Part shown: positions 1 to 64,000 of the stretch, piece after piece
Numbering within the stretch: the first letter of the stretch is position 1
How the letters are laid out: each line of letters begins with the position of its first letter
Assembly (NCBI GenBank): GCA_026390735.1
Contig: JAPLFJ010000051.1
Coordinates: 1-64,000, forward strand
Source of the DNA: Ignavibacteriota bacterium
Lineage (GTDB): Bacteria; Bacteroidota; Ignavibacteria; Tepidaquicellales; Tepidaquicellaceae
Reading direction: 5' to 3'
DNA length: 64,000 nt
The notes under the pieces: generated by a model
The model's database searches: none
What the model was told of the DNA's origin: nothing
The model's input: the letters and a program-made list of their open reading frames with translations, nothing else
Program-made: the position numbers and the translations under genes

Positions 1-130
1 CTTCTCGCTACGTGGCTACAGAGTCTTACCACGAACAGGACTTAGCAGGGTCGCAACATCCCTGCTTCACCTGATTAGAATTCAATCCGTTATTTGTTTA
101 TGCGGATTTAATCTAAGCTTAGCTTGGCAC
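1..130 (-). ncRNA. Possible HEARO / IscB-type omega RNA, 5' part, cut by window edge
   Basis: Read on the minus strand, this stretch starts directly after the ATGA that ends the neighbouring CDS. It can form two hairpins: AATCCG/CGGATT (84-89 with 103-108) and GCAGGG-ATGTTGCGA-CCCTGC (45-65). These are followed by a segment ending in GTAGCCACGTAGCGAGAAG. No protein is encoded here. The GTTGCGACC core, the following GTAGCG-type element and the position right after ATGA recall, from memory, the HEARO RNA that precedes iscB-type HNH endonuclease genes. The nuclease gene would lie beyond position 1, outside the window, so this stays a motif-level suggestion. Confidence 0.4.
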
Positions 131-1357
131 TCATTTTACCAATAACATTCTTTTTGTCTCGCTAATTCCATTTACTTCAAGTTTATATAAGTAAACGCCG
201 CTTGGGTTGTTGCTTCCATCGAATGAGACTTCGTAATTTCCTACACCAATTTTTTCATTTACTAAGACTGATATTTCTTTCCCAAGTATATCATACACAG
301 ATAATTTTACGAATCCCGTTTTGGGTAATGAGAACTTAATGTTTGTTGACGGATTAAACGGATTCGGAAAGTTCTGCCCAAGTTTATAATCTTTTTGCAT
401 TTCTGAATTTATTGGCTGTATCCAGGTTGAACCTCCGTTAGTGGTTTTTAGAATTCTGCCATTAAATCCACAAATCCAACCTGTGTTTTCATCAGCGAAT
501 TCAATATCTCTTAATGGATCTGTTGTTCCAGAAGATTGCTGTATCCAGTTTACAGCCCCATTAGTTGTTTTGTAAATTCTACCCGCTGTTGATACAAATA
601 TACCAGTATTTTCATTTATAAAACAAATATCTTGAGCAGGATATAATGTACCTGATGGAATGTAATTCCAATTTATTCCTCCATTTATAGTTTTAACAAT
701 GATTCCATTATTTCCACCTGCGTAACCAGTTAATGAATTTATTAACTGTATGCTATATAATGTACTATCAGCAAACTGTACAGGTAGCATCATATATCTT
801 TGTGTCCAGTTAATTCCGCCATTAGTTGTTGTTGCTATTAAACCAGGTTCACCAACTATTGTACCTGTTAACGAATCGGTAAAACAAAGATTGGCTATCC
901 CATAGCTAAAGTTTTGATAAATTAAAAACCAATTTAATCCTCCATCTGTTGAACGAATTATTCCACCTCCGATTCCGCAAGCATAAACCCAGTTTGAATT
1001 TACAAACTGAACATTTCTTAATCCGGATAATTGATGATATATTACTGCCCAGCTTGCCCCGCCATCAGTAGTTCTTATTAGTTGACCGGGAGGTCCAACA
1101 AATATACCAGTATCAGGATTAATAAATGAACATCCTCCATAGTTATCCAAAACAGGAGGTGTTATTCTAAACCACGTAATACCGCCATTTGTTGTTTTTA
1201 CATTCTCGCCTTGCTGAGCCGCGCAATAAACAACATTCTCATTTACAACATCTAAACCAAATAAATGTCTTGATGTACCAGAATTTTGAAAAATCCATTG
1301 GGAATAAATTATATTACTTATCAACAGCAATAATACTAATAACCAAACTCTTTTCAT
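131..1357 (-). CDS. Secreted Ycf48/BNR-like beta-propeller protein with T9SS sorting domain (copy 2)
   Basis: This 408-residue protein has an N-terminal signal peptide (about residues 1-19, ending near NIIYSQ). Repeated blades with the pattern TTNGG.W then F.....G resemble Ycf48/sialidase-type propellers. The C-terminal 75 residues form a T9SS type A sorting domain (core NFPNPFNPST, terminal KRMLLVK), so the product should be exported to the surface. It is a close paralogue of the next gene upstream (1521-2747) and the last visible member of a duplicated operon. Its start overlaps the stop of the 56-residue fragment ORF by ATGA. Ligand and role are unknown; such propellers usually act as surface binding or scaffolding proteins. 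Confidence 0.9.
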   Translation of the reverse strand: MKRVWLLVLLLLISNIIYSQWIFQNSGTSRHLFGLDVVNENVVYCAAQQGENVKTTNGGITWFRITPPVLDNYGGCSFINPDTGIFVGPPGQLIRTTDGGASWAVIYHQLSGLRNVQFVNSNWVYACGIGGGIIRSTDGGLNWFLIYQNFSYGIANLCFTDSLTGTIVGEPGLIATTTNGGINWTQRYMMLPVQFADSTLYSIQLINSLTGYAGGNNGIIVKTINGGINWNYIPSGTLYPAQDICFINENTGIFVSTAGRIYKTTNGAVNWIQQSSGTTDPLRDIEFADENTGWICGFNGRILKTTNGGSTWIQPINSEMQKDYKLGQNFPNPFNPSTNIKFSLPKTGFVKLSVYDILGKEISVLVNEKIGVGNYEVSFDGSNNPSGVYLYKLEVNGISETKRMLLVK

Positions 1358-1524
1358 ATCTCTTCTACTACAACTTCATCAAAATATGCAATTAAACCTT
1401 TTGTAACAAATAGTTTAACTCTGGCTGGTATTAATTTAGTTTCGGAATCATTAATTTGAATATCAGGGCAGCTTGCCTGGACAAAATCAGTATAATGAGT
1501 ATTCATATTTGAATCAAGTCTCAT
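1354..1524 (-). pseudogene. 56-codon remnant of the dimethylformamidase-like gene's 3' end
   Basis: This short in-frame ORF (M-R-L-D-S-N...) ends in LIAYFDEVVVEEI and matches the C-terminus of the 652-residue protein at 2744-4702, which ends IIAYFDEVVVEEI; SETKL.P.RVK is also shared. It starts with an ATGA overlap on the stop of the upstream propeller gene and ends with an ATGA overlap on the start of the downstream one. It therefore looks like the scar of a tandem duplication that copied the 3' end of the large gene together with the propeller gene. It remains open, so a 56-residue peptide could be made, perhaps serving only to couple translation. It could be a functional small domain, but nothing shows that. 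Confidence 0.75.
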
Positions 1525-2747
1525 TTTAAAATTACCATTCTTTTTACGGTTGAATAATCTTCAGTGGAAAGTTTATAGAAATATGTTCCGCTCGGGCAGT
1601 TGCTTCCATCGAATGAGACTTCATAATTTCCTGCTCCCATTTTTTCATTTATTAAGACTGATATTTCTTTACCAAGCATATCATACACAGAAAATTTTAC
1701 GTATCCGGTTTTTGGTAATGAGAACTTAATGTTTGTTGAAGGATTAAACGGATTAGGAAAGTTTTGCTCCAGTTTATAGCCTTTTGGTATTTCTGAGTTT
1801 ATTGGCTGTATCCAGGTTGAGCCGCCGTTTGTAGTTTTAAGTATTGTACCATTAAATCCGCAAATCCATCCAATATTTTCATTAATAAACTCGACGTCCA
1901 ATAAGGGGGTGTTTGTTCCGCTATTCTGAAGAGTCCAGTTAATACCACCATTAGTTGTTTTATTTATTCTTCCAGCTGAACCAACTGTATAACCTGTGTT
2001 TTCATTTACGAAATATACACCTTGTAATGTGTTTAAATTTCCATTTGAATAGTAAGTCCAGTTAACACCTGCATTTGTAGTCTTAATAAAAATTCCGTTA
2101 TTGCCACAGGCAAAACCTGTGTTCTGATTTATAAAAGTTAAATCATATAAACTGCTGTCACCAAATTGAACGGGTAACATAACATAACTTGGAATCCAAT
2201 TTATACCTCCATTTGAAGTCTTGGTGATCATTCCATTTGCACAAATACCAATTCCATTTGAAGGATCAAAAAAATGCATATCAGCAGTTAAATATGTAAA
2301 GTTTTGATAAATCAAAAACCAATTTAAACCACCATTTGTCGAACGAATTATTCCACCACCTACTCCACAAGCATATAACAAATTTGAATTTATAAAATGA
2401 ACCCTTCTTAATCCAGATAATTGATGATATATTACATCCCAACTTATTCCACCATCTGTTGTTCTTATTAATTGTCCAGGAGGACCAACAAAAACACCAG
2501 TATCAGGATTAATAAATGAACAGTATCCGTAGTCATCAATTACAGGTGGTGATATTCTAAACCAATTTACTCCGCCATCTGTAGTTTTAACATTTTGGCC
2601 TGACTGTGCAGCACAATAAACAACATTCTCATTTACAACATCCATTCCATATAGATGTCTCGATGTACCAGAATTTTGAAATATCCATTGGGAATAAATA
2701 ATATTACTTATGAACAGTAATAATATTAATAACCATAATCTTCTCAT
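1521..2747 (-). CDS. Secreted Ycf48/BNR-like beta-propeller protein with T9SS sorting domain (copy 1)
   Basis: This 408-residue protein has the same length and architecture as its neighbour at 131-1357: a signal peptide of about 19 residues, Ycf48/BNR-like blades with TTNGG.NW repeats, and a C-terminal T9SS type A domain (NFPNPFNPST, terminal KRMVILK). The N-terminal half is nearly identical to the paralogue and the blades in the middle differ more. Its ATG overlaps the stop of the 652-residue gene by ATGA, so the two are probably translated in a coupled way. It is predicted to be exported by the type IX system; function beyond surface binding or scaffolding is unknown. Confidence 0.9.
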   Translation of the reverse strand: MRRLWLLILLLFISNIIYSQWIFQNSGTSRHLYGMDVVNENVVYCAAQSGQNVKTTDGGVNWFRISPPVIDDYGYCSFINPDTGVFVGPPGQLIRTTDGGISWDVIYHQLSGLRRVHFINSNLLYACGVGGGIIRSTNGGLNWFLIYQNFTYLTADMHFFDPSNGIGICANGMITKTSNGGINWIPSYVMLPVQFGDSSLYDLTFINQNTGFACGNNGIFIKTTNAGVNWTYYSNGNLNTLQGVYFVNENTGYTVGSAGRINKTTNGGINWTLQNSGTNTPLLDVEFINENIGWICGFNGTILKTTNGGSTWIQPINSEIPKGYKLEQNFPNPFNPSTNIKFSLPKTGYVKFSVYDMLGKEISVLINEKMGAGNYEVSFDGSNCPSGTYFYKLSTEDYSTVKRMVILK

Positions 2748-4702
2748 ATCTCTTCAACAACAACTTCATCAAAATATGCAATTATACCAGATGATACTTG
2801 AATTTTTACTCTCACAGGCTGCAGTTTTGTTTCGGAACTATTAATAATGCCAATGGCTGAAATTTCCTGCCAAGTTGTCCCACCATTATAATTAGCAATA
2901 GCAAAATCTGAATACCCATCTGTTGTTTGAAGTCTAATAGTAATAGGATTTATTAGCAAATTTGTAGGGTCACTTCCCTTTGCCCAGCATCTTACACTAT
3001 ATTGCCTGTTTGTCCTAACTGGAATGTAATTCTGACTGACCCAAGTCTGCCCGTTTACTGCATCTACCTTTAAACAATATTGTCCGCTGTGTCCAGGCGA
3101 TGATTTTTCAATATTTCCTGATCCCTCTTTATACCATCCATCTGGATTCCAAATACCCGGTGATATCTCTGTCCAGTTTTCAAAATTTGGATTATCCAAA
3201 AGGAATGGTTGTGGGAGAAAATTTACAGCACTTAATATATCTAATACATTTTTTGTAATTTGATGAATTTCATTCCAAGGGTCTTCTACATTTTGATTTT
3301 CAACGATATATAAAAGCCCTATAGACCAGTCAGTTGTTCCAGCAGTAAAACTAAATCCACCACTTAAAATATTTGGAACACGAAATATACCCATAGTTAC
3401 CCATCCATTATGATTATTGTATCCGCTTGAGCCTAATCCATTCTCACCCCAATTTGTTAGGTTTGAATTTGCAAGAACCATAAAATCTTTTGGTGCAGAT
3501 TTTCCAAGTATATCAATTGGAAGTTTTCCGGTTGGTAAAGGAAATTTAAATTCCCAATCGGTATATTCTGCTGCATCTGTTTCATAACCGATTGTCTGGT
3601 AATGTTTATCAAGAACCAAATTTTGATAAACTCCAAACTGACCATCAAATGGTAAACCTGTATTTTTTAATAACCAATGTTTATTTAGTTTTGCTTTGAA
3701 ATAAGCATCAGGCATAGAGGGAGGATCGTGATAAACACCATTGTAAAAACTAACCCCTGTCATTAAATTTTCTGGTTTATCTATTTGAGGGGTATACCAA
3801 TTTACAGTTTTTTTAGGGTATGGCATTGGGTCATAATATTCATCCTTATAACAGACTAACATTTTATTCTTTTTAACTTGCTCATATCTTACCTGCCACC
3901 AACAAGTATTCCCGCTGAAAAATGCAGTATTCCCGTTATTACTTGTGAAACTTTCTATATGATCTCTCATTTCCCAAGACCAATACTCATCGTGTCCTAC
4001 ACTTAAAAACAGTTTAAAATTTTGTAATAATAATGGATCTTCGTGTAAATCAACATTTGTACAATACTCTACAGTGTACGAGTTCTTTTCAAGCCATTGA
4101 ATAAATGGTAATTCCCATTTATAAAAATCATAAAGGTTCATAGGACGGTTAAAAGAAACCTTGAATGACCTTATAATACTTGTATTTGGAACTGTGGGCG
4201 GACCATAAGAATTATAATCATACAAACTTTTTCCGTGAACACCAAAAGTGTTTTCTGCAGGATTACCCGGCCAGTTATTATATGCCTGTGATGTATTTGC
4301 AGATGACTGAAACAGAATTTTAGAATTTACACCGGGATTTGCAGACTTTACGAAGAACAATACTTCAACTGCAGCTCCTGATATAGTGAATAAAGCAATA
4401 TATGCTCCGCTTGCCCAGTTAGAAGGAATGGTTAAAGTATAACAAATTGGCCATCCACAACCATTCATATATGGTTCTGTAGCTGTTGCATAATTTTCTG
4501 AATAGCCTGTATCAGTTAGCATTGATATATCAGTTATACCCTTTCTTATAAATTCTACAGTGAAATCAGAAGGTGTATAAGACCAAACGTGAAAATTAAT
4601 TGTTTCATTTTGTTTTACAGAAGATAAATCAGCATAAGCCTCAATATTTCTCCAGGTGAAATCCGTGAATGGCTTAAGGTACTTCAATATTGATTCGTCC
4701 AT
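2744..4702 (-). CDS. N,N-dimethylformamidase large-subunit-like protein with C-terminal carbohydrate-binding-like domain
   Basis: The middle of this 652-residue protein carries the hallmarks of the DMFA2 C-terminal domain family: QAYNNWPG, VSFNRPM, FIQWLEKNSY, LSVGHDEYWSWEMRD and FFSGNTCWWQVRYE. In characterised dimethylformamidases this fold belongs to the catalytic large subunit, but relatives of other function are common. The last 140 residues (from about FENWTEISPGIWNPDGWY) look like a jelly-roll carbohydrate-binding domain. No signal peptide or T9SS domain is visible, although it heads an operon of T9SS cargo proteins. The start is the first ATG; the frame is open only 13 codons further upstream and gives no leader. 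Amidase activity is not established. Confidence 0.75.
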   Translation of the reverse strand: MDESILKYLKPFTDFTWRNIEAYADLSSVKQNETINFHVWSYTPSDFTVEFIRKGITDISMLTDTGYSENYATATEPYMNGCGWPICYTLTIPSNWASGAYIALFTISGAAVEVLFFVKSANPGVNSKILFQSSANTSQAYNNWPGNPAENTFGVHGKSLYDYNSYGPPTVPNTSIIRSFKVSFNRPMNLYDFYKWELPFIQWLEKNSYTVEYCTNVDLHEDPLLLQNFKLFLSVGHDEYWSWEMRDHIESFTSNNGNTAFFSGNTCWWQVRYEQVKKNKMLVCYKDEYYDPMPYPKKTVNWYTPQIDKPENLMTGVSFYNGVYHDPPSMPDAYFKAKLNKHWLLKNTGLPFDGQFGVYQNLVLDKHYQTIGYETDAAEYTDWEFKFPLPTGKLPIDILGKSAPKDFMVLANSNLTNWGENGLGSSGYNNHNGWVTMGIFRVPNILSGGFSFTAGTTDWSIGLLYIVENQNVEDPWNEIHQITKNVLDILSAVNFLPQPFLLDNPNFENWTEISPGIWNPDGWYKEGSGNIEKSSPGHSGQYCLKVDAVNGQTWVSQNYIPVRTNRQYSVRCWAKGSDPTNLLINPITIRLQTTDGYSDFAIANYNGGTTWQEISAIGIINSSETKLQPVRVKIQVSSGIIAYFDEVVVEEI

Positions 4703-4769
4703 AATGATTTTTATTTTAATATAATCCGTATTCTTTAATTAATCAACAGATATGAACAAAGGAAGAAAA

Positions 4770-4816
4770 TTATTAAGAAAAGAGCAGATACGAATTAACA
4801 CAAATTGACACGAATA
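4770..4816. repeat. Dispersed intergenic repeat, family A fragment
   Basis: This contains AGATACGAATTAACAC followed by GACACGAATAG, a fragment of the family A repeat (GACACGAATTAACACGAATT block) that recurs in many gaps of this window, for example near 40910 and 42790. It lies in the gap between the secreted 403-residue gene and the DMFA-like gene. Confidence 0.6.
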
Positions 4817-4817
4817 G

Positions 4818-4843
4818 AAAAAGGGCGAATAATTTTATAGCCC
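4818..4843 (-). terminator. Candidate intrinsic terminator after the mazG-uvrB operon
   Basis: On the minus strand GGGC, a 13-base AT-rich loop, GCCC and then TTTTT follow each other in the gap downstream of the 403-residue gene. The stem is only 4 bp, so this is a weak candidate. Its place at the end of a long co-directional gene string supports it. Confidence 0.35.
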
Positions 4844-4917
4844 AAGACTTCCAGATATCATTCCAATTAATACCATTCAGTATTTAAGTAAGAGACATCA
4901 GATATATAATTTAAACT

Positions 4918-6129
4918 TTAGAACGGATTTACTCTGTACGTTCTGAGCTCAGATGTAAGAGTTGCCTTATAGCCAAGGTCGTTTGCAAATATTCTTGGTT
5001 TAACATAATCATCCACAGAAGTGTAAGTAAGGTATTTGCTCACCTGCCAGGAATACTCGTTACCGTCTATGATGCCGCCTGCCATAGATTTTGGGTTCTT
5101 CAGATTCCTGTCTCTTGTAATTACGTAGAAATCGCCGACAGGAGCAAAACTATGAAAATGAGCCACATAGATGCCTGTTCCCGAACCCCAGTCCCAGGAA
5201 AAGATCGTGTTGTTTGAGACGCCCCAGTACTTATCCTGCGGAGAATCGAGTTTCGGAGCAGTTTCAGTTGGGATGTTCAGAGTAGCACCGGGATATGAGT
5301 ATGTATAATTAACAAAACTTCCGTTATTCTTTAATGCGCCTCGGCCTTCAACTTTTAGTCTGTATCCGTAAGGTAAGGTCTGAGGAACAATAATCTTTGA
5401 GGATACTATATCGCCTTCAGTAACATTAAAAGACAACTCTGCATTCCTGTGCTGAGAAAGAAAATCACCATACACAGAAAATCCTTTTGAATCATACGCA
5501 AATGCAGGTGGATAGATTGTAACAATTGAAGTTCCAGGTTTACGTCCTAACGACATAGAATCGAAAATTACAGTTTGCGGATATCCCTCTTTAATAATAG
5601 TAATCGGATATTCATAATACTTCTCAAAGGAATTTGAAGTTTTCTCAAGAAAAACTATTCTTCCGTTTAATCTGCTTAGGTATGAAGGAAAATTAATATT
5701 CAGGACCTTGTTTCTTTCGCCCGCAGATGCAATAACGTCTTCACAACTGAAAACATCCTCGCCGAGAAATTTTATTATTGCGCTTCTTCCGTTGGATAAT
5801 GCAGGGAATTCAATCTTAACAAACTCACTGTTAATGTTTTTTGATGCAGCTAATCCGAAGAAAATAAGTTCGGGTGTTGATGTACTTAAATCTTTGTAAA
5901 GCACCCCTGTTGAAACTGACAGGTCAAACATCAATAAATCATAATTGTTATTATCAGTACTGAGAGAAAAGGTGCCGTCCTTATTGGTTTTTGTTAACAT
6001 TCCGCCTGTAACGGTAACTGAGATATTCGGCACAGGGAAATATCTTTCGTCCAGCACTTTACCGCTAATTTCAAAAGAAAATGCTTTAACACTGACAAGA
6101 ATTAATATAGCTAAAATAATTTTCCTCAT
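4918..6129 (-). CDS. Secreted protein with carboxypeptidase regulatory-like domain
   Basis: This 403-residue protein has a clear signal peptide (MRKIILAILILVSVKAFSF). A beta-sandwich carboxypeptidase-regulatory-like repeat follows at about residues 20-90 (ISGKVLDERYFPVPNISVTV...KTNKDGTFSL). The remaining 300 residues are beta-rich and not recognised. There is no T9SS sorting domain, so it may stay in the periplasm or outer membrane. It begins 11 bp after the stop of uvrB and is probably the last gene of that operon. A structural or surface role is likely; no enzymatic motif is seen. Confidence 0.7.
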   Translation of the reverse strand: MRKIILAILILVSVKAFSFEISGKVLDERYFPVPNISVTVTGGMLTKTNKDGTFSLSTDNNNYDLLMFDLSVSTGVLYKDLSTSTPELIFFGLAASKNINSEFVKIEFPALSNGRSAIIKFLGEDVFSCEDVIASAGERNKVLNINFPSYLSRLNGRIVFLEKTSNSFEKYYEYPITIIKEGYPQTVIFDSMSLGRKPGTSIVTIYPPAFAYDSKGFSVYGDFLSQHRNAELSFNVTEGDIVSSKIIVPQTLPYGYRLKVEGRGALKNNGSFVNYTYSYPGATLNIPTETAPKLDSPQDKYWGVSNNTIFSWDWGSGTGIYVAHFHSFAPVGDFYVITRDRNLKNPKSMAGGIIDGNEYSWQVSKYLTYTSVDDYVKPRIFANDLGYKATLTSELRTYRVNPF

Positions 6130-6140
6130 AATCTTATGAT

Positions 6141-8162
6141 TTATTCTTCTGATAATCTTTTAATTTCATCCCTCAGTTCCGCGGCTCTTTCAAATTCAAG
6201 GTCTTTTGCCGAGTTAATCATTTCCTTTCGTAACTGCTCTACAAGTTCTTTTCTTTGCTCTTTGTTTATCTTTTTAAACAGCGGTTCGGTTATTATAGAC
6301 AACGATGTCTTTTCCTTGCTTTTACCTTTACCTGTCTCGTACTTCCCTTTCGAATCTGCGACAATTGTAGATGACATTATTTCTTCATACGTTTTATATA
6401 TTGTCTTTGGCTCGATATTATGCTCTGTGTTGTATTCACTCTGAATTTTCCTTCTCCGTGCAGTTTCGTCGATAACCTTACGCATAGACTCTGTTACTTT
6501 GTCGGCATACATTATTACAAGACCATTTACATTTCTTGCCGTTCTGCCCGCAGTCTGCATAAGTGATTTCTCCGAACGAAGAAATCCCTCTTTATCGGCG
6601 TCAAGAATTGCAACGAGTGAAACTTCGGGAAGGTCAAGCCCTTCACGAAGTAGGTTCACTCCAATCAACACATCAAAGTTGCCAAGTCTTAACCCGCGAA
6701 GAATTTCAATCCTATCGAGTGAATCTACTTCAGAGTGCATATATTTTACTTTTATGCCAATTCCAAGAAGATAGTCGGTAAGGTCTTCGCTCATTCTTTT
6801 CGTAAGAGTTGTAACAAGAACCCTTTCACCCTTCTTACTTCTTATTCTTATTTCATTAATTAAATCGTCAATCTGATTCTTTACGGGTCGTACCTGAATT
6901 TCAGGATCGAGCAGTCCCGTCGGTCGGATAACCTGTTCTACTATTGCTCCGCCGCTTCTTGTAAGTTCATAATCGGAAGGGGTTGCACTGACGAATATAA
7001 CCTGATTAGTTGCAGTTTCCCATTCCTCAAAAGTCATAGGACGGTTATCAAGGGCCGATGGAAGCCTGAACCCGTGTTCAACGAGTGTTTTCTTACGCAT
7101 TCTGTCGCCGTTGAACATACCTTTTATTTGTGGAACGGAAACGTGTGATTCATCGACGACGAGAAGAAAATCATTTGGGAAATAATCAAAAAGACAGGAT
7201 GGTCGTGTGCCTGGTGCCCTTCTGTCGAGATGACGTGAATAGTTTTCAATACCCGTACAGTAACCGACTTCCTTAATCATCTCAATATCGAAGTTAGTTC
7301 TTTGTTCTATACGTTGCGCCTCAATCAGTTTCTCCTGGCTCTGAAAATACTGAACCTGATCCCACATTTCTTTTCTTATGTCAACGATTGCATCTTCTAT
7401 TTTCTCGGGTGTTGTGACGAAATATTTTGCGGGATAGATTGATACGCTATCATCAACACCGATAACTCTTCCTGTTAACCTTTCTACGTAACATATTCTT
7501 TCTATTTCATCATCAAACATTTCAACACGAATTCCCTTTTCATCTTCATAAGCAGGAACCACTTCCACAGTATCGCCGCGGACACGGAAGTTACCTCTGC
7601 TGAAATCAGAGTCGTTTCTTACATAATGAATGTTCACAAGTTTCCTGAGTAAATCCTTCCTTGATATCTTCATACCTTTCTTAAGAACGAGTACCTGTTC
7701 GGCATATTCTTCGGGTGCGCCTATTCCATATATACAGCTTACGGACGAAACGATAATAATATCTTTTCTTCCTTCCATCAGTGATGCAGTTGCCCTCAGT
7801 CTCAGTCTGTCAATTTCAGCATTAATGGACAAATCTTTTGCTATGTATGTATCAGTAGAAGGCAGGTATGCTTCGGGCTGATAATAATCATAATAGGAAA
7901 TAAAAAACTCTACACGGTTTTCTGGAAAGAAATTTTTGAATTCACCGAACAGCTGAGCGGCAAGTGTTTTATTATGAGACATAATAAGAACGGGTTTGCC
8001 GATATTCTGAATAACGTTTGAAATCGAAAAAGTTTTACCGGAACCTGTAACTCCAAGAAATACCTGACTTTTCTCTTTTCTTAAGATTGCGTTAGTTAAT
8101 TCATCTATAGCCTTCGGCTGATCGCCGGTAGGTTTATAGGTTGACTGAAGATTGAAATTCAT
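6141..8162 (-). CDS. uvrB: UvrB, excinuclease ABC subunit B
   Basis: This 673-residue protein is the damage-verification helicase of nucleotide excision repair, which loads from UvrA2 and recruits UvrC. Walker A (GVTGSGKT) lies at 37-44, the beta-hairpin region ([12 protein letters not shown]) near 90-101, the DESH box ([13 protein letters not shown]) near 335-345, the helicase motif QTAGRTARN near the C-terminal third, and the UVR domain that contacts UvrC at about 637-672 (LRKEM...[16 protein letters not shown]). Length is normal for the family. The ATG overlaps the TGA of the upstream TPR gene (ATGA), so it is translated as part of the mazG-to-uvrB operon. Confidence 0.98.
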
Positions 8163-10057
8163 TTATTAAGATAATCTTTTGCAAGATTATTTTCAGGGTC
8201 TAAACTTATCACTTTTTCAAAGTCAGATTTCGCCTTTTCGGTTTCGCCGAGATTATAGTATGCCATTCCTCTTTTCAGGTAAGCATCGGGCGACCCCTGG
8301 GAAAAGACAATGTATTTATCGAACATTTCAACACTTTCTTTGAAAGCGGTTTTACTGAGATATTCATTGCCGATTTCCTTAACAAACTTTTCCCTGCTGA
8401 TAATACCAGGAAGAGAATTCAGAAAATAAGGCAGAGACTCTGCATAAAAATCATTATCAAAATACAGTTTGCCAATCAGCAGTTGTAAATACCAGTTATC
8501 GTTTTTCCTGTCCTTGTATTTCTTAATCACATTTCTCACGCTCGGGTTTATGTTAACCGTATCATCCTTTGTTAATTTGATATCGACAAGGTCGCGAAGC
8601 ATATCGTAGGAGATGGATTTATTAAGTCTGTTTATCTTTTCTTCGAAATCCTTCGTCAACTGGAACACTTTCCTGATTCTGCTGTCATTGTTACTGTATG
8701 TATCCATATACTGCTTGAAAAAATAAAGCGGTCCCAGCAAGAGTGCGTTTCTCACAGAAGTTCTTCCAAGGTAGACGTCAATGCTATAAGTCATCTGTGT
8801 TCCCATTGAATGGTAGTACATTTCAGAAGTACCGATGTTGAACAGACTGTCTATGAATGCATAAGGCCGTTTTTCTGTGATAGACTTGTATGTTTTTCTG
8901 AACAGTGCAAAATCCTTCTCGAGCAAAGCCGACGGCCTGTTTGCCTGAAGTATAGGAGCAAGATAATTTGATATACCATTATCGTAAACCTCTTCCACTA
9001 GTTTAATAAGTAGTGTATCCTCATTTGAATACAGATATTTTATGACATCGAGCTGTGCCCCGTTTTTTACGTCTGTAAAAAGTTCTCTGGTTAAGTATTT
9101 TGTGAGTAATTCATAATTATCACCGAAACGGGACAGGTCAAGAAGAATTTCTTTGTTGTTTCCTTTCCATCCGCAGACCCTTGTTCCGTAGGTAAGGTTA
9201 ACGTACCTGTCGACAACGATGTTTGAGGGAAAGAACTGAGCAAGCAGATATGCGCAACTGAAAACAATATTCTGTTTCTCGTTCAGAGTAACTGAAAGTG
9301 TCGAAGAAAATTCATTGAAGTATTGATTCACCTTCCCCAAAGACATAAAACTTAACGGATTACAACTGATGTACACATTTGTCAGCGGGTCATTTTTCTT
9401 AACCTGGCGGAAACAGTTAATCAGTTCTTCTTTTGTTATACAATGGTTTGGAAACAATGCCAGATACGCGGTTACTTCGTCCGAACCGTAGAAGCTGTTG
9501 TAATCTTCTTCGCTTAACGGTTTTGAAAGATTATTAAGAATAAATTCGGCATCCCTTGAAAGAAAGTTAAGTTTTATATCGGACGGAATTTGTTCTGTTG
9601 TCTTCAGGAAATAATCTCTTTTGTCGAAAAGTTTATTTTCTTCCTGAAAAGAGTTTCTTAACTCCGTTAATCTGACCGCAGCCCTGACGATACCGCCAAA
9701 GTTGTCAGAAAAATCCACATTCTCAACCACGGGTGTGATCAGTCTGGCAAATCGTGACCTGTTAATGGCTAAATCAGATTCAACAATTTTTGGAAGAAGC
9801 CTGATTTGATTAAGGGAATCGAGTTTGGCTAACTCTCTGAAGAGGCTTCTTCCCTCATTAAGATTAACTTCATCACGCAGATACTTAACCTGTTCAAGAA
9901 CGCCGAACATCTGACACTGTTCTGACAGCATTAAATCCACCCATTCCCAGTTTTGTTCAAAATCATAGTTGTACTTATTCTGAGCAAAAGAATATGCAGA
10001 CGATAAAACGACAAGAAGAATTACCCCAAGAATTTTTCTTACCATAATAATATTCAT
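8159..10057 (-). CDS. Exported TPR protein, possibly a degenerate DUF5700/DUF2268-like peptidase
   Basis: This 632-residue protein has an N-terminal signal peptide ([21 protein letters not shown]); translation may start at the first Met or at Met5. The last 70 residues hold a tetratricopeptide pair ([35 protein letters not shown]). The middle has the layout of putative Zn-protease families: a helix where HExxH would be expected reads [10 protein letters not shown], and a later [20 protein letters not shown] segment is followed by FFKQY. The metal-binding histidines are missing, so if the kinship is real the protein is inactive as a protease. It sits 5 bp after clpS and overlaps uvrB by 4 bp. 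Confidence 0.65.
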
Positions 10058-10062
10058 AGAAA

Positions 10063-10329
10063 TTATTGAATTTCAGTTACCAGATTTATCTCTTTCAGTA
10101 CACTATTAATTTTCGATAGTTCACTTATCTGTCCAGACTTAACAGTCGCCTTCCCTTTTGTGTGTGCAATTACAGCTATCTGCTCACACTGAATAATATC
10201 AAATCCCGTTGCTTTTTGCAATTGCAAAATTACATGTTCCCACAAGTGCTGGGAGTTGAACAGAATCAGCTTCCTCAGCACAGGAGATTCAATATCGGTT
10301 ACAGATTGTTCTTTTTCAAGAGTGCTCAT
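10063..10329 (-). CDS. clpS: ClpS-like adaptor of the Clp protease, divergent
   Basis: This 88-residue protein resembles ClpS, which delivers N-degron substrates to ClpA/ClpC. The core KLILFNSQHLWEHVILQLQ...CEQIAVIAHTKGKATVKSG matches the family fold, with the conserved His and KGKA. The usual N-D-D loop that grips the substrate's N-terminal amine reads N-S-Q, so substrate recognition may be altered or lost. The start is set at the internal ATG (MSTLEKEQS), 10 bp after the dacB stop; an in-frame start upstream would add 21 residues from dacB's coding region. It lies between dacB and the TPR gene in one operon. Confidence 0.75.
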   Translation of the reverse strand: MSTLEKEQSVTDIESPVLRKLILFNSQHLWEHVILQLQKATGFDIIQCEQIAVIAHTKGKATVKSGQISELSKINSVLKEINLVTEIQ

Positions 10330-10339
10330 TAATGAATAA

Positions 10340-11575
10340 TTATTTTCTTGAAAACTGACAAAGGTACTCACATATTTTATCCTGTGTATCACGGTAAGGC
10401 TCCCAGTTCCCGCCTTTAAACCCGTTCATGCCTATGTAAAAAATCAGTAGTTCGTTATCCCTCGATATTGCATAACCTGTGAGAGTACTTACGCTGTTTA
10501 TGGATCCGGTTTTTGCATGTACATTCTGTTCGGCTTCTGTGCCTTTCATTCTTTTCTTTAATGTGCCGTCCACGCCTGCTGTCGGCAGGGATTTATAGAA
10601 TATATCAAACACGTTTTCACTGTCAAACAGATGCTTTAACAGTTGAATGTATACATTTGAAGTCGCAAAATTAAACCTTGTTAAACCCGAGCCCTCAAGA
10701 AATTCATATTCACTTCTTGATATACCAATGCTGGAAAAAAGGTCTATAACAGCGTCAGTTCCTTTTTTAAGAGTACCCGGAGGTTTGTTAAATACGGCAC
10801 CCACGACTTTGAAGATTGTTATAGCAGAATGGTTATCGCTGGGTTTGTTCATATTTGCAAGCACTTCGGAAATGCTGTGCGATACCCTGGCGATTTCTTT
10901 TCCTGATTCAGGTGCATTCCCCGGAATTATAATGCCGCCAAGTTTAATATTCTTACCCGTAAATTCGGTCTGTAAAGTAGTTGCTATTTCAACAGATGGA
11001 TTTATACGGCTTGCATTCCTGTTAAAACTTAAGGAGTTTACAAAAGGCCAGTATTGCAGTTTTGTATCACCTGTATAGTAATTTGCAAGACCGAAGTTTT
11101 CGTCATCAAGGTATGAATCATCATAAATGATGTTGCCAGTAATCTCAGTTATATTTTTAGAATAAAACTTCTTTATTAGTGCGTATAAGTCCCCCGTGCT
11201 GAATTCAGGGTCGCCAAAACCTTTGATGTACAGGTTTCCGTTAATTACTCCATCTGAAATATTCACATCATCTGTGTACAAAACAGTCTTAAACTCATAT
11301 CCCGCACCGAGGTACTGAAGTGCTATTGCAGAGGTAACTACTTTTGATATTGAGGCAGGAATCATTTTCTTACCCGACTGATATTCATAAATTAAATCAT
11401 ATTTTATTGCGCTTGCCACCTGTACAGAAACATCACAATTTACGGACTTAACTATGTTATCAATGTTCTCTTTTAATTCCGATACCCTGTCTTTCGGCTG
11501 AGCGGTCGCAATTACGGTAAGCCATAACGAAAAGAATAATACCGGATAGAATAGTTTTCTATTTACCATCTTCAT
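10340..11575 (-). CDS. dacB: D-alanyl-D-alanine carboxypeptidase/endopeptidase (PBP4, peptidase S13)
   Basis: This 411-residue periplasmic penicillin-binding protein trims or cleaves peptidoglycan stem peptides. The three active-site motifs are visible: SxxK as SISK in PASISKVVTSAIALQ, SxN as SDN in NKPSDNHSAITIFK, and KTG in HAKTGSINSVSTLTGY. A signal peptide is present (KLFYPVLFFSLWLTVIATAQ). The first two Met codons (residues 1 and 3) are both plausible starts. The start lies inside the 3' end of the NUDIX gene (17 bp overlap) and clpS follows after 10 bp, indicating one transcript. Confidence 0.93.
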   Translation of the reverse strand: MKMVNRKLFYPVLFFSLWLTVIATAQPKDRVSELKENIDNIVKSVNCDVSVQVASAIKYDLIYEYQSGKKMIPASISKVVTSAIALQYLGAGYEFKTVLYTDDVNISDGVINGNLYIKGFGDPEFSTGDLYALIKKFYSKNITEITGNIIYDDSYLDDENFGLANYYTGDTKLQYWPFVNSLSFNRNASRINPSVEIATTLQTEFTGKNIKLGGIIIPGNAPESGKEIARVSHSISEVLANMNKPSDNHSAITIFKVVGAVFNKPPGTLKKGTDAVIDLFSSIGISRSEYEFLEGSGLTRFNFATSNVYIQLLKHLFDSENVFDIFYKSLPTAGVDGTLKKRMKGTEAEQNVHAKTGSINSVSTLTGYAISRDNELLIFYIGMNGFKGGNWEPYRDTQDKICEYLCQFSRK

Positions 11576-11999
11576 ATTGACTGATATATTTATTTACTTG
11601 TTTTAATATTTTTTTAGATTCTTTAAATGTAATTTTATCGAAAGCCTTATCGTAAGTAGCCCATTTAAAGTTAATGATTTCATTGTTGTCTATTTTAACT
11701 TTTGTAACAAGAGATTCTGCAATAAAGTAATCAACAATCTTTATTATTTTAGAATTCGTATTGTTAAAAGAATATTTATCCCTGAAAAGGACCTTCTTTC
11801 TCAGGAATGTTATCTTTCTGATACCTGTTTCTTCTTTAAGTTCGCGTATGGCAGTATCCATAAACTTTTCACCGCTTTCAATATGCCCTTTTGGGAAACC
11901 CCAGTGTCCCTGATGCTGTTTCACGAGCAGGTATTTTCTTGAGCGCGGAAAGTTATAATAAAGAATTATACCAACCGAATGATGTCTCTTTGTAATCAA
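11559..11999 (-). CDS. NUDIX hydrolase (bis-tetraphosphatase-like)
   Basis: This 146-residue protein carries a complete NUDIX box at residues 38-60 (GHIESGEKFMDTAIRELKEE then TGI), which binds Mg2+ and hydrolyses nucleoside diphosphate-X compounds. The preceding HQGHWGFPKG segment resembles diadenosine tetraphosphate hydrolases, but substrate cannot be decided from sequence. It is separated from mazG by 4 bp and overlaps dacB by 17 bp. Two NTP/NDP-X clean-up enzymes (MazG and this one) are therefore co-expressed. Confidence 0.88.
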   Translation of the reverse strand: MITKRHHSVGIILYYNFPRSRKYLLVKQHQGHWGFPKGHIESGEKFMDTAIRELKEETGIRKITFLRKKVLFRDKYSFNNTNSKIIKIVDYFIAESLVTKVKIDNNEIINFKWATYDKAFDKITFKESKKILKQVNKYISQYEDGK

Positions 12000-12003
12000 T
12001 GCA

Positions 12004-12792
12004 TTACCCCTTGTTGTTATTTTTAACCCTTACCCATACTTCGTCCATTTCTTCAAGTGTCATCTCGTCGAGTACAAGTTTGTTTTCCCTTGCATAGTCC
12101 TCAATCTTCTGAAAGCGGAATATAAATTTTTCTATTGTTCTTCTTAAAGCATCTTCGGGGTTTATTTTAATAAACCTCGCATAATTTACTATTGAGAAGA
12201 GAACGTCACCAAATTCATCTTCAATCTTTTCCTGGGAGTCGGACTTTTCTATGTTTTCTTTCAGTTCGGATATTTCTTCCAGTATTTTATCGTAAACAGG
12301 TTTTACCTCTTTCCAGTCGAACCCGACCTTTGCTGCTTTTTCCTGAACCCTGTAAGCCCTGAACAACGCAGGAAGTTCTTTAGGAACCCCGTCAAGAACG
12401 GATATTCTGCCCTCTTTCTGTTTCAGTTTTTCCCAGTTAGTCTTCACTTCCTCACTTCCCGACACCACCACATCTCCGAACACGTGCGGATGCCTGCTGA
12501 TTAACTTTTCAGTTTCAGCATCCAGCACACTGCACAAGTCAAAGGCAGAAGTTTCTTCACCCATAATTCCGTGAAAGACAACCTGAAGCATTAAATCGCC
12601 GAGTTCTTTTCTCAGTTCAGTCATATCATTATTATCTATCGCTTCAAGAACTTCATACGATTCTTCAAGCAGGCATCTTCTGAGACTTTTATGTGTCTGC
12701 TCTTTATCCCAGGGACATTCAACACGAAGTTTTCTCACGATGTTAACAAACCCTATAAACTTCTCTGCCAGTAACTTATCTTTATCGGTCAA
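12004..12792 (-). CDS. mazG: MazG nucleoside triphosphate pyrophosphohydrolase
   Basis: This 262-residue protein is about the size of E. coli MazG and contains two all-helical MazG domains. The first has ECPWDKEQTHKSLRRCLLEE and ELRKELGDLMLQVVFH, the second EDEFGDVLFSIVNYARF. The acidic EExxE/ExxD residues bind Mg2+ for hydrolysis of NTPs to NMP and pyrophosphate, a house-cleaning reaction. It is the first gene of the minus-strand operon; the 80 bp gap to divergent thpR should hold promoters for both directions. Confidence 0.95.
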   Translation of the reverse strand: MTDKDKLLAEKFIGFVNIVRKLRVECPWDKEQTHKSLRRCLLEESYEVLEAIDNNDMTELRKELGDLMLQVVFHGIMGEETSAFDLCSVLDAETEKLISRHPHVFGDVVVSGSEEVKTNWEKLKQKEGRISVLDGVPKELPALFRAYRVQEKAAKVGFDWKEVKPVYDKILEEISELKENIEKSDSQEKIEDEFGDVLFSIVNYARFIKINPEDALRRTIEKFIFRFQKIEDYARENKLVLDEMTLEEMDEVWVRVKNNNKG

Positions 12793-12872
12793 TAATTTTT
12801 GCTTTTAATATTAACTTAATCTTATCATATTACAAATTTAAGGAAAGATGTTCAATTTAAAAAACAATCAAA

Positions 12873-13424
12873 ATGAGAACGTTCATATCCCTTAATCTCA
12901 GTGAAGAAACGGTATCCGTACTGAAAGATTTTCAGAGACTGGTAAAAGACAAACTCAGGTATGCAGACTCTAAGAATGTAAAATGGGAAGAGCCTGACAA
13001 ATTTCATATAACTTTATTTTTCATCGGAGACATCGGAGAAGATAAAATTGGAGACCTTAAAATTTCTCTCGGAAACATAAACAAGGAAAAGACCGGAAAA
13101 ATATTTCTTGAACTGGGAATTCTAAACGGCTTTCCTGATTTGAACAGTCCGCGGGTATTATTCGCAGAAGTTATTGATAAGGAAAATAAATTAAAGAGAC
13201 TAAGCGGGATTATAAATAATATTATGAAAGACTTTGGGTTTGAACAAAGCAGTAAGTTTCACGCACATATTACCCTTGGAAGAGTTAAAAGGAATTGCAC
13301 AATTGAAAAGATTATGGGCACAGGCATCAGTCATAATTTTGAGATAAACGGGGTGCACCTGATGAAAAGTGCCTTAAGCAGGGACGGAGCAGTGCATGAG
13401 AGTTTATTATTCGTGGAACTGTGA
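12873..13424 (+). CDS. thpR: RNA 2',3'-cyclic phosphodiesterase (2H superfamily)
   Basis: This 183-residue protein has the two HxTx motifs of the 2H phosphoesterase superfamily: HITL at 45-48 and HITL at 132-135 (FHAHITLGRV). These form the catalytic pair that opens 2',3'-cyclic phosphates and was first described as the LigT/ThpR tRNA ligase activity. Length matches the family. It is transcribed divergently from mazG and followed by a hairpin and a gap, so it is probably monocistronic. Confidence 0.92.
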   Translation: MRTFISLNLSEETVSVLKDFQRLVKDKLRYADSKNVKWEEPDKFHITLFFIGDIGEDKIGDLKISLGNINKEKTGKIFLELGILNGFPDLNSPRVLFAEVIDKENKLKRLSGIINNIMKDFGFEQSSKFHAHITLGRVKRNCTIEKIMGTGISHNFEINGVHLMKSALSRDGAVHESLLFVEL

Positions 13425-13438
13425 GGGGCATAAAAAAA

Positions 13439-13470
13439 GACAGAAGCATCAAGGAGGAGACGCTTCTGTC
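13439..13470. other. Strong hairpin with SD-like loop downstream of thpR
   Basis: GACAGAAGC (13439-13447) pairs perfectly with GCTTCTGTC (13462-13470). The loop contains AAGGAGGAGA, an excellent Shine-Dalgarno sequence. A run of seven A precedes it, so on the minus strand it reads as a hairpin followed by T7 and could terminate transcription coming from the right. On the plus strand there is no T run, so it is not a normal terminator for thpR. Confidence 0.6.
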
Positions 13471-13492
13471 AATAAGGAGGAGAACAATAAAA

Positions 13493-13528
13493 ATGAAAAA
13501 CAACAATACAAAATTAGGCAGTTTTTGA
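13493..13528 (+). CDS. Possible 11-codon peptide MKNNNTKLGSF
   Basis: An ATG lies 11 bp after a near-perfect Shine-Dalgarno sequence (AAGGAGGAGAAC at 13474-13485) and is followed by ten sense codons and TGA. A hairpin with a second SD copy precedes it. Nothing downstream is obviously controlled by it; the next gene starts 91 bp later. It could be a leader peptide, the remnant of a longer gene, or chance. The strong ribosome-binding site is the only support. Confidence 0.3.
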   Translation: MKNNNTKLGSF

Positions 13529-13619
13529 AAGATCTTCTATACCAAAATTTACTCCTATTCGGGGTATAAATGAATATTTTGTAGATATATTTAATAATAA
13601 AATTGATGTATTTTAGACT

Positions 13620-14654
13620 ATGAAGAGAGTTTTAGCGTATATTTTTCTGATGTTTTTATTGCCGGCTCTGCTGTTTGCGGATACGACAAGAGTGCTGTTT
13701 GTCGGAAACAGTTACACTTATGCAAATGATTTACCGTCTATGTTTAAGAATTTAAGTTCGTCTTTGGGTAGGGTTGTTTACACGGAAATGAGTGCGCCAG
13801 GCGGATACTCTTTCGAGCAGCATTTAACCGATGCAGAGACGCAGTTAAAGATATCGAAGGGAAACTGGAACTTCGTTGTACTTCAGGAACAAAGCCAGAT
13901 GCCTGTTATTGATTTCTACAGGTACTACTCCACGTATCCTTCGGCACGCAAACTTGACTCCATAATAAAATCGTACAACAGTAACACAATGTTTTTTATG
14001 ACGTGGGGAAGAAGATACGGCGGGATACAGTGTATAGATACGAGCTGCAGTCCTCCGTTCGGAAATTTCTCTCACATGCAGGACTCGTTGTCGTCCGCAT
14101 ACTTAAGAATAGCGAATGAACTGAGTGCCCAGGTATGCCAGGCGGGAAATGTGTGGAAGCAATCGGTAAACACAGATTCATCAACCGTTCTCTGGGATAC
14201 TGATTTCAGTCATCCCTCGCCAGCGGGTTCGTATTTAACTGCCTGTGCTTTTTACACAAAGATATTTAATTCTTCGTGCATTGGTTCGGATTACACAGCA
14301 GGACTGCCTTCGTCGACGGCTCTTTATTTACAGACCATAGCGTCAAACTATGTTTTAAAAATTACGGGCGAAGGAATAATCATACCGCCTGAATTCATAC
14401 TTCACAAGAATTATCCAAACCCATTTAACAGTTCTACTGTGATAGACTATGAAGTAAACAAAAGAACAGAACTTGACATAGACATATACGACGCAGAAGG
14501 AAGGCTTGTGGAAAGACTATTTAAAGGGGTTGTGAATCAGGGAAGACACAGAATAACCTGGAATGCAAAGAGCGGTTTACCTTCGGGTATTTATTTCATT
14601 ACACTTAAAAACAACGTACAGATAAAAACAGGAAAACTGATTTATCTGAAATAG
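13620..14654 (+). CDS. Secreted SGNH-type hydrolase (DUF4886-like) with T9SS sorting domain
   Basis: This 344-residue protein begins with a signal peptide (MKRVLAYIFLMFLLPALLFA). Block I of SGNH/GDSL hydrolases follows as FVGNSYTYANDLP, with Ser31 the likely nucleophile; VVLQEQSQ resembles block III and DFSHPSPAG supplies the Asp-x-x-His pair. The C-terminal 75 residues are a T9SS type A domain (NYPNPFNSST). It should be an extracellular esterase or carbohydrate-acyl esterase; the substrate is unknown. The convergent kinase gene ends immediately after it (stop codons 1 bp apart), leaving no room for a separate terminator. Confidence 0.82.
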   Translation: MKRVLAYIFLMFLLPALLFADTTRVLFVGNSYTYANDLPSMFKNLSSSLGRVVYTEMSAPGGYSFEQHLTDAETQLKISKGNWNFVVLQEQSQMPVIDFYRYYSTYPSARKLDSIIKSYNSNTMFFMTWGRRYGGIQCIDTSCSPPFGNFSHMQDSLSSAYLRIANELSAQVCQAGNVWKQSVNTDSSTVLWDTDFSHPSPAGSYLTACAFYTKIFNSSCIGSDYTAGLPSSTALYLQTIASNYVLKITGEGIIIPPEFILHKNYPNPFNSSTVIDYEVNKRTELDIDIYDAEGRLVERLFKGVVNQGRHRITWNAKSGLPSGIYFITLKNNVQIKTGKLIYLK

Positions 14655-15839
14655 TTATTGCTTAACAAAAGGCAGAGACACGAAAAAAGTTGAGCCTTTT
14701 TCTGCTTCGGTTTCAAACCATATACTTCCGTTATTCTTTTCCACAAAACTCTTACAGAGAATAAGTCCGAGACCTGTACTTGCTTCGCCCGAAGTACCCT
14801 TTCTGGATACGACTTCTTTCAGTGCGAATATCTTTTTAGCAAGGGCGGGCGGCATTCCTATTCCCGAGTCTTTTACAGATATGACTATATTATTGTTTAT
14901 CATGTTTGCGGCAATTACAACCGAACCGTTTTCCTTCGTGAACTTAACTGCATTGGTTATCAGGTTTCTCAAAACAGTTTCAAGCATGTAAGGGTCGTAC
15001 ACAAAACAAAAGTTTGACGGCATCTTAACATTAACGTTTATATTCTTTGCTGTTATATTGCTGTTCTGGAGATATATAATCCTTTCGACTAAATCGTACA
15101 GATTATTAGAGTCGGGCTTAAATTCAATATTCCCCATTTGCAGCCTGGCCCATTCGAGCAGGTTTGATAGCAGTTCATTCAGCTGACCAGCAGAGTCATT
15201 CATTATATCCAGATAGTGTTTTAATTCTTCAGTTGAATACTTTTCAACTTTAAAACTTAACATTTCTGTAAGTCCTGCAAAACCCGCAAGAGGATTCTTT
15301 AAATCGTGGGCTATAATTGAGAAAAATTTATTCTTCTCCTGATTCAGTATTTCAAGTTCCTGTGCGCTCTTTTCAATGGTGTTTTTGGAAATTATCAGTT
15401 CGGTGTTGAGTAATTCAAGTTCTTTATTCTTGTGCTTCAGTTCTTTTTCTGCTTCTTTAAGTCTAATCTGAGTAGAAACCCTTATTAAGACTTCATCACG
15501 TTTAAATGGTTTTGTAATATAGTCAACCGCTCCGAGTTTAAAGCCCGCAACAATATCCTCAGTTTCGTTCCTGGCGGTAAGAAAAATAACGGGGATGTCC
15601 TTTGTGTCAGGGTTTGATTTAAGAATTGTACAGACATCAAAACCAGAAAGAACCGGCATCATAATATCCAGCAGAATTAAATCGGGTTTCTTATCGTTAG
15701 CTATTTTAACGGCTTTCTCTCCGTTGTCGGCAACATAAAGGTTATAGTAATTTATAAGCAGGGTTCCGATAAGCTGAATATTCTGAGGCTGGTCATCAAC
15801 TATCAGGATAGAATTTTTAATATTCTCTTCGGGTATCAT
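14655..15839 (-). CDS. Response-regulator/histidine-kinase hybrid (REC-HisKA-HATPase)
   Basis: This 394-residue protein has an N-terminal receiver (ILIVDDQPQNIQLIG...LILLDIMMPVLSGFDV, LTAR, YITKPF; phospho-acceptor Asp in LLDIMMP), then a coiled coil, a HisKA domain with the H box FFSIIAHDLKNPLAGF, and an HATPase_c domain (NLITNAVKFTKENG, DSGIGMP, GLGLILCKSFVEKNNG). There is no transmembrane segment, so it is cytoplasmic and probably receives phosphate from, or works with, the 1000-residue kinase 3 bp upstream. It is the last gene of the FIST signalling operon. Confidence 0.92.
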   Translation of the reverse strand: MIPEENIKNSILIVDDQPQNIQLIGTLLINYYNLYVADNGEKAVKIANDKKPDLILLDIMMPVLSGFDVCTILKSNPDTKDIPVIFLTARNETEDIVAGFKLGAVDYITKPFKRDEVLIRVSTQIRLKEAEKELKHKNKELELLNTELIISKNTIEKSAQELEILNQEKNKFFSIIAHDLKNPLAGFAGLTEMLSFKVEKYSTEELKHYLDIMNDSAGQLNELLSNLLEWARLQMGNIEFKPDSNNLYDLVERIIYLQNSNITAKNINVNVKMPSNFCFVYDPYMLETVLRNLITNAVKFTKENGSVVIAANMINNNIVISVKDSGIGMPPALAKKIFALKEVVSRKGTSGEASTGLGLILCKSFVEKNNGSIWFETEAEKGSTFFVSLPFVKQ

Positions 15840-15842
15840 ATA

Positions 15843-18800
15843 TTATAAATTGATTTTAATTTTATTTAAAGCATCGGGTAATTTAATAAGTCTTCGTTTG
15901 AGTGCTTCGATGTCAAAGTTATTATAATCTTCGCGCAGAAGTTTAATATAATTATCCAGCAACGGGTATTTACTCTGCCTGCAGTAAGTGTTAACATCAT
16001 TAATAAACGTAATAATTTCGGATAAGTCCATATAATCGGGCAGTCTTTTACTTCTTTCGACAAACAGTATAATCAGTTCGTTTGTAATGGTTCTGAACAG
16101 TTCAATGCGGGCTGTATCGATTTCTGAAAAATCATAGTTAACAGATATTTCTTCCGCCTCGGGTTCGGTAACCCTGGTAAAAGGTAAAAATCTGATTAAC
16201 TCTTTAAGCAGATCTTTCTTCTGAAGCGGTTTTCTGAGATAACCATTAAATTCTTTTTTAATCCTTGCTTCGTCACCCCTCATTGAAGAAGCGGTAAAGG
16301 CAACAACAGGAATATTCGAGGTAACGGGGTCTTTCTTAATCATAGCCGTAGCCTCATACCCTGTAATTCCGGGCATACGCAAATCCATAAGAATTAAATC
16401 GGGTTTAAAAACTTTAGAATACTCAACCACTTTACTGCCGGAATTCAGTTCGCCGAACCGAACATCCGAACCGTCTAAATATATCTTAACAATCTCAATA
16501 TTCTGCTGAATATCATCTACGATTAATATTCTGGATTTACCAAAATTCAGTTTCTCCTTTCCCCAGTCAATTAACTCATTTTGTTTTTCGACCACATCAA
16601 CCTTCTTCACGTTCTTAAGAGAAACGGTAAACTTACTGCCTTTACCGGGCTCACTCATTACGCTGATTTCTCCATTCATCATTTCGACCAGTTTCTTTGA
16701 AATAGCAAGTCCCAGACCCGTACCGCCGAAATGTTTTGCGCTGATACCGCTTGCCTGTCTGAAAGAATCGAATATGAGACTCTGTTCTTCAAGAGGTATG
16801 CCTATTCCTGTATCTTCCACCACAATTGAAAGGTCGTAAGTTTTTTCCCTGCGGCTTACAAGTTTCAGAACAACTTTCACGTAACCTGAATTCGTAAACT
16901 TAACAGCATTACCAACGATGTTCAATAAAATCTGCCGTAACCTGATTTCGTCCAGATAAAGATGTTTAGGCAATATATCGGGAATGCTCAGTTCAAAGTC
17001 TATACCTTTTTCTTCTGTCTTGTGAGAGAAAATATGCTTTAAATCAGTAATAATATCCTTAATATTTACGGGCTCGGACTGAAGTTCGAGTTTGCCCGCT
17101 TCTATTTTTGAAAGGTCTAAAATATCATTTATTAATGAAAGTAAAGTCCTTCCGCTGTTCAGGATGGTCTTTAAATAACTTTTAGGAGCGGGCTCGTCAA
17201 TGGTATTGTACAGTATTTCCGAGAAACCGAGAATTGCATTCATAGGAGTCCTTATTTCGTGACTCATATTTGCAATAAATTCACTCTTTGCCAGGTTGGC
17301 ATTATCGGCAATGGCTTTTTGCTTAATCAGTTCTCTTTCAAACTTATACCTGTAGATAGAACCTGCGATAATTTCGCCAGTAAGTTTTAACAGGTTAATT
17401 TTATCTTCATCCCATTCTTTCCTGTATTTAACGGAATCAAAGCCGATAAAGCCGATAAGCAGGTTACTGTAGAACAAAGGAACGGTAACTAACGATACTA
17501 TACCCTGTGAAGTCAGCATTTCCCTTTCATCTTTATATTCATCAGGAATGTCTGATACTTTTGGTATATAAACGTGTTCGTTATTGTTAAACTTATCAAA
17601 CCATCTCGGTATTAAATCATTAGAAATCCCCTGAAGATTATCTTTTTCCGGCTTTATTCCTTCGTTACACCATTCATACGTATTGTTCATCACATCATCT
17701 ACAAGATTAAACTCAAAGATATAAGCTCTGTCAACATCGGTATACTTACCAAGTTTCTCCAGTGCGCTGTTAATACTGTCGTTTATTTCAATGGTCGGTT
17801 TTTTTATTAAATCGGATGATATTTCGTTAACTAGGGAATGAAGTTCATTGATTGCCTCGAGCTGCTGCTCTGTTTTTTTCTGCTCAGTAAAATCTCGGAT
17901 AAGAACAAGCACTTCATTATCCACAAATTCCTTTATTCTTGCTTCGTAATATCTTTTAATCTCATTAATATCTATCGAATATTCATATGATTCTAGGTTA
18001 TGAGTTTGCAGTGACTTTTCAATAGCCTGCTGAATTCCATTGGACAAATCTTCAGGTAGAATATCCCTGAAATTATTGCCTAAAAATCTTTCAGGGTCAA
18101 CTAATAATTGTGAAGGGTCTGCGGTATGGTAATTAATAATTTCTCCATCTGCCGTCATGTTAAAAACAAGGTCTGGAATAGCATCCAGCAATGCCCTGTT
18201 TCTCTGTTCGCTTTTCTTAAGAGCATCTTCGGCAAGTTTTCTTTCAGTCATATCGATAAAACTTTCGATAATCATTTCCCTGCCGTTAATTTTAATTATG
18301 CTTGCAGACTTAAGGATATCAATTTTCTCACCGTTTGATTTCAGAAGTACTCTTTCGGACCTGTCAACTTTAATGCGAAGGTCGGTAACGGGACAGTTTC
18401 CGACTTCGGCAGGACAAATAAACTTATGGCACAAGGAACCTTCCACATCTTCCCTTTTTCTTCCCATCATAAGTAAGGCAGTTTTGTTTACGTCAGTAAT
18501 TTTGTGTTCAGCAGGGTCTATTAACATAATCCCCGCCTGAACATTATCAAGAATCACACGCATTCTTTCTTCGCTCACCGACAGGAGTGCCGAGGTTTTA
18601 TTCTTTTCTTCAACTTCGTTTTTTAACTGTTCATTGGCGAGGACTAATTCATTAGTCTTCACTTTAACCACTTCCTGAAGTTGAACATTGGCCTCGAAGA
18701 GAGAATAATCGTTACCAGACATCCCAACATTTTTCTCAACTTTAGACATCAGGGCTTTCTGTATCTTCCCTGATTTCTCTAATTCCTTTTCAAGTTGAAG

Positions 18801-18845
18801 AACTCTGGCTTCCAGCGCGGCGATTTTATCTGTTTGACTGCTCAT
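15843..18845 (-). CDS. Cytoplasmic hybrid sensor histidine kinase (coiled coil-PAS-PAS-GAF-HisKA-HATPase-REC)
   Basis: This 1000-residue protein has a coiled coil (about 1-90), two PAS domains (about 92-205 and 210-325), a GAF domain (about 340-500), HisKA with H box [20 protein letters not shown] near 527, HATPase_c ([39 protein letters not shown]) and a receiver ([14 protein letters not shown]...[16 protein letters not shown]) near 755-875. The last 120 residues are helical and not recognised. No membrane segment is seen, so the signal is intracellular. It starts 6 bp after the FIST gene stop, which suggests that the FIST protein supplies or modulates the input. Confidence 0.92.
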
Positions 18846-18851
18846 CAGAAT

Positions 18852-19988
18852 TTATTTATTACCAAAAGCTATTCCCGTTAAAGTTTGATTCACGTGAACA
18901 AACTGACACTGCTCACCGTAAGAATTAAACCCTATAATATTTTCAGACGAAAGGATTTTGTTCATCTCATCTGTCAGGTTGTTTTGTTCAACCTCCAGTC
19001 TTCGAAGAATACAATCGAATGCTATGATTAAACTTATGCTTCCCAACTCTTTTTTAATTTCTATTAACTGAGATTTAAGATTATTAAGAATGTCATTTCC
19101 CTTTGCAACGGTTAAAACCAATCCGACATCAATTGCACAGAAGAAAGTAAGACTGTAATCGTCGTTCATTTTCCCTATGGAACGAATGTACCAGTTGCCG
19201 CCAACGTTCAGCATTACGGGGTATTTAGCAAATATCTGAGTGTCGAGTTCTTTTACGTCGATACCGAGAATCTTAGCGTATTCGAGAGCAGCTTTCTCAC
19301 CGTTTATTTCATAAACAATCCTTGTAGTAGTATCGGCATCGGTAATCACGAGTTTCTTTTCAGTGGGTTCAAAGTGCTGTGTTTTAAAGGAGATAAATGG
19401 AATCTCAGTTTCTATTATAAGCAGTTCAGCGGAATTTTGTTTAAAGTCACCGTCATCATAAATATGTGTACTAATAAAACGTAAGTCATCAGCTGAAGAC
19501 CCGCCGACAATCTCAACTGTATCAAGATATTTTGAAAGCAGTGCTATCATTTTATCTTCCTGAAGGGAAAGCCCGTCAATAATGAGCAATCCGAGATACT
19601 TAGCGTTTTTCAACTCCGAGCCTTTAAGCAAATCGTAAAACTCTTTAGAAATCTTTTTTGCATATTCAGAATCAAAATCAGTTACATCGTTAATACGGAA
19701 TCTGTGGAACTTCATCTTTGTGGAGGAGATTCCTGTGGCAACGATACTGCTTTTTGTGTAGCCTGCAGAAGAAATTTCACCTGAAGTAGTACAGCAAAAC
19801 ACACGTTCACCGAAAACTTTTTTGATTTCGGTTCCGAGGGATTTCAGGTCATAATTGGAGGAGCAAAAAATCAAACTGTACTGGTCTTTGCCGATAAAAG
19901 TATCTTTATAGATCTGGGAAACAGCTTCGACCGGGTTTTGGCTAAACGAAATACCGTTTTTAACAATAATATCATCCATAATGGGCAA
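18852..19988 (-). CDS. FIST-domain sensory protein
   Basis: This 378-residue protein matches the FIST_N/FIST_C architecture: an N-terminal part (CTTSGEISSAGYTKSSIVATG, VGGSSADDLRF) and a C-terminal part from about 225 with FDCILRRLEVEQ and GFNSYGEQCQFVHVNQTLTG. FIST domains are cytoplasmic small-ligand sensors, proposed to bind amino acids, and are commonly next to signal-transduction genes. It is the first gene of a three-gene operon with two histidine kinases. The start MPIMDD has a second possible Met at position 4. Confidence 0.9.
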   Translation of the reverse strand: MPIMDDIIVKNGISFSQNPVEAVSQIYKDTFIGKDQYSLIFCSSNYDLKSLGTEIKKVFGERVFCCTTSGEISSAGYTKSSIVATGISSTKMKFHRFRINDVTDFDSEYAKKISKEFYDLLKGSELKNAKYLGLLIIDGLSLQEDKMIALLSKYLDTVEIVGGSSADDLRFISTHIYDDGDFKQNSAELLIIETEIPFISFKTQHFEPTEKKLVITDADTTTRIVYEINGEKAALEYAKILGIDVKELDTQIFAKYPVMLNVGGNWYIRSIGKMNDDYSLTFFCAIDVGLVLTVAKGNDILNNLKSQLIEIKKELGSISLIIAFDCILRRLEVEQNNLTDEMNKILSSENIIGFNSYGEQCQFVHVNQTLTGIAFGNK

Positions 19989-20108
19989 TAAGGTTTAGAT
20001 GTGTAATAAAGTAATTATAAAATAATATATCGGTTTTTTCAAGTATATAATTTGTGAAGGGGGAAGTTTGATAGGGCGAAAATGTAGTATTTTGCGGAAG
20101 AGAAAAAA

Positions 20109-20175
20109 CAGCACACTGATAAAAAACGATTAGAACTGATCTGCACTGATAAAAGATTTTTTCAGGGTTCAAAAG
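20109..20175. repeat. Dispersed intergenic repeat, family A
   Basis: The block GCACACTGATAAAAAACGAT, TAGAACTGATCTGCACTGAT and AAAAGATTTTTTCAGGG is one copy of the repeat also seen near 28276, 32396 and 44360. The first 100 bases of the gap (19989-20108) hold nothing else recognisable. Confidence 0.75.
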
Positions 20176-20282
20176 AAGGTTTAAATGCAGAGATATTTAG
20201 TATAAGAGGCAAATACACTGGTTTGATGACGATTGTTTTATACATATACATAGGGGAAATCGAAAATTTGTAACAAGGTGTA

Positions 20283-20387
20283 ATCCCTGAGGAGATAAGA
20301 AGTCTTCATTCCTACTGATATATAATCCCTAAAGGGATAAGAAATATTTCTATGTTCAAACTACTAAGGTTTAATCCCTAAAGGGAT
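20283..20387. repeat. Cluster of three short palindromes, ATCCCTAAAGGGAT type
   Basis: Three units lie at 20283-20296 (degenerate, ATCCCTGAGGAGAT), 20325-20338 and 20374-20387 (both ATCCCTAAAGGGAT), spaced 42 and 49 bp apart and each followed by AAGA. The intervening DNA is AT-rich and only loosely similar. A related palindrome, AATCCCT-TC-AGGGATT, sits at the end of rpmI (33671-33686). The layout resembles REP/BIME-type palindromic clusters rather than CRISPR, since spacers are not unique protospacer-like sequences and no cas genes are near. Confidence 0.7.
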
Positions 20388-20463
20388 AAGAGATATTTAT
20401 TTCTTCACCTACTATAGTTTAAAAATCTCTACAGTCAGGGATTAGACTCATAAACACATGGGC

Positions 20464-20502
20464 TTTATATCCTTCCCATGCTGAGCTTGGGAAAGATATA
20501 AA
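20464..20502 (-). terminator. Long hairpin downstream of a T9SS cargo gene (family D repeat)
   Basis: TTTATATC-c-TTCCCA pairs with TGGGAA-a-GATATAAA around a 9-base loop, a stem of about 14 bp with one mismatch, abutting the stop codon of the upstream minus-strand gene. The core TTCCCA...TGGGAA also occurs at 36912-36938 and 49722-49746, so this is a dispersed hairpin that may have been recruited as a transcript end. No strong T run follows. Confidence 0.5.
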
Positions 20503-21996
20503 CTATTTAATCATAAGCATTCGTTTTGTCTGAACGAATTCATCAGTCTGAATTTTGTAGAAATAAACACCGCTTGAGAATCTTTCGCCATTCCAGATAG
20601 TTTGATACGTACCTGTCTGCAACTTTTCATTAACAAGCACTTCCAGTTCTTTTCCTGTTATATCACAGACCGACACCTTCACAATCGTTGTTTTTGATAA
20701 TGCAAATTTTATTGTTGTTGAAGGATTAAATGGGTTTGGATAGTTTTGCGAAAGGGAAAATGATGACGGTATCTCAATGCTGATGTTATTTACAGAGACA
20801 ACACTATCCGGGTTTGTGTAGGAGCGAACATTCAGGTACATTTGGGGATGACCACCTAATCGGGTGTCCCGCCAGAGATTAATGTATTTTTTATTGATAA
20901 GTAGAATATCATTGCCAGTCTTGGGAATGTTTAGAAATTGGTTAGAGGCAAGGAAATAAGTACCGATAGGATTATCGTTTTTATCTATTCTTAAGTTATA
21001 CATACCACTACCGCTTACAGCAACGCTAATAAGAAAAATAAGATTACCGTCTTCATCAGAACTTAATTGATAATCATAAGAGTTGATGTTTATTATTTTA
21101 TTGATACCAATTTTATTACCGTTTTTATTGAATCTCTGGTATTTAATTCTTGCGACACCTGAACTGTAAGGTATTTCTTTAAAGCCGACAACAAAATTGC
21201 CTGAAGAATCAAATGCAACATCAGGATAAGACCGATCATCTATAGTATCTGAACCATTTTCATTAACCTGAACATTATTTCCGATTTGTATCCCGTTTGG
21301 AGAATACATTTGACAATAAATGGTTTTAGGGTATAAATTTACGGAACCCAACCAAGAAATTACAAAACTACCGTTATTGTTGACGGCTATGGACGGATTT
21401 CCATAGCTGTTATTCTGGTTCACTTTAACATTGTTACCTATCTTTACTCCATTAGGATCTACAATCTGAAAATAAACATTTGGCTTGGCTGAATTGGGGA
21501 TAGCGTAATCGAATGTGACAATGAATCTGTTGGTTGAATCGGTTCCAATATTATAATCCGGGACAAATCCAATTATTGTATCGTTTAGTTGTATTTCGGG
21601 TGATATGGGGACTCCATTTTTATTATATATTCTCAGTAAAATTATGGGGCCAAATGGGTTAGTTGACTTACCTGTCCATACTATCCCAAAAGAACCATCT
21701 TTTCTTACAGATACAAAAGGCTTGCTTTCATAACCAGAAGTAGAATTTAAACTGAAATTTCCACCAACTCTATTGAATAAAATATCGAAAATTTGAAAAA
21801 AACCTTTCCTTTCCCCCACTCCATTATTCACTTCCCAAGTTACTACAGTATTTCCTATAGTGTTTGAAGATACTGAAGAATAAAATTTGCCAGTAGTAAA
21901 TATATTAGTGTCCAGATTCACTTTCATATCATTTACAAGTTGAGAAAAAAGAACGTTCGGAATTAATATTGATAGAATTATTATTATTTTTTTCAT
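20503..21996 (-). CDS. Secreted repeat protein with T9SS sorting domain
   Basis: This 497-residue protein has a signal peptide (MKKIIIILSILIPNVLFSQ). Residues 20-390 hold repeated beta motifs of the type GNNVKVNQN / GNFVVGFKE / NKNGNKIG, suggesting a propeller-like fold. A C-terminal T9SS type A domain is present (NYPNPFNPSTTIKFALSKT, terminal KRMLMIK). It is 127 bp downstream of the metalloprotease gene but separated from it by a good terminator, so it probably has its own promoter. No enzymatic motif is visible; the family is not recognised. Confidence 0.8.
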   Translation of the reverse strand: MKKIIIILSILIPNVLFSQLVNDMKVNLDTNIFTTGKFYSSVSSNTIGNTVVTWEVNNGVGERKGFFQIFDILFNRVGGNFSLNSTSGYESKPFVSVRKDGSFGIVWTGKSTNPFGPIILLRIYNKNGVPISPEIQLNDTIIGFVPDYNIGTDSTNRFIVTFDYAIPNSAKPNVYFQIVDPNGVKIGNNVKVNQNNSYGNPSIAVNNNGSFVISWLGSVNLYPKTIYCQMYSPNGIQIGNNVQVNENGSDTIDDRSYPDVAFDSSGNFVVGFKEIPYSSGVARIKYQRFNKNGNKIGINKIININSYDYQLSSDEDGNLIFLISVAVSGSGMYNLRIDKNDNPIGTYFLASNQFLNIPKTGNDILLINKKYINLWRDTRLGGHPQMYLNVRSYTNPDSVVSVNNISIEIPSSFSLSQNYPNPFNPSTTIKFALSKTTIVKVSVCDITGKELEVLVNEKLQTGTYQTIWNGERFSSGVYFYKIQTDEFVQTKRMLMIK

Positions 21997-22081
21997 TTAC
22001 TTATTGTTTCTTAAATTTATTAATTAAAAGTTAACTATATTTAGTTTAACGAAAAATGATTAAACATTTTCAATATTTATA

Positions 22082-22106
22082 AAGGGGGCAATATTAATGC
22101 CCCCTT
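22082..22106 (-). terminator. Intrinsic terminator of the metalloprotease gene
   Basis: AAGGGGGCA (22082-22090) and TGCCCCCTT (22098-22106) form a perfect GC-rich 9-bp stem around a 7-base AT loop. On the minus strand it is followed by TATAAATATT. It lies 17 bp after the metalloprotease stop codon and 86 bp ahead of the next start. Confidence 0.75.
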
Positions 22107-22123
22107 CTTTGTTAATTAGATTA

Positions 22124-25100
22124 TCATTTAATATAAACCATCATCTTTGTTTGAATAAAATTGCCTGCTTTAATTCTGTAAAAATATATTCCAGAGGATA
22201 AATCAGAGACACTGAAAGTTATTGAATAATAACCTGCTTTTTTAACGTCATTAACAATAGTCTTTATTTCTCTACTCGTAACATCGAATATTTTCAAGGT
22301 AACCATATTATCTTTCGGTAATGCATATCTAATCGTTGTCGTTGGGTTGAACGGGTTAGGATAGTTTTGAGAAAGCGAATATACCTTTGGAAGATTGTTC
22401 TCTACATCTGATTTTTCTTTCGTTTTGTATTCTTCATTTCTATTTGGAGGAACATTAGGCACATAATTATTAATTAATACATTATACATCATTTTATCTT
22501 TAATTATTTCTTTAATTTGCTCAAGCGATTTATTCTTTAAAACATTTATGTCAGTTGGAATCCTTTTCAAAAGAAAATCATATTTTGAAGTATTTACTGT
22601 CTTAGTAGCAGATTGTTTTTTAGAACTAATTTTATTATTAGAAGATATCTTCGAGAAACCAGAAACATTACTTAAGTCTGACTTTAAAAGATTAAATATC
22701 TCCGGTAAAGGAATGTTGTTATTTCCCACACCATAATTATCACCACCAGAAGAGCTATCCAGTAAACTTAAAATCCCGAGTTTATCAATGTTTGCATACA
22801 TTAGTTCATAAGGGTTTGATGGGCTTGAAATAATAGAATCAAGACTAACTAATGCACTATGCAACTCTGTATTTATTACATTTGATTCGATTTTCAGACC
22901 TCTGAAATACTTTTTGAGTAATGTATCGTTACTGTTTGCATTAATTAAATTCTCATAATAAGCAGGAAGTGAAGAAATTCCCGAACCATCCAAATATTTA
23001 TTGGTATAATACAAACGGGAACCCACTTTTTGGAATGCCTTACTTCCTCCAAGGGATGTCAACTGCTGGGAATAATTAGCAGCATTAACATAATTACCAT
23101 TTATTCCAGAAGTCAAAGCATTTCCCAATATCAATGTTTGTTGAGGCATATATGAATTATCATCATTTACAGTGGTAATTTGACAATTCGAAGGAGGTGC
23201 TGGAATAGTATATAAAAAAGGAATATAATTAAAGTATTCAAAAGGGTATAATTTATCACCGGGATTTGGAATCACTCCCCAATAATTATTCTTACACTCA
23301 ATAACTTCTGATGGAGTCCACCCTTGGTTTTCAATATAGATTAAATAATATTCACTGTTAACATTATCTTCAATTATGTTATATCCATCATTCATTAATA
23401 AATTATTTTTTGCATTTTCCGTATTGAAGATATAGATTTCATGACCCGAATTATTGTAAAAGTGATTATATCCGGCTAAATTATTAGTTTCACTAATTGA
23501 ATATGCCGGAGACATAATGGGATAAGAATTGTTAGATAAGGACATTCCAATTCCATTTGTGTGAACTACATTTTGGTAAAGAACAGGTTGAGAATTATCA
23601 AGCACTATACCTTCATAGCAATTAGAGATTGTATTACAGTTATAAGAACCGCCGGAAGAATAACTGACAATTCCAATTTCCTGAGCGGCATTTCCGCCAT
23701 GAATTGTATTATTTTTAACAGTCGGCATATTACAATTAAACAAAGCTATGCCAGTCCACTTAGTATGTGACATATCATTATTTTCGATTGAGATAGTATT
23801 AGTATTTAAGACCCATATATGAATTGGAGCATTATTACCATTAGGATAGAAAGTATTACCATATACACGACCGTTATCAGTTATATTGTTAAACACATAA
23901 CCATTAATTGTCAAATCCTGATTTAAGTTATCAAAAGTGCAATTTGATATTTTTAAATCATTGGTTAAACCGTTTAGATTTAATCCCTTTGTTGCTCCTT
24001 TGATTGTCACACCGTTGAAGTTTATTCCTCCGCCTTCTAATTTTATTCCTTGCCAAATGCTTCCATCATATGGTTTCAAAATTAAAGTTGGGTCGTTTGT
24101 TAAATTGCAATTAGAAAAAACAACATTTGCATTAATCCCAAAAATACACGGCTGAGCCATCTTAATATTTGCGTCAGTAAGATTAATACTCGCTTGCGGG
24201 GTTGTAGAAATTTTATAAAGAATAGTATATAAACCATTAATATATAATTTGTTAATTAAACAATTATTCAATATAATTTCGGGATTTGTTTGATTAGGAT
24301 AATCGGTAGTTATGTTTTCTATTTCAACAGGAACAGGAATAGGAGGATTTAATAAATATTTAATGTTTATAATATTCCTTGCATCTTCAACATTTTCAAA
24401 ATGCACATTCTTGAAAACAGCTCCATCTACTTCGTCAAGGGTTGAAAAAGTAGCATTAAGCATTCCCATATAATTACAGAAATATGATTCATATTGGTTT
24501 TCATATCCTGTGCTTGCAAATATTATTTTATTATTTTCGTCCCCTATTGCCTTTATTCCTGCAAAATTCATACTACTTCCAGGTGCCATATCAATTCTTG
24601 AACCGGGGTAGACTCTGAAATATTCAAAAGTGTTTTCTTTGTGAAAGAAGGTCCTTCCCGTAAGATGTGTTATCTTATTACCTACAGTGCCTCCTCTGAA
24701 ATCAATAATTGTATGGTTGTATTGAGGTGGAGTAGAAATTGCATAGTTTAACTGAAATTTCATATTACTGTTAACATCCAAATCATTTATTTGAAAAATA
24801 TTAGAAACATTTATTCCTGTTTTTAAACCCTCTTGTGAGTATGATCTGTTTTGAAGGAAATCATAAAATATTGGATTTTGCAAATCATTATCATATGCAA
24901 AATAAAACTCCGGATCCCCAAAACTACCTTCTACCGATTCGAGTGAGACGTTTTCATCGGGAACAATAAGTTTTATTCGTTCATCCTGACCAACACCAGT
25001 TGATGGAAAATCTTTATAAGGTGAAAAATGCCAGATTAGCAGACCGCCTTTAAAGGTACTATTTAATAAAATGTCGTTCTCAATTTTTTCATCAAACCCT

Positions 25101-26341
25101 AACCTTCTTCTATTTTCTACTACATAACATTCACCTGATAAATGGTCAGGAGCCCCGGCTGGATTACCATAAATTGTTATAATCCCAACCTGACTACTTG
25201 TTTCAACTGGTTGAAGATTTACAAAATTATGACCAGTAATATTTTGGTTCAGATGAATTGGTGTAACCCAACCTTCCATTAATTTGAAAATAGGGTTTGG
25301 ATGTGAGGGACAATTTACATCCTTTGTTTGTCGTGGATTCATAAGACAGTTTGTACCCCCCACTGCATGAGCCCAATGAAATTCAGCATGGGCAACTTCA
25401 TGTGCTATGCAACTTATACCATCTATCACTCCATTGTCTGATATTATATTATCATACATACCTCTAACAAATGATGATTTTGTAGGAATATCTGCATATC
25501 CTTTTATTTGATTATGCCCACCTGCAAACACATAAATTATTAAACCACTATATCGTCTGACATCAAAATCTATTTCACCATTAATATAAGCATTTATTGT
25601 CGCAGTTCTGGCATCGATAAAAAATGTGTCGGAATTTTGATCTGAATGCATAGTATCATAATTTTTAAAATAACTATTGCTCCAACTTGTACCGTATTTG
25701 TTTTTTGGTAACATTATGCTTTGAATGCACTTAACTCCGTTAATCGTTATGATTTTATTGACTATTCCTGTTCTATACATATCCTCTGTTTCATTTGGAT
25801 GTGTTTCCGCAGGGTAAATATTAAAATTATTTGCAGATACTTCTTTCCAGTAATCTCTGAGACTACCATACGCTTCAAAGCTTAAATCTGGGTTAGTCGT
25901 ATAACGATGCGTTTCATAATCGGGATGTTTGTCCGCCTTATAAAATTTGTTTTCAGAAAAAAACATATTCCATCTATTAGCGTATGAATATTTAAATAAT
26001 TTAGCATAATAATTTTGCGATATTTTAATTGGAGTTGTAGTATTAATTTGGCCAAGCTCTCCTACTGCATCATAATTTCCATAATAGTTTTTAATTGCCT
26101 GAAGCTCTTCATATGTTTCTGGAATTTTACTGTTAGTTCCCGGTACTCTTCCGTCAGGGAAATCAAGATAAACAACTACCACTTCACTTGATCGATTTTT
26201 AGTACTTCCGTCCTGATTAAATGCATCATAATCTTGCCTTGGAATATAATTAGCACCTTTTATAAAATCGTTGTAATATACTTCTTGTTGAGCAAACAAT
26301 AGAATGGGGGAAAACAACAAAAATGAAACTCCCCGCCGCAA
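22124..26341 (-). CDS. Large secreted M6-like metalloprotease with parallel beta-helix and T9SS sorting domain
   Basis: This 1405-residue protein has a hydrophobic leader (VSFLLFSPILLFAQQ), then an M6-like peptidase region with zinc motif HEVAH in CIAHEVAHAEFHWAH and a downstream Met segment (NCLMNPRQT). A long right-handed beta-helix-like region (about 560-1050; NCTFDNLNQ, NNDMSHTKWTGIALFNCN, GIVLDNSQP) follows, and the C-terminus is a T9SS type A domain (NYPNPFNPTTTIRYALPK). It should be an extracellular protease. The start is odd: no ATG fits, and the first usable codon is a TTG inside the palindrome at 26331-26350; a frame stop lies 5 codons further upstream. Confidence 0.82.
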   Translation of the reverse strand: MRRGVSFLLFSPILLFAQQEVYYNDFIKGANYIPRQDYDAFNQDGSTKNRSSEVVVVYLDFPDGRVPGTNSKIPETYEELQAIKNYYGNYDAVGELGQINTTTPIKISQNYYAKLFKYSYANRWNMFFSENKFYKADKHPDYETHRYTTNPDLSFEAYGSLRDYWKEVSANNFNIYPAETHPNETEDMYRTGIVNKIITINGVKCIQSIMLPKNKYGTSWSNSYFKNYDTMHSDQNSDTFFIDARTATINAYINGEIDFDVRRYSGLIIYVFAGGHNQIKGYADIPTKSSFVRGMYDNIISDNGVIDGISCIAHEVAHAEFHWAHAVGGTNCLMNPRQTKDVNCPSHPNPIFKLMEGWVTPIHLNQNITGHNFVNLQPVETSSQVGIITIYGNPAGAPDHLSGECYVVENRRRLGFDEKIENDILLNSTFKGGLLIWHFSPYKDFPSTGVGQDERIKLIVPDENVSLESVEGSFGDPEFYFAYDNDLQNPIFYDFLQNRSYSQEGLKTGINVSNIFQINDLDVNSNMKFQLNYAISTPPQYNHTIIDFRGGTVGNKITHLTGRTFFHKENTFEYFRVYPGSRIDMAPGSSMNFAGIKAIGDENNKIIFASTGYENQYESYFCNYMGMLNATFSTLDEVDGAVFKNVHFENVEDARNIINIKYLLNPPIPVPVEIENITTDYPNQTNPEIILNNCLINKLYINGLYTILYKISTTPQASINLTDANIKMAQPCIFGINANVVFSNCNLTNDPTLILKPYDGSIWQGIKLEGGGINFNGVTIKGATKGLNLNGLTNDLKISNCTFDNLNQDLTINGYVFNNITDNGRVYGNTFYPNGNNAPIHIWVLNTNTISIENNDMSHTKWTGIALFNCNMPTVKNNTIHGGNAAQEIGIVSYSSGGSYNCNTISNCYEGIVLDNSQPVLYQNVVHTNGIGMSLSNNSYPIMSPAYSISETNNLAGYNHFYNNSGHEIYIFNTENAKNNLLMNDGYNIIEDNVNSEYYLIYIENQGWTPSEVIECKNNYWGVIPNPGDKLYPFEYFNYIPFLYTIPAPPSNCQITTVNDDNSYMPQQTLILGNALTSGINGNYVNAANYSQQLTSLGGSKAFQKVGSRLYYTNKYLDGSGISSLPAYYENLINANSNDTLLKKYFRGLKIESNVINTELHSALVSLDSIISSPSNPYELMYANIDKLGILSLLDSSSGGDNYGVGNNNIPLPEIFNLLKSDLSNVSGFSKISSNNKISSKKQSATKTVNTSKYDFLLKRIPTDINVLKNKSLEQIKEIIKDKMMYNVLINNYVPNVPPNRNEEYKTKEKSDVENNLPKVYSLSQNYPNPFNPTTTIRYALPKDNMVTLKIFDVTSREIKTIVNDVKKAGYYSITFSVSDLSSGIYFYRIKAGNFIQTKMMVYIK

Positions 26342-26397
26342 GCAGCGGGGTATCTATTTATTATATTTGTAAAAACCTTTCGCCGCAAGCGGCGGGG
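26331..26397. repeat. Pair of REP-like palindromes, CCCCGCCGC-type (family G)
   Basis: CCCCGCCGCAAGCAGCGGGG (26331-26350) and CGCCGCAAGCGGCGGGG (26381-26397) are near-identical GC-rich hairpins in AT-rich DNA, 30 bp apart. They resemble REP sequences mobilised by RAYT (TnpA-REP) transposases; no RAYT gene is in the window. The first copy covers the apparent start of the metalloprotease gene. Confidence 0.75.
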
Positions 26398-26402
26398 AAT
26401 TT

Positions 26403-27032
26403 ACCCTAAGAGATTAAAAAAATATGAGTTATAAATTTTTTTGACATACACATTTCAATTTCCTTTATATGAGTTTTAAAAAAGTTTGTTAAATTTATAA
26501 ATAGAACTAAAGAATCAAAGTATCATGAGTTAAGAAATAATATATTTGTTTTTTAAAACATTATAATTCTAATTAACCATAAATTATTCTTTAATTATAC
26601 CTCTAACCTCTTCATACTTTTGATTACGTAAAGACATACTTGATTTGTTATGGTCCTTTTGGCATTACACACTCCTTTTAAGTTTAAGTTATTGAAGAAA
26701 TTTAGTGAGGATAATTGTAAAAAGTATAAATTAGTTGATATATAGATATTTTGATGTTTGAAGTAAAGAAAATACAGGATTAAGCAATGTAAGACGGAAA
26801 TCGTTCCATGCGTGTTTGAATACTCTGTATTATTGTTTGGGGCTAATAACATATATATTTCATCTTTAAGATAATTAGAATATAGCTAATAATGTTTTCT
26901 TTGTTTAAATATACATACAGTACCTTTATACTGTTTATAACGAGTAATCTGTGCTTTGAAATGAAGTAAGAAATGTTCTGTTTTCTTGATGTTGAAAGCA
27001 GAAGTATTCTTTCCCACAAAACACAGATTACT
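26403..27032. other. Gene-free AT-rich stretch
   Basis: I see no supportable gene here. The open frames present (for example 26595-26852 minus) lack a ribosome-binding site and have low-complexity composition. No repeat family, hairpin or tRNA was recognised. Promoters for the divergent or downstream genes could be hidden in it. Confidence 0.5.
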
Positions 27033-27269
27033 TTAATACGCCATATCAAGCTTCTCCGATACCGCTTTCCAGAACTGGTGCCTGAGTCTTGGATGCGGTA
27101 TTTCGCGCAGAGACTTGTATATGGCGTTTGTGATTTTATCACGAGGCAGTTTTGGGTAGAAATCCATTATTGCCTGAATGATGTATGAGATTTCATACAT
27201 TTCCTCGCAGAGGACAAAGTTTGAATCAAACTTTGCCCTGTGGTTTTCGTCTATTTTTTCCCAGCACAT
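27033..27269 (-). CDS. Small protein of unknown function (78 aa)
   Basis: The start is set at the ATG of MCWEKIDENH because AAAGGAAA lies at good spacing before it; an upstream in-frame start would add 15 poorly supported residues. The protein is charged and probably helical (FVLCEEMYEISYIIQAIMDF, LREIPHPRLRHQFWKAVSEK) with no signal peptide. It is the last of three small co-directional genes (27977 to 27033). The family is not recognised. Confidence 0.55.
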   Translation of the reverse strand: MCWEKIDENHRAKFDSNFVLCEEMYEISYIIQAIMDFYPKLPRDKITNAIYKSLREIPHPRLRHQFWKAVSEKLDMAY

Positions 27270-27345
27270 TTTATTTTCCTTTATATTTATTTGTTTTTCA
27301 TTTAATTCGAGCATTGTTTTGTTTAATCCCTATATCAGATATGTT

Positions 27346-27711
27346 TTAAACTGCTTTGCTTATATCCTCATCAAAAGACAAACCGAATATCAGGTTTTTA
27401 ATCATTGGTGCAGTTTTTAAATGTTTTAACAAACGCTTTTCAAGTTTCTTATTTTTGTCAACGCGGACTTCTATGACGTTGTTTTCGTTTATTATAGCGC
27501 AACCGTCGAAGACGTGTATTTTTTTACACGATGACACTTCTACCATACAGCCGTTATAAAATCTGCTGTAGTCTTTTGTCCTGTTAACGAATGAACCTGC
27601 GGTTAATGAAGTGTAAATATTCATTACTTTCCGCGCATCATTATCTTTTATTTCCCAAGCAGGGTTTGCTGCCATGCCATTTAACAGGGCTTCTACTTTT
27701 ATGTTTTTCAT
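27346..27711 (-). CDS. Small protein of unknown function (121 aa)
   Basis: The protein begins MKNIKVEALLNGMAANPAWE and shows an alternating beta pattern (HVFDGCAIINENNVIEVRVD) followed by basic helices. No signal peptide or known motif is seen. It lies 38 bp downstream of the small secreted gene and 76 bp upstream of the 78-residue gene, all in the same direction. The function is unknown; a cytoplasmic binding or regulatory role is possible but unsupported. Confidence 0.55.
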   Translation of the reverse strand: MKNIKVEALLNGMAANPAWEIKDNDARKVMNIYTSLTAGSFVNRTKDYSRFYNGCMVEVSSCKKIHVFDGCAIINENNVIEVRVDKNKKLEKRLLKHLKTAPMIKNLIFGLSFDEDISKAV

Positions 27712-27749
27712 TTATATTTGAATAATGTTTAAAATGATATCAGAGCAAA

Positions 27750-27977
27750 TCAGCCCGAATGACCGACGGCAGATGCCTGAATTATGTTTCCGTCAGAATC
27801 GTAAACTATAATCCAGAGTACTCCGTTAATCCATTGAATTTCGACACTGATTTCTCCGTTAAGTTGCTGTGTAATTGTATTAATGTTTCCGTCTTCAGCT
27901 TTTACGGTATTTGAAATACCGAACGATAAAGTTGATATAGTTATCAACATTCCCAGTAAAACAGATTTAAGTTTCAT
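27750..27977 (-). CDS. Small secreted protein of unknown function (75 aa)
   Basis: A signal peptide (MKLKSVLLGMLITISTLSFG, then ISNTVKA) is followed by about 45 mature residues with two beta-hairpin-like stretches (GEISVEIQWINGVLWIIVYD, DGNIIQASAV) and the C-terminus GHSG. GGAAG precedes the ATG at good spacing. It is the first gene of a three-gene string of unknown proteins. It could be a small periplasmic factor; nothing recognisable points to a bacteriocin. Confidence 0.55.
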   Translation of the reverse strand: MKLKSVLLGMLITISTLSFGISNTVKAEDGNINTITQQLNGEISVEIQWINGVLWIIVYDSDGNIIQASAVGHSG

Positions 27978-28235
27978 AATTTAACTTCCATAGGTTTTAA
28001 TTTTAAAAGGTGTAAATTATGACAAAGTTTGTTATTTCACAAATATTTAATTGGCCAAAAAATGGTCGAACAATAAGAATGTTTTTTTATGATACCGGAT
28101 ATTGTTATGTTTTGGGGCTGTTTTGGCTGTTTTCCGTATGTTTTGGGAAGTGAAAAAAACACGCCGAGATTGTTCAAAAGTTTTTTTTGTAAATGGGGGT
28201 ATGGTCAACAAATTTAAATATTTGGAAAAGATTTT

Positions 28236-28400
28236 ACCACGAGAGCACACAGAGAGCACAAAGAAGAAAAGGAATGGCACACTGATAAGAGAGACGATTA
28301 GGCTGGTTTTCACTGATAAAAGATATTTTAGGTTAGAGATTCAGAGAAGGAATTGTAGGAGTAGAGATTCCTGCTAAGATCAAGCAGGAATGACAGGCAA
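28236..28400. repeat. Dispersed intergenic repeats, families A and B
   Basis: The segment runs ACCACGAGAGCACACAGAGA, GCACACTGATAAGAGAGACG, TTTTCACTGATAAAAGATAT, TTTTAGGTTAGAGATTC (family A), then ATTCCTGCTAAGAT-CAAGCAGGAATGACAG, a short hairpin (family B; TTCCTGCT pairs with AGCAGGAA). Both recur elsewhere in the window. The rest of the 27978-28672 gap is AT-rich with no supportable gene. Confidence 0.75.
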
Positions 28401-28672
28401 AGGAGATACAATAAATTATAGAGATTAAAGTGGAGACTAATTGGAGACCAATCATAGACCAAGTATAGACCAAGATAAGAAACAGAAAAAAACAAAAGGA
28501 GTGAGTGTAATTAATACTGTTTGAGAGATGACGGCAAAAACAGGAAATAAAATAGTATTATAGGTGAAGGGGGGTGATTGTTTGTTTGAATACGCGATTT
28601 GATGAGTTCGGGTTTGTGTATTTATCATTTACGATAAAATATATACTTTGCAGAAATGAAATTATTAATAAC

Positions 28673-31603
28673 ATGAAGAAAATACTACTCGCATTAATTC
28701 TTACTCTAACCTTTTCATCGTACAGTTTTTATGAGAACAACGAACTTACTAAATACGTTAATCCGTTTGTAGGTACGGGCGGACACGGGCATACTTTTCC
28801 GGGGGCAACTGTTCCGTTCGGGATGGTTCAGTTAAGTCCTGATACGCGGCTGGAAGGATGGGACGGATGTTCTGGGTACCATTATTCAGACAGTATCATA
28901 TATGGGTTTTCGCATACGCATTTAAGTGGAACGGGTGTACCCGATTACTGCGACATACTGTTTATGCCGTTTTCGGAGAATAAATTTACTGAATCGGATA
29001 AAAGTTATGCGGGAAATTATACTTCGATGTTCAGTCATAACGAAGAGAAGGCAGAGCCCGGATATTACAGTGTATTATTAAAAAGGAATAACATAAAAGC
29101 AGAGCTGACGGCGAGTACACGGGCGGGATTTCATAAGTACACGTATGATAAAGGAAGTAATGCGAATGTTTACATAGATTTAAAACACAGGGATGAAGTG
29201 ATTGAATCACATATCAGTATTGTGAGTAAAAGAGAAGTGTCGGGATTCAGGCGTTCGAAGTCGTGGGCACAGGACCAAAGAGTTTATTTCTATGCCGTAT
29301 TTTCGGAAGACATAAAAGAATCAAATTTATATTCTGATGACAAACTTTTAAGCGAGAAGATTTATGGAGAAGGAAAGAACATAAAAGCGGTATTGAACTT
29401 TGGCGAAACAGACAAACCATTGCTTGTAAAAGTGGGCATCTCTGCAGTCAGTGAAGAGAACGCAAAAATGAACCTTGATGCAGAAATAAAAGACCGGGAC
29501 TTTGAGAAAGTGAGAGCAGATGCAAATATTTTGTGGAACGGATATCTGAACAAGATACAGGTGAAATCAAATGACGAAAAGAAGCTGAGGATTTTTTATA
29601 CTGCACTTTATCACACTGCAATATGTCCGAATACTTTTAACGATGTAGACGGTTCATATCTCGGTCGTGATTTAAAAGTACACAAAGCGAGTCACAATTA
29701 TTACACTGTGTTTTCTTTGTGGGACACATACAGAGCACTGCATCCGCTGCTTAACATAATAGAGCGGAAAAGGTCGGCAGATTTCATAAAAACATTTCTG
29801 CTGCAGTATGAGCAGGGGGGAAGGCTGCCAGTTTGGGAACTTGCGGGAAATGAAACAGACTGCATGATAGGTTATCACAGTGTACCTGTAATAGTTGATG
29901 CGTTCAACAGCGGGATAAATGATTTTGATACGAAGGAAGCGCTGGATGCGATGGTAAGCAGTGCAAACCAGAACATATACGGTCTGGATGCTTACAGAAA
30001 GTACGGATACATACCTGCTGAGAAAGAACACGAGTCAGTTTCGAAGACGCTTGAGTATGCTTTTGATGACTGGTGCATTTCGAAGTATGCGGGATGGAGC
30101 AAGAACAACACATACAAAGAAGAGTTTTATAAACGGTCGCAGTTTTACATAAATGTTTTTGACCCCGAGACAAAGTTTATGCGCCCGAGGTATAACAATG
30201 GATGGAAGAGTCCGTTCAGTCCGACAGATGTTGATAATAACTATACAGAGGCAAACTCATACCAGTATTCTTTTTACGTTCCGCAGGACATACCGCGGCT
30301 ATCGGAATATATGAAAGGAGATTTAGAAGGCAAGCTTGACGAGTTGTTTAAGGCAGATTCAAAAACAACGGGCAGGGAGCAGTCGGATATAACGGGGCTG
30401 ATTGGTCAGTACGCACACGGTAACGAACCATCACACCACATTGCGTACTTATACGATTATACAGAGAGCCCTTATAAAACACAGCAAATTGTAAGAAAGA
30501 TAATGTCTGAATTTTACCTGGACAATCCTGACGGACTTATTGGAAACGAAGACTGCGGGCAGATGTCGGCATGGTATGTACTGAGCGCAATTGGGTTTTA
30601 TCCTGTAACACCAGGGTCAGGTAGATTCATGATAGGAAGTCCTGTCTTTGACGAGGTGAAGATAAACCTTGAGAACGGAAAGACTTTTACAATCAAAGCG
30701 AACAATCAATCTGACGAAAATATTTACGTACAAAATCCTGCCAATGAAGACAAAAGACCATTTATATCATCGGATGAGATACTCAACGGAGGGGAATTTA
30801 TTTTCGACATGGGCAAATCCCCTGCTAAATCTTTTGGTGACAAAGGCATTCAGAAATATCTTTACCCTGAAAACACCAGTGATATTTATAATGACCTGAT
30901 TCCTTCGCCGTATATAAACACAAGCCAGATGACGTTTAAAGATTCACTTACTTTATCTCTGTCTGTGGATTATCCCGGTGCAGTAATATATTACAACATT
31001 TTACCCGGTCAGTTTACGGAATATAAAGGACCATTTACCATATATGATAATTCATCAACATTTACTTACGCATCAGATTCAAACGGAAGCAGAAAAAGTC
31101 ATTACACTGGGTCTGCTTACTTCAAAATATCAAACGATGTAGAGGTTAAATTAATATCTACTCCTCAGGCGGCATACACTGCGGGTGGACCCGAGGCACT
31201 TATCGACCATATCCGCGGACAGGCTAACTGGAGGCTTGGAAATTGGCAGGGATACCAGGGACAGGATTTTGAAGCAGTGCTGAAGTTTAAAAAACCGATT
31301 GAAATTAAGACTATAGGTGCGGGATTTCTTCAGGATGCAAGAAGCTGGATATGGATGCCTGTATATGCTGAGTTTTTTGTATCGGAAGACGGGATAAAAT
31401 ATACATCTGTTGGTAAGGTTAACAATACAGTAGCAGATAATGATTTGAATATTTCAATAAAAGATTTTATAATAGAGCTGAATAAAAAAACAAAATGTTT
31501 ATACATAAAGGTATCGGCGAAGAACTACGGAAAGATACCGAGCTGGCATCCTGGAGCTGGAGAGGATGCCTATATATTTACAGACGAAATATTTTACAAA
31601 TAA
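28673..31603 (+). CDS. GH92 family alpha-mannosidase-like glycosidase, secreted
   Basis: The 976-residue product starts at MKKILLALILT, which gives a signal peptide; an upstream in-frame start would add 33 implausible residues. GH92 hallmarks are present: YVNPFVGTGGHGHTFPGATV, PFGMVQLSPDT, GYHYSD, GFSHTHLSGTG, SLWDTYRALHPL, LPVWELAGNETDCMIGYHSV, GNEDCGQMSAWYVLSAIGFY. GH92 enzymes are Ca2+-dependent exo-mannosidases acting on glycans. The C-terminal 300 residues add beta domains (chitobiase-like and discoidin-like, to WHPGAGEDAYIFTDEIF). No T9SS domain is present, so it is probably periplasmic. aqpZ follows after 30 bp. Confidence 0.93.
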   Translation: MKKILLALILTLTFSSYSFYENNELTKYVNPFVGTGGHGHTFPGATVPFGMVQLSPDTRLEGWDGCSGYHYSDSIIYGFSHTHLSGTGVPDYCDILFMPFSENKFTESDKSYAGNYTSMFSHNEEKAEPGYYSVLLKRNNIKAELTASTRAGFHKYTYDKGSNANVYIDLKHRDEVIESHISIVSKREVSGFRRSKSWAQDQRVYFYAVFSEDIKESNLYSDDKLLSEKIYGEGKNIKAVLNFGETDKPLLVKVGISAVSEENAKMNLDAEIKDRDFEKVRADANILWNGYLNKIQVKSNDEKKLRIFYTALYHTAICPNTFNDVDGSYLGRDLKVHKASHNYYTVFSLWDTYRALHPLLNIIERKRSADFIKTFLLQYEQGGRLPVWELAGNETDCMIGYHSVPVIVDAFNSGINDFDTKEALDAMVSSANQNIYGLDAYRKYGYIPAEKEHESVSKTLEYAFDDWCISKYAGWSKNNTYKEEFYKRSQFYINVFDPETKFMRPRYNNGWKSPFSPTDVDNNYTEANSYQYSFYVPQDIPRLSEYMKGDLEGKLDELFKADSKTTGREQSDITGLIGQYAHGNEPSHHIAYLYDYTESPYKTQQIVRKIMSEFYLDNPDGLIGNEDCGQMSAWYVLSAIGFYPVTPGSGRFMIGSPVFDEVKINLENGKTFTIKANNQSDENIYVQNPANEDKRPFISSDEILNGGEFIFDMGKSPAKSFGDKGIQKYLYPENTSDIYNDLIPSPYINTSQMTFKDSLTLSLSVDYPGAVIYYNILPGQFTEYKGPFTIYDNSSTFTYASDSNGSRKSHYTGSAYFKISNDVEVKLISTPQAAYTAGGPEALIDHIRGQANWRLGNWQGYQGQDFEAVLKFKKPIEIKTIGAGFLQDARSWIWMPVYAEFFVSEDGIKYTSVGKVNNTVADNDLNISIKDFIIELNKKTKCLYIKVSAKNYGKIPSWHPGAGEDAYIFTDEIFYK

Positions 31604-31633
31604 TAATTTCTATAAACTTAAAAAGGAGTGATA

Positions 31634-32314
31634 ATGAAAAAGTATTTAGCTGAAATGATTGGAACGATGGTACTCGTTCTAATAGGATGCGGTTCTGCAG
31701 TGATTGCAGGAGGTTCAATTGGATTCCTTGGGATTTCTTTTGCGTTCGGTTTTTCAGTGCTAGCAATGGCATACGGTATCGGAGGTATTTCGGGATGCCA
31801 CATAAATCCGGCAGTAACGGTTGGTGCACTGGTTGCGGGAAGAATAAGCGCAAAAGATGCTGGAATGTATGTAGTGTTCCAGATAATAGGTGCTATTATC
31901 GGAGCGGGTGTACTTTATTATATTGCATCAGGACTTCAGGGTTACAATATAAGCACAAACGGATTAGGTCAGAACGGGTTTGGTGAATTCTCACCGATGA
32001 AGTATTCGATGGCAGCAGGGTTTGTTGCAGAAGTAGTTCTGACGTTTATATTCCTGATAGTAATTCTTGGTGCGACAAGTTCGAAGGCACCGGCAGGATT
32101 TGCAGGAATTCCAATAGGTATTTCATTAGTGATTATACATCTTGTAGGTATTCCTATTACGGGTACTTCCGTTAATCCTGCAAGAAGCATTGGACCAGCA
32201 TTATTTGTTGGTGGTGCGGCATTATCACAGTTATGGTTGTTTATAGTTGCTCCGCTTATTGGTGCAGTGATTGCGGGACTTGTGTGGAAGTATGTGCTGG
32301 AAGAGAAAGCGTAG
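31634..32314 (+). CDS. aqpZ: Aquaporin Z, water-selective MIP channel
   Basis: The 226-residue product starts at the ATG of [10 protein letters not shown], spaced correctly from AAAAAGGAG; a GTG two codons upstream is less likely. Six membrane helices and both pore loops are evident: NPA at 58-60 (HINPAVTVG) and at 181-183 ([11 protein letters not shown]). The filter residues F38, H169, T178 and R184 correspond to those of E. coli AqpZ with a constant offset of five, so water rather than glycerol is predicted. It is probably co-transcribed with the GH92 gene. Confidence 0.95.
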
Positions 32315-32383
32315 GAGAGCAATGCGGAATTATGAATGATGAATTATGAATTGAAAAGAGTTAAAAGAAGAGAAAGAGAAGAA

Positions 32384-32462
32384 AAGAATTGAACGCGGAT
32401 AAAAGACGATAAGAACGGATGTTCACAGATTAAAAGATTTTTTTAGGGTTAAAGATAAGAAA
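32384..32462. repeat. Dispersed intergenic repeat, family A
   Basis: It contains GAACGCGGATAAAAGACGAT, AAGAACGGATGTTCACAGAT and AAAAGATTTTTTTAGGGTTA in the usual order of family A. It fills most of the gap between aqpZ and the YciI-like gene. Confidence 0.7.
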
Positions 32463-32480
32463 AAAACTAATAAACTAATA

Positions 32481-32506
32481 AGAGTCTCTGAAAAATCAGA
32501 GACTCT
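32481..32506 (+). terminator. Intrinsic terminator or attenuator ahead of the YciI-like gene
   Basis: AGAGTCTCTGA and TCAGAGACTCT form a perfect 11-bp stem with an AAAA loop, followed by TTATTATAT. It would end the GH92-aqpZ transcript. The next start codon is only 23 bp away with the SD AGAGGAGATA in between, which leaves no room for a promoter, so it may instead act as an attenuator of the downstream gene. Confidence 0.85.
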
Positions 32507-32529
32507 TTATTATATAGAGGAGATACATT

Positions 32530-32937
32530 ATGAAAAAAACAATTAGGTTTATTGCTTTACTGGTTTTATTGATAGCTGCAAGAACTACGTTTGCGCAGGA
32601 TGAGTTTGAGATGAAGGACGGAGACGAGACATACACGATAAAGAAATATTATATGTGTTTGCTGAAGGTTAGTCCAAACAGAACTCAGGATTCGGTAACC
32701 GCGGCGGAGATTCAGAAGGGGCACATGGAAAATATTTCGAGGATGTCAAAAGAGGGTAAACTATGCATAGCGGGACCGTTTGGAGGCAAAGGTGATTTAA
32801 GGGGGATATTTATATTTACGGTAAAGACGAAGGAAGAGGCGGAACAGCTGGCAGCAGAAGACCCGGCGGTGAAGTCGGGAAGACTGACGGCAGAAGTACT
32901 TGAGTGGTGGTCGGCGAAGGGTTCGATGCTGAAATAG
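32530..32937 (+). CDS. Exported YciI-like (YCII-related domain) protein
   Basis: This 135-residue protein has a signal peptide (KKTIRFIALLVLLIAARTTFAQ) and one YCII-type ferredoxin-like domain: KKYYMCLLKVSP, GHMENISRMSKEGKLCIAGPFG, LRGIFIFTVKTKEEAEQLAAEDPAV, LTAEVLEWW. Cytoplasmic YciI relatives are small enzymes of varied reaction; this one is exported and its reaction is unknown. A good SD (AGAGGAGATA) precedes the ATG. Confidence 0.8.
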   Translation: MKKTIRFIALLVLLIAARTTFAQDEFEMKDGDETYTIKKYYMCLLKVSPNRTQDSVTAAEIQKGHMENISRMSKEGKLCIAGPFGGKGDLRGIFIFTVKTKEEAEQLAAEDPAVKSGRLTAEVLEWWSAKGSMLK

Positions 32938-32943
32938 GGAAAA

Positions 32944-33050
32944 ATATATGAGAGAGTTTTTTACAACAGAGTTCACAGAGAAGAGATTTATTAGGGTTAA
33001 AGATTTTATTAGTAGAGATTCCTGCTAAGATCACGCAGGAATGGCAGAGT
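32944..33050. repeat. Dispersed intergenic repeats, families A and B
   Basis: AACAGAGTTCACAGAGAAGA and TTTATTAGGGTTAAAGATTT (family A) are followed by GATTCCTGCTAAGATCACGC and AGGAATGGCAG (family B hairpin). This is the same order as at 28236-28400. Confidence 0.7.
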
Positions 33051-33097
33051 GGGGAAAAGATGCAAGATTAAAAGAGAAATAAGGTGTTACTATATAA

Positions 33098-33128
33098 ACA
33101 AAAAAAGCGGACAGAGTCCACTTTTTTA
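33098..33128. terminator. Bidirectional terminator between the YciI-like gene and rplT
   Basis: AAAAAAGCGGAC-AGA-GTCCACTTTTTT forms a stem with one mismatch, with an A run on the left and a T run on the right. It can therefore end transcripts from both convergent genes. It lies 28 bp beyond the rplT stop. Confidence 0.8.
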
Positions 33129-33155
33129 TTATTCAGATAATTTTATTGTTTATCT

Positions 33156-33506
33156 TTATTTGTCCATTGCAACTTTTACGAATTCGTTGAATGCTTCGAG
33201 ATTATTGTAAGCTAAGTCAGCAAGTGTCTTTCTGTTTACACTAATATTTTTCTTTACTAAGGCACCCATTAACTGTGAGTATGATACACCGCTGATTCTT
33301 GCTGCAGCATTGATACGTACTATCCAGAGATTTCTGTAAACTCTTTTCTTCAGTTTTCTGTCTCTGTAAGAGTGTGACAGACCTTTTTCGACGGCGTTTT
33401 TAGCAACTGTGTACAGTTTACTTCTTGCACCTACATAACCCTTGGCCTGTTTAAGAATGGCTTTTCTGCGCCTGTGTGAGGCAACTTTGTTTTTAGATCT
33501 TGGCAT
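33156..33506 (-). CDS. rplT: 50S ribosomal protein L20
   Basis: This 116-residue protein is typical of L20: [63 protein letters not shown]. It is an early assembly protein of the large subunit and, in other bacteria, represses its own operon by binding mRNA. It is the last gene of thrS-infC-rpmI-rplT. The 178-bp gap from rpmI is longer than usual and contains a hairpin. Confidence 0.98.
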
Positions 33507-33538
33507 TTAAATAATTCCTTTCATTAAATTTAAAAATT

Positions 33539-33571
33539 GAGGCATTCTGCAAACCAGAATTTTGAGACCTC
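33539..33571 (-). promoter_or_regulatory. Candidate structured leader ahead of rplT
   Basis: ATTCTG (33544-33549) pairs with CAGAAT (33555-33560), and outer GAGG (33539-33542) pairs with CCTC (33568-33571), giving an interrupted hairpin about 30 bases upstream of the rplT start. L20 autoregulates by binding folded mRNA in other bacteria, so this could be an L20 site. That is inference from position and foldability only. Confidence 0.35.
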
Positions 33572-33684
33572 TTCTTGTTTAAATTACTTCCGCGTGTTTA
33601 ATTAATCTTTATATTTAACATCATCCGGAAATAAATATTTCAAAGAACTTTTATGTCTTTCTTCAGGACAAATCCCTTCAGGGA

Positions 33685-33882
33685 TTACTCGGCAAGGACT
33701 AATCTTTTCATTCTTCCTGCGTCACTTTTGTGTACCAGTGTAGCTGTTCCTAATTGTCTTTTATTCTTAGGAGACTTCTTGGTTAAAATGTGACTTCTGC
33801 CGGCTTTTTCTCTTTTGAGCTTTCCCGTACCTGTAACCTTAAACCTCTTGGCTGATGCACGGTTTGATTTCATCTTAGGCAT
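33685..33882 (-). CDS. rpmI: 50S ribosomal protein L35
   Basis: This 65-residue basic protein has the L35 signature: [43 protein letters not shown]. It lies 18 bp downstream of infC in the canonical infC-rpmI-rplT order. A palindrome AATCCCT-TC-AGGGATT (33671-33686) overlaps its stop codon. Confidence 0.97.
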
Positions 33883-33900
33883 TTTGTCTAATTTGTTTAT

Positions 33901-34590
33901 TTATGAATTTATATCTTCTTCTTTTGGTGTATCTATTACTGCATCTGTGTTAACGTTCTCTGCTTTTATATCTTCAGTCTCTGCGTTTACGGGTTCGGTT
34001 GTTTCAACTGTTTCCGTTTTAACTTTTACCTTATTCATCTTTGCAATTTTGGAATTGTAAACCGCTATTTTATTCTTATCGGGTACAACGTACGTTGTTA
34101 ACATCTTTCCTTCAAGTTTTGGTTTAGATTCCAACTTGCCTATATCGAGTACTTTGGCAAGAACCTCTTCCATTAATTTCTGACCAATTTCAGGGTGGGT
34201 TATCATTCTACCCTTGTACAAAACTGACGTCTTTACTTTATGACCGTCGAACAGAAACTGTCTTAAGTGCTTTGTTTTGAAATCAATGTCGTGATCATCT
34301 GTATTAGCATTGAACCTGATTTCTTTTACGGTCATCACGCTTTGATTCTTTTTCTGTAACTTGTCCTTCTTTTGTCTTTCGTAATTGTACTTACCGTAAT
34401 CAATCACTTTACAAACAGGCGGCTTTGAATTTGGTGCAATTTCCACCAGGTCTAAACTTCTAGACTGTGCAAACCTTAAGGCTTCGTGCGACGGCATAAC
34501 GCCCAATGGCTGTCCGTCTTCATCAACTACTCTTACCTGATATGCGGTAATTTCCTGATTGACTCTTTCTTTGTACTTTTTGTCTTTAAT
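33901..34590 (-). CDS. infC: Translation initiation factor IF-3, AUU start
   Basis: The family-typical N-terminus (KERVNQEITAYQVRVVDEDG, QPLGVMPSHEAL) is encoded upstream of any ATG, GTG or TTG that would keep it. The frame runs back to an ATT at 34590, 8 bases after AAGGG and 20 bp after the thrS stop. AUU is the known autoregulatory start codon of infC in E. coli, where IF-3 itself rejects it. The product is 229 residues; the C-terminal 40 residues form an acidic tail (VNTDAVIDTPKEEDINS) beyond the usual IF-3 end. IF-3 proofreads the initiator tRNA and keeps the subunits apart. Confidence 0.93.
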   Translation of the reverse strand: MKDKKYKERVNQEITAYQVRVVDEDGQPLGVMPSHEALRFAQSRSLDLVEIAPNSKPPVCKVIDYGKYNYERQKKDKLQKKNQSVMTVKEIRFNANTDDHDIDFKTKHLRQFLFDGHKVKTSVLYKGRMITHPEIGQKLMEEVLAKVLDIGKLESKPKLEGKMLTTYVVPDKNKIAVYNSKIAKMNKVKVKTETVETTEPVNAETEDIKAENVNTDAVIDTPKEEDINS

Positions 34591-34610
34591 TAAAGTAACC
34601 CTTCATTAGT

Positions 34611-36545
34611 TTATAAATCGTATTTATGCTTTTTATCCGCAACATTCAATTTAACCTTTTGAATGAAATCATTCAATTCAAAAGCGCCTTTATCTCCGGT
34701 TCCGTGAATTCTGAGCGATACTGTCTTATTTTGCTTTTCTTTCTCTCCAACTACTAACATAAACGGAATTTTCCTGTTTTCCGATTCTCTTATCTTATAA
34801 TTTACTTTTTCACTTCTGTCGTCAAGGTAGACTCTGAAGCCTTCTTCGAACAATCTGTCGTAGATTTCCTTTGCATAATCTTTCTGAGCATCCGTCAGAG
34901 GAAGAACTGCAATCTGAACAGGTGCAAGCCAAACGGGGAAGTTACCCGCAAAGTGCTCCGTAAGGATTCCAACGAATCTTTCAAAGCTTCCGTAGATTGC
35001 CCTGTGAATCATAACAGGTCTGTGTTTCTGTCCGTCTGAACCTTCATAAGTAAGATCAAATCTTTCGGGCATATTAAAATCAAGCTGAACGGTAGCGAGC
35101 TGCCAGGTTCTGTTTAAAGCATCTTTAATGTGTACGTCTATCTTTGGTCCGTAGAAAGCACCGTCTTTTTCGTTTATCTTGAACTCAAGGTTGTTTGCCT
35201 TCAGTGCATTTGCAAGAGACTCTTCAGCCTGGTTCCAGACTTCGATTTCTCCCATTGCCTCATCTGGTCTTGTAGAGAGATAATACATCGGAGTAAATCC
35301 GAATGTTGAATAAGTCTCTGTCATAAGCTGTAATACCCTAGTAATTTCATCGAGTATCTGGTCGTTAGAACAGAATATATGGGCATCGTCCATAGTAAAC
35401 TGTCTGACTCTGAACATACCGCCGAGTGCTCCGCGGATTTCGTTGCGGTGCATTCTTCCGAGTTCGCTAAGGCGGACGGGTAAATCCCTGAAGCTGCGAA
35501 GCTTCGAGGAATAGACGAGTGTTGCCTCGGGACAGTTCATAGGTTTCAGGTACATAGTTTCATCGTCACTTGTAATCTTAAACATATTTTCTGCGTAGTG
35601 TCCTGTATGTCCTGATGTATGGAATAAAGATTCTTTTACTATTATAGGTGTGCTTATTTCGTCGTATCCATATTTATACTGAAGTTCGCGTGAGAAAGCT
35701 TCGATTTCACGATAGATAATCATTCCGTTAGGCAGCCAGAAAGGCGCGCCGGGAGACACTTCGTGGAAGAAGAAAAGCTCAAGGTCTCTTCCGAGTTTAC
35801 GATGGTCTCTCTTTTTAGCTTCTTCAAGGTTCTTCAAATGCTGGTCGAGTTCCTTTGTTGATGGGAATGTGATTCCGTAGATTCTCTGAAGCATCTTATT
35901 CTTTTCATCGCCTCTCCAGTAAGAACCCGAAACTGCGAGCAGTTTAACTGCTTTAACTTTTGCGGTATTTGGTAAATGCGGTCCGCGGCACAGGTCGGTG
36001 AATCCGCCCTGATGGTAAAGGGAAACGACTTCTTCGTTCTGCGCTATGGTTTCAAGAATTTCTACTTTGTATTCATCGGGTCTTTTTGTTTTAAAGTAAT
36101 CGATGGCATCTGTTCTTTTCATCTCTTCTCTTACAGGCTGTAAATCACGTTTAGCTATTTCGAGAATGCGCTCTTCAATTTTCTTTAAATCTTCTTCAAG
36201 GAATTTATGGTCGGAATCTATATCATAATAAAAACCGCCTTCGATTGCAGGACCAACACCGAATTTAGCACCCGGATAAAGTTCTTCAATTGCCTGCGCC
36301 ATCATATGAGATGAAGTATGCCAGAAACAATGTCTGCCTTCGTCAGAATCGAACTTAAACAGAACGAGTTTGGCGTCAGAGTTTAAAGTTGCAGAAAGGT
36401 CTTTTTCCTTACCGTCGACGTGTGCGATAATAACCTGCTGGGCAAACCTCTCGCTTATGCTTTTAGCAACGTCGAGAATAGTAATACCCTTCTGAAACTC
36501 TCTGACAGAGCCGTCAGGAAACGTTATTTTAATTATGTCTTCCAA
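34611..36545 (-). CDS. thrS: Threonyl-tRNA synthetase
   Basis: This 644-residue class II synthetase charges tRNA-Thr. It has an N-terminal TGS domain (IKITFPDGSVREFQKGITIL), an editing domain with HxxxH (FWHTSSHMMAQAIEELYPGA), a catalytic core with zinc ligand Cys in MKPMNCPEAT, motif 2 (HRNEIRGALGGMFRVRQFT), motif 3 (RPVMIHRAIYGSFERF) and a C-terminal anticodon-binding domain (LAPVQIAVLPLTDAQKDYA). It leads thrS-infC-rpmI-rplT. No T-box-like leader was recognised in the 100 bases upstream. Confidence 0.98.
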   Translation of the reverse strand: MEDIIKITFPDGSVREFQKGITILDVAKSISERFAQQVIIAHVDGKEKDLSATLNSDAKLVLFKFDSDEGRHCFWHTSSHMMAQAIEELYPGAKFGVGPAIEGGFYYDIDSDHKFLEEDLKKIEERILEIAKRDLQPVREEMKRTDAIDYFKTKRPDEYKVEILETIAQNEEVVSLYHQGGFTDLCRGPHLPNTAKVKAVKLLAVSGSYWRGDEKNKMLQRIYGITFPSTKELDQHLKNLEEAKKRDHRKLGRDLELFFFHEVSPGAPFWLPNGMIIYREIEAFSRELQYKYGYDEISTPIIVKESLFHTSGHTGHYAENMFKITSDDETMYLKPMNCPEATLVYSSKLRSFRDLPVRLSELGRMHRNEIRGALGGMFRVRQFTMDDAHIFCSNDQILDEITRVLQLMTETYSTFGFTPMYYLSTRPDEAMGEIEVWNQAEESLANALKANNLEFKINEKDGAFYGPKIDVHIKDALNRTWQLATVQLDFNMPERFDLTYEGSDGQKHRPVMIHRAIYGSFERFVGILTEHFAGNFPVWLAPVQIAVLPLTDAQKDYAKEIYDRLFEEGFRVYLDDRSEKVNYKIRESENRKIPFMLVVGEKEKQNKTVSLRIHGTGDKGAFELNDFIQKVKLNVADKKHKYDL

Positions 36546-36647
36546 TATTTATTGTATAAATTTAATCTTTTGTTCCGTTTACCCTGTAAAGAATTTTTTA
36601 AAGAATTGATTTAGGCGAGAATAACGGAACGTATATATAAAACAAAG

Positions 36648-36721
36648 TGGGCGATAATGGACTCGAACCAATGGCCTCCACGATGTCAACGTGGCGCTCT
36701 AACCAACTGAGCTAATCGCCC
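36648..36721 (-). tRNA. tRNA-Val (anticodon GAC)
   Basis: The minus strand reads GGGCGATTAGCTCAGTTGGT, TAGAGCGCCACGTTGACATC, GTGGAGGCCATTGGTTCGAG, TCCATTATCGCCCA. The acceptor stem is 7 bp (GGGCGAT/ATCGCCC), the D arm is GCTC/GAGC, the anticodon stem is CCACG/CGTGG with loop TTGACAT (anticodon GAC, reading GUC valine codons), and the T loop is TTCGAGT. One T-T mismatch occurs in the T stem. CCA is not encoded. Confidence 0.95.
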
Positions 36722-36783
36722 TAATCATTTAAATTAATAAATAAATAGACCTTTTTCAAGTGAAATTGGAAAGAAAAGGGGGG

Positions 36784-36875
36784 AAGGCATTAAGAAATGA
36801 TTCACCACAGAGCACACAGAGTGCACAGAGAAGAGATTTTTTTAGGATAAGAGCAATAAGAATTTATTGAGTAAA
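36784..36875. repeat. Dispersed intergenic repeat, family A
   Basis: TTCACCACAGAGCACACAGA, GTGCACAGAGAAGAGATTTT, TTTAGGATAAGAGCAATAAG is a typical family A block in the gap between tRNA-Val and sufB. Confidence 0.7.
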
Positions 36876-36911
36876 TAACGCAAGCTGGGAGAAAAGATGA
36901 TTGCTTTGAAG

Positions 36912-36938
36912 CCTTCCCAAGCTAGAGCTTGGGGAAGG
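36912..36938. repeat. Dispersed hairpin, family D
   Basis: CCTTCCCAAGCT and AGCTTGGGGAAGG pair across a 2-base loop with one bulged G. The same sequence followed by AGGGAACGGGA recurs near 49722, and a variant ends the gene at 20503. From here to the sufB start (36939-37203) only AT-rich DNA is seen, which should contain the suf promoter. Confidence 0.7.
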
Positions 36939-37203
36939 AGGGAACGGGAGGTTGGAAAAGAGATTTCTGATTAAATTGTAATTACATTATAATAAGCGTA
37001 ATTTTGTATGATACGGTGCTAAAAGGGAGGGGAATATGGACAATTGCTGAATAATAATTGAACTTTTTGGGATTTGACGGGGTTTTAAAGATTAGAAATA
37101 CGACTAATTTAGTCCTGTTTAGTTAATTGCTGAAAATTGCGTGTTTAGGTTTTGATTTTTGGCAAATAGTTTAAAGAAAAATTTAAATGATTAATGTTTT
37201 AAT

Positions 37204-38640
37204 ATGAGTGACGATATAATTCAAGAAAAAATTGAAGGTGATTATGAGTGGGGATTTACCACTGATATAGAAATGGATATGCTTCCGAAAGGATTGAGTG
37301 AGGATACGGTAAGGTTTATTTCGAATAAGAAGGGTGAGCCGGAATTTATGCTCGACTGGAGATTGAAAGCATACAGGCACTGGCTGAAAATGGAAGAACC
37401 AAAATGGCCGAATGTGCACTATCCGAAGATAGATTATCAGAATATTATTTATTATGCTGCACCGAGGAAAGAGAATAAGCTAAATTCTTTAGAGGATTTA
37501 GACCCTAAGATTAAGGAAACTTATGAAAAGCTGGGGATTCCGCTACTTGAGCAGCAATTCCTTGCAGGGGTTGCAGTTGACGCAGTTATGGACAGTGTTT
37601 CTGTTGTAACTACATACAGAGAAAAGCTAAGCGACCTGGGGATTATCTTTTCTTCAATCAGCGAGGCAATAAAAGAGCATCCTGAACTCGTGAAGAAATA
37701 TCTCGGTTCGGTTGTGCCTTATACGGACAACTTCTTTGGATCATTAAATTCCGCAGTATTCAGTGATGGTTCATTTGTTTATATACCTAAAGGTGTAAGA
37801 TGTCCGATGGAACTTTCAACATACTTCAGGATAAACGCAGCAAACACAGGTCAGTTTGAGAGAACACTGATTGTAGCAGACGAAGGTGCTTATGTATCTT
37901 ACCTTGAAGGATGTACTGCTCCGATGAGAGATGAGAATCAACTGCACGCTGCAATAGTTGAATTGATTGCAATGGACGGTGCAGAGATAAAGTATTCGAC
38001 TGTACAGAACTGGTATCCCGGCGATAAAGACGGTAAGGGCGGCATATATAATTTTGTAACAAAGAGAGGTATATGCGGGAAGAATGCAAAGATATCGTGG
38101 ACACAGGTTGAGACAGGTTCTTCGATTACGTGGAAATATCCAAGTGTAATTTTAAAGGGTGACAACTCGATTGGTGAGTTTTACAGTGTTGCATTGACAA
38201 ACAATTACCAGCAGGCTGACACAGGAACGAAGATGATTCATCTTGGAAAGAACACAAAGAGCAGGATTGTATCGAAGGGAATTTCAGCGGGCCACAGTCA
38301 GAACAGTTACCGCGGACTCGTGAAAGTTGGAAAAGATGCAGATGGTGCGAGAAATTTTTCACAGTGCGACAGTTTACTTATGGGAGACAGGTGCGGCGCT
38401 CATACATTTCCTTACTTTGACATAAAGAATAAAGAAGCGATAGTTGAACACGAAGCGACTACTTCGAAGATAGGCGAAGATATTTTATTCTATTGCAGTC
38501 AGAGAGGTATTTCACAGGAAGACGCAGTAGCTTTGATTGTAAACGGTTACGCGAAGGAAGTGCTGAATCAGTTGCCGATGGAGTTTGCGGTAGAGGCACA
38601 GAAACTTCTGGCGATATCGCTTGAGGGAAGCGTGGGATAA
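37204..38640 (+). CDS. sufB: SufB, Fe-S cluster assembly scaffold
   Basis: This 478-residue protein is a core component of the SufBC2D scaffold on which Fe-S clusters are built. Family landmarks include [34 protein letters not shown]-type beta-helix turns, [20 protein letters not shown], and the cluster-forming Cys region [19 protein letters not shown] followed by [18 protein letters not shown]. Length is typical. It opens the suf gene string; the 154-bp gap before sufC is filled with a dispersed repeat. Confidence 0.98.
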
Positions 38641-38794
38641 ACAATTTGAAATTTGAAATTGTAAATTTGGAATTTGGAGAAGAACATTACGAAACAAATA
38701 TTTGAAATTTCAAGTTTCAAATCAACGAAGAAACATTACAGGAATAAAAAACGATATATTAAAATACGATTTTAAAAAATAGAAAACTTAAAGT
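38641..38794. repeat. AATTTGAAATTTGAAATT-type repeat in the sufB-sufC gap (family H)
   Basis: Tandem and inverted copies of AATTTGAAATTTGAAATT, GTAAATTTGGAATTTG and GAAATTTCAAGTTTCAAATC occupy the gap. The same elements occur at 49570-49635. The segment is partly self-complementary. sufC has no strong SD within it. Confidence 0.65.
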
Positions 38795-39550
38795 ATGTTA
38801 TCAATAAAAGGATTAAAGGCAAGAATAGACGACAAAGATATTTTAAAAGGTATAGACCTTGAAGTTAAAGCAGGTGAAGTTCATGCGATTATGGGACCTA
38901 ACGGTTCTGGAAAGTCAACACTGGCAGCGGTTTTAGCGGGTAAAGATGGATACGAAGTTACAGGGGGTGAGGTTACTTACTTCGGAAAGAATCTTTTTGA
39001 TTTAGCCGCAGAAGACAGGGCAAGAGAAGGAATATTTCTTGCATTCCAGTATCCTATTGAGATACCGGGAGTGTCGACAACTAACTTTATGAAGACTGCC
39101 ATAAACGAAGCAAGAAAGTACAAAGGACTTGAGCCTATGAAGGCCGGTGAGTTTATGAAAAGATTAAGGGATAAAGCAGCACTTGTTGAACTCGATGTTG
39201 AGATGACGAAGAGATACGTGAACGTAGGATTTTCCGGGGGAGAGAAAAAACGTAATGAGATATTTCAGATGGCAATGCTTGAACCAAAGCTCGGAATACT
39301 TGACGAGACTGATTCGGGATTGGATATTGATGCATTAAGAATCGTTGCTAACGGTGTGAATAAATTACGCGGTAAGGATAATGCATTTGTTGTGATTACT
39401 CACTACCAGAGATTACTGGATTATATAGTCCCTGACTTTGTACACGTATTGTACAACGGTAAGATTGTAAAGTCAGGCGACAAGAGTCTGGCATACCAGC
39501 TTGAAGAAGAAGGATACGACTGGATTAAAGAGGAAAGCGTGGTTGGATAG
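38795..39550 (+). CDS. sufC: SufC, ATPase of the Fe-S assembly complex
   Basis: This 251-residue ABC-type ATPase powers conformational change in SufBC2D. Walker A GPNGSGKS lies at 34-41, the signature is FSGGEKKRNEI, Walker B is KLGILDETDSGLDIDALR, and a switch His is present (VVITHYQRLLDYI). Length matches the family. sufD begins on the next base after its stop. Confidence 0.98.
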   Translation: MLSIKGLKARIDDKDILKGIDLEVKAGEVHAIMGPNGSGKSTLAAVLAGKDGYEVTGGEVTYFGKNLFDLAAEDRAREGIFLAFQYPIEIPGVSTTNFMKTAINEARKYKGLEPMKAGEFMKRLRDKAALVELDVEMTKRYVNVGFSGGEKKRNEIFQMAMLEPKLGILDETDSGLDIDALRIVANGVNKLRGKDNAFVVITHYQRLLDYIVPDFVHVLYNGKIVKSGDKSLAYQLEEEGYDWIKEESVVG

Positions 39551-40825
39551 ATGGGACTTAAGAATGTATTAAATACAGTTAATAAATCTGACTCAAAGGT
39601 ACTGGAAAGCAGACGCGCAGAGGCAGTTACAGAATTTGAAAGAATCGGGTTTCCGACTAAGAAGAATGAAGAATGGAGATTTACAAACGTAACACCGATA
39701 GTGAATACAGATTTTACTGTAAAGAATGACGGCGCAAAGAAAAACTTAATAGAAAAACTTGCAGAGTATAAGTTCGATGCAAACGTGGTGGTAATATACA
39801 ACGGAAACTATTCATCAGAGCTTTCAAAGAATTCAGAAGAAAGCGGTAAAGTATTTATAGGGAGTTTTGCAGATGCTTACAGTAAGGGATTTGATAAGGC
39901 GTTCGAAGAACACTTTGGAAAGTATGCAAGCGACAAGGTTGACGGGTTTACTGCTTTGAACACGTCGATGATTAACAGCGGACTGTTTGTTTACGTTTCG
40001 AAAAGTGCTTCTCTTAAGAAACCTGTTATGGTAATCAATTTCATTGAAGATTCAGACACGGAGATATTTGCAAACCACAGGAATCTTATTGTAATTGAAG
40101 AAGGTGGAAGCGCTGAAGTGAGTGAAGTATATTATGCAAACGGAAAGAGGGCAAGTTTCTCGAACGTTGTAACAGAAGTATTTATAGGGGAGAATGCTGA
40201 GCTGCATCACAATAAAGTACAGAACGAAGGAGACAATGCATATCACGTTGGAACGACACAGGTTGAGCAGAAAAATCACAGCAGACTTTATTCATCAACA
40301 ATATCATGGGGCGGAAGTTTATTAAGGAATAATCTAAACTCAGTAATAAACGGAGAAGGAATAGACTGTTACTTCAGAGGGTTTTATCTGACGAAGGGTG
40401 AGCAGATTATCGACAACCACACACTCGCAGACCATGCAATGCCTAACAGTCACAGTAATGAATTTTACAAAGGAATATTAGACGATAAAGGAACGGGAAT
40501 ATTCAACGGGAAGATAATGGTAAGACAGGACGCACAGAAAACTAATGCATACCAGACGAACAAGAACGTGCTGCTTACTAATGAGGCAACGATAAACTCG
40601 AAGCCGCAGTTAGAGATTTTTGCTGATGATGTGAAATGCAGCCACGGTGCGACAACAGGGCAGATTAATCCCGACGAGATATTTTATCTGAGGGCAAGGG
40701 GGATTTCGGAATACGAAGCAAAGAAACTTTTGCTTTCCGCTTATGCACACGAGATAATAGATGAAGTAAAGAATGAAGAGTTGAGGAATTTGCTGGTGAA
40801 GGCGCTGGAGAAGAAACTGGGGTAG
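39551..40825 (+). CDS. sufD: SufD, Fe-S cluster assembly scaffold
   Basis: This 424-residue beta-helix protein partners SufB and SufC. The N-terminal helical region has the GFPTKKNEEWRFTNVTPIV signature, and the C-terminal core has DNHTLADHAMPNSHSNEFYK and VKCSHGATTGQINPDEIFYL with the conserved His of the SufB-SufD interface. The ATG is directly adjacent to the sufC stop, so translation is coupled. A repeat-filled gap separates it from sufS. Confidence 0.97.
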   Translation: MGLKNVLNTVNKSDSKVLESRRAEAVTEFERIGFPTKKNEEWRFTNVTPIVNTDFTVKNDGAKKNLIEKLAEYKFDANVVVIYNGNYSSELSKNSEESGKVFIGSFADAYSKGFDKAFEEHFGKYASDKVDGFTALNTSMINSGLFVYVSKSASLKKPVMVINFIEDSDTEIFANHRNLIVIEEGGSAEVSEVYYANGKRASFSNVVTEVFIGENAELHHNKVQNEGDNAYHVGTTQVEQKNHSRLYSSTISWGGSLLRNNLNSVINGEGIDCYFRGFYLTKGEQIIDNHTLADHAMPNSHSNEFYKGILDDKGTGIFNGKIMVRQDAQKTNAYQTNKNVLLTNEATINSKPQLEIFADDVKCSHGATTGQINPDEIFYLRARGISEYEAKKLLLSAYAHEIIDEVKNEELRNLLVKALEKKLG

Positions 40826-40834
40826 AGCTTTTTT

Positions 40835-40935
40835 CTTTGGTAGGTTCACAGAGTACACAGAGGATTCACAGAGTACACAGAGGGTTTTTAGGGAAAGAGA
40901 TAAGAACAGACACGAATTTACACAAATTACTCTAA
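40835..40935. repeat. Dispersed intergenic repeat, family A
   Basis: GGTTCACAGAGTACACAGAG, GATTCACAGAGTACACAGAG, GGTTTTTAGGGAAAGAGATA, AGAACAGACACGAATTTACA is a family A copy with its first block duplicated. It lies between sufD and sufS. Confidence 0.75.
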
Positions 40936-41037
40936 TTATCAAAAATATTTCATGGTAAAAACTATTTATTGAAACTCGGATAGAATATTTGACTAAAAGA
41001 AAATGGTAAATGTAGCGATATTTGTAATATATAATAT

Positions 41038-42255
41038 ATGACAGACGTTGATAAAATAAGGGCGGACTTTCCGATACTGAAACATAAGATATACGGCAAA
41101 GATCTTATCTATCTTGACAATGCGGCAACGACTCAAAAGCCGCAGGTTGTGATAGATTCGATAGCGAAGTATTATTCAGAACTGAACAGCAATGTACACC
41201 GCGGTGTACACTTCCTGAGCGATAAGGCAACTACTGCATACGAGAATTCAAGAAGCAGGATTGCAACATTTATTAATGCAAAGAATTCATACGAGATTAT
41301 ATTTGTAAGAGGAACAACAGAAGCAATCAACCTTGTTGCGAACGGTTACGGAAATGAGTTTGTGAAAGAAGGCGACGAAGTTATAGTGTCGTACCTTGAA
41401 CACCATTCAAACATTGTTCCGTGGCAAATGCTCTGCCAGAGAAAGAATGCAGTTCTGAAAGTTATTCCTGTTAACGATGACGGTGAATTGATTATCGATG
41501 AATACAAAAAGTTATTGTCAGAGAAAACAAAGATTGTTGCAGTGGGACATACATCAAACTCACTGGGGACGAAGAATCCGGTTAAAGAAATCATTGAACT
41601 CGCGCATAATTCTGGAGCAGTAGTATTAATAGACGGTGCGCAGGCAGTACAGCATACGAAGGTTGACGTAAGAGAACTTGATGCAGACTTCTTTGCTTTT
41701 TCGGGACATAAGATATACGGTCCGACAGGTATCGGTGTACTTTACGGAAAAGAAGATTTGTTAAATGCTATGAGTCCATACCAGGGCGGCGGTGATATGA
41801 TAAAGAATGTTTCGTTTGAACTGACAACATACAATGAATTACCTTATAAGTTTGAGGCAGGTACTCCTGACATATGCGGTTCTATTGTTTTAGGAGATGC
41901 GATTGAATACGTATCACAGGTTGGACTTGATAATATTTCGGAATACGAGAGTGAATTGCTTAAATACGGAACAGATAAGTTGAAAGAAATAGACGGGTTC
42001 AGATTGTATGGAAATGCAAAGAATAAGGCGAGCGTAATATCGTTTTTACTTGAAGGAATACATCCTTATGATGTAGGGACAATACTAGATAAGATGGGAA
42101 TAGCAGTAAGAACAGGATTACACTGTACAGAACCGCTGATGAAGAGGTTTGGTATTCCGGGAACGGTAAGAGCATCGTTTGCAATGTATAATACGAAAAA
42201 TGAAATTGATGCACTTGTTGATGGAGTTAAAAAAGCAAAGAAAATGTTATCATAA
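41038..42255 (+). CDS. sufS: SufS, type II cysteine desulfurase
   Basis: This 405-residue PLP enzyme releases sulfur from cysteine as an enzyme persulfide. PLP Lys225 lies in FSGHKIYGPTGIG, the cofactor-stacking His is in SYLEHHSNIVPWQ, and the persulfide Cys363 is in AVRTGLHCTEPLM. Residue positions are almost those of E. coli SufS. It is followed 3 bp later by sufE, its sulfur acceptor. Confidence 0.97.
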   Translation: MTDVDKIRADFPILKHKIYGKDLIYLDNAATTQKPQVVIDSIAKYYSELNSNVHRGVHFLSDKATTAYENSRSRIATFINAKNSYEIIFVRGTTEAINLVANGYGNEFVKEGDEVIVSYLEHHSNIVPWQMLCQRKNAVLKVIPVNDDGELIIDEYKKLLSEKTKIVAVGHTSNSLGTKNPVKEIIELAHNSGAVVLIDGAQAVQHTKVDVRELDADFFAFSGHKIYGPTGIGVLYGKEDLLNAMSPYQGGGDMIKNVSFELTTYNELPYKFEAGTPDICGSIVLGDAIEYVSQVGLDNISEYESELLKYGTDKLKEIDGFRLYGNAKNKASVISFLLEGIHPYDVGTILDKMGIAVRTGLHCTEPLMKRFGIPGTVRASFAMYNTKNEIDALVDGVKKAKKMLS

Positions 42256-42258
42256 TAA

Positions 42259-42690
42259 ATGGAAAATACTACAATAGAGAATATTGAGAATGAAATAGTT
42301 GAAGAGTTTTCCTTCTTCGACAACTGGGAAGATAAGTATGAATACATAATAGACCTCGGCAAAGGATTAAAGCCGATGGATGCGGCGTTTAAAACAGACG
42401 GGAACAAAGTAGCGGGATGTGTGTCACAGGTGTGGCTTCATACGGAAATTAAAGACGGTAGAATTTATTTTAATGCAGACAGCGATGCGATAATAACCAA
42501 GGGGCTTGTTGGGCTGCTTGTGAAAGTACTGAGCAATCAGAAACCTGAAGATGTGGCGAATGCGAAGCTGGAGTTTCTGGACAAGATAGGGATGAAAGAA
42601 CATTTATCACCGACCAGGTCGAACGGGCTGGTGAACATGATAAAGTTTATGAAGAGAAGTGCGGAAAGGTATGTTAATGGGATTGTGTAA
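42259..42690 (+). CDS. sufE: SufE, sulfur acceptor and activator of SufS
   Basis: This 143-residue protein takes persulfide sulfur from SufS and passes it to SufB. The active Cys54 lies in NKVAGCVSQVWLH; FFDNWEDKYEYIIDLGKGL and HLSPTRSNGLVNMI are family-typical. The start follows sufS by 3 bp, and the pair completes the SUF pathway. Confidence 0.96.
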   Translation: MENTTIENIENEIVEEFSFFDNWEDKYEYIIDLGKGLKPMDAAFKTDGNKVAGCVSQVWLHTEIKDGRIYFNADSDAIITKGLVGLLVKVLSNQKPEDVANAKLEFLDKIGMKEHLSPTRSNGLVNMIKFMKRSAERYVNGIV

Positions 42691-42955
42691 ATAGGTTCAC
42701 GGAGATCATCCGCCAAGGAGAGTGGCGGACCTTCGGCGAATCACAGAGGGCACGGAGATTTATTAGGGGTAGAGATAAAGATTAGAAACAGCAGACACGA
42801 ATTAACACGAATTTGATAAAAAACTTAAAGAAAGAACTATTCACCATCCGCCGCGGCGGACACACAGAGACCACGGAGCTTTTTTAGGGTTAGAGATAAA
42901 GAAAAAGAATTGTAAGAGTATAGATTCCTGCTAAAAACATGCAGGAATGACAGAT
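42691..42955. repeat. Composite of dispersed repeats (families A, B and F)
   Basis: The gap contains a family F insertion (CATCCGCCAAGGAGAGTGGC, GGACCTTCGGCGAATC at about 42708-42741) nested in a family A copy (CACAGAGGGCACGGAG ... GCAGACACGAATTAACACGA), a second family A copy interrupted by CATCCGCCGCGGCGGAC (42847-42863), and a family B hairpin (ATTCCTGCTAAAAACATGCA, GGAATGACAG). The nesting shows that F elements insert into A elements. Confidence 0.75.
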
Positions 42956-42980
42956 GTGGAAAATAATATTAATTCTATAT

Positions 42981-43349
42981 ATGGCAAAAGAAAATAACGG
43001 CAACAAAGAAGAGAAAAAGACCGAAGAGAACATGGGCAAGAAGCTTGAGGAAATCAAGGAAGAGGTAATCAAGGTACTGCGTAACTGTTTTGACCCTGAA
43101 ATACCCGTGAACATTTATGATTTAGGATTAATATATGATGTTAATGTGGCAACAAACGGAGACGTGCTTGTGATAATGACGTTAACGTCGCCTGCGTGTC
43201 CCGTGGCTGGAACATTACCGATAGAGGTACAGGAAAAGTTAAAAGAACATCCGATGATAAACGACGCACGTGTTGAAATAACATTCGACCCGCCATGGAG
43301 CTTTGACAATATGTCAGAAGAGGCGAAGTACGAACTCGGGTTTATTTAA
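42981..43349 (+). CDS. sufT: SufT-like MIP18/DUF59 iron-sulfur maturation protein
   Basis: The 122-residue product starts at MAKENNGNKEE; a possible upstream start adds nine hydrophobic residues encoded by the flanking repeat. The MIP18 domain is complete: KVLRNCFDPEIPVNIYDLGL, IYDVNV, MTLTSPACPVAGTLP with the conserved Cys, and VEITFDPPWSFDNMSEEAK. SufT/MIP18 proteins help mature Fe-S proteins. Its place after sufE supports that role, although a 290-bp repeat-filled gap means it may be transcribed separately. Confidence 0.88.
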   Translation: MAKENNGNKEEKKTEENMGKKLEEIKEEVIKVLRNCFDPEIPVNIYDLGLIYDVNVATNGDVLVIMTLTSPACPVAGTLPIEVQEKLKEHPMINDARVEITFDPPWSFDNMSEEAKYELGFI

Positions 43350-43351
43350 TT

Positions 43352-43561
43352 TTATATTGCTTCGGCTACGTAACCTGCTTTGGCAAGAGTATCAACTACA
43401 AGCTGCTTATCAATCTCATCACCTTTAACCACTAATATTTTATCAGGATTAGCAGTATCTACATTCCATTCAGAAATCTTTTCTTCGCCATCCATAAAAG
43501 GAGTTATCTTTGCAATACAATGACCACAGTTGACGTTAGTCTTAAATTTTAATTCTTTCAT
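43352..43561 (-). CDS. Heavy-metal-associated (HMA) domain protein, CopZ-like
   Basis: This 69-residue single-domain protein carries a CxxC metal site (TNVNCGHCIAKI) within a ferredoxin-like HMA fold (KELKFKTNVNC...DKILVVKGDEIDKQLVVDTL, AKAGYVAEAI). It should be a cytoplasmic copper or other soft-metal carrier. It ends 2 bp from the convergent sufT-like stop. No P-type ATPase partner is visible in the window. Confidence 0.85.
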   Translation of the reverse strand: MKELKFKTNVNCGHCIAKITPFMDGEEKISEWNVDTANPDKILVVKGDEIDKQLVVDTLAKAGYVAEAI

Positions 43562-43651
43562 ATAATATTTATTTATACAAATCTAAACAATATAACATTA
43601 TTAAATAATTCAAAAGAGAGGGCAGATTTTCATTGAAAGAAATATACAGAA

Positions 43652-43680
43652 AGACTATAATAAAGACTAAATTATAGTCT
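43652..43680 (+). promoter_or_regulatory. Operator of the toxin-antitoxin pair
   Basis: AGACTATAAT (43652-43661) and ATTATAGTCT (43671-43680) form a perfect 10-bp inverted repeat around AAAGACTAA, ending 1 bp before the antitoxin ATG. Its position fits autorepression by a Phd/YefM-type antitoxin. Confidence 0.7.
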
Positions 43681-43681
43681 T

Positions 43682-43972
43682 ATGAAATTAAGTGAATCAA
43701 TAAAGCCTATCAGTTATCTGAAGACGAATGCTTCGAAACTGATAAAGGATGTATCGGATAACCAGAAGACACTTATTATAACTCTTAACGGGGAAGCAAA
43801 GGTTGTTTTGCAGGACGTCAGAGTATTCGAGAAGACACAGGATACACTTGCCCTCCTGAAGCTGTTGTCAATGAGCACGAAGGAACTGAAGAACGGAAAG
43901 ACACGCAAGATCAGCGACACAGAAAAATCTATGTCGAAAAGGATTGCTGAATTTAAGAATTCACAGAAATGA
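43682..43972 (+). CDS. Phd/YefM-type antitoxin
   Basis: This 96-residue protein has the Phd/YefM N-terminal DNA-binding fold (IKPISYLKTNASKLIKDVSD, NQKTLIITLNGEAKVVLQDV) and a flexible charged C-terminus that would wrap the toxin. It overlaps the toxin start by ATGA. The inverted repeat immediately upstream is its likely operator. Confidence 0.9.
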   Translation: MKLSESIKPISYLKTNASKLIKDVSDNQKTLIITLNGEAKVVLQDVRVFEKTQDTLALLKLLSMSTKELKNGKTRKISDTEKSMSKRIAEFKNSQK

Positions 43973-44292
43973 AATATACTGTAATATTCATTCAATCTGC
44001 CGAAGATGATTTGTTTGATATATACAAGTATATTTATGTGAACGATTCACCTTCGGCAGCAGACAAGATCTACAATGGTATAATGAGCAAATGCAGAACG
44101 TTGGAAAATTTTCCGATGAGAGGTCACGTGCCGCCTGAGTTAGCGTCAGTAAACATGAAAGAATATCTTGAGGTTCATTATAAGCCGTTCAGGATTATAT
44201 ACCAGGTGGGAAAAGGTGAAGTGTTTATACACTCTGTACTTGACGGAAGAAGAGAAATTAAGACAATACTGGAGGAGAGGGTTTCGAGGTAG
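43969..44292 (+). CDS. RelE/ParE-type toxin
   Basis: This 107-residue protein matches the RelE/ParE fold: YTVIFIQSAEDDLFDIYKYI, NDSPSAADKIYNGIMSKCRT, LENFPMRGHVPPEL and YKPFRIIYQVGKGEVFIHSV. It could be a ribosome-dependent mRNA interferase (RelE) or a gyrase poison (ParE); the AADKIYNGI and FPMRG features lean towards ParE. It pairs with the preceding antitoxin by a 4-bp overlap. Confidence 0.9.
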   Translation: MKYTVIFIQSAEDDLFDIYKYIYVNDSPSAADKIYNGIMSKCRTLENFPMRGHVPPELASVNMKEYLEVHYKPFRIIYQVGKGEVFIHSVLDGRREIKTILEERVSR

Positions 44293-44329
44293 AGAAGAGC
44301 AATTATACAGTTACGAGTGAAAACGTGCA

Positions 44330-44625
44330 CAAAATGGCAAGAAAAGATAAAAGAAGAAATGGCACACTGATAAAAGACGATTAGAGCTGATTTTCACTGA
44401 TTGTTTTTTAGGGTTAAAGACAAGAAAAGATAATTCTGGTTTACCAGCGTATGAATTATGAATGAAGAATTATGAATTTAAAAACGTTTGCGAAGAGTTT
44501 ATTTGAAGGAAATAGGATTACTTTAGTAGAGATTAGCTTCGCTGAACAAAGAACGTTTCCTGCTAAGAAACGCTTCGCGTATCTGCTTCGCGAGTAGGAA
44601 TGACAGATGGGGAGGAATGACAGAT
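44330..44625. repeat. Composite of dispersed repeats (families A and B)
   Basis: AATGGCACACTGATAAAAGA, CGATTAGAGCTGATTTTCAC and TGATTGTTTTTTAGGGTTAA (family A) are followed by an enlarged family B element. In that element AGAGATT and CCTGCTAAG...TAGGAATGACAG are separated by two inserts with CTTCGC cores (AGCTTCGCTGAACAAAGAAC; AAACGCTTCGCGTATCTGCT). GGAGGAATGACAGATG ends it. No gene is seen in the 44293-44669 gap. Confidence 0.7.
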
Positions 44626-44669
44626 GAATGGTTTAATAAATTATATTTATTATAGAAATTAAATAAGGT

Positions 44670-45485
44670 ATGAGAGTTTGTCCAAACTGCAAGAGCGGTG
44701 AGAATAGATTACGGATTAAGGAAAAGGAATTTCTGGTAGTGGAATGTAATTCCTGCGGACTGGTTTATTTGCTGAACCCGCCGGATGAAAGTGTTATATA
44801 CGAGGACTATTATCAGATTGAGTTTAAAGGAACAGACTACAGGGAAGATTCGAACTATCCTCATTTACGAGAAATATTTGAGATTAATAAACAGCGGACG
44901 GAATTATTAAAAGAGATTACAAAAGGTAAAGCAGGTTTAAACTTACTTGATATAGGATGCGGGTCGGGGTTGTTTTTAAAATCGTGCAAGGATGAAGGAA
45001 TAAACGGAGAAGGTGTTGATGTATCGAATACTGCTTTAGGGTTTGCAAGGAATGAATTCGGATTGAGTGTATATAACAAACGGGTTGAAGAACTTATTTC
45101 TGAATACAGGAAGTATGACGTTATAACTCTATGGCATGTACTTGAGCATTTTCTTGAACCGATTGATGAATTACAAAAGATAAAGGAATTGCTCACACCT
45201 AAAGGAATACTTCTTATAGAGGTGCCAAATTTAAAAAGTATTAAGTTCAGGTTAAGCGGAAACAAATGGAAGGGCGGGAACCATCCGTTATACCACAGGA
45301 GTTTCTTCACGTCAAAGACACTTAAGAATACACTTGCAGAAAGCGGGTTCAGCGGTGCAGAAAGGCTTAAGTTTACTTATCAGTTATCGAATAAAGGATA
45401 TTTATACAATATGTCAAAGAAAGTGTTTAACACATTAGCAGCAGATGCATTTCTAAACTTTACGGCAAGGAACGGCAATGAATAA
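44670..45485 (+). CDS. SAM-dependent methyltransferase with N-terminal zinc ribbon
   Basis: This 271-residue protein begins with a CPNCKSGENR...VECNSCG zinc ribbon (two CxxC) and then a class I methyltransferase fold: motif I LLDIGCGSGLFLKSC, motif II GEGVDVS, post I DVITLWHVLEHFLEP, and PKGILLIEVPNL. Such proteins methylate small molecules or modify lipid or glycan precursors; the acceptor is unknown. Its stop overlaps the Kir channel start by 8 bp, and both are followed by an overlapping GH26 gene. Confidence 0.88.
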   Translation: MRVCPNCKSGENRLRIKEKEFLVVECNSCGLVYLLNPPDESVIYEDYYQIEFKGTDYREDSNYPHLREIFEINKQRTELLKEITKGKAGLNLLDIGCGSGLFLKSCKDEGINGEGVDVSNTALGFARNEFGLSVYNKRVEELISEYRKYDVITLWHVLEHFLEPIDELQKIKELLTPKGILLIEVPNLKSIKFRLSGNKWKGGNHPLYHRSFFTSKTLKNTLAESGFSGAERLKFTYQLSNKGYLYNMSKKVFNTLAADAFLNFTARNGNE

Positions 45486-46413
45486 AAATAAGGGAATTGA
45501 AGACACCGGACTGAGTTCAAAATTCCAGACACACACACAGAGAATAATTGACCGTAACGGAAACTTTAATGTATTAAAAACCGGAATAAGCAGACATGAA
45601 GCTTTTAATCTCTACCATTACCTGATAAACGAATCGTGGGGGAAATTTTTTTTCCACTCACTGATATTTTATGTGTTAGCCAACTTAGTTTTCTCGTTTG
45701 CTTATTACTGGGCAGGGGTAGAGCATCTTGGAATAGATTCTACACAGGGATTCTTGCACAGTTTCATAAATGCATTCTTCTTCAGCGCACAGACACTGAC
45801 AACGGTAGGGTTCGGAAGAGTGAACCCGCAGAATTTTTCCACGAATGTAATTGCAACACTTGAAGCAGGAATAGGGCTGATGGTATTTGCGATTGCAACG
45901 GGGCTTCTGTATGGGCGGTTTTCAAGACCTGCAACGAACATAAAATACAGCAGTAATGCAATCATCACAAAGTGGGAAAACGGATTAACGGCTTTTCAGT
46001 TCAGGCTTGCGAATGCATACTCAACAGTAATGATGGATGCAGAACTTAAGGTAATGGCATCGTGGCTTGAAACGGAGAACGGAGAAGAAAAGCGAAAGTT
46101 TTATACTTTAAAGCTTGAGTATGACAAGATAGTATTCTTTCCGTCGCTGTGGACAGCAAATCACATAATAGACGAGAACAGTCCGATGTATGGAAAAACT
46201 CAGGAAGATTTTCACAAATCAGAAGCTGAGTTCTTAATTCTTTTCAAAGCATACGACGATACATTTATACAAACAGTTAACTCAAGAAACTCATACAGGC
46301 ACGACGAAATACTCTGGAACGTAAAGTTTACACGGGGTATACAAACAAACGACGACGGACAATTACTGATCGATTTAGCAAGATTAAACTTAACAGAAAA
46401 GATTGAAAATTAA
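45478..46413 (+). CDS. Inward-rectifier potassium channel (KirBac-type)
   Basis: This 311-residue protein has a slide helix (ISRHEAFNLYHYLINESWGK), TM1 (about 57-79), a pore helix and selectivity filter TTVGFG at 108-113, TM2 (about 123-145), and an IRK-type cytoplasmic beta domain (ALMVRLAN-like region FQFRLANAYSTVMMDAELKV, and LIILF-like FLILFKAYDDTFIQTVNSR). KirBac channels conduct K+ and respond to lipids and ligands. It overlaps the methyltransferase gene by 8 bp and the GH26 gene by 11 bp. Confidence 0.93.
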   Translation: MNKNKGIEDTGLSSKFQTHTQRIIDRNGNFNVLKTGISRHEAFNLYHYLINESWGKFFFHSLIFYVLANLVFSFAYYWAGVEHLGIDSTQGFLHSFINAFFFSAQTLTTVGFGRVNPQNFSTNVIATLEAGIGLMVFAIATGLLYGRFSRPATNIKYSSNAIITKWENGLTAFQFRLANAYSTVMMDAELKVMASWLETENGEEKRKFYTLKLEYDKIVFFPSLWTANHIIDENSPMYGKTQEDFHKSEAEFLILFKAYDDTFIQTVNSRNSYRHDEILWNVKFTRGIQTNDDGQLLIDLARLNLTEKIEN

Positions 46414-47434
46414 AAACGTAATAATAATATTATTTATACTCGTACCTGTTTATGCATTCGGACAGTCGGTAACAGGCAAAAAACTAATACCTCCTTCAAC
46501 GGGAATATACGCAGGAGTCTTTCCTGATATGGGCAGTACCGAAGACAGCGTAACGAGCGACAGAATAACTGAATACATAAACCTTACAGGCAGTAATCCT
46601 GTTTGGGTATGTTTTTCAAACAGCTGGTTCTGGGGAATCAAATTTCCATTTGAGAACGTAAAGACGATAGCAAAGTTTAATGCAGTCCCATACGTAAGAA
46701 TAATGCCAAGGCACGACTGGACATCGGGAAGAGCAGACCCTGTTTACGGACTTGGTGAAATAGCAGATGGCACGTATGATGACGATTTACGCAAATGGGC
46801 AAAGGACGCGCGAAAGTACGGAAAGCCATTACTTGTTGAGTTTGCGCCGGAAATGAACGGCAACTGGTTTCCCTGGAGCGGAGCACATAACGGAAAGAAA
46901 GACGGAGCCGAACTATACGTAGAAGCACACAGACATGTTGTGGAGCTGATGAGAGATGAAAAAGCTGATAATATAACCTGGATGTTTCACGTCAATGCAG
47001 TATCTGAGCCGAACAAAAGCTGGAACAAGATGAAGGAATACTATCCAGGCGACGACTACATAGACTGGATAGGAATGAGCATATACGGATCACAGAAACC
47101 CGGCTGGGAATGGACAAGCTTTTTAAGTGTGTTTCAGAGTGCATACTGGCAGATGGAAAAAATATCCAAGAACAAACCGCTTGCGATTGCAGAGTTCGGA
47201 GTTGTTGAGGACCCGAAATCAGGCAGCAAACCTGAATGGATAAAAGAGGCATTCGAAACGATACTCAGCGGAATGTACCCGCGCATCAAAGCAATATCAT
47301 ACTGGCACTCTTCATTCGACGACCACAAAGGAATAATATCAAACATGAGAGTAGATTCATCACCCGAGGTATTGCAGGTTTACAAAGATTACATCAACAT
47401 GGATAAGTTCAAAGCAAAGGCAGAGTTTAAGTAA
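46403..47434 (+). CDS. Exported GH26-like endo-mannanase/glucanase
   Basis: This 343-residue protein has a signal peptide (KIKNVIIILFILVPVYAFGQ). GH26 features are visible: acid/base Glu150 in LVEFAPEMNGNWFPWSG, the DDYIDWIGMSIYGS strand, and nucleophile Glu264 in LAIAEFGV. It probably cleaves beta-1,4-mannans or related glucans in the periplasm or outside. The start is a TTG 11 bp inside the channel gene; no ATG preserves the signal peptide. There is no T9SS domain. Confidence 0.87.
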   Translation: MKIKNVIIILFILVPVYAFGQSVTGKKLIPPSTGIYAGVFPDMGSTEDSVTSDRITEYINLTGSNPVWVCFSNSWFWGIKFPFENVKTIAKFNAVPYVRIMPRHDWTSGRADPVYGLGEIADGTYDDDLRKWAKDARKYGKPLLVEFAPEMNGNWFPWSGAHNGKKDGAELYVEAHRHVVELMRDEKADNITWMFHVNAVSEPNKSWNKMKEYYPGDDYIDWIGMSIYGSQKPGWEWTSFLSVFQSAYWQMEKISKNKPLAIAEFGVVEDPKSGSKPEWIKEAFETILSGMYPRIKAISYWHSSFDDHKGIISNMRVDSSPEVLQVYKDYINMDKFKAKAEFK

Positions 47435-47523
47435 GAGAAGAGAAATTAATAATAAGCGACCGAAATTACCCAACCAGATAGAATATAAAATATGACATCA
47501 CATTTTGTATTATTCCTTTTTAA

Positions 47524-47714
47524 AACCGTTAAAACGGTTACAATATATTCTTGTTCAATATCCCACGACTAAAGTCGTGGGCTTTATCTAAGAACTTTTA
47601 GAAATTTGCGTGACATTACTTGTTCAATCTCCACGGCTACAGTCGTGGGCTTTATCTAAGAACTTTTGGAAATTTGCGTGACATTAGCAGTAATTCCCCC
47701 GGTTACACCGGGGG
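47524..47714. repeat. Cluster of four palindromes with a duplicated 68-bp unit
   Basis: The palindromes are AACCGTTAAAACGGTT (47524-47539), CCCACGACTAAAGTCGTGGG (47562-47581), CCACGGCTACAGTCGTGG (47631-47648) and CCCCCGGTTACACCGGGGG (47696-47714). The second and third share a following segment (GCTTTATCTAAGAACTTTT, GAAATTTGCGTGACATTA), giving a 68-bp direct repeat. All four are hairpins with a central TAAA or TACA. No gene is seen from 47435 to 47818. Confidence 0.8.
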
Positions 47715-47818
47715 TTATTTACGTTTACACCTTCCTAATTTTTCAATTCATACATTCGTGATTCAAACAATATTGATGTTTATTCCAATTTATTTCCGAA
47801 AGCAAAGACGGAATATAT

Positions 47819-48514
47819 TTAATCCTCAAAATGAGGAGGAAATTTGATTTCAATATCAGAGTCTTCTAAGAGCATAGTGCTGAGGGGGAACGTACAGGAA
47901 GAAGATATAACATTTTCAATAATGGTGGATTCGCCGTTATCGTTTTCCTCTATTTCGGTAAAGAAGTTTATGAAGAATGCGAAGGTGCGATGATATTTGT
48001 ACGAATCGAATTCTTTGTTGAGTTCGGCTGATATTGGAATACTGAAAGTTCTCTTTTTGTTTTTGGAGTATAACTTTGGTTCAGAAAGAGCATTGCTGAT
48101 TACGAACTTTGGTTTACCCTGGACGACGGGATTGGTCATAACGTGAATGATAACGAGACGGCAGTACTCTTTCGGGTTTACCAGTTTCTTTTTAACACCG
48201 TTTACGAATGATACACAACCGTCAAAGTTAACTGAGTATTTGTTTTCATCATCGATGACTTTATCAACTGTAACCCTGAAATACTTTTCAGTGATTTCAT
48301 ATTTACTGATTTCAACATCATAATCAGAATATGGAACGAGCTGTGGTTTAAATTCGAAGATGTTGTCTTTGAAGTTTTCTGAGTTAGCATAATTGAATGC
48401 TTTCTTTGGGTCATCGTACTTGTAGAGGTCGGGAAACATTGACCAGAAGTCTTTTAGAATTTCGATGCTGAGTACTGATTTTGTTAGTGCTGATTTAAAG
48501 TGTTTTGTTTTCAT
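47819..48514 (-). CDS. Protein of unknown function, member of a local DUF6266-like paralogue set (231 aa)
   Basis: No signal peptide or known motif is visible. The layout FKSALTKSVLSIEILKDFWS, then FEFKPQLVPYSDYDVEISKY, CRLVIIHVMTNPVVQGKP and HRTFAFFINFFTEIEENDNG parallels the post-N-terminal parts of the genes at 48780-49505 and 50033-50719, but it lacks their G-x-x-GD-x-x-FR N-terminal segment. It is therefore a plausible N-terminally shortened relative. Its ATG lies in a duplicated 53-bp sequence. The kinship is weak and based on pattern, not alignment scores. Confidence 0.6.
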   Translation of the reverse strand: MKTKHFKSALTKSVLSIEILKDFWSMFPDLYKYDDPKKAFNYANSENFKDNIFEFKPQLVPYSDYDVEISKYEITEKYFRVTVDKVIDDENKYSVNFDGCVSFVNGVKKKLVNPKEYCRLVIIHVMTNPVVQGKPKFVISNALSEPKLYSKNKKRTFSIPISAELNKEFDSYKYHRTFAFFINFFTEIEENDNGESTIIENVISSSCTFPLSTMLLEDSDIEIKFPPHFED

Positions 48515-48668
48515 GATTTTGTTTGGTTAATATTGTTTAAAAATGATTTAAGAGATTTCTCACCACAGAGCACACAGAGCGCACAGAGCTGAGAGAAGAA
48601 ATCTGAGAAGGCAAATGTTTTCATGATTTTGTTTGGTTAATATTGTTTAAAAATGATTTAAGAGATTT
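48506..48668. repeat. Direct repeat of 53 bp spanning the start of the 231-residue gene
   Basis: The stretch beginning TGTTTTCATGATTTTGTTTG and ending GATTTAAGAGATTT occurs at 48506-48558 and again at 48616-48668, an offset of 110 bp. The spacer is a family A fragment (CACCACAGAGCACACAGAGC). The outer copy keeps the ATG and creates a 37-codon upstream ORF (48511-48624, minus) whose TGA overlaps the gene's ATG as ATGA. Confidence 0.8.
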
Positions 48669-48675
48669 AGAACGA

Positions 48676-48772
48676 GAGCAGACCCACCCCGTCTTCGACC
48701 AAAGAGCGGTCGAATCCACCCCTTCCGCCCAACAAGACGGCGGATCTGCGACCGGAGGGGAATCTTTTAGTT
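48676..48772. repeat. Dispersed GC-rich element, family E with nested F
   Basis: ACCCACCCCGTCTTCGACCA, AAGAGCGGTCGAATCCACCC, CTTCCGCCCAACAAGACGGC, GGATCTGCGACCGGAGGGGA make up a GC-rich block in AT-rich DNA. Related blocks lie at 49757-49825, 58893-58945 and 58996-59055. Internal inverted pieces (CTTCGACC/GGTCGAA; TCCGCC...GGCGGA) mark nested insertions. Confidence 0.7.
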
Positions 48773-48779
48773 TTTGAAT

Positions 48780-49505
48780 TCATGTGTTTAGGAGGCTGAT
48801 TGTTTGAGAATTCTGAACGAATGTTTTTTCGCTGTTGAGAGCGAGGAACGAGACGAAGACAGAATGATAATTGTAACGGGAGAATGCTGCCGAGTCCTGC
48901 TGGTTCATGGATTCGGCGGGTGACTCCTGATTTTCTGAGAAGGACAGATTGAATGAGAGGTTCTGACCTTCGACTATTTCTACGGGTGCGGAGAGATAGT
49001 TTATGAAATTGAACTTTGAATCGGACTGATCAATGGGTTCTTTGCAGAAGATGATTGCTGCCATCTGAAGATACTTTGGTGAATTGACACCAGTGAGATG
49101 AGAATCTTCGGGGATGAAGTTTATTCGGAACGATTCTTTGTTGATGGATAAGGATTCCGGTTTGATGAGGAAATCAATTTTTGGGAATATCTGAACGTAG
49201 TCAGAGATATAGTCGTAGAAGACAGCCTTATAATTATTTTTGAAAATAAGGTTGTACGCTGACATTTTTCTGTTTGTGTGCTGAGACCAGAGGTCATAAG
49301 CGGGTTGAAAGTTTTTGATGCACTTAGAGAGCATTGCAGTGAGTTTAAAGCGAAGTCTGCGATGCACAGAGGCAATGTCAGTGCCCGGAGTGAATGACTG
49401 CGGGCGGATGCCGACGACTGTTTTGTCGGGGTAGTTACGAAAGACAACGTCGCCAATGCGACCAGAGATTCTTCCGAGCGGTGATGGAACGATTAGTAGA
49501 GCCAT
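48780..49505 (-). CDS. DUF6266-like protein of unknown function (241 aa)
   Basis: The N-terminus SPLGRISGRIGDVVFRNYPD, KTVVGIRPQSFTPGTD closely parallels that of the gene at 50033-50719 (KPTGAVGDILFRLKDG, GTRPVSYMPGKD), and both continue with an R-R-x-RF motif, an aromatic SxYNxIFK segment and a beta-rich C-terminal half. This arrangement recalls the DUF6266 family of Bacteroidota. No signal peptide, membrane segment or catalytic motif is seen. AAAGGA precedes the ATG at usable spacing. The function is unknown. Confidence 0.65.
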   Translation of the reverse strand: MALLIVPSPLGRISGRIGDVVFRNYPDKTVVGIRPQSFTPGTDIASVHRRLRFKLTAMLSKCIKNFQPAYDLWSQHTNRKMSAYNLIFKNNYKAVFYDYISDYVQIFPKIDFLIKPESLSINKESFRINFIPEDSHLTGVNSPKYLQMAAIIFCKEPIDQSDSKFNFINYLSAPVEIVEGQNLSFNLSFSENQESPAESMNQQDSAAFSRYNYHSVFVSFLALNSEKTFVQNSQTISLLNT

Positions 49506-49569
49506 GTTTTAGATCCTTTATTAATTATTGTTGATAAAATGTTAATTTGGTTTATAAATTTATTGCGTA

Positions 49570-49825
49570 ATTGAAGAATTTGAAACTTCAAATTTGAAAT
49601 TTCAAAGTTACATTTAAAATTTGAAATTTGAATTAATGAACTTATTTGAATAACAGATAATCCAGACATGGAGATAGCATAGAAACAAGAGAATGAGAAC
49701 AGAGATTGATTGCTTTGAGGCCTTCCCAAGCTGGAGCTTGAGGAAGGAGGAACGGGAACCCACCCCCCGGCTACGCCGAACCCCTCTCCACCACGGCGGA
49801 TCTTCGACAAGGAGGGGAATCTTAA
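49570..49825. repeat. Composite of dispersed repeats (families H, D, E, F)
   Basis: The order is: AATTTGAAACTTCAAATTTG and AAATTTGAAATTTGAATT (family H, 49570-49635); CCTTCCCAAGCTGGAGCTTG then AGGAAGGAGGAACGGGA (family D hairpin from 49722); ACCCACCCCCCGGCTACGCC, GAACCCCTCTCCACCACGGC and GGATCTTCGACAAGGAGGGG (family E with an F core). The rest of the gap to 50032 is repeat-like with no supportable gene; the long minus-strand frame here is composed of these repeats. Confidence 0.7.
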
Positions 49826-50032
49826 TATAAACAGGGGGCGGGAAGCGCCCCCTGAGATGGATGAGGTAAGATAAGGATTGGTGACGGACAGAGATTGCAC
49901 GGATTTTACGGATGCCGGAGTTACTGCTATCAGGAATACTGATAAGAGTAATGAGCCGGACAGATTTTTGAGAACAGATTGCAATTTGTCCGTGAACTGT
50001 TTCGATATTCTACCCCGGGTGTTCATTGTTCT

Positions 50033-50719
50033 TTAGTTGGTTAGATTTACAGAATAATGAACGGCTTTACCATCGTCTTTAAGAGTTACGAGAGCGAAGT
50101 AGCTCTTGTGAGTGGTAAAGAGTGAATATAGTTCAGAGTACTGGTCCGAAAGAGTGATACTGAAAGATAAAGTACCAGACAGAGACATCGGAAGGACTGC
50201 TGATTTTAACGGAATTAACATCAAAGACGGAAGTTCGGCTTCTGTAGCATCTTTGCATTTGATAACAACAGCAAGCTGGATGCCAGTTTCAACGAGCGGA
50301 TCTATGCCTGCGTTATTACCGATTGCGCTGATAGCGACAGTGACAGAAGTTTCATTGATTGCAACGTTTGTGGTTGTGATATCGAACCCAAAGAGTAACG
50401 GCACAACCTTAGCGGAATCTGAAATATCTGTCGGAGTAACGTACGGATAACTTGCTTTGAAGATACCATTGTACGGGGAGATATTGTTCGGTGTAGCGTT
50501 ATCCCATACGGACTTCAAAGAAGGAATTGCATTTACAGCTTTAGAGAACTTCGCAGTATTGCCGAAGCGATGTCTGCGGTCAACTGATTTTTGATCTTTG
50601 CCCGGCATGTAAGAGACCGGACGTGTTCCTATAATTGTTCTTCCGTCTTTGAGGCGGAAGAGAATATCACCGACAGCTCCTGTCGGCTTTCCAAGTACTG
50701 ATTTTTTTAATATACCCAT
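50033..50719 (-). CDS. DUF6266-like protein of unknown function (228 aa)
   Basis: The N-terminus MGILKKSVLGKPTGAVGDIL, FRLKDGRTIIGTRPVSYMPG, KDQKSVDRRHRF matches the paralogue at 48780-49505 in layout. The C-terminal half is two beta-sandwich-like stretches (FDITTTNVAINETSVTVAIS; MSLSGTLSFSITLSDQY). No signal peptide is present. It is separated from the downstream paralogue by repeat-filled DNA, so the pair probably arose by an old duplication. It could be a structural component; the function is unknown. Confidence 0.65.
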   Translation of the reverse strand: MGILKKSVLGKPTGAVGDILFRLKDGRTIIGTRPVSYMPGKDQKSVDRRHRFGNTAKFSKAVNAIPSLKSVWDNATPNNISPYNGIFKASYPYVTPTDISDSAKVVPLLFGFDITTTNVAINETSVTVAISAIGNNAGIDPLVETGIQLAVVIKCKDATEAELPSLMLIPLKSAVLPMSLSGTLSFSITLSDQYSELYSLFTTHKSYFALVTLKDDGKAVHYSVNLTN

Positions 50720-50902
50720 GATTTTATACTGAGTTTAATTGTTAATGAAAATTTTGAAAACTGCAGACCGATAGAAAATGTCTGCAATGCGGACTTTACT
50801 TAGCAACGCCGAGGCGGGCGTGCACGGTAATTGAGGATTATAACAGGGAAATTTAGTCTGATTATTTTAAAAATATTTTTTGTAAATTGCTGAAAACCCC
50901 AG

Positions 50903-51012
50903 TCGAGGAATGAACGAGGAATGAACCTATCTGGAGCGAAGTTAGAGCGCAAGGTGAACGAGAAACATACGAGAAATGAACGAGAAGCAAACGAGAACAA
51001 GCGAGAAAACGA
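50903..51012. repeat. Irregular short-period array of AACGAGAA units
   Basis: About ten near-copies of (G/A)AACGAGAA occur at irregular 8-17 bp spacing (GAACGAGGAATGAAC, GTGAACGAGAAACATACGAG, AAATGAACGAGAAGCAAACG, AGAACAAGCGAGAAAACG). The rest of the 50720-51318 gap holds an inverted pair GCTATTT/AAATAGC (about 51211-51241) and no clear gene. Confidence 0.6.
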
Positions 51013-51145
51013 TTCAGTTTTCAAGTTTTTGTTGAATTTCTCGGTCTTGCTGGTCAATATTTTAGTTTTGCTTTTCAATTTCGTTTTGCCTTATATCGTT
51101 AAACTGCTCATTTTTCAGAAAAGAGACGTTTTCAAAAAAATTTAG
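50921..51145 (+). CDS. Possible small membrane protein (74 aa), uncertain
   Basis: The N-terminal 30 residues are a charged, repetitive stretch (KVNEKHTRNEREANENKREN) encoded by the AACGAGAA array. They are followed by about 33 hydrophobic residues (VFKFLLNFSVLLVNILVLLF, NFVLPYIVKLLIF) that could cross the membrane once or twice. GAGGA lies close before the ATG. It may be a real small protein or an accidental frame over a repeat; no homology is recognised. Confidence 0.25.
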   Translation: MNLSGAKLERKVNEKHTRNEREANENKRENDSVFKFLLNFSVLLVNILVLLFNFVLPYIVKLLIFQKRDVFKKI

Positions 51146-51318
51146 GAACAGCACGTTGGATTTCAAGAAAAGGAGCAGTATATAGATATAGGAAAGAAAA
51201 TAGGTTATAAGATGCTATTTCAACAACGGCAGACGAAAAATAGCTTTTTAGAAAACTAAAAATTGAGTATGGAAACAGTTACAAGTTAAAAAACAGGAAA
51301 ATAAGATAGGGTAACCAT

Positions 51319-51624
51319 ATGGTAAAGGAAATAAAAATAGAGGATTTTGAAAAAGAGAGGGTCATCACCTTTCAACGAATAACAAAATCCGTGGAGAAGG
51401 CTCGAAACACTGAATTGAAAGAGTTGCAAAATTCATCCAGAATAAATTCTTTAATAGAATCCCTTATAGAAATTGGAATTACAAAAAGAATGGGAAAGAT
51501 GATAATCTGTTTCATTTATGCCAAAAGTCGAAGTCTCGGAAAGCCCCTTGATGAGTTTAGATTAATAATAAACAGCAATTGTAATTTTCAATATTTTATA
51601 AGGAGGAAAAATTTTGGATTCTGA
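51319..51624 (+). CDS. Small protein of unknown function upstream of the sigma-like gene (101 aa)
   Basis: The protein is charged and helical in its first 60 residues (KEIKIEDFEKERVITFQRIT, KSVEKARNTELKELQNSSRI) and then FICFIYAKSRSLGK-like. The last residues (FIRRKNFGF) read through the Shine-Dalgarno sequence of the next gene, with which it overlaps by 11 bp. It therefore belongs to the same transcript as the sigma-like protein and may regulate it. The family is not recognised. Confidence 0.6.
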   Translation: MVKEIKIEDFEKERVITFQRITKSVEKARNTELKELQNSSRINSLIESLIEIGITKRMGKMIICFIYAKSRSLGKPLDEFRLIINSNCNFQYFIRRKNFGF

Positions 51625-52345
51625 AAGAACTGAAATAATCAGTAAGAAAATAGAAGAGTTTGTACAAGAAAGACCAGATGATTTTCTTGAACTGATAGCG
51701 CAACTTGACAGCAAAGCAAGATGGAAAATGAAAAAATACTTTGATAAAGATGAGCATTGCGGAACAGAATTGTTCAAAAAGGCGACAGAAAAAATGGAAA
51801 ATGGAGAGCGGGAATGGGATTATGACAAAGTAAAGATAGAGGCTATGATTCATCAAACAGTAAGAAGTCTAATTTCGAACGAATTAGTCAAAATAACAAC
51901 GATTGATGCAACAATAGTTTCTTATGACGATTTAGCGGGTGAAGAGGGAAAAGAAGAACCCGGAAAAGAAAAAACAAATATAAGAAGAACTGAAAACACA
52001 TATACAAACACCGAAATAAGTGATGACAGAATAATAGAGATGGTAAAAGATAAACTGCCAAAAATTGACGGAGATATAGATTTGGTTTCAATTATGGTAA
52101 TGGATGAAATAATGGGAAACAACGGAACAACATACGAAGAGATAGCTGGTAGTTTGAAAATTGGTGAAAAGGAAGTTAAAAATGCTTTTGAGAGGATTAG
52201 AAGAGCGAGAAATAAAGTATGGGCAAAATTGGGAGATACAGATAAAGAATATTTAGAGAATTTGAAAATAGACTATAAGCTGAAAGATGTTGTGAAGAAG
52301 ATTAAGAAATCTGAAGAGAAAGAAAGAAAAAAAGAAACAGAGTAA
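51614..52345 (+). CDS. Sigma-factor-like protein (divergent sigma-70 family)
   Basis: This 243-residue protein starts at TTG, correctly spaced from AAGGAGG. The segment WDYDKVKIEAMIHQTVRSLI, SNELVK resembles a region 2-type helix bundle, and TTYEEIAGSLKIGEKEVKNA, FERIRRARNKVWAKLG is a convincing region 4-type helix-turn-helix. An acidic-basic linker (EEGKEEPGKEKTN) separates them, and the last 35 residues are Lys-rich. It could direct RNA polymerase to promoters of this accessory region, or be a DNA-binding relative without sigma activity. It lies 155 bp upstream of the first ImmA/IrrE module. Confidence 0.6.
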   Translation: MDSERTEIISKKIEEFVQERPDDFLELIAQLDSKARWKMKKYFDKDEHCGTELFKKATEKMENGEREWDYDKVKIEAMIHQTVRSLISNELVKITTIDATIVSYDDLAGEEGKEEPGKEKTNIRRTENTYTNTEISDDRIIEMVKDKLPKIDGDIDLVSIMVMDEIMGNNGTTYEEIAGSLKIGEKEVKNAFERIRRARNKVWAKLGDTDKEYLENLKIDYKLKDVVKKIKKSEEKERKKETE

Positions 52346-52500
52346 TAAGATTTAATAGGATAAAACCTCATTTATAAAGAATAAAGTAATAGGTAATTGT
52401 TTAAAGAGTATGGGAACAATTATTATTGGAAACAACAGACACCAAAATTATTACTAATTTACCCCGGATGGCAGCCGGAGAAGAGAAATAGGACAACACA

Positions 52501-52887
52501 ATGGCAGAAAGAAAATCGAATAAGTTGATTGAGTTTTTAATGAGTACAGAAGGAGAGACGAATGAAGAAGTGAGAGAGTATTTAATGGAGGTTGGGATTG
52601 ACCCAGAGGAAGCAGTAAAGAGCGCATTAAAAGCGATAAAAAAGAGAAGAGCAGAAAGGAAGAAAGCAGAAGGAAGAAGTTTGGTTGAGAGATTCAATGA
52701 AGCTATTCAACACACGAAGGAAGGGTTAACAAAAGAACCGACTGAAGAGAATTCAAAGATTGAAGGAGCTTTTGCTTTCAAAGGAATGAAGAAGACAACT
52801 GACGAGAATATAAAGATGCTTGAAGAAGATAACAAGAAATTAGAAATTTTAAAGAAGGTTAGAGATGATAACAGAGGAAAGTCTTAA
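52501..52887 (+). CDS. Small helical partner of an ImmA/IrrE peptidase, unknown family (128 aa)
   Basis: The protein is almost entirely helical and charged: SNKLIEFLMSTEGETNEEVR, EYLMEVGIDPEEAVKSALKA, then KKRRAERKKAEGRSLVERFN and a C-terminal coiled-coil-like stretch (ENIKMLEEDNKKLEILKKVR). It overlaps the ImmA/IrrE gene by 23 bp. That places it where an XRE repressor or antitoxin usually sits in such pairs, but no HTH is recognisable. It may be the substrate or inhibitor of the peptidase. Confidence 0.6.
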   Translation: MAERKSNKLIEFLMSTEGETNEEVREYLMEVGIDPEEAVKSALKAIKKRRAERKKAEGRSLVERFNEAIQHTKEGLTKEPTEENSKIEGAFAFKGMKKTTDENIKMLEEDNKKLEILKKVRDDNRGKS

Positions 52888-53644
52888 AGCAAAGGCAAGA
52901 GAGCTGCTGGATGTATATTGTGTAGATAACGTTAGTGAGTTTGAGATTGAAGAGATAGCAAATGCAGAAGGACTGATAATACAGGAAGAGAAGATGAGTA
53001 ATCATCATGGAAGGATAAATCACAAAGGAGATTATGGGATAATTACACTTAACAATAAAATATCGAGTGTAAATTTCAGAAGAATAGTAATAGCACATGA
53101 AATGGGACATTATTATTCGATGAGAAGGTACAAAAGATGCAGCACGGCAGACTTGCACAGTTACAGGTCAGACCAAAACGATGAATACATATCAAACGTA
53201 TTTGCGAATGAGTTTTTAATGCCTGAGGAATGGTTTTTGAAATTCACGAAGAAGACAAAACCGAACATTCAAATTTTAAAAGACATAGCTAACAATTTTC
53301 AAGTGACAATAAGTGCGGCATGCTATAGATATTCAAGTCTCGGAGATTATCCTGTTGCTATAATAATGAGTAAGGGTGGAAAAGTGATATGGAATACAAT
53401 AAGCAAAGCTTTTCCGTATCAATTTGTAAAAATCGGCAGCAAAGTAAATTCATATTCTAATGCATACAATTATTTTCAAGGGAAACCGATTGAGATTGGC
53501 GAGCACGAAGTGATGGCAGAAAGCTGGTTTTCGGAGGATTTTAATTTCAGAAGAGGTGTATTTTTTACGGAAGAGAATTTTGTGATGAGTAATTTAGGAG
53601 CGGTGTTGACAATAATTAAGGAGAATAGAAGGATATTTAAGTAA
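52865..53644 (+). CDS. ImmA/IrrE-family metallo-endopeptidase (first copy)
   Basis: This 259-residue protein has the zinc motif HEMGH at 78-82 (IVIAHEMGHYYSM), followed by FANEFLMPEEWF with the likely third ligand near 116. The C-terminal 100 residues form an IrrE-like regulatory half (KGGKVIWNTISKAFPYQFVK; GEHEVMAESWFSEDF). ImmA/IrrE peptidases cleave XRE-type repressors or antitoxins in response to damage or signals. The small overlapping upstream gene is the most likely partner. Confidence 0.9.
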   Translation: MITEESLKAKARELLDVYCVDNVSEFEIEEIANAEGLIIQEEKMSNHHGRINHKGDYGIITLNNKISSVNFRRIVIAHEMGHYYSMRRYKRCSTADLHSYRSDQNDEYISNVFANEFLMPEEWFLKFTKKTKPNIQILKDIANNFQVTISAACYRYSSLGDYPVAIIMSKGGKVIWNTISKAFPYQFVKIGSKVNSYSNAYNYFQGKPIEIGEHEVMAESWFSEDFNFRRGVFFTEENFVMSNLGAVLTIIKENRRIFK

Positions 53645-53731
53645 GATGACAACCAAGAAGTAAGTTACATTATTAGACTATAACTATTTTATAATTTAAA
53701 ATATGGCAATATTAAGCATATTTCGCGATAT

Positions 53732-53784
53732 ATTATGTTACATCTTGACATTATAAGATAAACATATTATATTTGTAACATAAT
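53732..53784 (+). promoter_or_regulatory. Promoter and operator of the XRE-ImmA/IrrE-PIN operon
   Basis: ATTATGTTACA (53732-53742) and TGTAACATAAT (53774-53784) are a perfect 11-bp inverted repeat. Between and overlapping them lie TTGACA (53745-53750), a 17-bp spacer and TATATTTG (53768-53775), which fits both a sigma-70 -10 box and the Bacteroidota -7 element TAnnTTTG. The right half-site overlaps the -7 element, so a bound dimer would block transcription. The XRE gene starts 12 bp later. Confidence 0.75.
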
Positions 53785-53796
53785 CAAACCAAAACA

Positions 53797-54141
53797 ATGG
53801 AACAAAGTATAACAATTGGGAAAAATTTAGCCTTTTTAAGAGAATTAAATAATATGACACAGGAAAAGGTTGCTGAATATTTAGGAATTAAAAGAGAAAC
53901 TATAAGTTATTATGAAAACGGCAGCAGAAATACACCATTAGATATATTGAACAAATTATCGGATTTATATCAGGTACAACTGATAGATATATTAGAGATG
54001 AAAGAAGAAGACAGGAAGGTAAAAACTGCTATGGCGTTCAGGGCAGAAGGATTAAGTGCAGAAGGATATAAGGCAATTGGAGAATTCGGAAAGATAGTAA
54101 AGAATTATTTAAAGATGAAAAGTATAGAGGAAAGAAAATGA
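53797..54141 (+). CDS. XRE-family HTH repressor / antitoxin-like protein
   Basis: This 114-residue protein has a canonical HTH_3 domain at about 9-64 (NLAFLRELNNMTQEKVAEYL, GIKRETISYYENGSRNTPLD). The C-terminal half (KVKTAMAFRAEGLSAEGYKA, IGEFGKIVKNYLK) is helical and may be the cleavage or toxin-binding segment. It overlaps the next ImmA/IrrE gene by ATGA and very likely binds the 11-bp inverted repeat just upstream. Confidence 0.92.
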   Translation: MEQSITIGKNLAFLRELNNMTQEKVAEYLGIKRETISYYENGSRNTPLDILNKLSDLYQVQLIDILEMKEEDRKVKTAMAFRAEGLSAEGYKAIGEFGKIVKNYLKMKSIEERK

Positions 54142-54839
54142 GTCACGAATTTGAAATGAAAATATTTGCAAAGGAATTCAGGGTTGAGAATGGTTTTGGA
54201 AAGACTGAGCCAATCCGGCTGAAAAGTCTGCTAATGAAATTAAACGTAATAACATTTTTCAGAGATATTGACGAAAACATTTCAGGCGTATCTTTGAAAG
54301 TAAATGACAACAGATTTATATTAATAAATTCATTGAAACCATTAGGGAGACAGCATTTCACTATTTGTCATGAATTGTATCATTTGTTTTTTGAAAAAGA
54401 ATTTGAGCGAAATGTATGCTATTCAGAAACACCAGGGAAAAGAAGTAATACAGAGATAAGAGCGGATTTATTCGCATCATATCTACTATTACCGGAAGAT
54501 GGTATTTCTGAATTGATTCCAAAAGAAGAAAGAGTACATAACAAAATTACATTGATGACATTAATAAAGGCAGAGCAATATTACTCATGTTCGAGAGGGG
54601 CGCTTTTAACTGCACTAAAGAGAATGAAATTAATAAACTCAACTTTTTATGAAAAATTTAAAAAGGATGTAATAGCGGATGCAGGCCGGCTAGGATATGA
54701 AACAACTCTATACGAAAAAGGAAACAAAGGAATTATAATTGGAGATTATGGAGAGAAAGCAAGACGACTGTATGAATCAGGAAATATTTCAGAGCAGAAT
54801 TATATTACAATGATGCTGGATGCAGGGATAGAGGTATAA
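54138..54839 (+). CDS. ImmA/IrrE-family metallo-endopeptidase (second copy)
   Basis: This 233-residue protein has zinc motif HELYH at 78-82 (HFTICHELYHLFF) and EIRADLFASYLLLPEDGI, typical of the family, followed by a helical segment (LIKAEQYYSCSRGALLTALK). It differs clearly from the first copy in sequence and C-terminal length. It is coupled to the XRE gene by a 4-bp overlap and precedes the PIN gene by 11 bp, so it may cleave the XRE protein or work with the PIN nuclease. Confidence 0.92.
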   Translation: MSHEFEMKIFAKEFRVENGFGKTEPIRLKSLLMKLNVITFFRDIDENISGVSLKVNDNRFILINSLKPLGRQHFTICHELYHLFFEKEFERNVCYSETPGKRSNTEIRADLFASYLLLPEDGISELIPKEERVHNKITLMTLIKAEQYYSCSRGALLTALKRMKLINSTFYEKFKKDVIADAGRLGYETTLYEKGNKGIIIGDYGEKARRLYESGNISEQNYITMMLDAGIEV

Positions 54840-54850
54840 AGAGGAAAACA

Positions 54851-55384
54851 ATGAGTAAAGATGAGGATAAAACTAAAATATTATTGGATGCTGATGTTAT
54901 AATAAACTTTATTAATGGGAATAAACTTTCTTTATTAGCTAAGATATTCCCTAATAGATTTTGCATTATTGACAGGGTTAAAAAAGAATTGAGCAAAAGA
55001 AACAGCGCGAAGATTTTAGTTGATAATTTTACACAAACAGAAAATATCGAAGAAATTTCGTTTCCTGACACAGATTATGAAATACTAAGAGAATATTCGA
55101 TTTTAGTGTCAACAGATTATGGGCTGGGAGACGGAGAGAGTGCATGTTTAGCGTATGCAAAATTCAGAGCTACCTACATATCAAGCAGTAATTTAGCAGA
55201 TGTGAGTAAATATTGCAAGGAGCACAACATCAAGAACATACCAACGATGGAATTGCTAAGAGAAGCGATGAGAAAGAGAATAATGACAGAACACGAGGCA
55301 GATGTATTCATACAAAACTGCTTGAGCAAAGGTGACAGATTACCAGCAAGAAATTGGAAAGATTACGAGAAGATATCAAAATAG
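54851..55384 (+). CDS. PIN-domain nuclease-like protein, probable toxin
   Basis: This 177-residue protein begins with the PIN metal-site strand ILLDADVIINFI (Asp13, Asp15) and continues with IIDRVKKELSKRN, STDYGLGDGESACLAYAK and TYISSSNLADVSKYC, which supply the remaining acidic positions. PIN toxins (VapC-like) cut RNA such as tRNA or rRNA. As the third gene after XRE and ImmA/IrrE it may form a three-component toxin-antitoxin or damage-response unit. SD AAAGAGGAAA precedes the ATG. Confidence 0.82.
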   Translation: MSKDEDKTKILLDADVIINFINGNKLSLLAKIFPNRFCIIDRVKKELSKRNSAKILVDNFTQTENIEEISFPDTDYEILREYSILVSTDYGLGDGESACLAYAKFRATYISSSNLADVSKYCKEHNIKNIPTMELLREAMRKRIMTEHEADVFIQNCLSKGDRLPARNWKDYEKISK

Positions 55385-55414
55385 TTATAACAATTAATAA
55401 ATTCAAAAACCAAT

Positions 55415-55561
55415 TTACAACCCTGTGGGTTTGATTCTGCCTTTCCGCCGCGGCGGATCTTCGACGAACCTGCCCCATACGTTCCAGTAATCGAGAGTGT
55501 AGCTCTGATATACTGCGATTTCTTTTCCGGATGCGTCACGAGAATAGTATTCGTCTTTCAT
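55415..55561 (-). pseudogene. Orphan RHS fragment with an in-frame palindromic insertion
   Basis: This 48-codon open fragment, M-KDEYYSRDASGKEIAVYQ-SYTLDYWNVWG...GRIKPTG, copies the part of the neighbouring RHS gene near 57295-57400. Where the intact gene encodes SNNEG between WNVWG and RIKPTG, the fragment encodes RFVEDPPRRKG, translated from a family F palindrome (GATCCGCCGCGGCGG). It lies 16 bp beyond the stop of the putative immunity gene, the place where displaced RHS tips usually accumulate. Confidence 0.85.
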
Positions 55562-55577
55562 ATAATTTTTGCTATAT

Positions 55578-56342
55578 CTATTTTACAACAATTATATCCT
55601 TTGATTTTATAAATCCATGTTTAATTAGAATATCTTCACGGGCTTCTTTAAAATAATACACTATAGACATTGGTAAATAAAATTTTTTCTGATTTAATTT
55701 AAAAATAGCCGCATCAAATGATGCTTCAAATATTATATAACTAATTTTATCATTACTTTTTTTCCAAATTGTTTTACCATTTAATACATCTGTTGTTAAT
55801 ATTTGACCAATCCATTTTTTATCATTTGAGAAACAATGAATACTTGTAAATATTTGATAATAATATAAGAAATTAATTAATTCACCTCTTTTACCATCTA
55901 AAAAACTAAAATAACCATCATAAACAAACATATTAGATCCAAATAAATCATTTATTCTGCAGGAATCACAATCAAGCCTCACTAATGCACTATCTATTAT
56001 AAGTTCTCTATTTTCGGATTCATATCTTTTTTGGTACACAAAATAAATGGTTGGAGAAATATCGCGGTATTCGAATGTTGTATCCGGTGGGTGCACATAT
56101 TTCCAATTTATTGTATTTGAATCAAGTTGGATTATTAAATACCCAGAAAAACCACTTTTAACATCAATTAATTCAATATTATTAAAATCAATTTCATAGT
56201 TATATCTAAAGTTATTTGTAAGTCTTAATCCTTGGCTTAAAGAAAAGGTAATATTTTGAGTATATGCATTTTCAAATAACATATAAAATAATGTCAAGGA
56301 TACAAATAAAACTATAGAGAATTTATAAATCTGTTTTTCCAT
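55578..56342 (-). CDS. Exported protein of unknown function, candidate immunity protein
   Basis: This 254-residue protein has an N-terminal hydrophobic segment (FSIVLFVSLTLFYMLFENAY) that is a signal peptide or anchor. The rest is beta-rich with DCDSC near the middle; no family is recognised. It begins 9 bp after the RHS-metzincin gene, the usual position of an immunity gene, and its exported location would match a toxin acting outside the cytoplasm. The immunity role is inferred from position only. Confidence 0.6.
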   Translation of the reverse strand: MEKQIYKFSIVLFVSLTLFYMLFENAYTQNITFSLSQGLRLTNNFRYNYEIDFNNIELIDVKSGFSGYLIIQLDSNTINWKYVHPPDTTFEYRDISPTIYFVYQKRYESENRELIIDSALVRLDCDSCRINDLFGSNMFVYDGYFSFLDGKRGELINFLYYYQIFTSIHCFSNDKKWIGQILTTDVLNGKTIWKKSNDKISYIIFEASFDAAIFKLNQKKFYLPMSIVYYFKEAREDILIKHGFIKSKDIIVVK

Positions 56343-56351
56343 ATTAATTGA

Positions 56352-59003
56352 TTAATTATGAAATTTGTTAATATTGCTAAAAAGACCTCTTCTGTTAAGC
56401 TCAAAAACACTTTTCCAATCTTCAATACTAACTTTTGCTCTATAATACTTATCCCCATTTGGAGACAACCTAGGACCCGCAATAGAATTAGCTGGTATTA
56501 GACTTGTATTTGATTTTGGGTTATCAACATAAACTTTTCTTGCATCACTATGTTTTAAACCAAATAAATGCGCTAGTTCATGCGCACCTGAATCATCAAA
56601 ATATTTTAAATCACTTGAGATATATAATATATCATGAATATCACCTTTCTCAACATTTGCAGTTGCGACACCAATCCCAGGTTCATCTAATTCACCTAAC
56701 ACTTGACCTGTAGGATTTAAAACAAAATTATCATATTGACCTTTAAAATTTGATTGCATTTGATTCATATTCATATTTTTCGCTTCCAAAAAATTAACGC
56801 TTACTTGAGTATTCTCTGCAATGCTCCAAGATTCCATACTATATTTGATTTCACTTAAGGCATCAATTTGATCATTGTTTAAGCCATATGTTTTATCATT
56901 ACTCTCTCTTACATAATAAAAAGTATAATTGACAATTGTTAAATTCCCTTGTGTTGTAATTCTGGGTAATAGACCACCTTCGTCTGCCAATTTCATTGGA
57001 TTCAGCAAACCATACTGATAAGGTGAATAGGAAAAATATTTTTCAAGTAGCGGCTCAATTCCACCCCATCGTGCAATTCTTGCATCATAATATCTTGCCC
57101 CGAAATAATCATAACCGGTTTCTGCGTCTCTTTGTTTGCCAGTGAATTTGTAATTTGTGGATGTGGAATCCCAGGTTCTGGCGATGTGACCCCAAGGGTC
57201 ATAATCCTGTGCCTGAACTAATACATTGTTCTGGTTTATTACTGCACGGATTGAGCCGAGATGGTCTTTGAGGTAGAAATATTTCATACCTGTGGGTTTT
57301 ATTCTGCCTTCGTTATTGCTACCCCACACGTTCCAATAGTCGAGAGTGTAGCTCTGATAGACTGCGATTTCTTTACCCGACGCGTCCCTTGAATAGTATT
57401 CGTCTTTTGTGATTGTCCAGCCAGAAGGAAGGTCTTCATTTTCTTCAGGTAATGGAGGAGGATTTGAATCATTACTTCTGTAAATAGTTTTCCTTGTTCT
57501 GTTTCCTGCCTCATCGTACTTATATCTTGTAATGTCTGTTACAGGCGGGTCTTGTGTTAAATCCTGTCTTGTGAATTCGGTTATCAGGTTTCTGTGGTCA
57601 TATTTAATGCCGGTGTTGTTGTTTATGTAATCGTTTGTTTGATTGCCGTTGTAGTCGTAGGTATATTGGTCGGCTGAGCCTGTTATTTTCTTTAGTCTGT
57701 TTGTGCCAGAGTAATAGTCGTAAGAAAAATTATCGCTGTTGTAGCTGCGAGTGAGTGATGTGAAGTTGCCATCGGAGTCGTAAGAATAATCGCCTGTAAG
57801 GTCGAAGTATTTAGAGTTGTATTTTAATATCTGTTTAAGCCGGTTGGATTTATCATAGGTAAAACCAGACCTTATTTCTTTTGTGTTTGAAAAGTTACTT
57901 TTATAGGTTCCAGAAATACTCTGGCTGTTTACATTACCATTAGCAAGATAATCGAGAGAGTAGCTGAAGAGACTATAGTTATTAGTGCAACTTGTAATCC
58001 AGTTGCGGTTATTAAACGCATAGGATGCAGTAACATTAGTGTTGTTGAGAAGCAGACTGTCTGTCTGAGAATTCTCATTATACTTGTATTGAGCAAAGAC
58101 ATAGTTATAGTCAGGAGGCTGACCGCTTTCCTCTGTTGAGACGGAATGCATTCTGCCTGCGAAGTCGTAGTTGTAAATGCATCGTTTGTAATCTGTATCG
58201 GATTCAGACTGGTATTCGAGTTTAGTTAACTGATTCTGAGAGTTATATTCATATTTTGTTATTTTCCAGCCCAGCCCTGCGATGTAGTTCCACATTTTTA
58301 TTACTCTACTGCGAGCATCGTAACGGTAATACTTATAACTCCACTCATCTGTTCCGAGAGTGCGGTATGCAGCGGCACAGAGAGTGCCTTTTGTGTTGTT
58401 TGTGTTAAACGGGGACGAGGTATAATAATCAACGGGAACGTGGCTGCCAGTGAATAATGTACCGGCATTTGCCGGATAGTTTGTGAGCGTATCGTAGACA
58501 TTGATAACGAGAAAATTGTTCGGAGTACTGGAATAGGAATCAAAGTTGTATGTATTATCAGGGTTGAGATTAGACCATAAAACAAGTTCAGATTCATTAT
58601 AGGCATCGCAGAGATAGAGAATGCGGTTTAAGCCGTCGTATCCGCGGTAAGAAAGATACCTAGCAGGCGGTCTTTCTGTCGGTTTATTTGCCTGATTATT
58701 ATCCTGAGAAAAACGGAGGTTATCGTTTTTATCGTATTTATATTTTACTTCGCCAGCGTCGGGGGTAGTGCGTGAAGACTGCCGACCGAGACCGTCGTAG
58801 GTGTAGTATATATGTTTTTCGTTCGGTGTTTTGACTTCGATGACACGGTAGAGGGCGTCGTATTTGTAGTCGGTACAGAGCGGGAGAAGATCACCCACCC
58901 CGTCCGCCTTCGGCGTCCACCCCTCCCGAGAGTGGAATCTACAATTCCAATATTTATTAAAGCCATTTATCATAATGCAGAATGTATAAATAAGTTCACC
59001 CAC
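56352..59003 (-). CDS. RHS/YD-repeat polymorphic toxin with C-terminal metzincin-like protease, 5' end disrupted
   Basis: From about residue 45 this 883-residue frame has YD repeats (DYKYDALYRVIEVKTPNEKH, YTYDGLGRQSSRTTPDAG) and ends its RHS core with YKFTGKQRDAETGYDYFGAR, YYDARIARWGG...YSPYQYGLLNPMK. The following 206 residues are a variable tip carrying HELAHLFGLKH at 808-818, the HExxHxxGxxH zinc signature of metzincins. The first 45 residues (NCRFHSREGWTPKADG) come from a family E repeat, not from RHS. The gene thus lost its own 5' part; the 271-residue gene upstream is the likely missing start. It may be silent or translated separately. Confidence 0.8.
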   Translation of the reverse strand: MGELIYTFCIMINGFNKYWNCRFHSREGWTPKADGVGDLLPLCTDYKYDALYRVIEVKTPNEKHIYYTYDGLGRQSSRTTPDAGEVKYKYDKNDNLRFSQDNNQANKPTERPPARYLSYRGYDGLNRILYLCDAYNESELVLWSNLNPDNTYNFDSYSSTPNNFLVINVYDTLTNYPANAGTLFTGSHVPVDYYTSSPFNTNNTKGTLCAAAYRTLGTDEWSYKYYRYDARSRVIKMWNYIAGLGWKITKYEYNSQNQLTKLEYQSESDTDYKRCIYNYDFAGRMHSVSTEESGQPPDYNYVFAQYKYNENSQTDSLLLNNTNVTASYAFNNRNWITSCTNNYSLFSYSLDYLANGNVNSQSISGTYKSNFSNTKEIRSGFTYDKSNRLKQILKYNSKYFDLTGDYSYDSDGNFTSLTRSYNSDNFSYDYYSGTNRLKKITGSADQYTYDYNGNQTNDYINNNTGIKYDHRNLITEFTRQDLTQDPPVTDITRYKYDEAGNRTRKTIYRSNDSNPPPLPEENEDLPSGWTITKDEYYSRDASGKEIAVYQSYTLDYWNVWGSNNEGRIKPTGMKYFYLKDHLGSIRAVINQNNVLVQAQDYDPWGHIARTWDSTSTNYKFTGKQRDAETGYDYFGARYYDARIARWGGIEPLLEKYFSYSPYQYGLLNPMKLADEGGLLPRITTQGNLTIVNYTFYYVRESNDKTYGLNNDQIDALSEIKYSMESWSIAENTQVSVNFLEAKNMNMNQMQSNFKGQYDNFVLNPTGQVLGELDEPGIGVATANVEKGDIHDILYISSDLKYFDDSGAHELAHLFGLKHSDARKVYVDNPKSNTSLIPANSIAGPRLSPNGDKYYRAKVSIEDWKSVFELNRRGLFSNINKFHN

Positions 59004-59055
59004 CCCGTCCGTCTGCTAGAGCGGACGTCCTCCCCTCCCGAGTGGGGAATTCTTA
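58893..59055. repeat. Two family E elements interrupting the RHS locus
   Basis: CACCCACCCCGTCCGCCTTC, GGCGTCCACCCCTCCCGAGA, GTGGAATCT (about 58893-58945) and CACCCACCCCGTCCGTCTGC, TAGAGCGGACGTCCTCCCCT, CCCGAGTGGGGAATTCTT (58996-59055) are two copies about 100 bp apart. They lie between the N-terminal and the YD-repeat parts of the RHS protein. The first is read as protein in the downstream frame. Confidence 0.8.
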
Positions 59056-59103
59056 ATATGCACGCATTTTTCATTGTCATTGTAAGCAAATTTACTATTA
59101 AAA

Positions 59104-59919
59104 TTATGATAAGTCAATATTATACGTGAAATCAGCGTATTGATTTTTGTATTCTTCATAAACGTACGTGAGACCATCGCCTTTCATAAAAGAAACACGA
59201 CGGTTCCTGTAAGCGGGTTGAGTAGAATATTCAATAAATTCAACTCTTGCTCTGGAATAATCATCCAAGCCATCGACATAATAATCGCCGATATAACAAC
59301 CGTCGTAATTGATTCCAAAAGAGCAAGAACTCTCAATTCTCTTCAGATACATAGCAGAGCCGTCGCCTCGCATCAGAATAATTACATCACGCATTCCAGA
59401 TTCAAGAGACCGAAGGTTATCAGTAAGGTGGTAGCCCATAGCGAGCATACGGACACCAGAATTTACGATAGAGTCACCGCTATTTGGAACAGAGAAGAAA
59501 TTTGTTTCGAAGTTCAGCATTTGAACAGCCATACCGTTAAGGCTGAGAATCCATCCCGGTGCAGAAACATTGTGACGAGGGAGAGAATTACCCGTAAGGA
59601 GGCTATTAGCGGCGGGTATTACCTGATAATTAACCGAACCATTGTAGTTCAGGGAAAGGTCTAAATGAATATCGCCGGGACCTTTAAGGCTGTACATTGG
59701 AAAGGTGTAGCAGAGATTTCCATTGAAATTATTTATCATTTCACCTTCATCGGGCGAGACTGAGCCCGACTTGAGGAAGCCGCGTTCATTGAACATGCCG
59801 CTGACATCAAGGGGGATGTTCGGCTGAGAGAGCAAAGACGGGGCAAAGAAAATAATAAAACATAAAGCAAAATTCACAAGAGAGAAATATCTCTTTAGTT
59901 CGGTAATTATTGTATCCAT
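59104..59919 (-). CDS. N-terminal part of an RHS-type secreted protein, separated from its repeats
   Basis: This 271-residue protein has a signal peptide (FSLVNFALCFIIFFAPSLLS) and then the opening typical of RHS/SpvB-like proteins: SVSPDEGEMINNFNGNLCYT, FPMYSLKGPGDIHLDLSLNY, NGSV and APGWILSLNGMAVQML. It stops at ADFTYNIDLS, where YD repeats would be expected to continue. Only 100 bp of repeat-rich DNA separates it from the RHS repeat gene, so the two were probably one gene before a deletion and insertion. Confidence 0.75.
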   Translation of the reverse strand: MDTIITELKRYFSLVNFALCFIIFFAPSLLSQPNIPLDVSGMFNERGFLKSGSVSPDEGEMINNFNGNLCYTFPMYSLKGPGDIHLDLSLNYNGSVNYQVIPAANSLLTGNSLPRHNVSAPGWILSLNGMAVQMLNFETNFFSVPNSGDSIVNSGVRMLAMGYHLTDNLRSLESGMRDVIILMRGDGSAMYLKRIESSCSFGINYDGCYIGDYYVDGLDDYSRARVEFIEYSTQPAYRNRRVSFMKGDGLTYVYEEYKNQYADFTYNIDLS

Positions 59920-59961
59920 ATTAATTATAAGTTTATTTAATAAGAATAATTGATTCAGGGT

Positions 59962-60294
59962 TTAGTTTGTTAAATCTATAATTTCAGCAGTTGGAGCGTT
60001 TGCTTTAACAGAGGCAATACCAACTTCACGGGATTGCATGGTTTGGTACATCTGACTTGTACCGATAACTTTATTGTTTTGAGCAGTCAGAGTAAAATAA
60101 TACCTGCCATCAGAAGCCGACAAGCGGTTGTATCTATTATCGTAAGGTGTATTAACTTTTACAGAATCAATGCCATCGTAACAAGCTGCTTTTGTGGTAT
60201 AGCCTTCGCTAACGAGGATTACCTGGTTATTATCTGCTTCAAGAACGAACTGAAATTCGTTGTTAGATCTTTTAGAGATTAAGAATCTTCCCAT
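59962..60294 (-). CDS. YegP/DUF1508-family protein
   Basis: This 110-residue protein contains two tandem YegP repeats: FLISKRSNNEFQFVLEADNN, QVILVSEGYTTKAACYDGID, SVK and then YYFTLTAQNNKVIGTSQMYQ, TMQSREVGIASVKANAP. The fold is a small cytoplasmic beta domain of unknown function found in many bacteria. It precedes the RHS locus by 42 bp and may share its transcript. Confidence 0.88.
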   Translation of the reverse strand: MGRFLISKRSNNEFQFVLEADNNQVILVSEGYTTKAACYDGIDSVKVNTPYDNRYNRLSASDGRYYFTLTAQNNKVIGTSQMYQTMQSREVGIASVKANAPTAEIIDLTN

Positions 60295-60348
60295 AGTATT
60301 GTGTGTTTTAATTAATAAGTTGTTGGTTTATTATTGCCAATGCTTAAT

Positions 60349-60651
60349 TTATTTAGGACAAGACCAGTTAAGATTGTCTGCCTTATCAGCATTGTTTGAC
60401 CAGTGCAATGGCTGTAAATTACTTAAGTCATCACTACCGCCATTTGAAACAGGATTTATATGATCTATTTCCCAACCATAAACAGAATCCCTGTTTCCGT
60501 GTTCTGAATATTTCATGTTTTTACCACATTTGTCCTTCCGCCAAAAGATTGGGTCATTTCCAGAAATGAATAGAGCTTTACCCCATACAGCTTTCTTGGT
60601 GTCTTCCGACCAACTACCACCATCTTTGTTTGTGTTAAATGTTCTTGGCAT
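60349..60651 (-). CDS. HNH endonuclease-like protein
   Basis: This 100-residue protein has the HNH nuclease core WEIDHINPVSNGGSDDLSNL, QPLHWSNNADK, with the catalytic DH pair, the central Asn and the terminal basic or Asn-rich segment. AAAAGGAAAC precedes the ATG at ideal spacing. It is a free-standing HNH domain, which may be a mobile endonuclease, a toxin tip that gained its own start, or a restriction-type enzyme. The neighbouring RHS locus makes the toxin-tip origin worth considering. Confidence 0.82.
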   Translation of the reverse strand: MPRTFNTNKDGGSWSEDTKKAVWGKALFISGNDPIFWRKDKCGKNMKYSEHGNRDSVYGWEIDHINPVSNGGSDDLSNLQPLHWSNNADKADNLNWSCPK

Positions 60652-60675
60652 AATTTTGTTTCCTTTTATTTAATT

Positions 60676-61119
60676 TTAAAATGTTTTTGGTAAAGGTGTT
60701 ATGTAACGATGACGACTGTTAAATAATTTAATTCTTGGTTTTCTTTTGGGTTTGGGAGGATAGAGTAACTGCATTACTTTTCTCATATCGTCGTAATTTT
60801 TCTTAAGTGCTTTTTCGAGAATGATGTCTCTTATGAGATTATTTTCGTCTATAAGGAATTCGAGAACATCGTCACGAGAAACGTATAATTGATTATTAAT
60901 GATTTTTATCTGAGAGAAATTAGTTAGGCAAAGGTCGAAAGTTACCATTTCCATTTCAATTCTCGCAAACCCTGCTTTCATATTTGTTTTCAGTTTTTTT
61001 AATATTCTGAAAATCTTTCTGATATCAGTTTCGTTAAGTATAACGATTAACGAATTACAGTCTATGTCCAGATCGAACACAACATTAATGACGGCGTAAT
61101 ATTTAGTTTCCATTTTCAT
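60676..61119 (-). CDS. Protein of unknown function (147 aa)
   Basis: The protein begins MKMETKYYAVINVVFDLDID (Met1 or Met3 could be the start), continues with beta-like INDVFDLDIDCNSLIVILNE-type and helical stretches (IRKIFRILKKLKTNMKAGFA), and ends in a basic proline-rich tail (YPPKPKRKPRIKLFNSRHRY). No family is recognised. Its start lies 9 bp after a strong terminator stem, so its expression may depend on readthrough. The HNH gene follows 24 bp later. Confidence 0.55.
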   Translation of the reverse strand: MKMETKYYAVINVVFDLDIDCNSLIVILNETDIRKIFRILKKLKTNMKAGFARIEMEMVTFDLCLTNFSQIKIINNQLYVSRDDVLEFLIDENNLIRDIILEKALKKNYDDMRKVMQLLYPPKPKRKPRIKLFNSRHRYITPLPKTF

Positions 61120-61127
61120 GTAATAAT

Positions 61128-61162
61128 AAACAGCCCTACCTCATACTGCGGCAGGGCTGTTT
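61128..61162 (-). terminator. Intrinsic terminator of the VCBS-type T9SS gene
   Basis: AAACAGCCCT (61128-61137) pairs with AGGGCTGTTT (61153-61162), extended by three further pairs including one G-T; on the minus strand TTATTATTAC follows. It is 9 bp beyond the stop codon of the upstream gene and 9 bp before the next start codon. Confidence 0.85.
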
Positions 61163-61170
61163 TAAAAGGA

Positions 61171-63123
61171 TTACTTAATTAACACCATACGCTTAACGCT
61201 AATAAAATCACCGCTCTGAATCTTGTAGAAATAAACACCGCTTGAAAGTACTGAACCGTTAAAGTCAACAGAGTAATATCCAGCCTGTTTTACTTCGCTT
61301 ACAAGTGTCTGAATTTCTCTTCCCGTAATGTCATAAATCTTCAAAGTCACGAATCCTTGCTTAGGCAATGCAAAGTTTATCTTTGTAACAGGGTTGAATG
61401 GGTTTGGATAGTTCTGGGAGAGATTGAATTGTTTAGGGGTTTCGGGATTAACAACGAATCCATCTCCATCACCACCCTGTAATGTTCTATATTTCATTTC
61501 AGGCGATGGATCTGATTCCTGATTGTCCAAATCCGAAGATGTAACTTTATAAACTAAAGAAGTATAATACGATGGAGGCAGAAAACAATCTTCATAAACA
61601 ATTTCATCATAGTCTATAAATTCATTGTATTGATTATTCAAAGTTGCTACCAATTGATACTGATAATAACCTTCTAATCTTTTGTAAATCTTATATTCTT
61701 TAAAATCAAGTTCGCTTCGATTATTAAACTTTATTAATGGATGATAATTAACTCCATCTTTGTAAGCTCTTCTTTCAACTGCCGGTGGAGCTGGTTTAGG
61801 ATTTGAGTAGTTATCAGTTGGGTTAAATCTTGTGATACCTTCGATGTCCCATAACTGTTGATTATTGTATGTTATTGCCCTAGCACCGTTAATTAAAAGA
61901 GAAATACCTCCCTTACCGTTCAGGTCTGCGGCTATTGACTTCACTGGTTCCTGAAAATGTTCAAAAGATTGATTTGGAGTTGAGGTAAAACTGCCATCCT
62001 GATTGATGAATATGCTTGCTTTTTGAGTTGAAGAGATAATCAAATCATTAAACCCGTCAACGTTAAAGTCAGCAATACTGATTGCAGGTCTAAACGATAT
62101 TGCAGAACTATTCTGAATCGTTATACTTGCACTGTTTCCGAAATAATCACCTGATTTAGTGTTCAGAAATATTTGCACCCTTGAACTTGGCCCGCTAACA
62201 AATTCCGAAAGGATAATATCGTTATAGCCGTCGTTGTTAACATCTTCGACAGCAACGTCGAAGATAGTATATCCGGGTGTAATAGTTTTTGTAAGAACCA
62301 GATGGTTATTATCATCGTTAGAGAAAATTTTGACAGTATTATCGTCTTTGACTATCAAATCCGGTTTTCCAGGTGACTGATTGCCGAATAAATAAGCACC
62401 ATCAGATTCGTTTATTCTTTTAACGATTAACTTCGGGAATAAACCCGGTGCATTTACTTCAGCGTCATAATATGAAGTTTCGCCAATGTAAGGATATACA
62501 TCACCGTTTGCTTTATAAATAGAAACAAAGTATCTTGTAACTCCTTTTATAACTAAGCTTCTGTAAACGAATACGTCTTCTAAAATATCTTGCCAATTAA
62601 ATTCCCCGGCTGCAGTATAGTAGCCGTTTGAATAGACGAAGGATTGTCCTTCAACTACAGAGGCATCGTTGTTTACGAGAAACAGTTTCAGGGCATCATC
62701 TTTAAGGACTACAAAGTCTTTTAGTTTAGGATGCTGAACAATTGAACTTCTGATTTTAGCGAATGCGAGACCTTTGTTAAACACAACGTTTGAAGGTGGT
62801 GTTTGCAGAAAAATCTGGTTATCACCTCCGAAATTTATGTTACCTGAGTTTTCATTCCAGCCACAAAACGAATGAAATTCCTGAACTGGGGGTGCATACA
62901 ATGTGTAGTTTACAACCTGCACTAAGTCGGGCTTATAGTTATTTGCTGCATCGAGCGTGATATTGCCAAGCCCTAAGTAAATAGTTCTCAGGTCAGTAGA
63001 GTTTATATTCTGCGGATAACTGCTTACAAATTGTTGTTCTGCATCGAGGTAAGTTTGTGAATAAGTCTGACCCGTTAATGCTAAGATTATTACTGTTAAT
63101 AATATCAAATGAATTTTTTTCAT
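61171..63123 (-). CDS. Secreted FG-GAP/VCBS-repeat protein with T9SS sorting domain
   Basis: This 650-residue protein has a signal peptide (IHLILLTVIILALTGQTYSQ). FG-GAP/VCBS-like calcium-binding repeats follow in the middle (VAVEDVNNDGYNDIILSEFV; SIADFNVDGFNDLIISSTQK), then a fibronectin-like segment (YKIYKRLEGYYQYQLVATLN), and the C-terminus is a T9SS type A domain (NYPNPFNPVTKINFALPKQG, terminal KRMVLIK). It is an extracellular or surface protein, probably involved in binding. An IS element lies directly upstream and may have displaced its promoter. Confidence 0.87.
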   Translation of the reverse strand: MKKIHLILLTVIILALTGQTYSQTYLDAEQQFVSSYPQNINSTDLRTIYLGLGNITLDAANNYKPDLVQVVNYTLYAPPVQEFHSFCGWNENSGNINFGGDNQIFLQTPPSNVVFNKGLAFAKIRSSIVQHPKLKDFVVLKDDALKLFLVNNDASVVEGQSFVYSNGYYTAAGEFNWQDILEDVFVYRSLVIKGVTRYFVSIYKANGDVYPYIGETSYYDAEVNAPGLFPKLIVKRINESDGAYLFGNQSPGKPDLIVKDDNTVKIFSNDDNNHLVLTKTITPGYTIFDVAVEDVNNDGYNDIILSEFVSGPSSRVQIFLNTKSGDYFGNSASITIQNSSAISFRPAISIADFNVDGFNDLIISSTQKASIFINQDGSFTSTPNQSFEHFQEPVKSIAADLNGKGGISLLINGARAITYNNQQLWDIEGITRFNPTDNYSNPKPAPPAVERRAYKDGVNYHPLIKFNNRSELDFKEYKIYKRLEGYYQYQLVATLNNQYNEFIDYDEIVYEDCFLPPSYYTSLVYKVTSSDLDNQESDPSPEMKYRTLQGGDGDGFVVNPETPKQFNLSQNYPNPFNPVTKINFALPKQGFVTLKIYDITGREIQTLVSEVKQAGYYSVDFNGSVLSSGVYFYKIQSGDFISVKRMVLIK

Positions 63124-63164
63124 TGAATATTTTGTTTAAATTTTAAATAGGGGCTTGGCTTAAT

Positions 63165-64000
63165 TATTTACTGAAGTTACGCAAAACTATCTTTAGGTAA
63201 ATTCAAAGCCCAATTAAAGTTTTTAGGCACAACACAATCATAAAAGACCATTCGAATTTTATAAATAGTACTAATGCTCATTTTAATTCTAAATTCTTCA
63301 AGTTTGCAAAAAGCAATTAAGGTTAAACAAATATGATTTATCTGTGCAATCTGACTTCTTGACGAGCACCCTTCAATTCTTAATTCTGATTTTAGAATTT
63401 TAAAAAACTCTTCAACAAGTTGACGTTTTTTGTATAGTTTTTTAACAGCAGTTGATGTTAAACTAATATCGCTTGAAGCCCAATAATTACCGTTATCATT
63501 GACAATTAACGCTTTTATGCCTTCGCTTAGTTTACCAACTTTATTACCGTATCTATAAGTGAAAGTATCTCTGACCTGTAATTTATCAACGAGCCGATTG
63601 GGTTTAAGTTTTACTATCCAGTGCCATTTTAACTTACGAATAAGTTTTAGTAATTTTGCAGCTCCATAGAAAGAATCCATCAATACATAGTCAGGTTTTA
63701 TTCTAAGTGTCCTTTTTGCTTCTTTTAAAATCTCCATGGCTAAATCTAATCGGGATTTATTGTCTTCTTTTTTCCATATTTTAAATCCTATGGGGAAACG
63801 GGTGTTACCGTCAGTCCAAATGACAAAAACCACATTTAGGCCGTAAAGATATTTTGCATCGCCACTGGAATATAACCAGCTTAGTATTTCAAGCTCTTTA
63901 CTAAACGGTTTTGCTATCACTGTATCATCAATAATCAAATAACTTGTTCTGTGTTTCTTTTTGTTGTTTATTTTAAAAGAACTGGTTTTTTTAACTAAAT
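63165..64000 (-). mobile_element. IS4-family insertion sequence, 3' part, cut by window edge
   Basis: The transposase frame ends at 63177 inside a sequence that reads, on the minus strand, GTTTTGCGTAACTTCAG, which looks like a terminal inverted repeat. The other end and the target-site duplication lie outside the window. The exact boundary is therefore uncertain by several bases. Confidence 0.6.
63177..64000 (-). CDS. IS4-family DDE transposase (partial, 5' end outside window)
   Basis: The frame stays open to the window edge (upstream residues KTSSFKINNKKKHRTSY), so the TTG near 63938 is not the real start. The catalytic residues are visible: Asp in LIIDDTVIAKP, Asp in YVLMDSFYGA, and the C1 signature Y-x2-R-x3-E-x6-K as YKKRQLVEEFFKILK, which defines IS4-type transposases. 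No frameshift is seen in the visible 275 codons. Confidence 0.92.
   Translation of the reverse strand, partial: LVKKTSSFKINNKKKHRTSYLIIDDTVIAKPFSKELEILSWLYSSGDAKYLYGLNVVFVIWTDGNTRFPIGFKIWKKEDNKSRLDLAMEILKEAKRTLRIKPDYVLMDSFYGAAKLLKLIRKLKWHWIVKLKPNRLVDKLQVRDTFTYRYGNKVGKLSEGIKALIVNDNGNYWASSDISLTSTAVKKLYKKRQLVEEFFKILKSELRIEGCSSRSQIAQINHICLTLIAFCKLEEFRIKMSISTIYKIRMVFYDCVVPKNFNWALNLPKDSFA

Follow-up and report, generated by a model that had tools for sequence, protein, structure and literature searches.

The DNA analysed here, a 64,000-nucleotide stretch from an Ignavibacteriota bacterium that we call the window, carries four co-directional ORFs on the plus strand at 51319–53644, overlapping at both ends of the set. 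Our check of the ORFs in the window bore out these positions and overlaps as the original prediction had given them. The first ORF (101 aa, 51319–51624) overlaps by 11 nt the ORF of a divergent sigma-70 (ECF-like) protein of 243 aa (51614–52345), whose TTG start codon lies 8 nt after a good Shine-Dalgarno sequence (AAGGAGG, 51600–51606). A gap of 155 nt separates the 243-aa ORF from that of a small helical protein of 128 aa (52501–52887), which in turn overlaps by 23 nt the ORF of an ImmA/IrrE (M78) peptidase of 259 aa (52865–53644). The conserved unit is the three genes at 51614–53644, encoding the sigma-like protein, the helical protein and the peptidase, which we refer to as the trio. The 101-aa ORF had been predicted to belong to the set; it has no credible homologue among 29 relatives, and we therefore rejected it as a fourth member and place it probably outside the module.

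Divergent to the trio, on the minus strand, lies the gene of a 228-aa protein (50033–50719), the predicted target, which belongs to a family that we call T1. In the region between the two operons we found a 30-nt inverted pair consisting of a putative promoter arm facing T1 (TTTCTGAAAAATGAGCAGTTTAACGATATA, 51092–51121, minus strand) and one facing the sigma operon (TTTCAAGAAAAGGAGCAGTATATAGATATA, 51161–51190, plus strand), identical at 23 of 30 positions (shuffle p = 0.01). An array of 11-bp direct repeats (50904–51008, no strand assigned) is placed between the putative promoter and T1 and hence in the predicted T1 leader. The trio and T1 genes of the window are all intact and keep the invariant catalytic residues. 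No Rfam RNA family was found at 47–56 kb of the window. The most informative feature of the locus is this divergently transcribed target operon; the original prediction included neither the T1 gene nor the set of genes at 53797–55384.

That set lies directly downstream of the trio and encodes an XRE regulator (114 aa), a second M78 peptidase (233 aa) and a PIN-like protein (177 aa). A closely similar XRE/M78/PIN-like set comes after a different trio in a genome of the same genus (L038); the trio peptidases of the two loci share only about 40% identity. Further along, a Rhs-repeat type protein on the minus strand is split over two ORFs (56352–59003 and 59104–59919). Its C-terminal end carries a zincin-like motif (HELAHLFGLKH) and is followed by a 254-aa ORF (55578–56342). 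Beyond it, also on the minus strand, lies the gene of a 110-aa protein (59962–60294) that is YegP/DUF1508-like, as judged by reading the sequence only; yegP homologues are reported to adjoin CapK/CapS controllers as well (PMC13373217).

The three proteins of the module

The 259-aa protein matches the M78 domain above cut-off (Pfam PF06114, E 1.8e-13), confirming the predicted ImmA/IrrE assignment, and judged from its sequence it is certainly an M78 peptidase. The residues of its zinc site, the HExxH motif (HEMGH in the window) with a downstream Glu (H78, E79, H82 and E107), are invariant in 17 trio peptidases. With a profile of these 17 proteins, the best solved structure was CapP (7t5t, E 7e-29). 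The alignment spans positions 60–253 of the 254 in the profile and so includes the conserved C-terminal domain, while IrrE matches the peptidase part only. In a phylogenetic tree, the peptidases partnered with HTH proteins, both viral and CapP-like, cluster as a single supported group within the trio peptidases (96/95), and the copy at 54138–54839 of the window is long-branched and falls outside it. An XRE antitoxin adjoins an M78 gene in that separate set (53797–54839), not in 52501–53644.

The overlapping partner of the trio peptidase had been described as lacking an HTH, which held: the 128-aa protein matches no HTH family, nor any other family. The helical proteins of the trios are highly diverse, at 15–27% identity, and those that could be aligned have in common a C-terminal motif around A-[AF]-R-[KN]...L-S-x-E-D (AFAFKGMKKTTDENIKMLEEDNKK in the window). 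We ran a 26-column profile of this motif over 5269 ORFs in 84 loci. Among the top 40 ORFs, 38 lie directly upstream of an M78 peptidase gene, and most of these encode HTH repressors; above 5 bits the profile picked up 47 of the 72 genes that immediately precede an M78 peptidase gene, versus 4 of 5111 other ORFs. The 128-aa protein of the window itself scores 21 bits, but it is part of the training set. One of the HTH partners matches CapH in both halves, its motif-bearing tail matching the 44-residue C-terminal domain of CapH (7t5w/7t5v). With a shared CapH-like tail and no HTH, the helical protein thus resembles a CapH-type substrate without the DNA-binding half. The substrate role that had been proposed for the 128-aa protein gained support from this motif. 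The cleavage site of PprI in DdrO lies in the C-terminal domain (PMC10904395). From gene order and conservation, we propose the 128-aa protein as a candidate anti-sigma factor.

The sigma-like call for the 243-aa protein stood in part. The window protein scores below cut-off against both TIGR02937 (E 0.005, residues 26–197) and Sigma70_r4_2 (E 0.014), but of 17 homologues that occupy this gene position, 11 match TIGR02937 (sigma70-ECF), the best at 2e-8. A profile of the family searched against the PDB, in which two-domain sigma profiles were matched, gave sigma-H as the best match (3mzy, 1.6e-6) and also found SigW, and two of the homologues weakly match NF041236 (CAS_III-E_sigma). AlphaFold modelled the window protein with low confidence (mean pLDDT 63.6). 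The great majority of the structural matches of this model are to sigma factors, the best of them covering region 4 (residues 132–212, 3mzy, Z 8.8), although for a helical domain a Z of about 8 does not settle the matter by itself. The fold of region 4 is matched in the model, and region 2 is not matched separately.

Conservation of the trio and its divergent neighbours

Conserved co-occurrence, named in the original prediction as a check, was found when we looked for it in other genomes; neither this search nor the structural matches of the low-confidence 243-aa model refuted the prediction. We counted about 46 distinct sigma/helical/peptidase sets with the same gene order in Ignavibacteria, other Bacteroidota and proteobacterial plasmids, this number being that of distinct helical proteins flanked by a sigma-sized gene and an M78 gene in a scripted table, in which a wrong frame was taken for the helical gene at one locus (L064) and the sigma gene was assigned by position, beyond the reach of profiles, at five (L063, L076, L081, L086 and L087). 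The first survey covered 148 related genomes, queried with the 128-aa protein and the peptidase. Further peptidase loci were retrieved from 395 genomes of the phylum, and the trio was present in 18 of the 20 loci retrieved. Plasmid searches added more trios in Bacteroidota and in alpha-, beta- and gammaproteobacteria; because plasmid searches that used only the 128-aa or the 243-aa protein of the window as query gave no matches, these relatives were reached through the peptidase. Among the named hosts of the trio are Melioribacter roseus, Ignavibacteriae MAGs, Candidatus Chrysopegis kryptomonas, Pontibacter, Spirosoma, Chryseobacterium, Bradyrhizobium, Cereibacter sphaeroides 2.4.1 and Polaromonas. 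No sigma match turned up in 80 viral M78 loci, which indicates that the sigma partner goes with the trio peptidase group and led us to reject a viral origin. One locus from the viral M78 search (L149) has a helical-type partner without a recognizable sigma gene.

At nearly every trio locus with enough flanking sequence, another operon begins just upstream of the sigma gene in the opposite direction. Its type varies while its position and orientation stay constant. CBASS genes (SMODS/DncV nucleotidyltransferase, SAVED, patatin and NUDIX, by NCBI annotation or Pfam) are divergent to the trio in about 10 loci, including a copy in the laboratory strain C. sphaeroides 2.4.1 (L059). Multiubiquitin (Bub-like) or UBL genes with ThiF/E2/DUF6527 occupy this position in about 11 loci, a count that includes four called by reading the sequence (L073, L085, L086 and L088), and Pycsar in 1. 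At 1 further locus (L075, G295:C2) the divergent genes are a Tn7-like TnsA/TnsB pair, so a Tn7-like element may be under trio-type control there. The T1 family of the window is divergent to the trio in about 15 distinct loci from several families, and the remaining neighbours are uncharacterized genes. HTH + M78 pairs of the CapH/CapP type occupy the same divergent position to CBASS on Agrobacterium and Indioceanicola plasmids.

T1 has no sequence match in Pfam, PADLOC or the PDB. In the predicted structure, a fold search with residues 109–228 returned only a generic FN3/Ig-like sandwich. The family is multicopy, with at least nine copies on several contigs of the window's genome, and most of these have no trio nearby, so we rejected T1 as an exclusive partner of the trio. 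Two more genes of the family lie downstream of T1 on the minus strand (48780–49505 and 47819–48514). The one at 47819–48514 is a diverged copy; the T1 profile finds its counterpart in L170 at 2e-9. Arrays of 11-bp direct repeats precede many T1 copies whether or not a trio is present (the window, L189, L190, L194, L195, L039, L046, L069 and L186); the repeat unit varies from locus to locus and the 11-bp period is kept. A GC-rich sequence, CGCTCACCYCC, lies about 100–180 nt upstream of some T1 start codons (exact in L189, L182 and L194, near in several others); as it occurs in few copies, we rejected it as a single T1 promoter. Six loci (L185, L186, L187, L191, L193 and L196) are incomplete modules, in which T1 lies divergent to a sigma gene, the helical gene is present in some and no peptidase was detected. 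The switch is thus not always complete.

The regions between the two operons carry similar sites on both strands. On proteobacterial plasmids, TGTCC-N-GCATA faces the sigma operon in 5 of 10 intergenic regions (shuffle mean 0.018), and in 2 of those 5 it is also mirrored toward the immune operon. A motif-free test asked whether one and the same bipartite word stands on both strands, divergently oriented; of 28 short intergenic regions, 11 reached p ≤ 0.05 (Fisher 4.6e-7). Among 20 T1 loci, 6 had a significant 30-nt inverted pair (Fisher 1.4e-5); the bipartite test was negative when confined to the 180 nt upstream of T1 and sigma genes, the inverted pair lying farther out. The spacing of the sites is -35/-10-like, and a GCATA/GAGYATA element recurs in them, oriented toward each gene. 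Their words vary between loci and agree within each locus, which is what a single factor reading both sides would be expected to produce. We regard these bipartite sites as putatively promoter-like, although a site present on both strands could instead be a palindromic operator.

A proposed switch and its alternatives

The trio is probably a cytosolic, protease-gated sigma/anti-sigma switch in which an anti-sigma factor with a CapH-like tail takes the place of the CapH repressor. This reading draws on the conserved order and divergence of the genes, the kinship with CapP, the substrate-like tail, the sigma-like sequence with its region-4 fold and the like sites on both strands; from these we infer binding between the sigma-like and helical proteins, cleavage, a trigger and activation of the target. 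In a resting cell, the helical protein would hold the sigma-like protein inactive. A signal, maybe ssDNA from damage or from invading DNA by analogy with CapP and PprI/IrrE, would activate the peptidase, which would then cut the helical protein within its CapH-like C-terminal tail or close to it. Once free, the sigma factor would direct RNA polymerase to the two like promoters that lie between the operons and so increase expression of its own operon and of the divergent target operon, which is an immune system in many relatives and T1 here.

The same genes could act by derepression, as CapH/CapP does. The sigma-fold protein would then be a DNA-binding repressor or co-regulator with the helical protein as its partner, cleavage would derepress the divergent operon and the like sites would be operators. 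The symmetry of the sites would fit this, as would the weakness of the window protein in region 2 and the clustering of its structural matches on region 4. We nevertheless judge it unlikely, since homologues match full-length ECF models (TIGR02937 over residues 26–197 in the window protein), two-domain sigma profiles are matched in the PDB, and the spacing and the recurrent element facing each gene resemble those of promoters. Less probable still is that the trio is a toxin–antitoxin or addiction module, carried along in defence and plasmid islands without controlling its neighbour. The trio is frequent on plasmids, and ImmA-type genes occur in XRE/COG2856 toxin–antitoxin sets, one of which adjoins it (53797–55384); against this, the neighbour is consistently divergent across a shared intergenic region with matched sites, and partners change while position and orientation stay.

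A further alternative concerns the window alone, where the module may be a relict, or may control T1 for a non-immune role at the surface or in a mobile element, so that the immune link of the relatives would not carry over. The many T1 copies without a trio nearby, the FN3-like domain and the lack of a PADLOC match point this way, but T1 is divergent to the trio in several families, and the window genes are intact with invariant catalytic residues. We consider this alternative rather unlikely, though less so than derepression.

Relation to known systems and significance

CapP (7t5t) is an ssDNA-activated protease that cuts the repressor CapH (7t5u/7t5v/7t5w). CapH and CapP resemble the trio in having an M78 peptidase with the same C-terminal domain and a substrate with the tail motif, and in lying divergent to CBASS and Bub-type operons (PMC13373217). 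They differ in that their substrate is an HTH repressor, whereas here an HTH-less helical protein accompanies a sigma-like protein, implying activation rather than derepression. In the PprI/IrrE–DdrO pair of Deinococcus, an M78 peptidase likewise cuts its partner in the C-terminal region upon an ssDNA signal (PMC10904395), but that partner is an HTH repressor and no sigma factor is involved. CapK + CapS also control an immune operon and are fold-related to anti-sigma networks, but consist of a kinase and a STAS-wHTH repressor, with neither protease nor sigma factor (PMC13373217). The known controllers of adjacent immune operons, CapW, CapH + CapP and CapK + CapS, all derepress (PMC13373217). 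A CapH-like tail without a DNA-binding domain suggests that the protease-recognized tail is a portable module.

In the type III-E Craspase–Csx30–RpoE system, a protease acts on the inhibitor of an ECF-like sigma factor; that protease differs from ours in being caspase-like and RNA-guided. The CalpL/CalpT/CalpS system of type III CRISPR comprises a soluble protease, an anti-sigma factor and an ECF sigma factor (PMC11417357). It shares with the trio an immune context and the absence of a membrane protein, but its protease is a Lon-SAVED protein activated by cA4, whereas the trio has an M78 metallopeptidase and no CRISPR locus. A soluble protease that frees a sigma factor is thus known from Calp and Craspase, and the principle is not new; the novelty that the original prediction had expected of a membrane-free, proteolysis-triggered sigma switch is pre-empted by CalpL/CalpT/CalpS (PMC11417357). 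We saw no description of this peptidase, with its substrate and immune context, in the open-licence literature that we searched, and found there no paper on a sigma factor and an ImmA/IrrE peptidase controlling immune operons; a prior mention elsewhere is possible.

If the proposed switch is correct, proteolytic release of a dedicated sigma factor would offer an activating alternative to the known controllers, with promoter specificity and possible action in trans. The widest reading, which we put forward tentatively and which falls a little short of probable, is that the trios make up a fourth class of controllers of immune operons that is widespread in Bacteroidota and Pseudomonadota. A CapP-type protease that senses damage would destroy a CapH-tailed anti-sigma factor; the dedicated sigma factor set free in this way would read matched divergent promoters and turn on CBASS, Bub, Pycsar or other cargo, and T1, with its leader of 11-bp repeats, would be an unrecognized immune gene. 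The trio may also serve as a finder, since any gene or operon divergent to it becomes a candidate immune system. Candidates that it points to in this way are the T1 family, a 393-aa beta-protein relative in L061 and uncharacterized genes in L078 and L080.

What the first reader, a model, noticed from the sequence alone, without database searches (positions are those of the whole stretch)
55578..59003. RHS toxin tip with a metzincin zinc motif and an exported candidate immunity protein
After the RHS core ends, a 206-residue tip carries HExxHxxGxxH. The next gene, 9 bp on, encodes an exported protein of unknown family. A secreted protease effector with envelope-located immunity would be consistent and appears little described.
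Basis: partly seen in the sequence, partly recalled or inferred. Interest (0 to 1): 0.6.

Follow-up and report, generated by a model that had tools for sequence, protein, structure and literature searches.

The report
RHS metzincin-like toxin with exported immunity
A bacterial "toxic tip" that looks like a zinc protease is always paired, across an order of Ignavibacteria, with an exported partner that is probably its antidote; the copy in this window is a stranded spare whose delivery part has been lost.

Summary
The 206-residue RHS tip (56352-56972, HELAHLFGLKH at 56550-56582) and the 254-residue exported protein 9 bp downstream belong to a tip/partner family found, as far as sampled, in one order of Ignavibacteria. 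A profile finds 17 tips in 10 of 44 genomes. All 16 with readable downstream DNA are followed at once by a homologue of the partner. Six more partners stand alone, five of them in genomes without a tip: the orphan-immunity pattern. Tip and partner distances correlate (Mantel r 0.53, p 0.0002); neither tracks the RHS core. The predicted tip fold matches metzincins; most relatives carry HExxHxxGxx(H/D) plus the Met-turn. The partner has no family or fold match. The signal-peptide part (59104-59919) is cut off, about 1,000 RHS residues are missing, the tip lacks the Met-turn methionine, and a core remnant lies downstream (55470-55558). It is best read as an orphan cassette like those known in Salmonella. 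No VipB-type T6SS sheath gene was found; intact relatives carry a signal peptide. Protease activity and immunity remain inferred.

The parts
56352..56972 (-). RHS tip, 206 aa, metzincin-like domain
   Evidence: motif, alignment with 15 relatives, AlphaFold2 model (pLDDT 70) whose best structural matches are metzincins
56550..56582 (-). HELAHLFGLKH zinc-binding motif
55578..56342 (-). exported partner, 254 aa, candidate immunity protein
56973..59003 (-). C-terminal part of the RHS core (start of the 883-aa ORF; no signal peptide)
59104..59919 (-). detached N-terminal RHS fragment, 271 aa, with signal peptide; 88% identical over 267 residues to the full-length paralogue in L020
58886..59120 (-). 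break region: 61-bp internal RHS remnant (59060-59120) and two copies of a GC-rich repeat (cores 58914-58928 and 59026-59040) where about 1,000 codons of the paralogue are missing
55470..55558 (-). RHS core remnant downstream of the partner, trace of a further cassette

Best explanation
The pair is a cassette of an antibacterial polymorphic toxin. In intact members a Sec signal peptide exports a RHS protein of about 2,100 residues whose C-terminal metzincin-like zinc protease (about 200 residues) is released at a rival and cleaves an envelope protein; the gene immediately downstream makes an exported protein that blocks the protease in the producer's own envelope. The window copy is an orphan (silent) cassette: RHS core end, tip and immunity gene are retained, but the signal-peptide part is split off and about 1,000 residues are lost, so it can act only through its immunity gene or after recombination with the full-length RHS gene on contig C61. 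Shown: anatomy, family, pairing, orphan partners, fold resemblance, broken N-terminus. Inferred: proteolysis, target compartment, neutralisation, the orphan-cassette role.
For: 17 homologous RHS tips in 10/44 genomes of the order; every one of the 16 with downstream sequence is followed by the partner, overlapping or within 19 bp. Partner profile: 22 hits, 16 next to tips and 6 alone, five of these in genomes with no tip; two sit in an array of other small exported/lipoprotein genes. Mantel tip-partner r=0.53, p=0.0002; tip-core r=-0.01; partner-core r=-0.14. Fold: Foldseek's hits with E<0.001 are two chains of B. fragilis metalloproteinase-II and MMP-11; the VIA list is metzincin-fold throughout, incl. 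astacin, snapalysin and karilysin, Z 6.5-7.3. Sequence profile against PDB: metzincins at the top. Three full-length RHS with these tips (2122-2188 aa) begin with signal peptides. No VipB in 10 tip-bearing genomes. Another tip in this genome resembles Tlde1, a periplasm-acting effector domain, and its neighbour is a multi-pass membrane protein; two further tips have exported neighbours, consistent with an envelope target. Broken N-terminus. Orphan tip/immunity cassettes that are activated by recombination are documented in Salmonella (PMC3967940).
Against: No activity data. The window tip has Ala (NSIAGP) where the same-genus relative has Met (NSIMGK); the full-length paralogue C61 has Glu as putative third ligand and no Met-turn, and G412b has Gly, so some members may be inactive. 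Z around 7 is middling and the model's C-terminal third is of low confidence. Partner homology at the extremes of the family is weak pairwise. The break could in principle be an assembly fault in a repeat-rich draft genome.
Confidence: 0.77

Rival explanations
1. The window tip is an inactive relic: without Met-turn and without delivery part the cassette is decaying and only the immunity gene still earns its keep. (Compatible with the family-level explanation; it concerns this copy.)
For: Loss of about 1,000 RHS residues at repeats; Met-turn Met replaced; core remnant downstream.
Against: The 883-codon frame has no stop; the core is under purifying constraint like other cassettes (dN/dS 0.13-0.19), though gene conversion could explain that; substitutions of the Met in other metzincins can leave stable enzymes with reduced or near-normal activity (PMC1266349); a second relative (G419:C48) shares the Ala.
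Confidence: 0.4
2. The tip is a self-processing protease that trims or releases the RHS protein, and the neighbour is a folding helper or inhibitor of that step rather than immunity.
For: PVC-type metallopeptidases do this in other polymorphic toxins (PMC3482391).
Against: The domain is the variable C-terminal end and alternates with other tips in the same genome (Tlde1-like, hydrolase-like, others); partner orphans exist without any tip.
Confidence: 0.08
3. The tip acts on eukaryotic predators or on extracellular protein for feeding, and the neighbour protects the producer's own surface incidentally.
For: Best fold matches include secreted proteases that act on host protein.
Against: Strict pairing with a co-diverging partner and orphan partners point to conflict between bacteria.
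Confidence: 0.07
4. The HExxH tip is a non-proteolytic binding domain on a metzincin scaffold.
For: Third ligand and Met-turn are eroded in some members, including the full-length paralogue.
Against: HExxHxxG is invariant in all 16 and a full site (H or D third ligand plus Met-turn) is present in 11 of 16.
Confidence: 0.08

Closest known systems
VgrG2b / PA0261 of Pseudomonas aeruginosa (PMC6899460)
   Same: Metallopeptidase effector domain at a C-terminus, toxic only in the periplasm, neutralised by an immunity protein with a signal peptide
   Different: VgrG2b is a thermolysin-like gluzincin with a distal Glu ligand and T6SS delivery; here metzincin-type HExxHxxGxx(H/D), RHS protein with signal peptide, no VipB
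Tox-MPTase1-5, HopH1-like and other zincin toxin domains of Zhang et al. 2012 (PMC3482391)
   Same: Zincin-like metallopeptidase tips on RHS proteins, including in Bacteroidetes
   Different: Only HExxH is given as their signature and no immunity family is listed for the Tox-MPTases; no such model matched our tips
Orphan rhs-CT/immunity cassettes, e.g. Salmonella LT2 (PMC3967940)
   Same: Tip fragment plus immunity gene without start or export signals, able to be activated by recombination with the main rhs gene
   Different: Here the N-terminal fragment remains directly upstream and the gene looks internally deleted rather than simply displaced
Secreted metzincins (B. fragilis metalloproteinase-II, MMPs, adamalysins, snapalysin)
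   Same: Predicted fold and zinc motif
   Different: Free secreted enzymes, not RHS tips; they keep the Met-turn, absent in the window copy

Membership tests
Metzincin clan MA(M) | HExxHxxGxx(H/D) zinc motif | tested here: met
   HELAHLFGLKH; H or D at the third position in 13 of 16 relatives (E, G and a shifted H in one each)
Metzincin clan MA(M) | Met-turn methionine | tested here: not met
   Window copy: no Met after the motif; NSIAGP corresponds to NSIMGK of the same-genus relative; present in 11 of 16 family members. So: works like a metzincin, family metzincin-type, this copy not a canonical member
Metzincin clan MA(M) | Metzincin fold | tested here: inconclusive
   Foldseek E 5e-4 and VIA Z up to 7.3, top hits metzincins, but Z under 8 and the C-terminal third of the model is low confidence
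Metzincin clan MA(M) | Zn-dependent proteolysis | not testable with these tools
   needs expression and assay
RHS polymorphic toxin | RHS core followed by exchangeable tip and adjacent immunity gene | tested here: met
   Pfam RHS_repeat; the same core carries several different tips in this genome; 16/16 partner adjacency
RHS polymorphic toxin | Intact delivery N-terminus in this copy | tested here: not met
   N-terminal fragment split off, about residues 268-1286 of the paralogue absent
Immunity protein | Neutralises the cognate toxin | not testable with these tools
   Inferred from pairing, orphan copies and correlated divergence
VgrG2b gluzincin effector | Glu third ligand on a distal helix; VgrG/T6SS delivery | tested here: not met
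   Putative third ligand lies 6 residues after the second His; no VipB match in 10 genomes
Tox-MPTase1-5 | Match to the family model | tested here: inconclusive
   No Tox-MPTase model among Pfam matches of any of 16 tips at E 0.1; whether all five have a Pfam model was not verified

The most novel reading that the evidence does not exclude
A new toxin/immunity family: metzincin-type RHS tips whose third zinc ligand switches between His and Asp and whose Met-turn is lost in some members, countered by a dedicated exported inhibitor of a fold without known relatives; in effect a bacterial metzincin-inhibitor family diverging together with its protease.
Probability: 0.4. Interest if true: 0.65.

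Novelty: new variant of a known kind. Interest (0 to 1): 0.5.

Why it matters
It gives metallopeptidase RHS tips what the published catalogue lacks, a cognate immunity family, and does so in Ignavibacteria without a detectable VipB sheath, where RHS proteins carry signal peptides. The partner is a candidate natural inhibitor of metzincin-type proteases, the clan of MMPs and ADAMs, with no recognisable relatives. The orphan partners suggest that some of these little-studied bacteria keep protection against a weapon they do not own.

Tried and rejected
Single-sequence searches for the tip in genome, viral and plasmid collections found nothing, as did a two-sequence profile of relatives in viral contigs; only searches inside the order revealed the family, so an early conclusion 'unique to this genome' was dropped. 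BLASTP of the two in-genome partners was not significant (E 0.042); their homology became clear only with intermediates. Partner fold search: nothing (best VIA Z 2.5; Foldseek E 1.9) and no PDB sequence match; this does not prove a new fold (pLDDT 76, 16 sequences). T6SS delivery: no VipB; the PF17541 search rang in no control, so it shows nothing; phage-sheath hits in only 2 of 10 genomes and not in this one. T9SS sorting domains are abundant in all 10 genomes, but the RHS proteins end in the tip and the Pfam scan found no sorting domain on them, so a T9SS route is not supported by the usual signal. No attempt was made to restore the broken gene.

Full report
Observation. The two ORFs are as described: 883 aa at 56352-59003 and 254 aa at 55578-56342, minus strand, 9 bp apart. 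The last 206 residues follow the RHS core end and carry HELAHLFGLKH at 56550-56582, the only HExxHxxGxxH in the window; one of 200,000 shuffles of the tip makes the motif. Pfam gives RHS repeats and a sub-threshold matrixin match.

The gene is broken. The window is part of contig C15 of a 4.0-Mb, 69-contig genome. The same genome has a full-length RHS of 2136 aa on contig C61 (L020), with a signal peptide. Mapping the window pieces separately onto it, the 271-aa ORF 59104-59919 matches its residues 1-267 (88%) and the 883-aa ORF matches from residue 1287 on; DNA matches leave only a 61-bp remnant (59060-59120) of the missing middle, next to two copies of a GC-rich repeat. So the tip-bearing ORF has no export signal. 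Its core end (57063-57825) is 89.5% identical to the core of an orphan cassette on C61 and only 68% to the full-length gene, a trace of exchange between cassettes. An 89-bp core remnant follows the partner (55470-55558). The core is still constrained (dN/dS 0.13-0.19 against the orphan cassettes C61-Tlde1, C22a and C22b), so the break may be recent, or conversion maintains the sequence.

The family. Within the order (44 genomes; Ignavibacteria, by the titles of two matching records), a five-sequence profile finds 17 RHS tips in 10 genomes. A search of 294 genomes of the class adds only two weak hits outside the order; one of these (L078) looks like another RHS tip followed by a lipoprotein gene. 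A search of 395 genomes of the phylum shows distant relatives of two main kinds: at least one further RHS tip (G033, L091) followed by a different small lipoprotein gene, and standalone proteins of about 215-265 aa without an RHS core. In this genome the profile hits only the two RHS tips.

Active site. HExxH and the following Gly are invariant in 16 aligned tips. The third ligand position is His in 8, Asp in 5, and Glu, Gly or a shifted His in one each. A Met-turn ((S/D/N)(I/V)M) is present in 11 of 16, all of them with His or Asp as third ligand; the window copy and G419:C48 have Ala there, and C61, G412b and G429a also lack the Met. Published substitutions of this Met in other metzincins can leave stable enzymes with reduced or near-normal activity (PMC1266349), so loss of Met is not proof of inactivity.

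Fold. AlphaFold2 with 16 sequences gives pLDDT 70, pTM 0.71; Foldseek's three hits under E 0.001 are two chains of B. fragilis metalloproteinase-II and stromelysin-3, and the 50 listed VIA matches are metzincin-fold proteins, Z 6.5-7.3, rmsd 3.5-5.3 A. A profile against PDB sequences agrees. The partner model (pLDDT 76) has a long N-terminal helix (signal peptide) and a mainly beta body without significant match.

Pairing. Sixteen of sixteen tips with readable downstream DNA are followed by a partner homologue, mostly overlapping the tip gene by a few bases (the seventeenth tip is at a contig end). A 16-member partner profile finds 22 genes in 14 genomes: these 16, and six without their own tip (G396, G397 twice, G408, G433, and a second copy beside a G419 pair); G396, G397, G408 and G433 have no tip match at all. 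In G397 the two copies sit among other small exported genes. Distances between tips correlate with those between partners (r 0.53, p 0.0002) but not with those between the adjoining core ends: the two genes travel and diverge as a unit. This, with the orphan copies, is the pattern of toxin and immunity.

Compartment and delivery. All partners examined have hydrophobic N-termini. Other tips in this genome also have exported or membrane neighbours, one tip resembling Tlde1 (E 9e-4, below Pfam's cut-off). Full-length RHS proteins with this tip in three genomes start with signal peptides. No VipB was found in 10 tip-bearing genomes, with the E. coli control positive. I infer Sec export and a periplasmic or surface target; the route across the outer membrane is unknown.

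Known or new. A periplasm-acting metallopeptidase effector with exported immunity exists (VgrG2b/PA0261), but it is a gluzincin on a T6SS spike (PMC6899460). Metallopeptidase RHS tips were predicted in 2012 without listed immunity families (PMC3482391). The word metzincin does not occur in the held text of that catalogue, and my literature searches found no metzincin RHS tip and no trace of this partner; the library holds only openly licensed papers. Orphan cassettes of this kind are known in Salmonella (PMC3967940). I therefore rate it a new variant of a known kind.

Noticed in passing
L020 801-2363 and 258-791: Orphan RHS cassette in the same genome with a Tlde1-like (L,D-transpeptidase effector) tip and a four-helix membrane neighbour.
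   Followed up: partly
L021 2-1471, 3966-5348; L022 2-1501: Further RHS cassettes with unclassified or alpha/beta-hydrolase-like tips and exported or membrane neighbours; a possible relative of the L022 partner stands alone in the orphan-immunity array of G397 (L065).
   Followed up: partly
L095-L099, L092: Standalone, apparently non-exported metzincin-like proteins of about 215-265 aa in other Bacteroidota, several beside the same dehydrogenase-like gene: possible non-toxin relatives or ancestors of the tip.
   Followed up: partly
L091 1132-2049 and L078 1348-2130 (oriented to the match): RHS metzincin-type tips outside the order, followed by unrelated lipoprotein genes: possibly independent immunity partners.
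   Followed up: no
52865-53644, 53797-54141, 54138-54839, 54851-55384: Two IrrE/M78-type metallopeptidase genes, an XRE-type regulator and a PIN-like protein in a row, resembling XRE-ImmA/IrrE toxin-antitoxin modules.
   Followed up: no
60349-60651: Small free-standing HNH nuclease gene (100 aa) upstream of the RHS fragment, with a DUF1508 gene between; possibly a displaced nuclease tip.
   Followed up: no
58914-58928 and 59026-59040: Two copies of a GC-rich repeat sit in the break of the RHS gene.
   Followed up: partly
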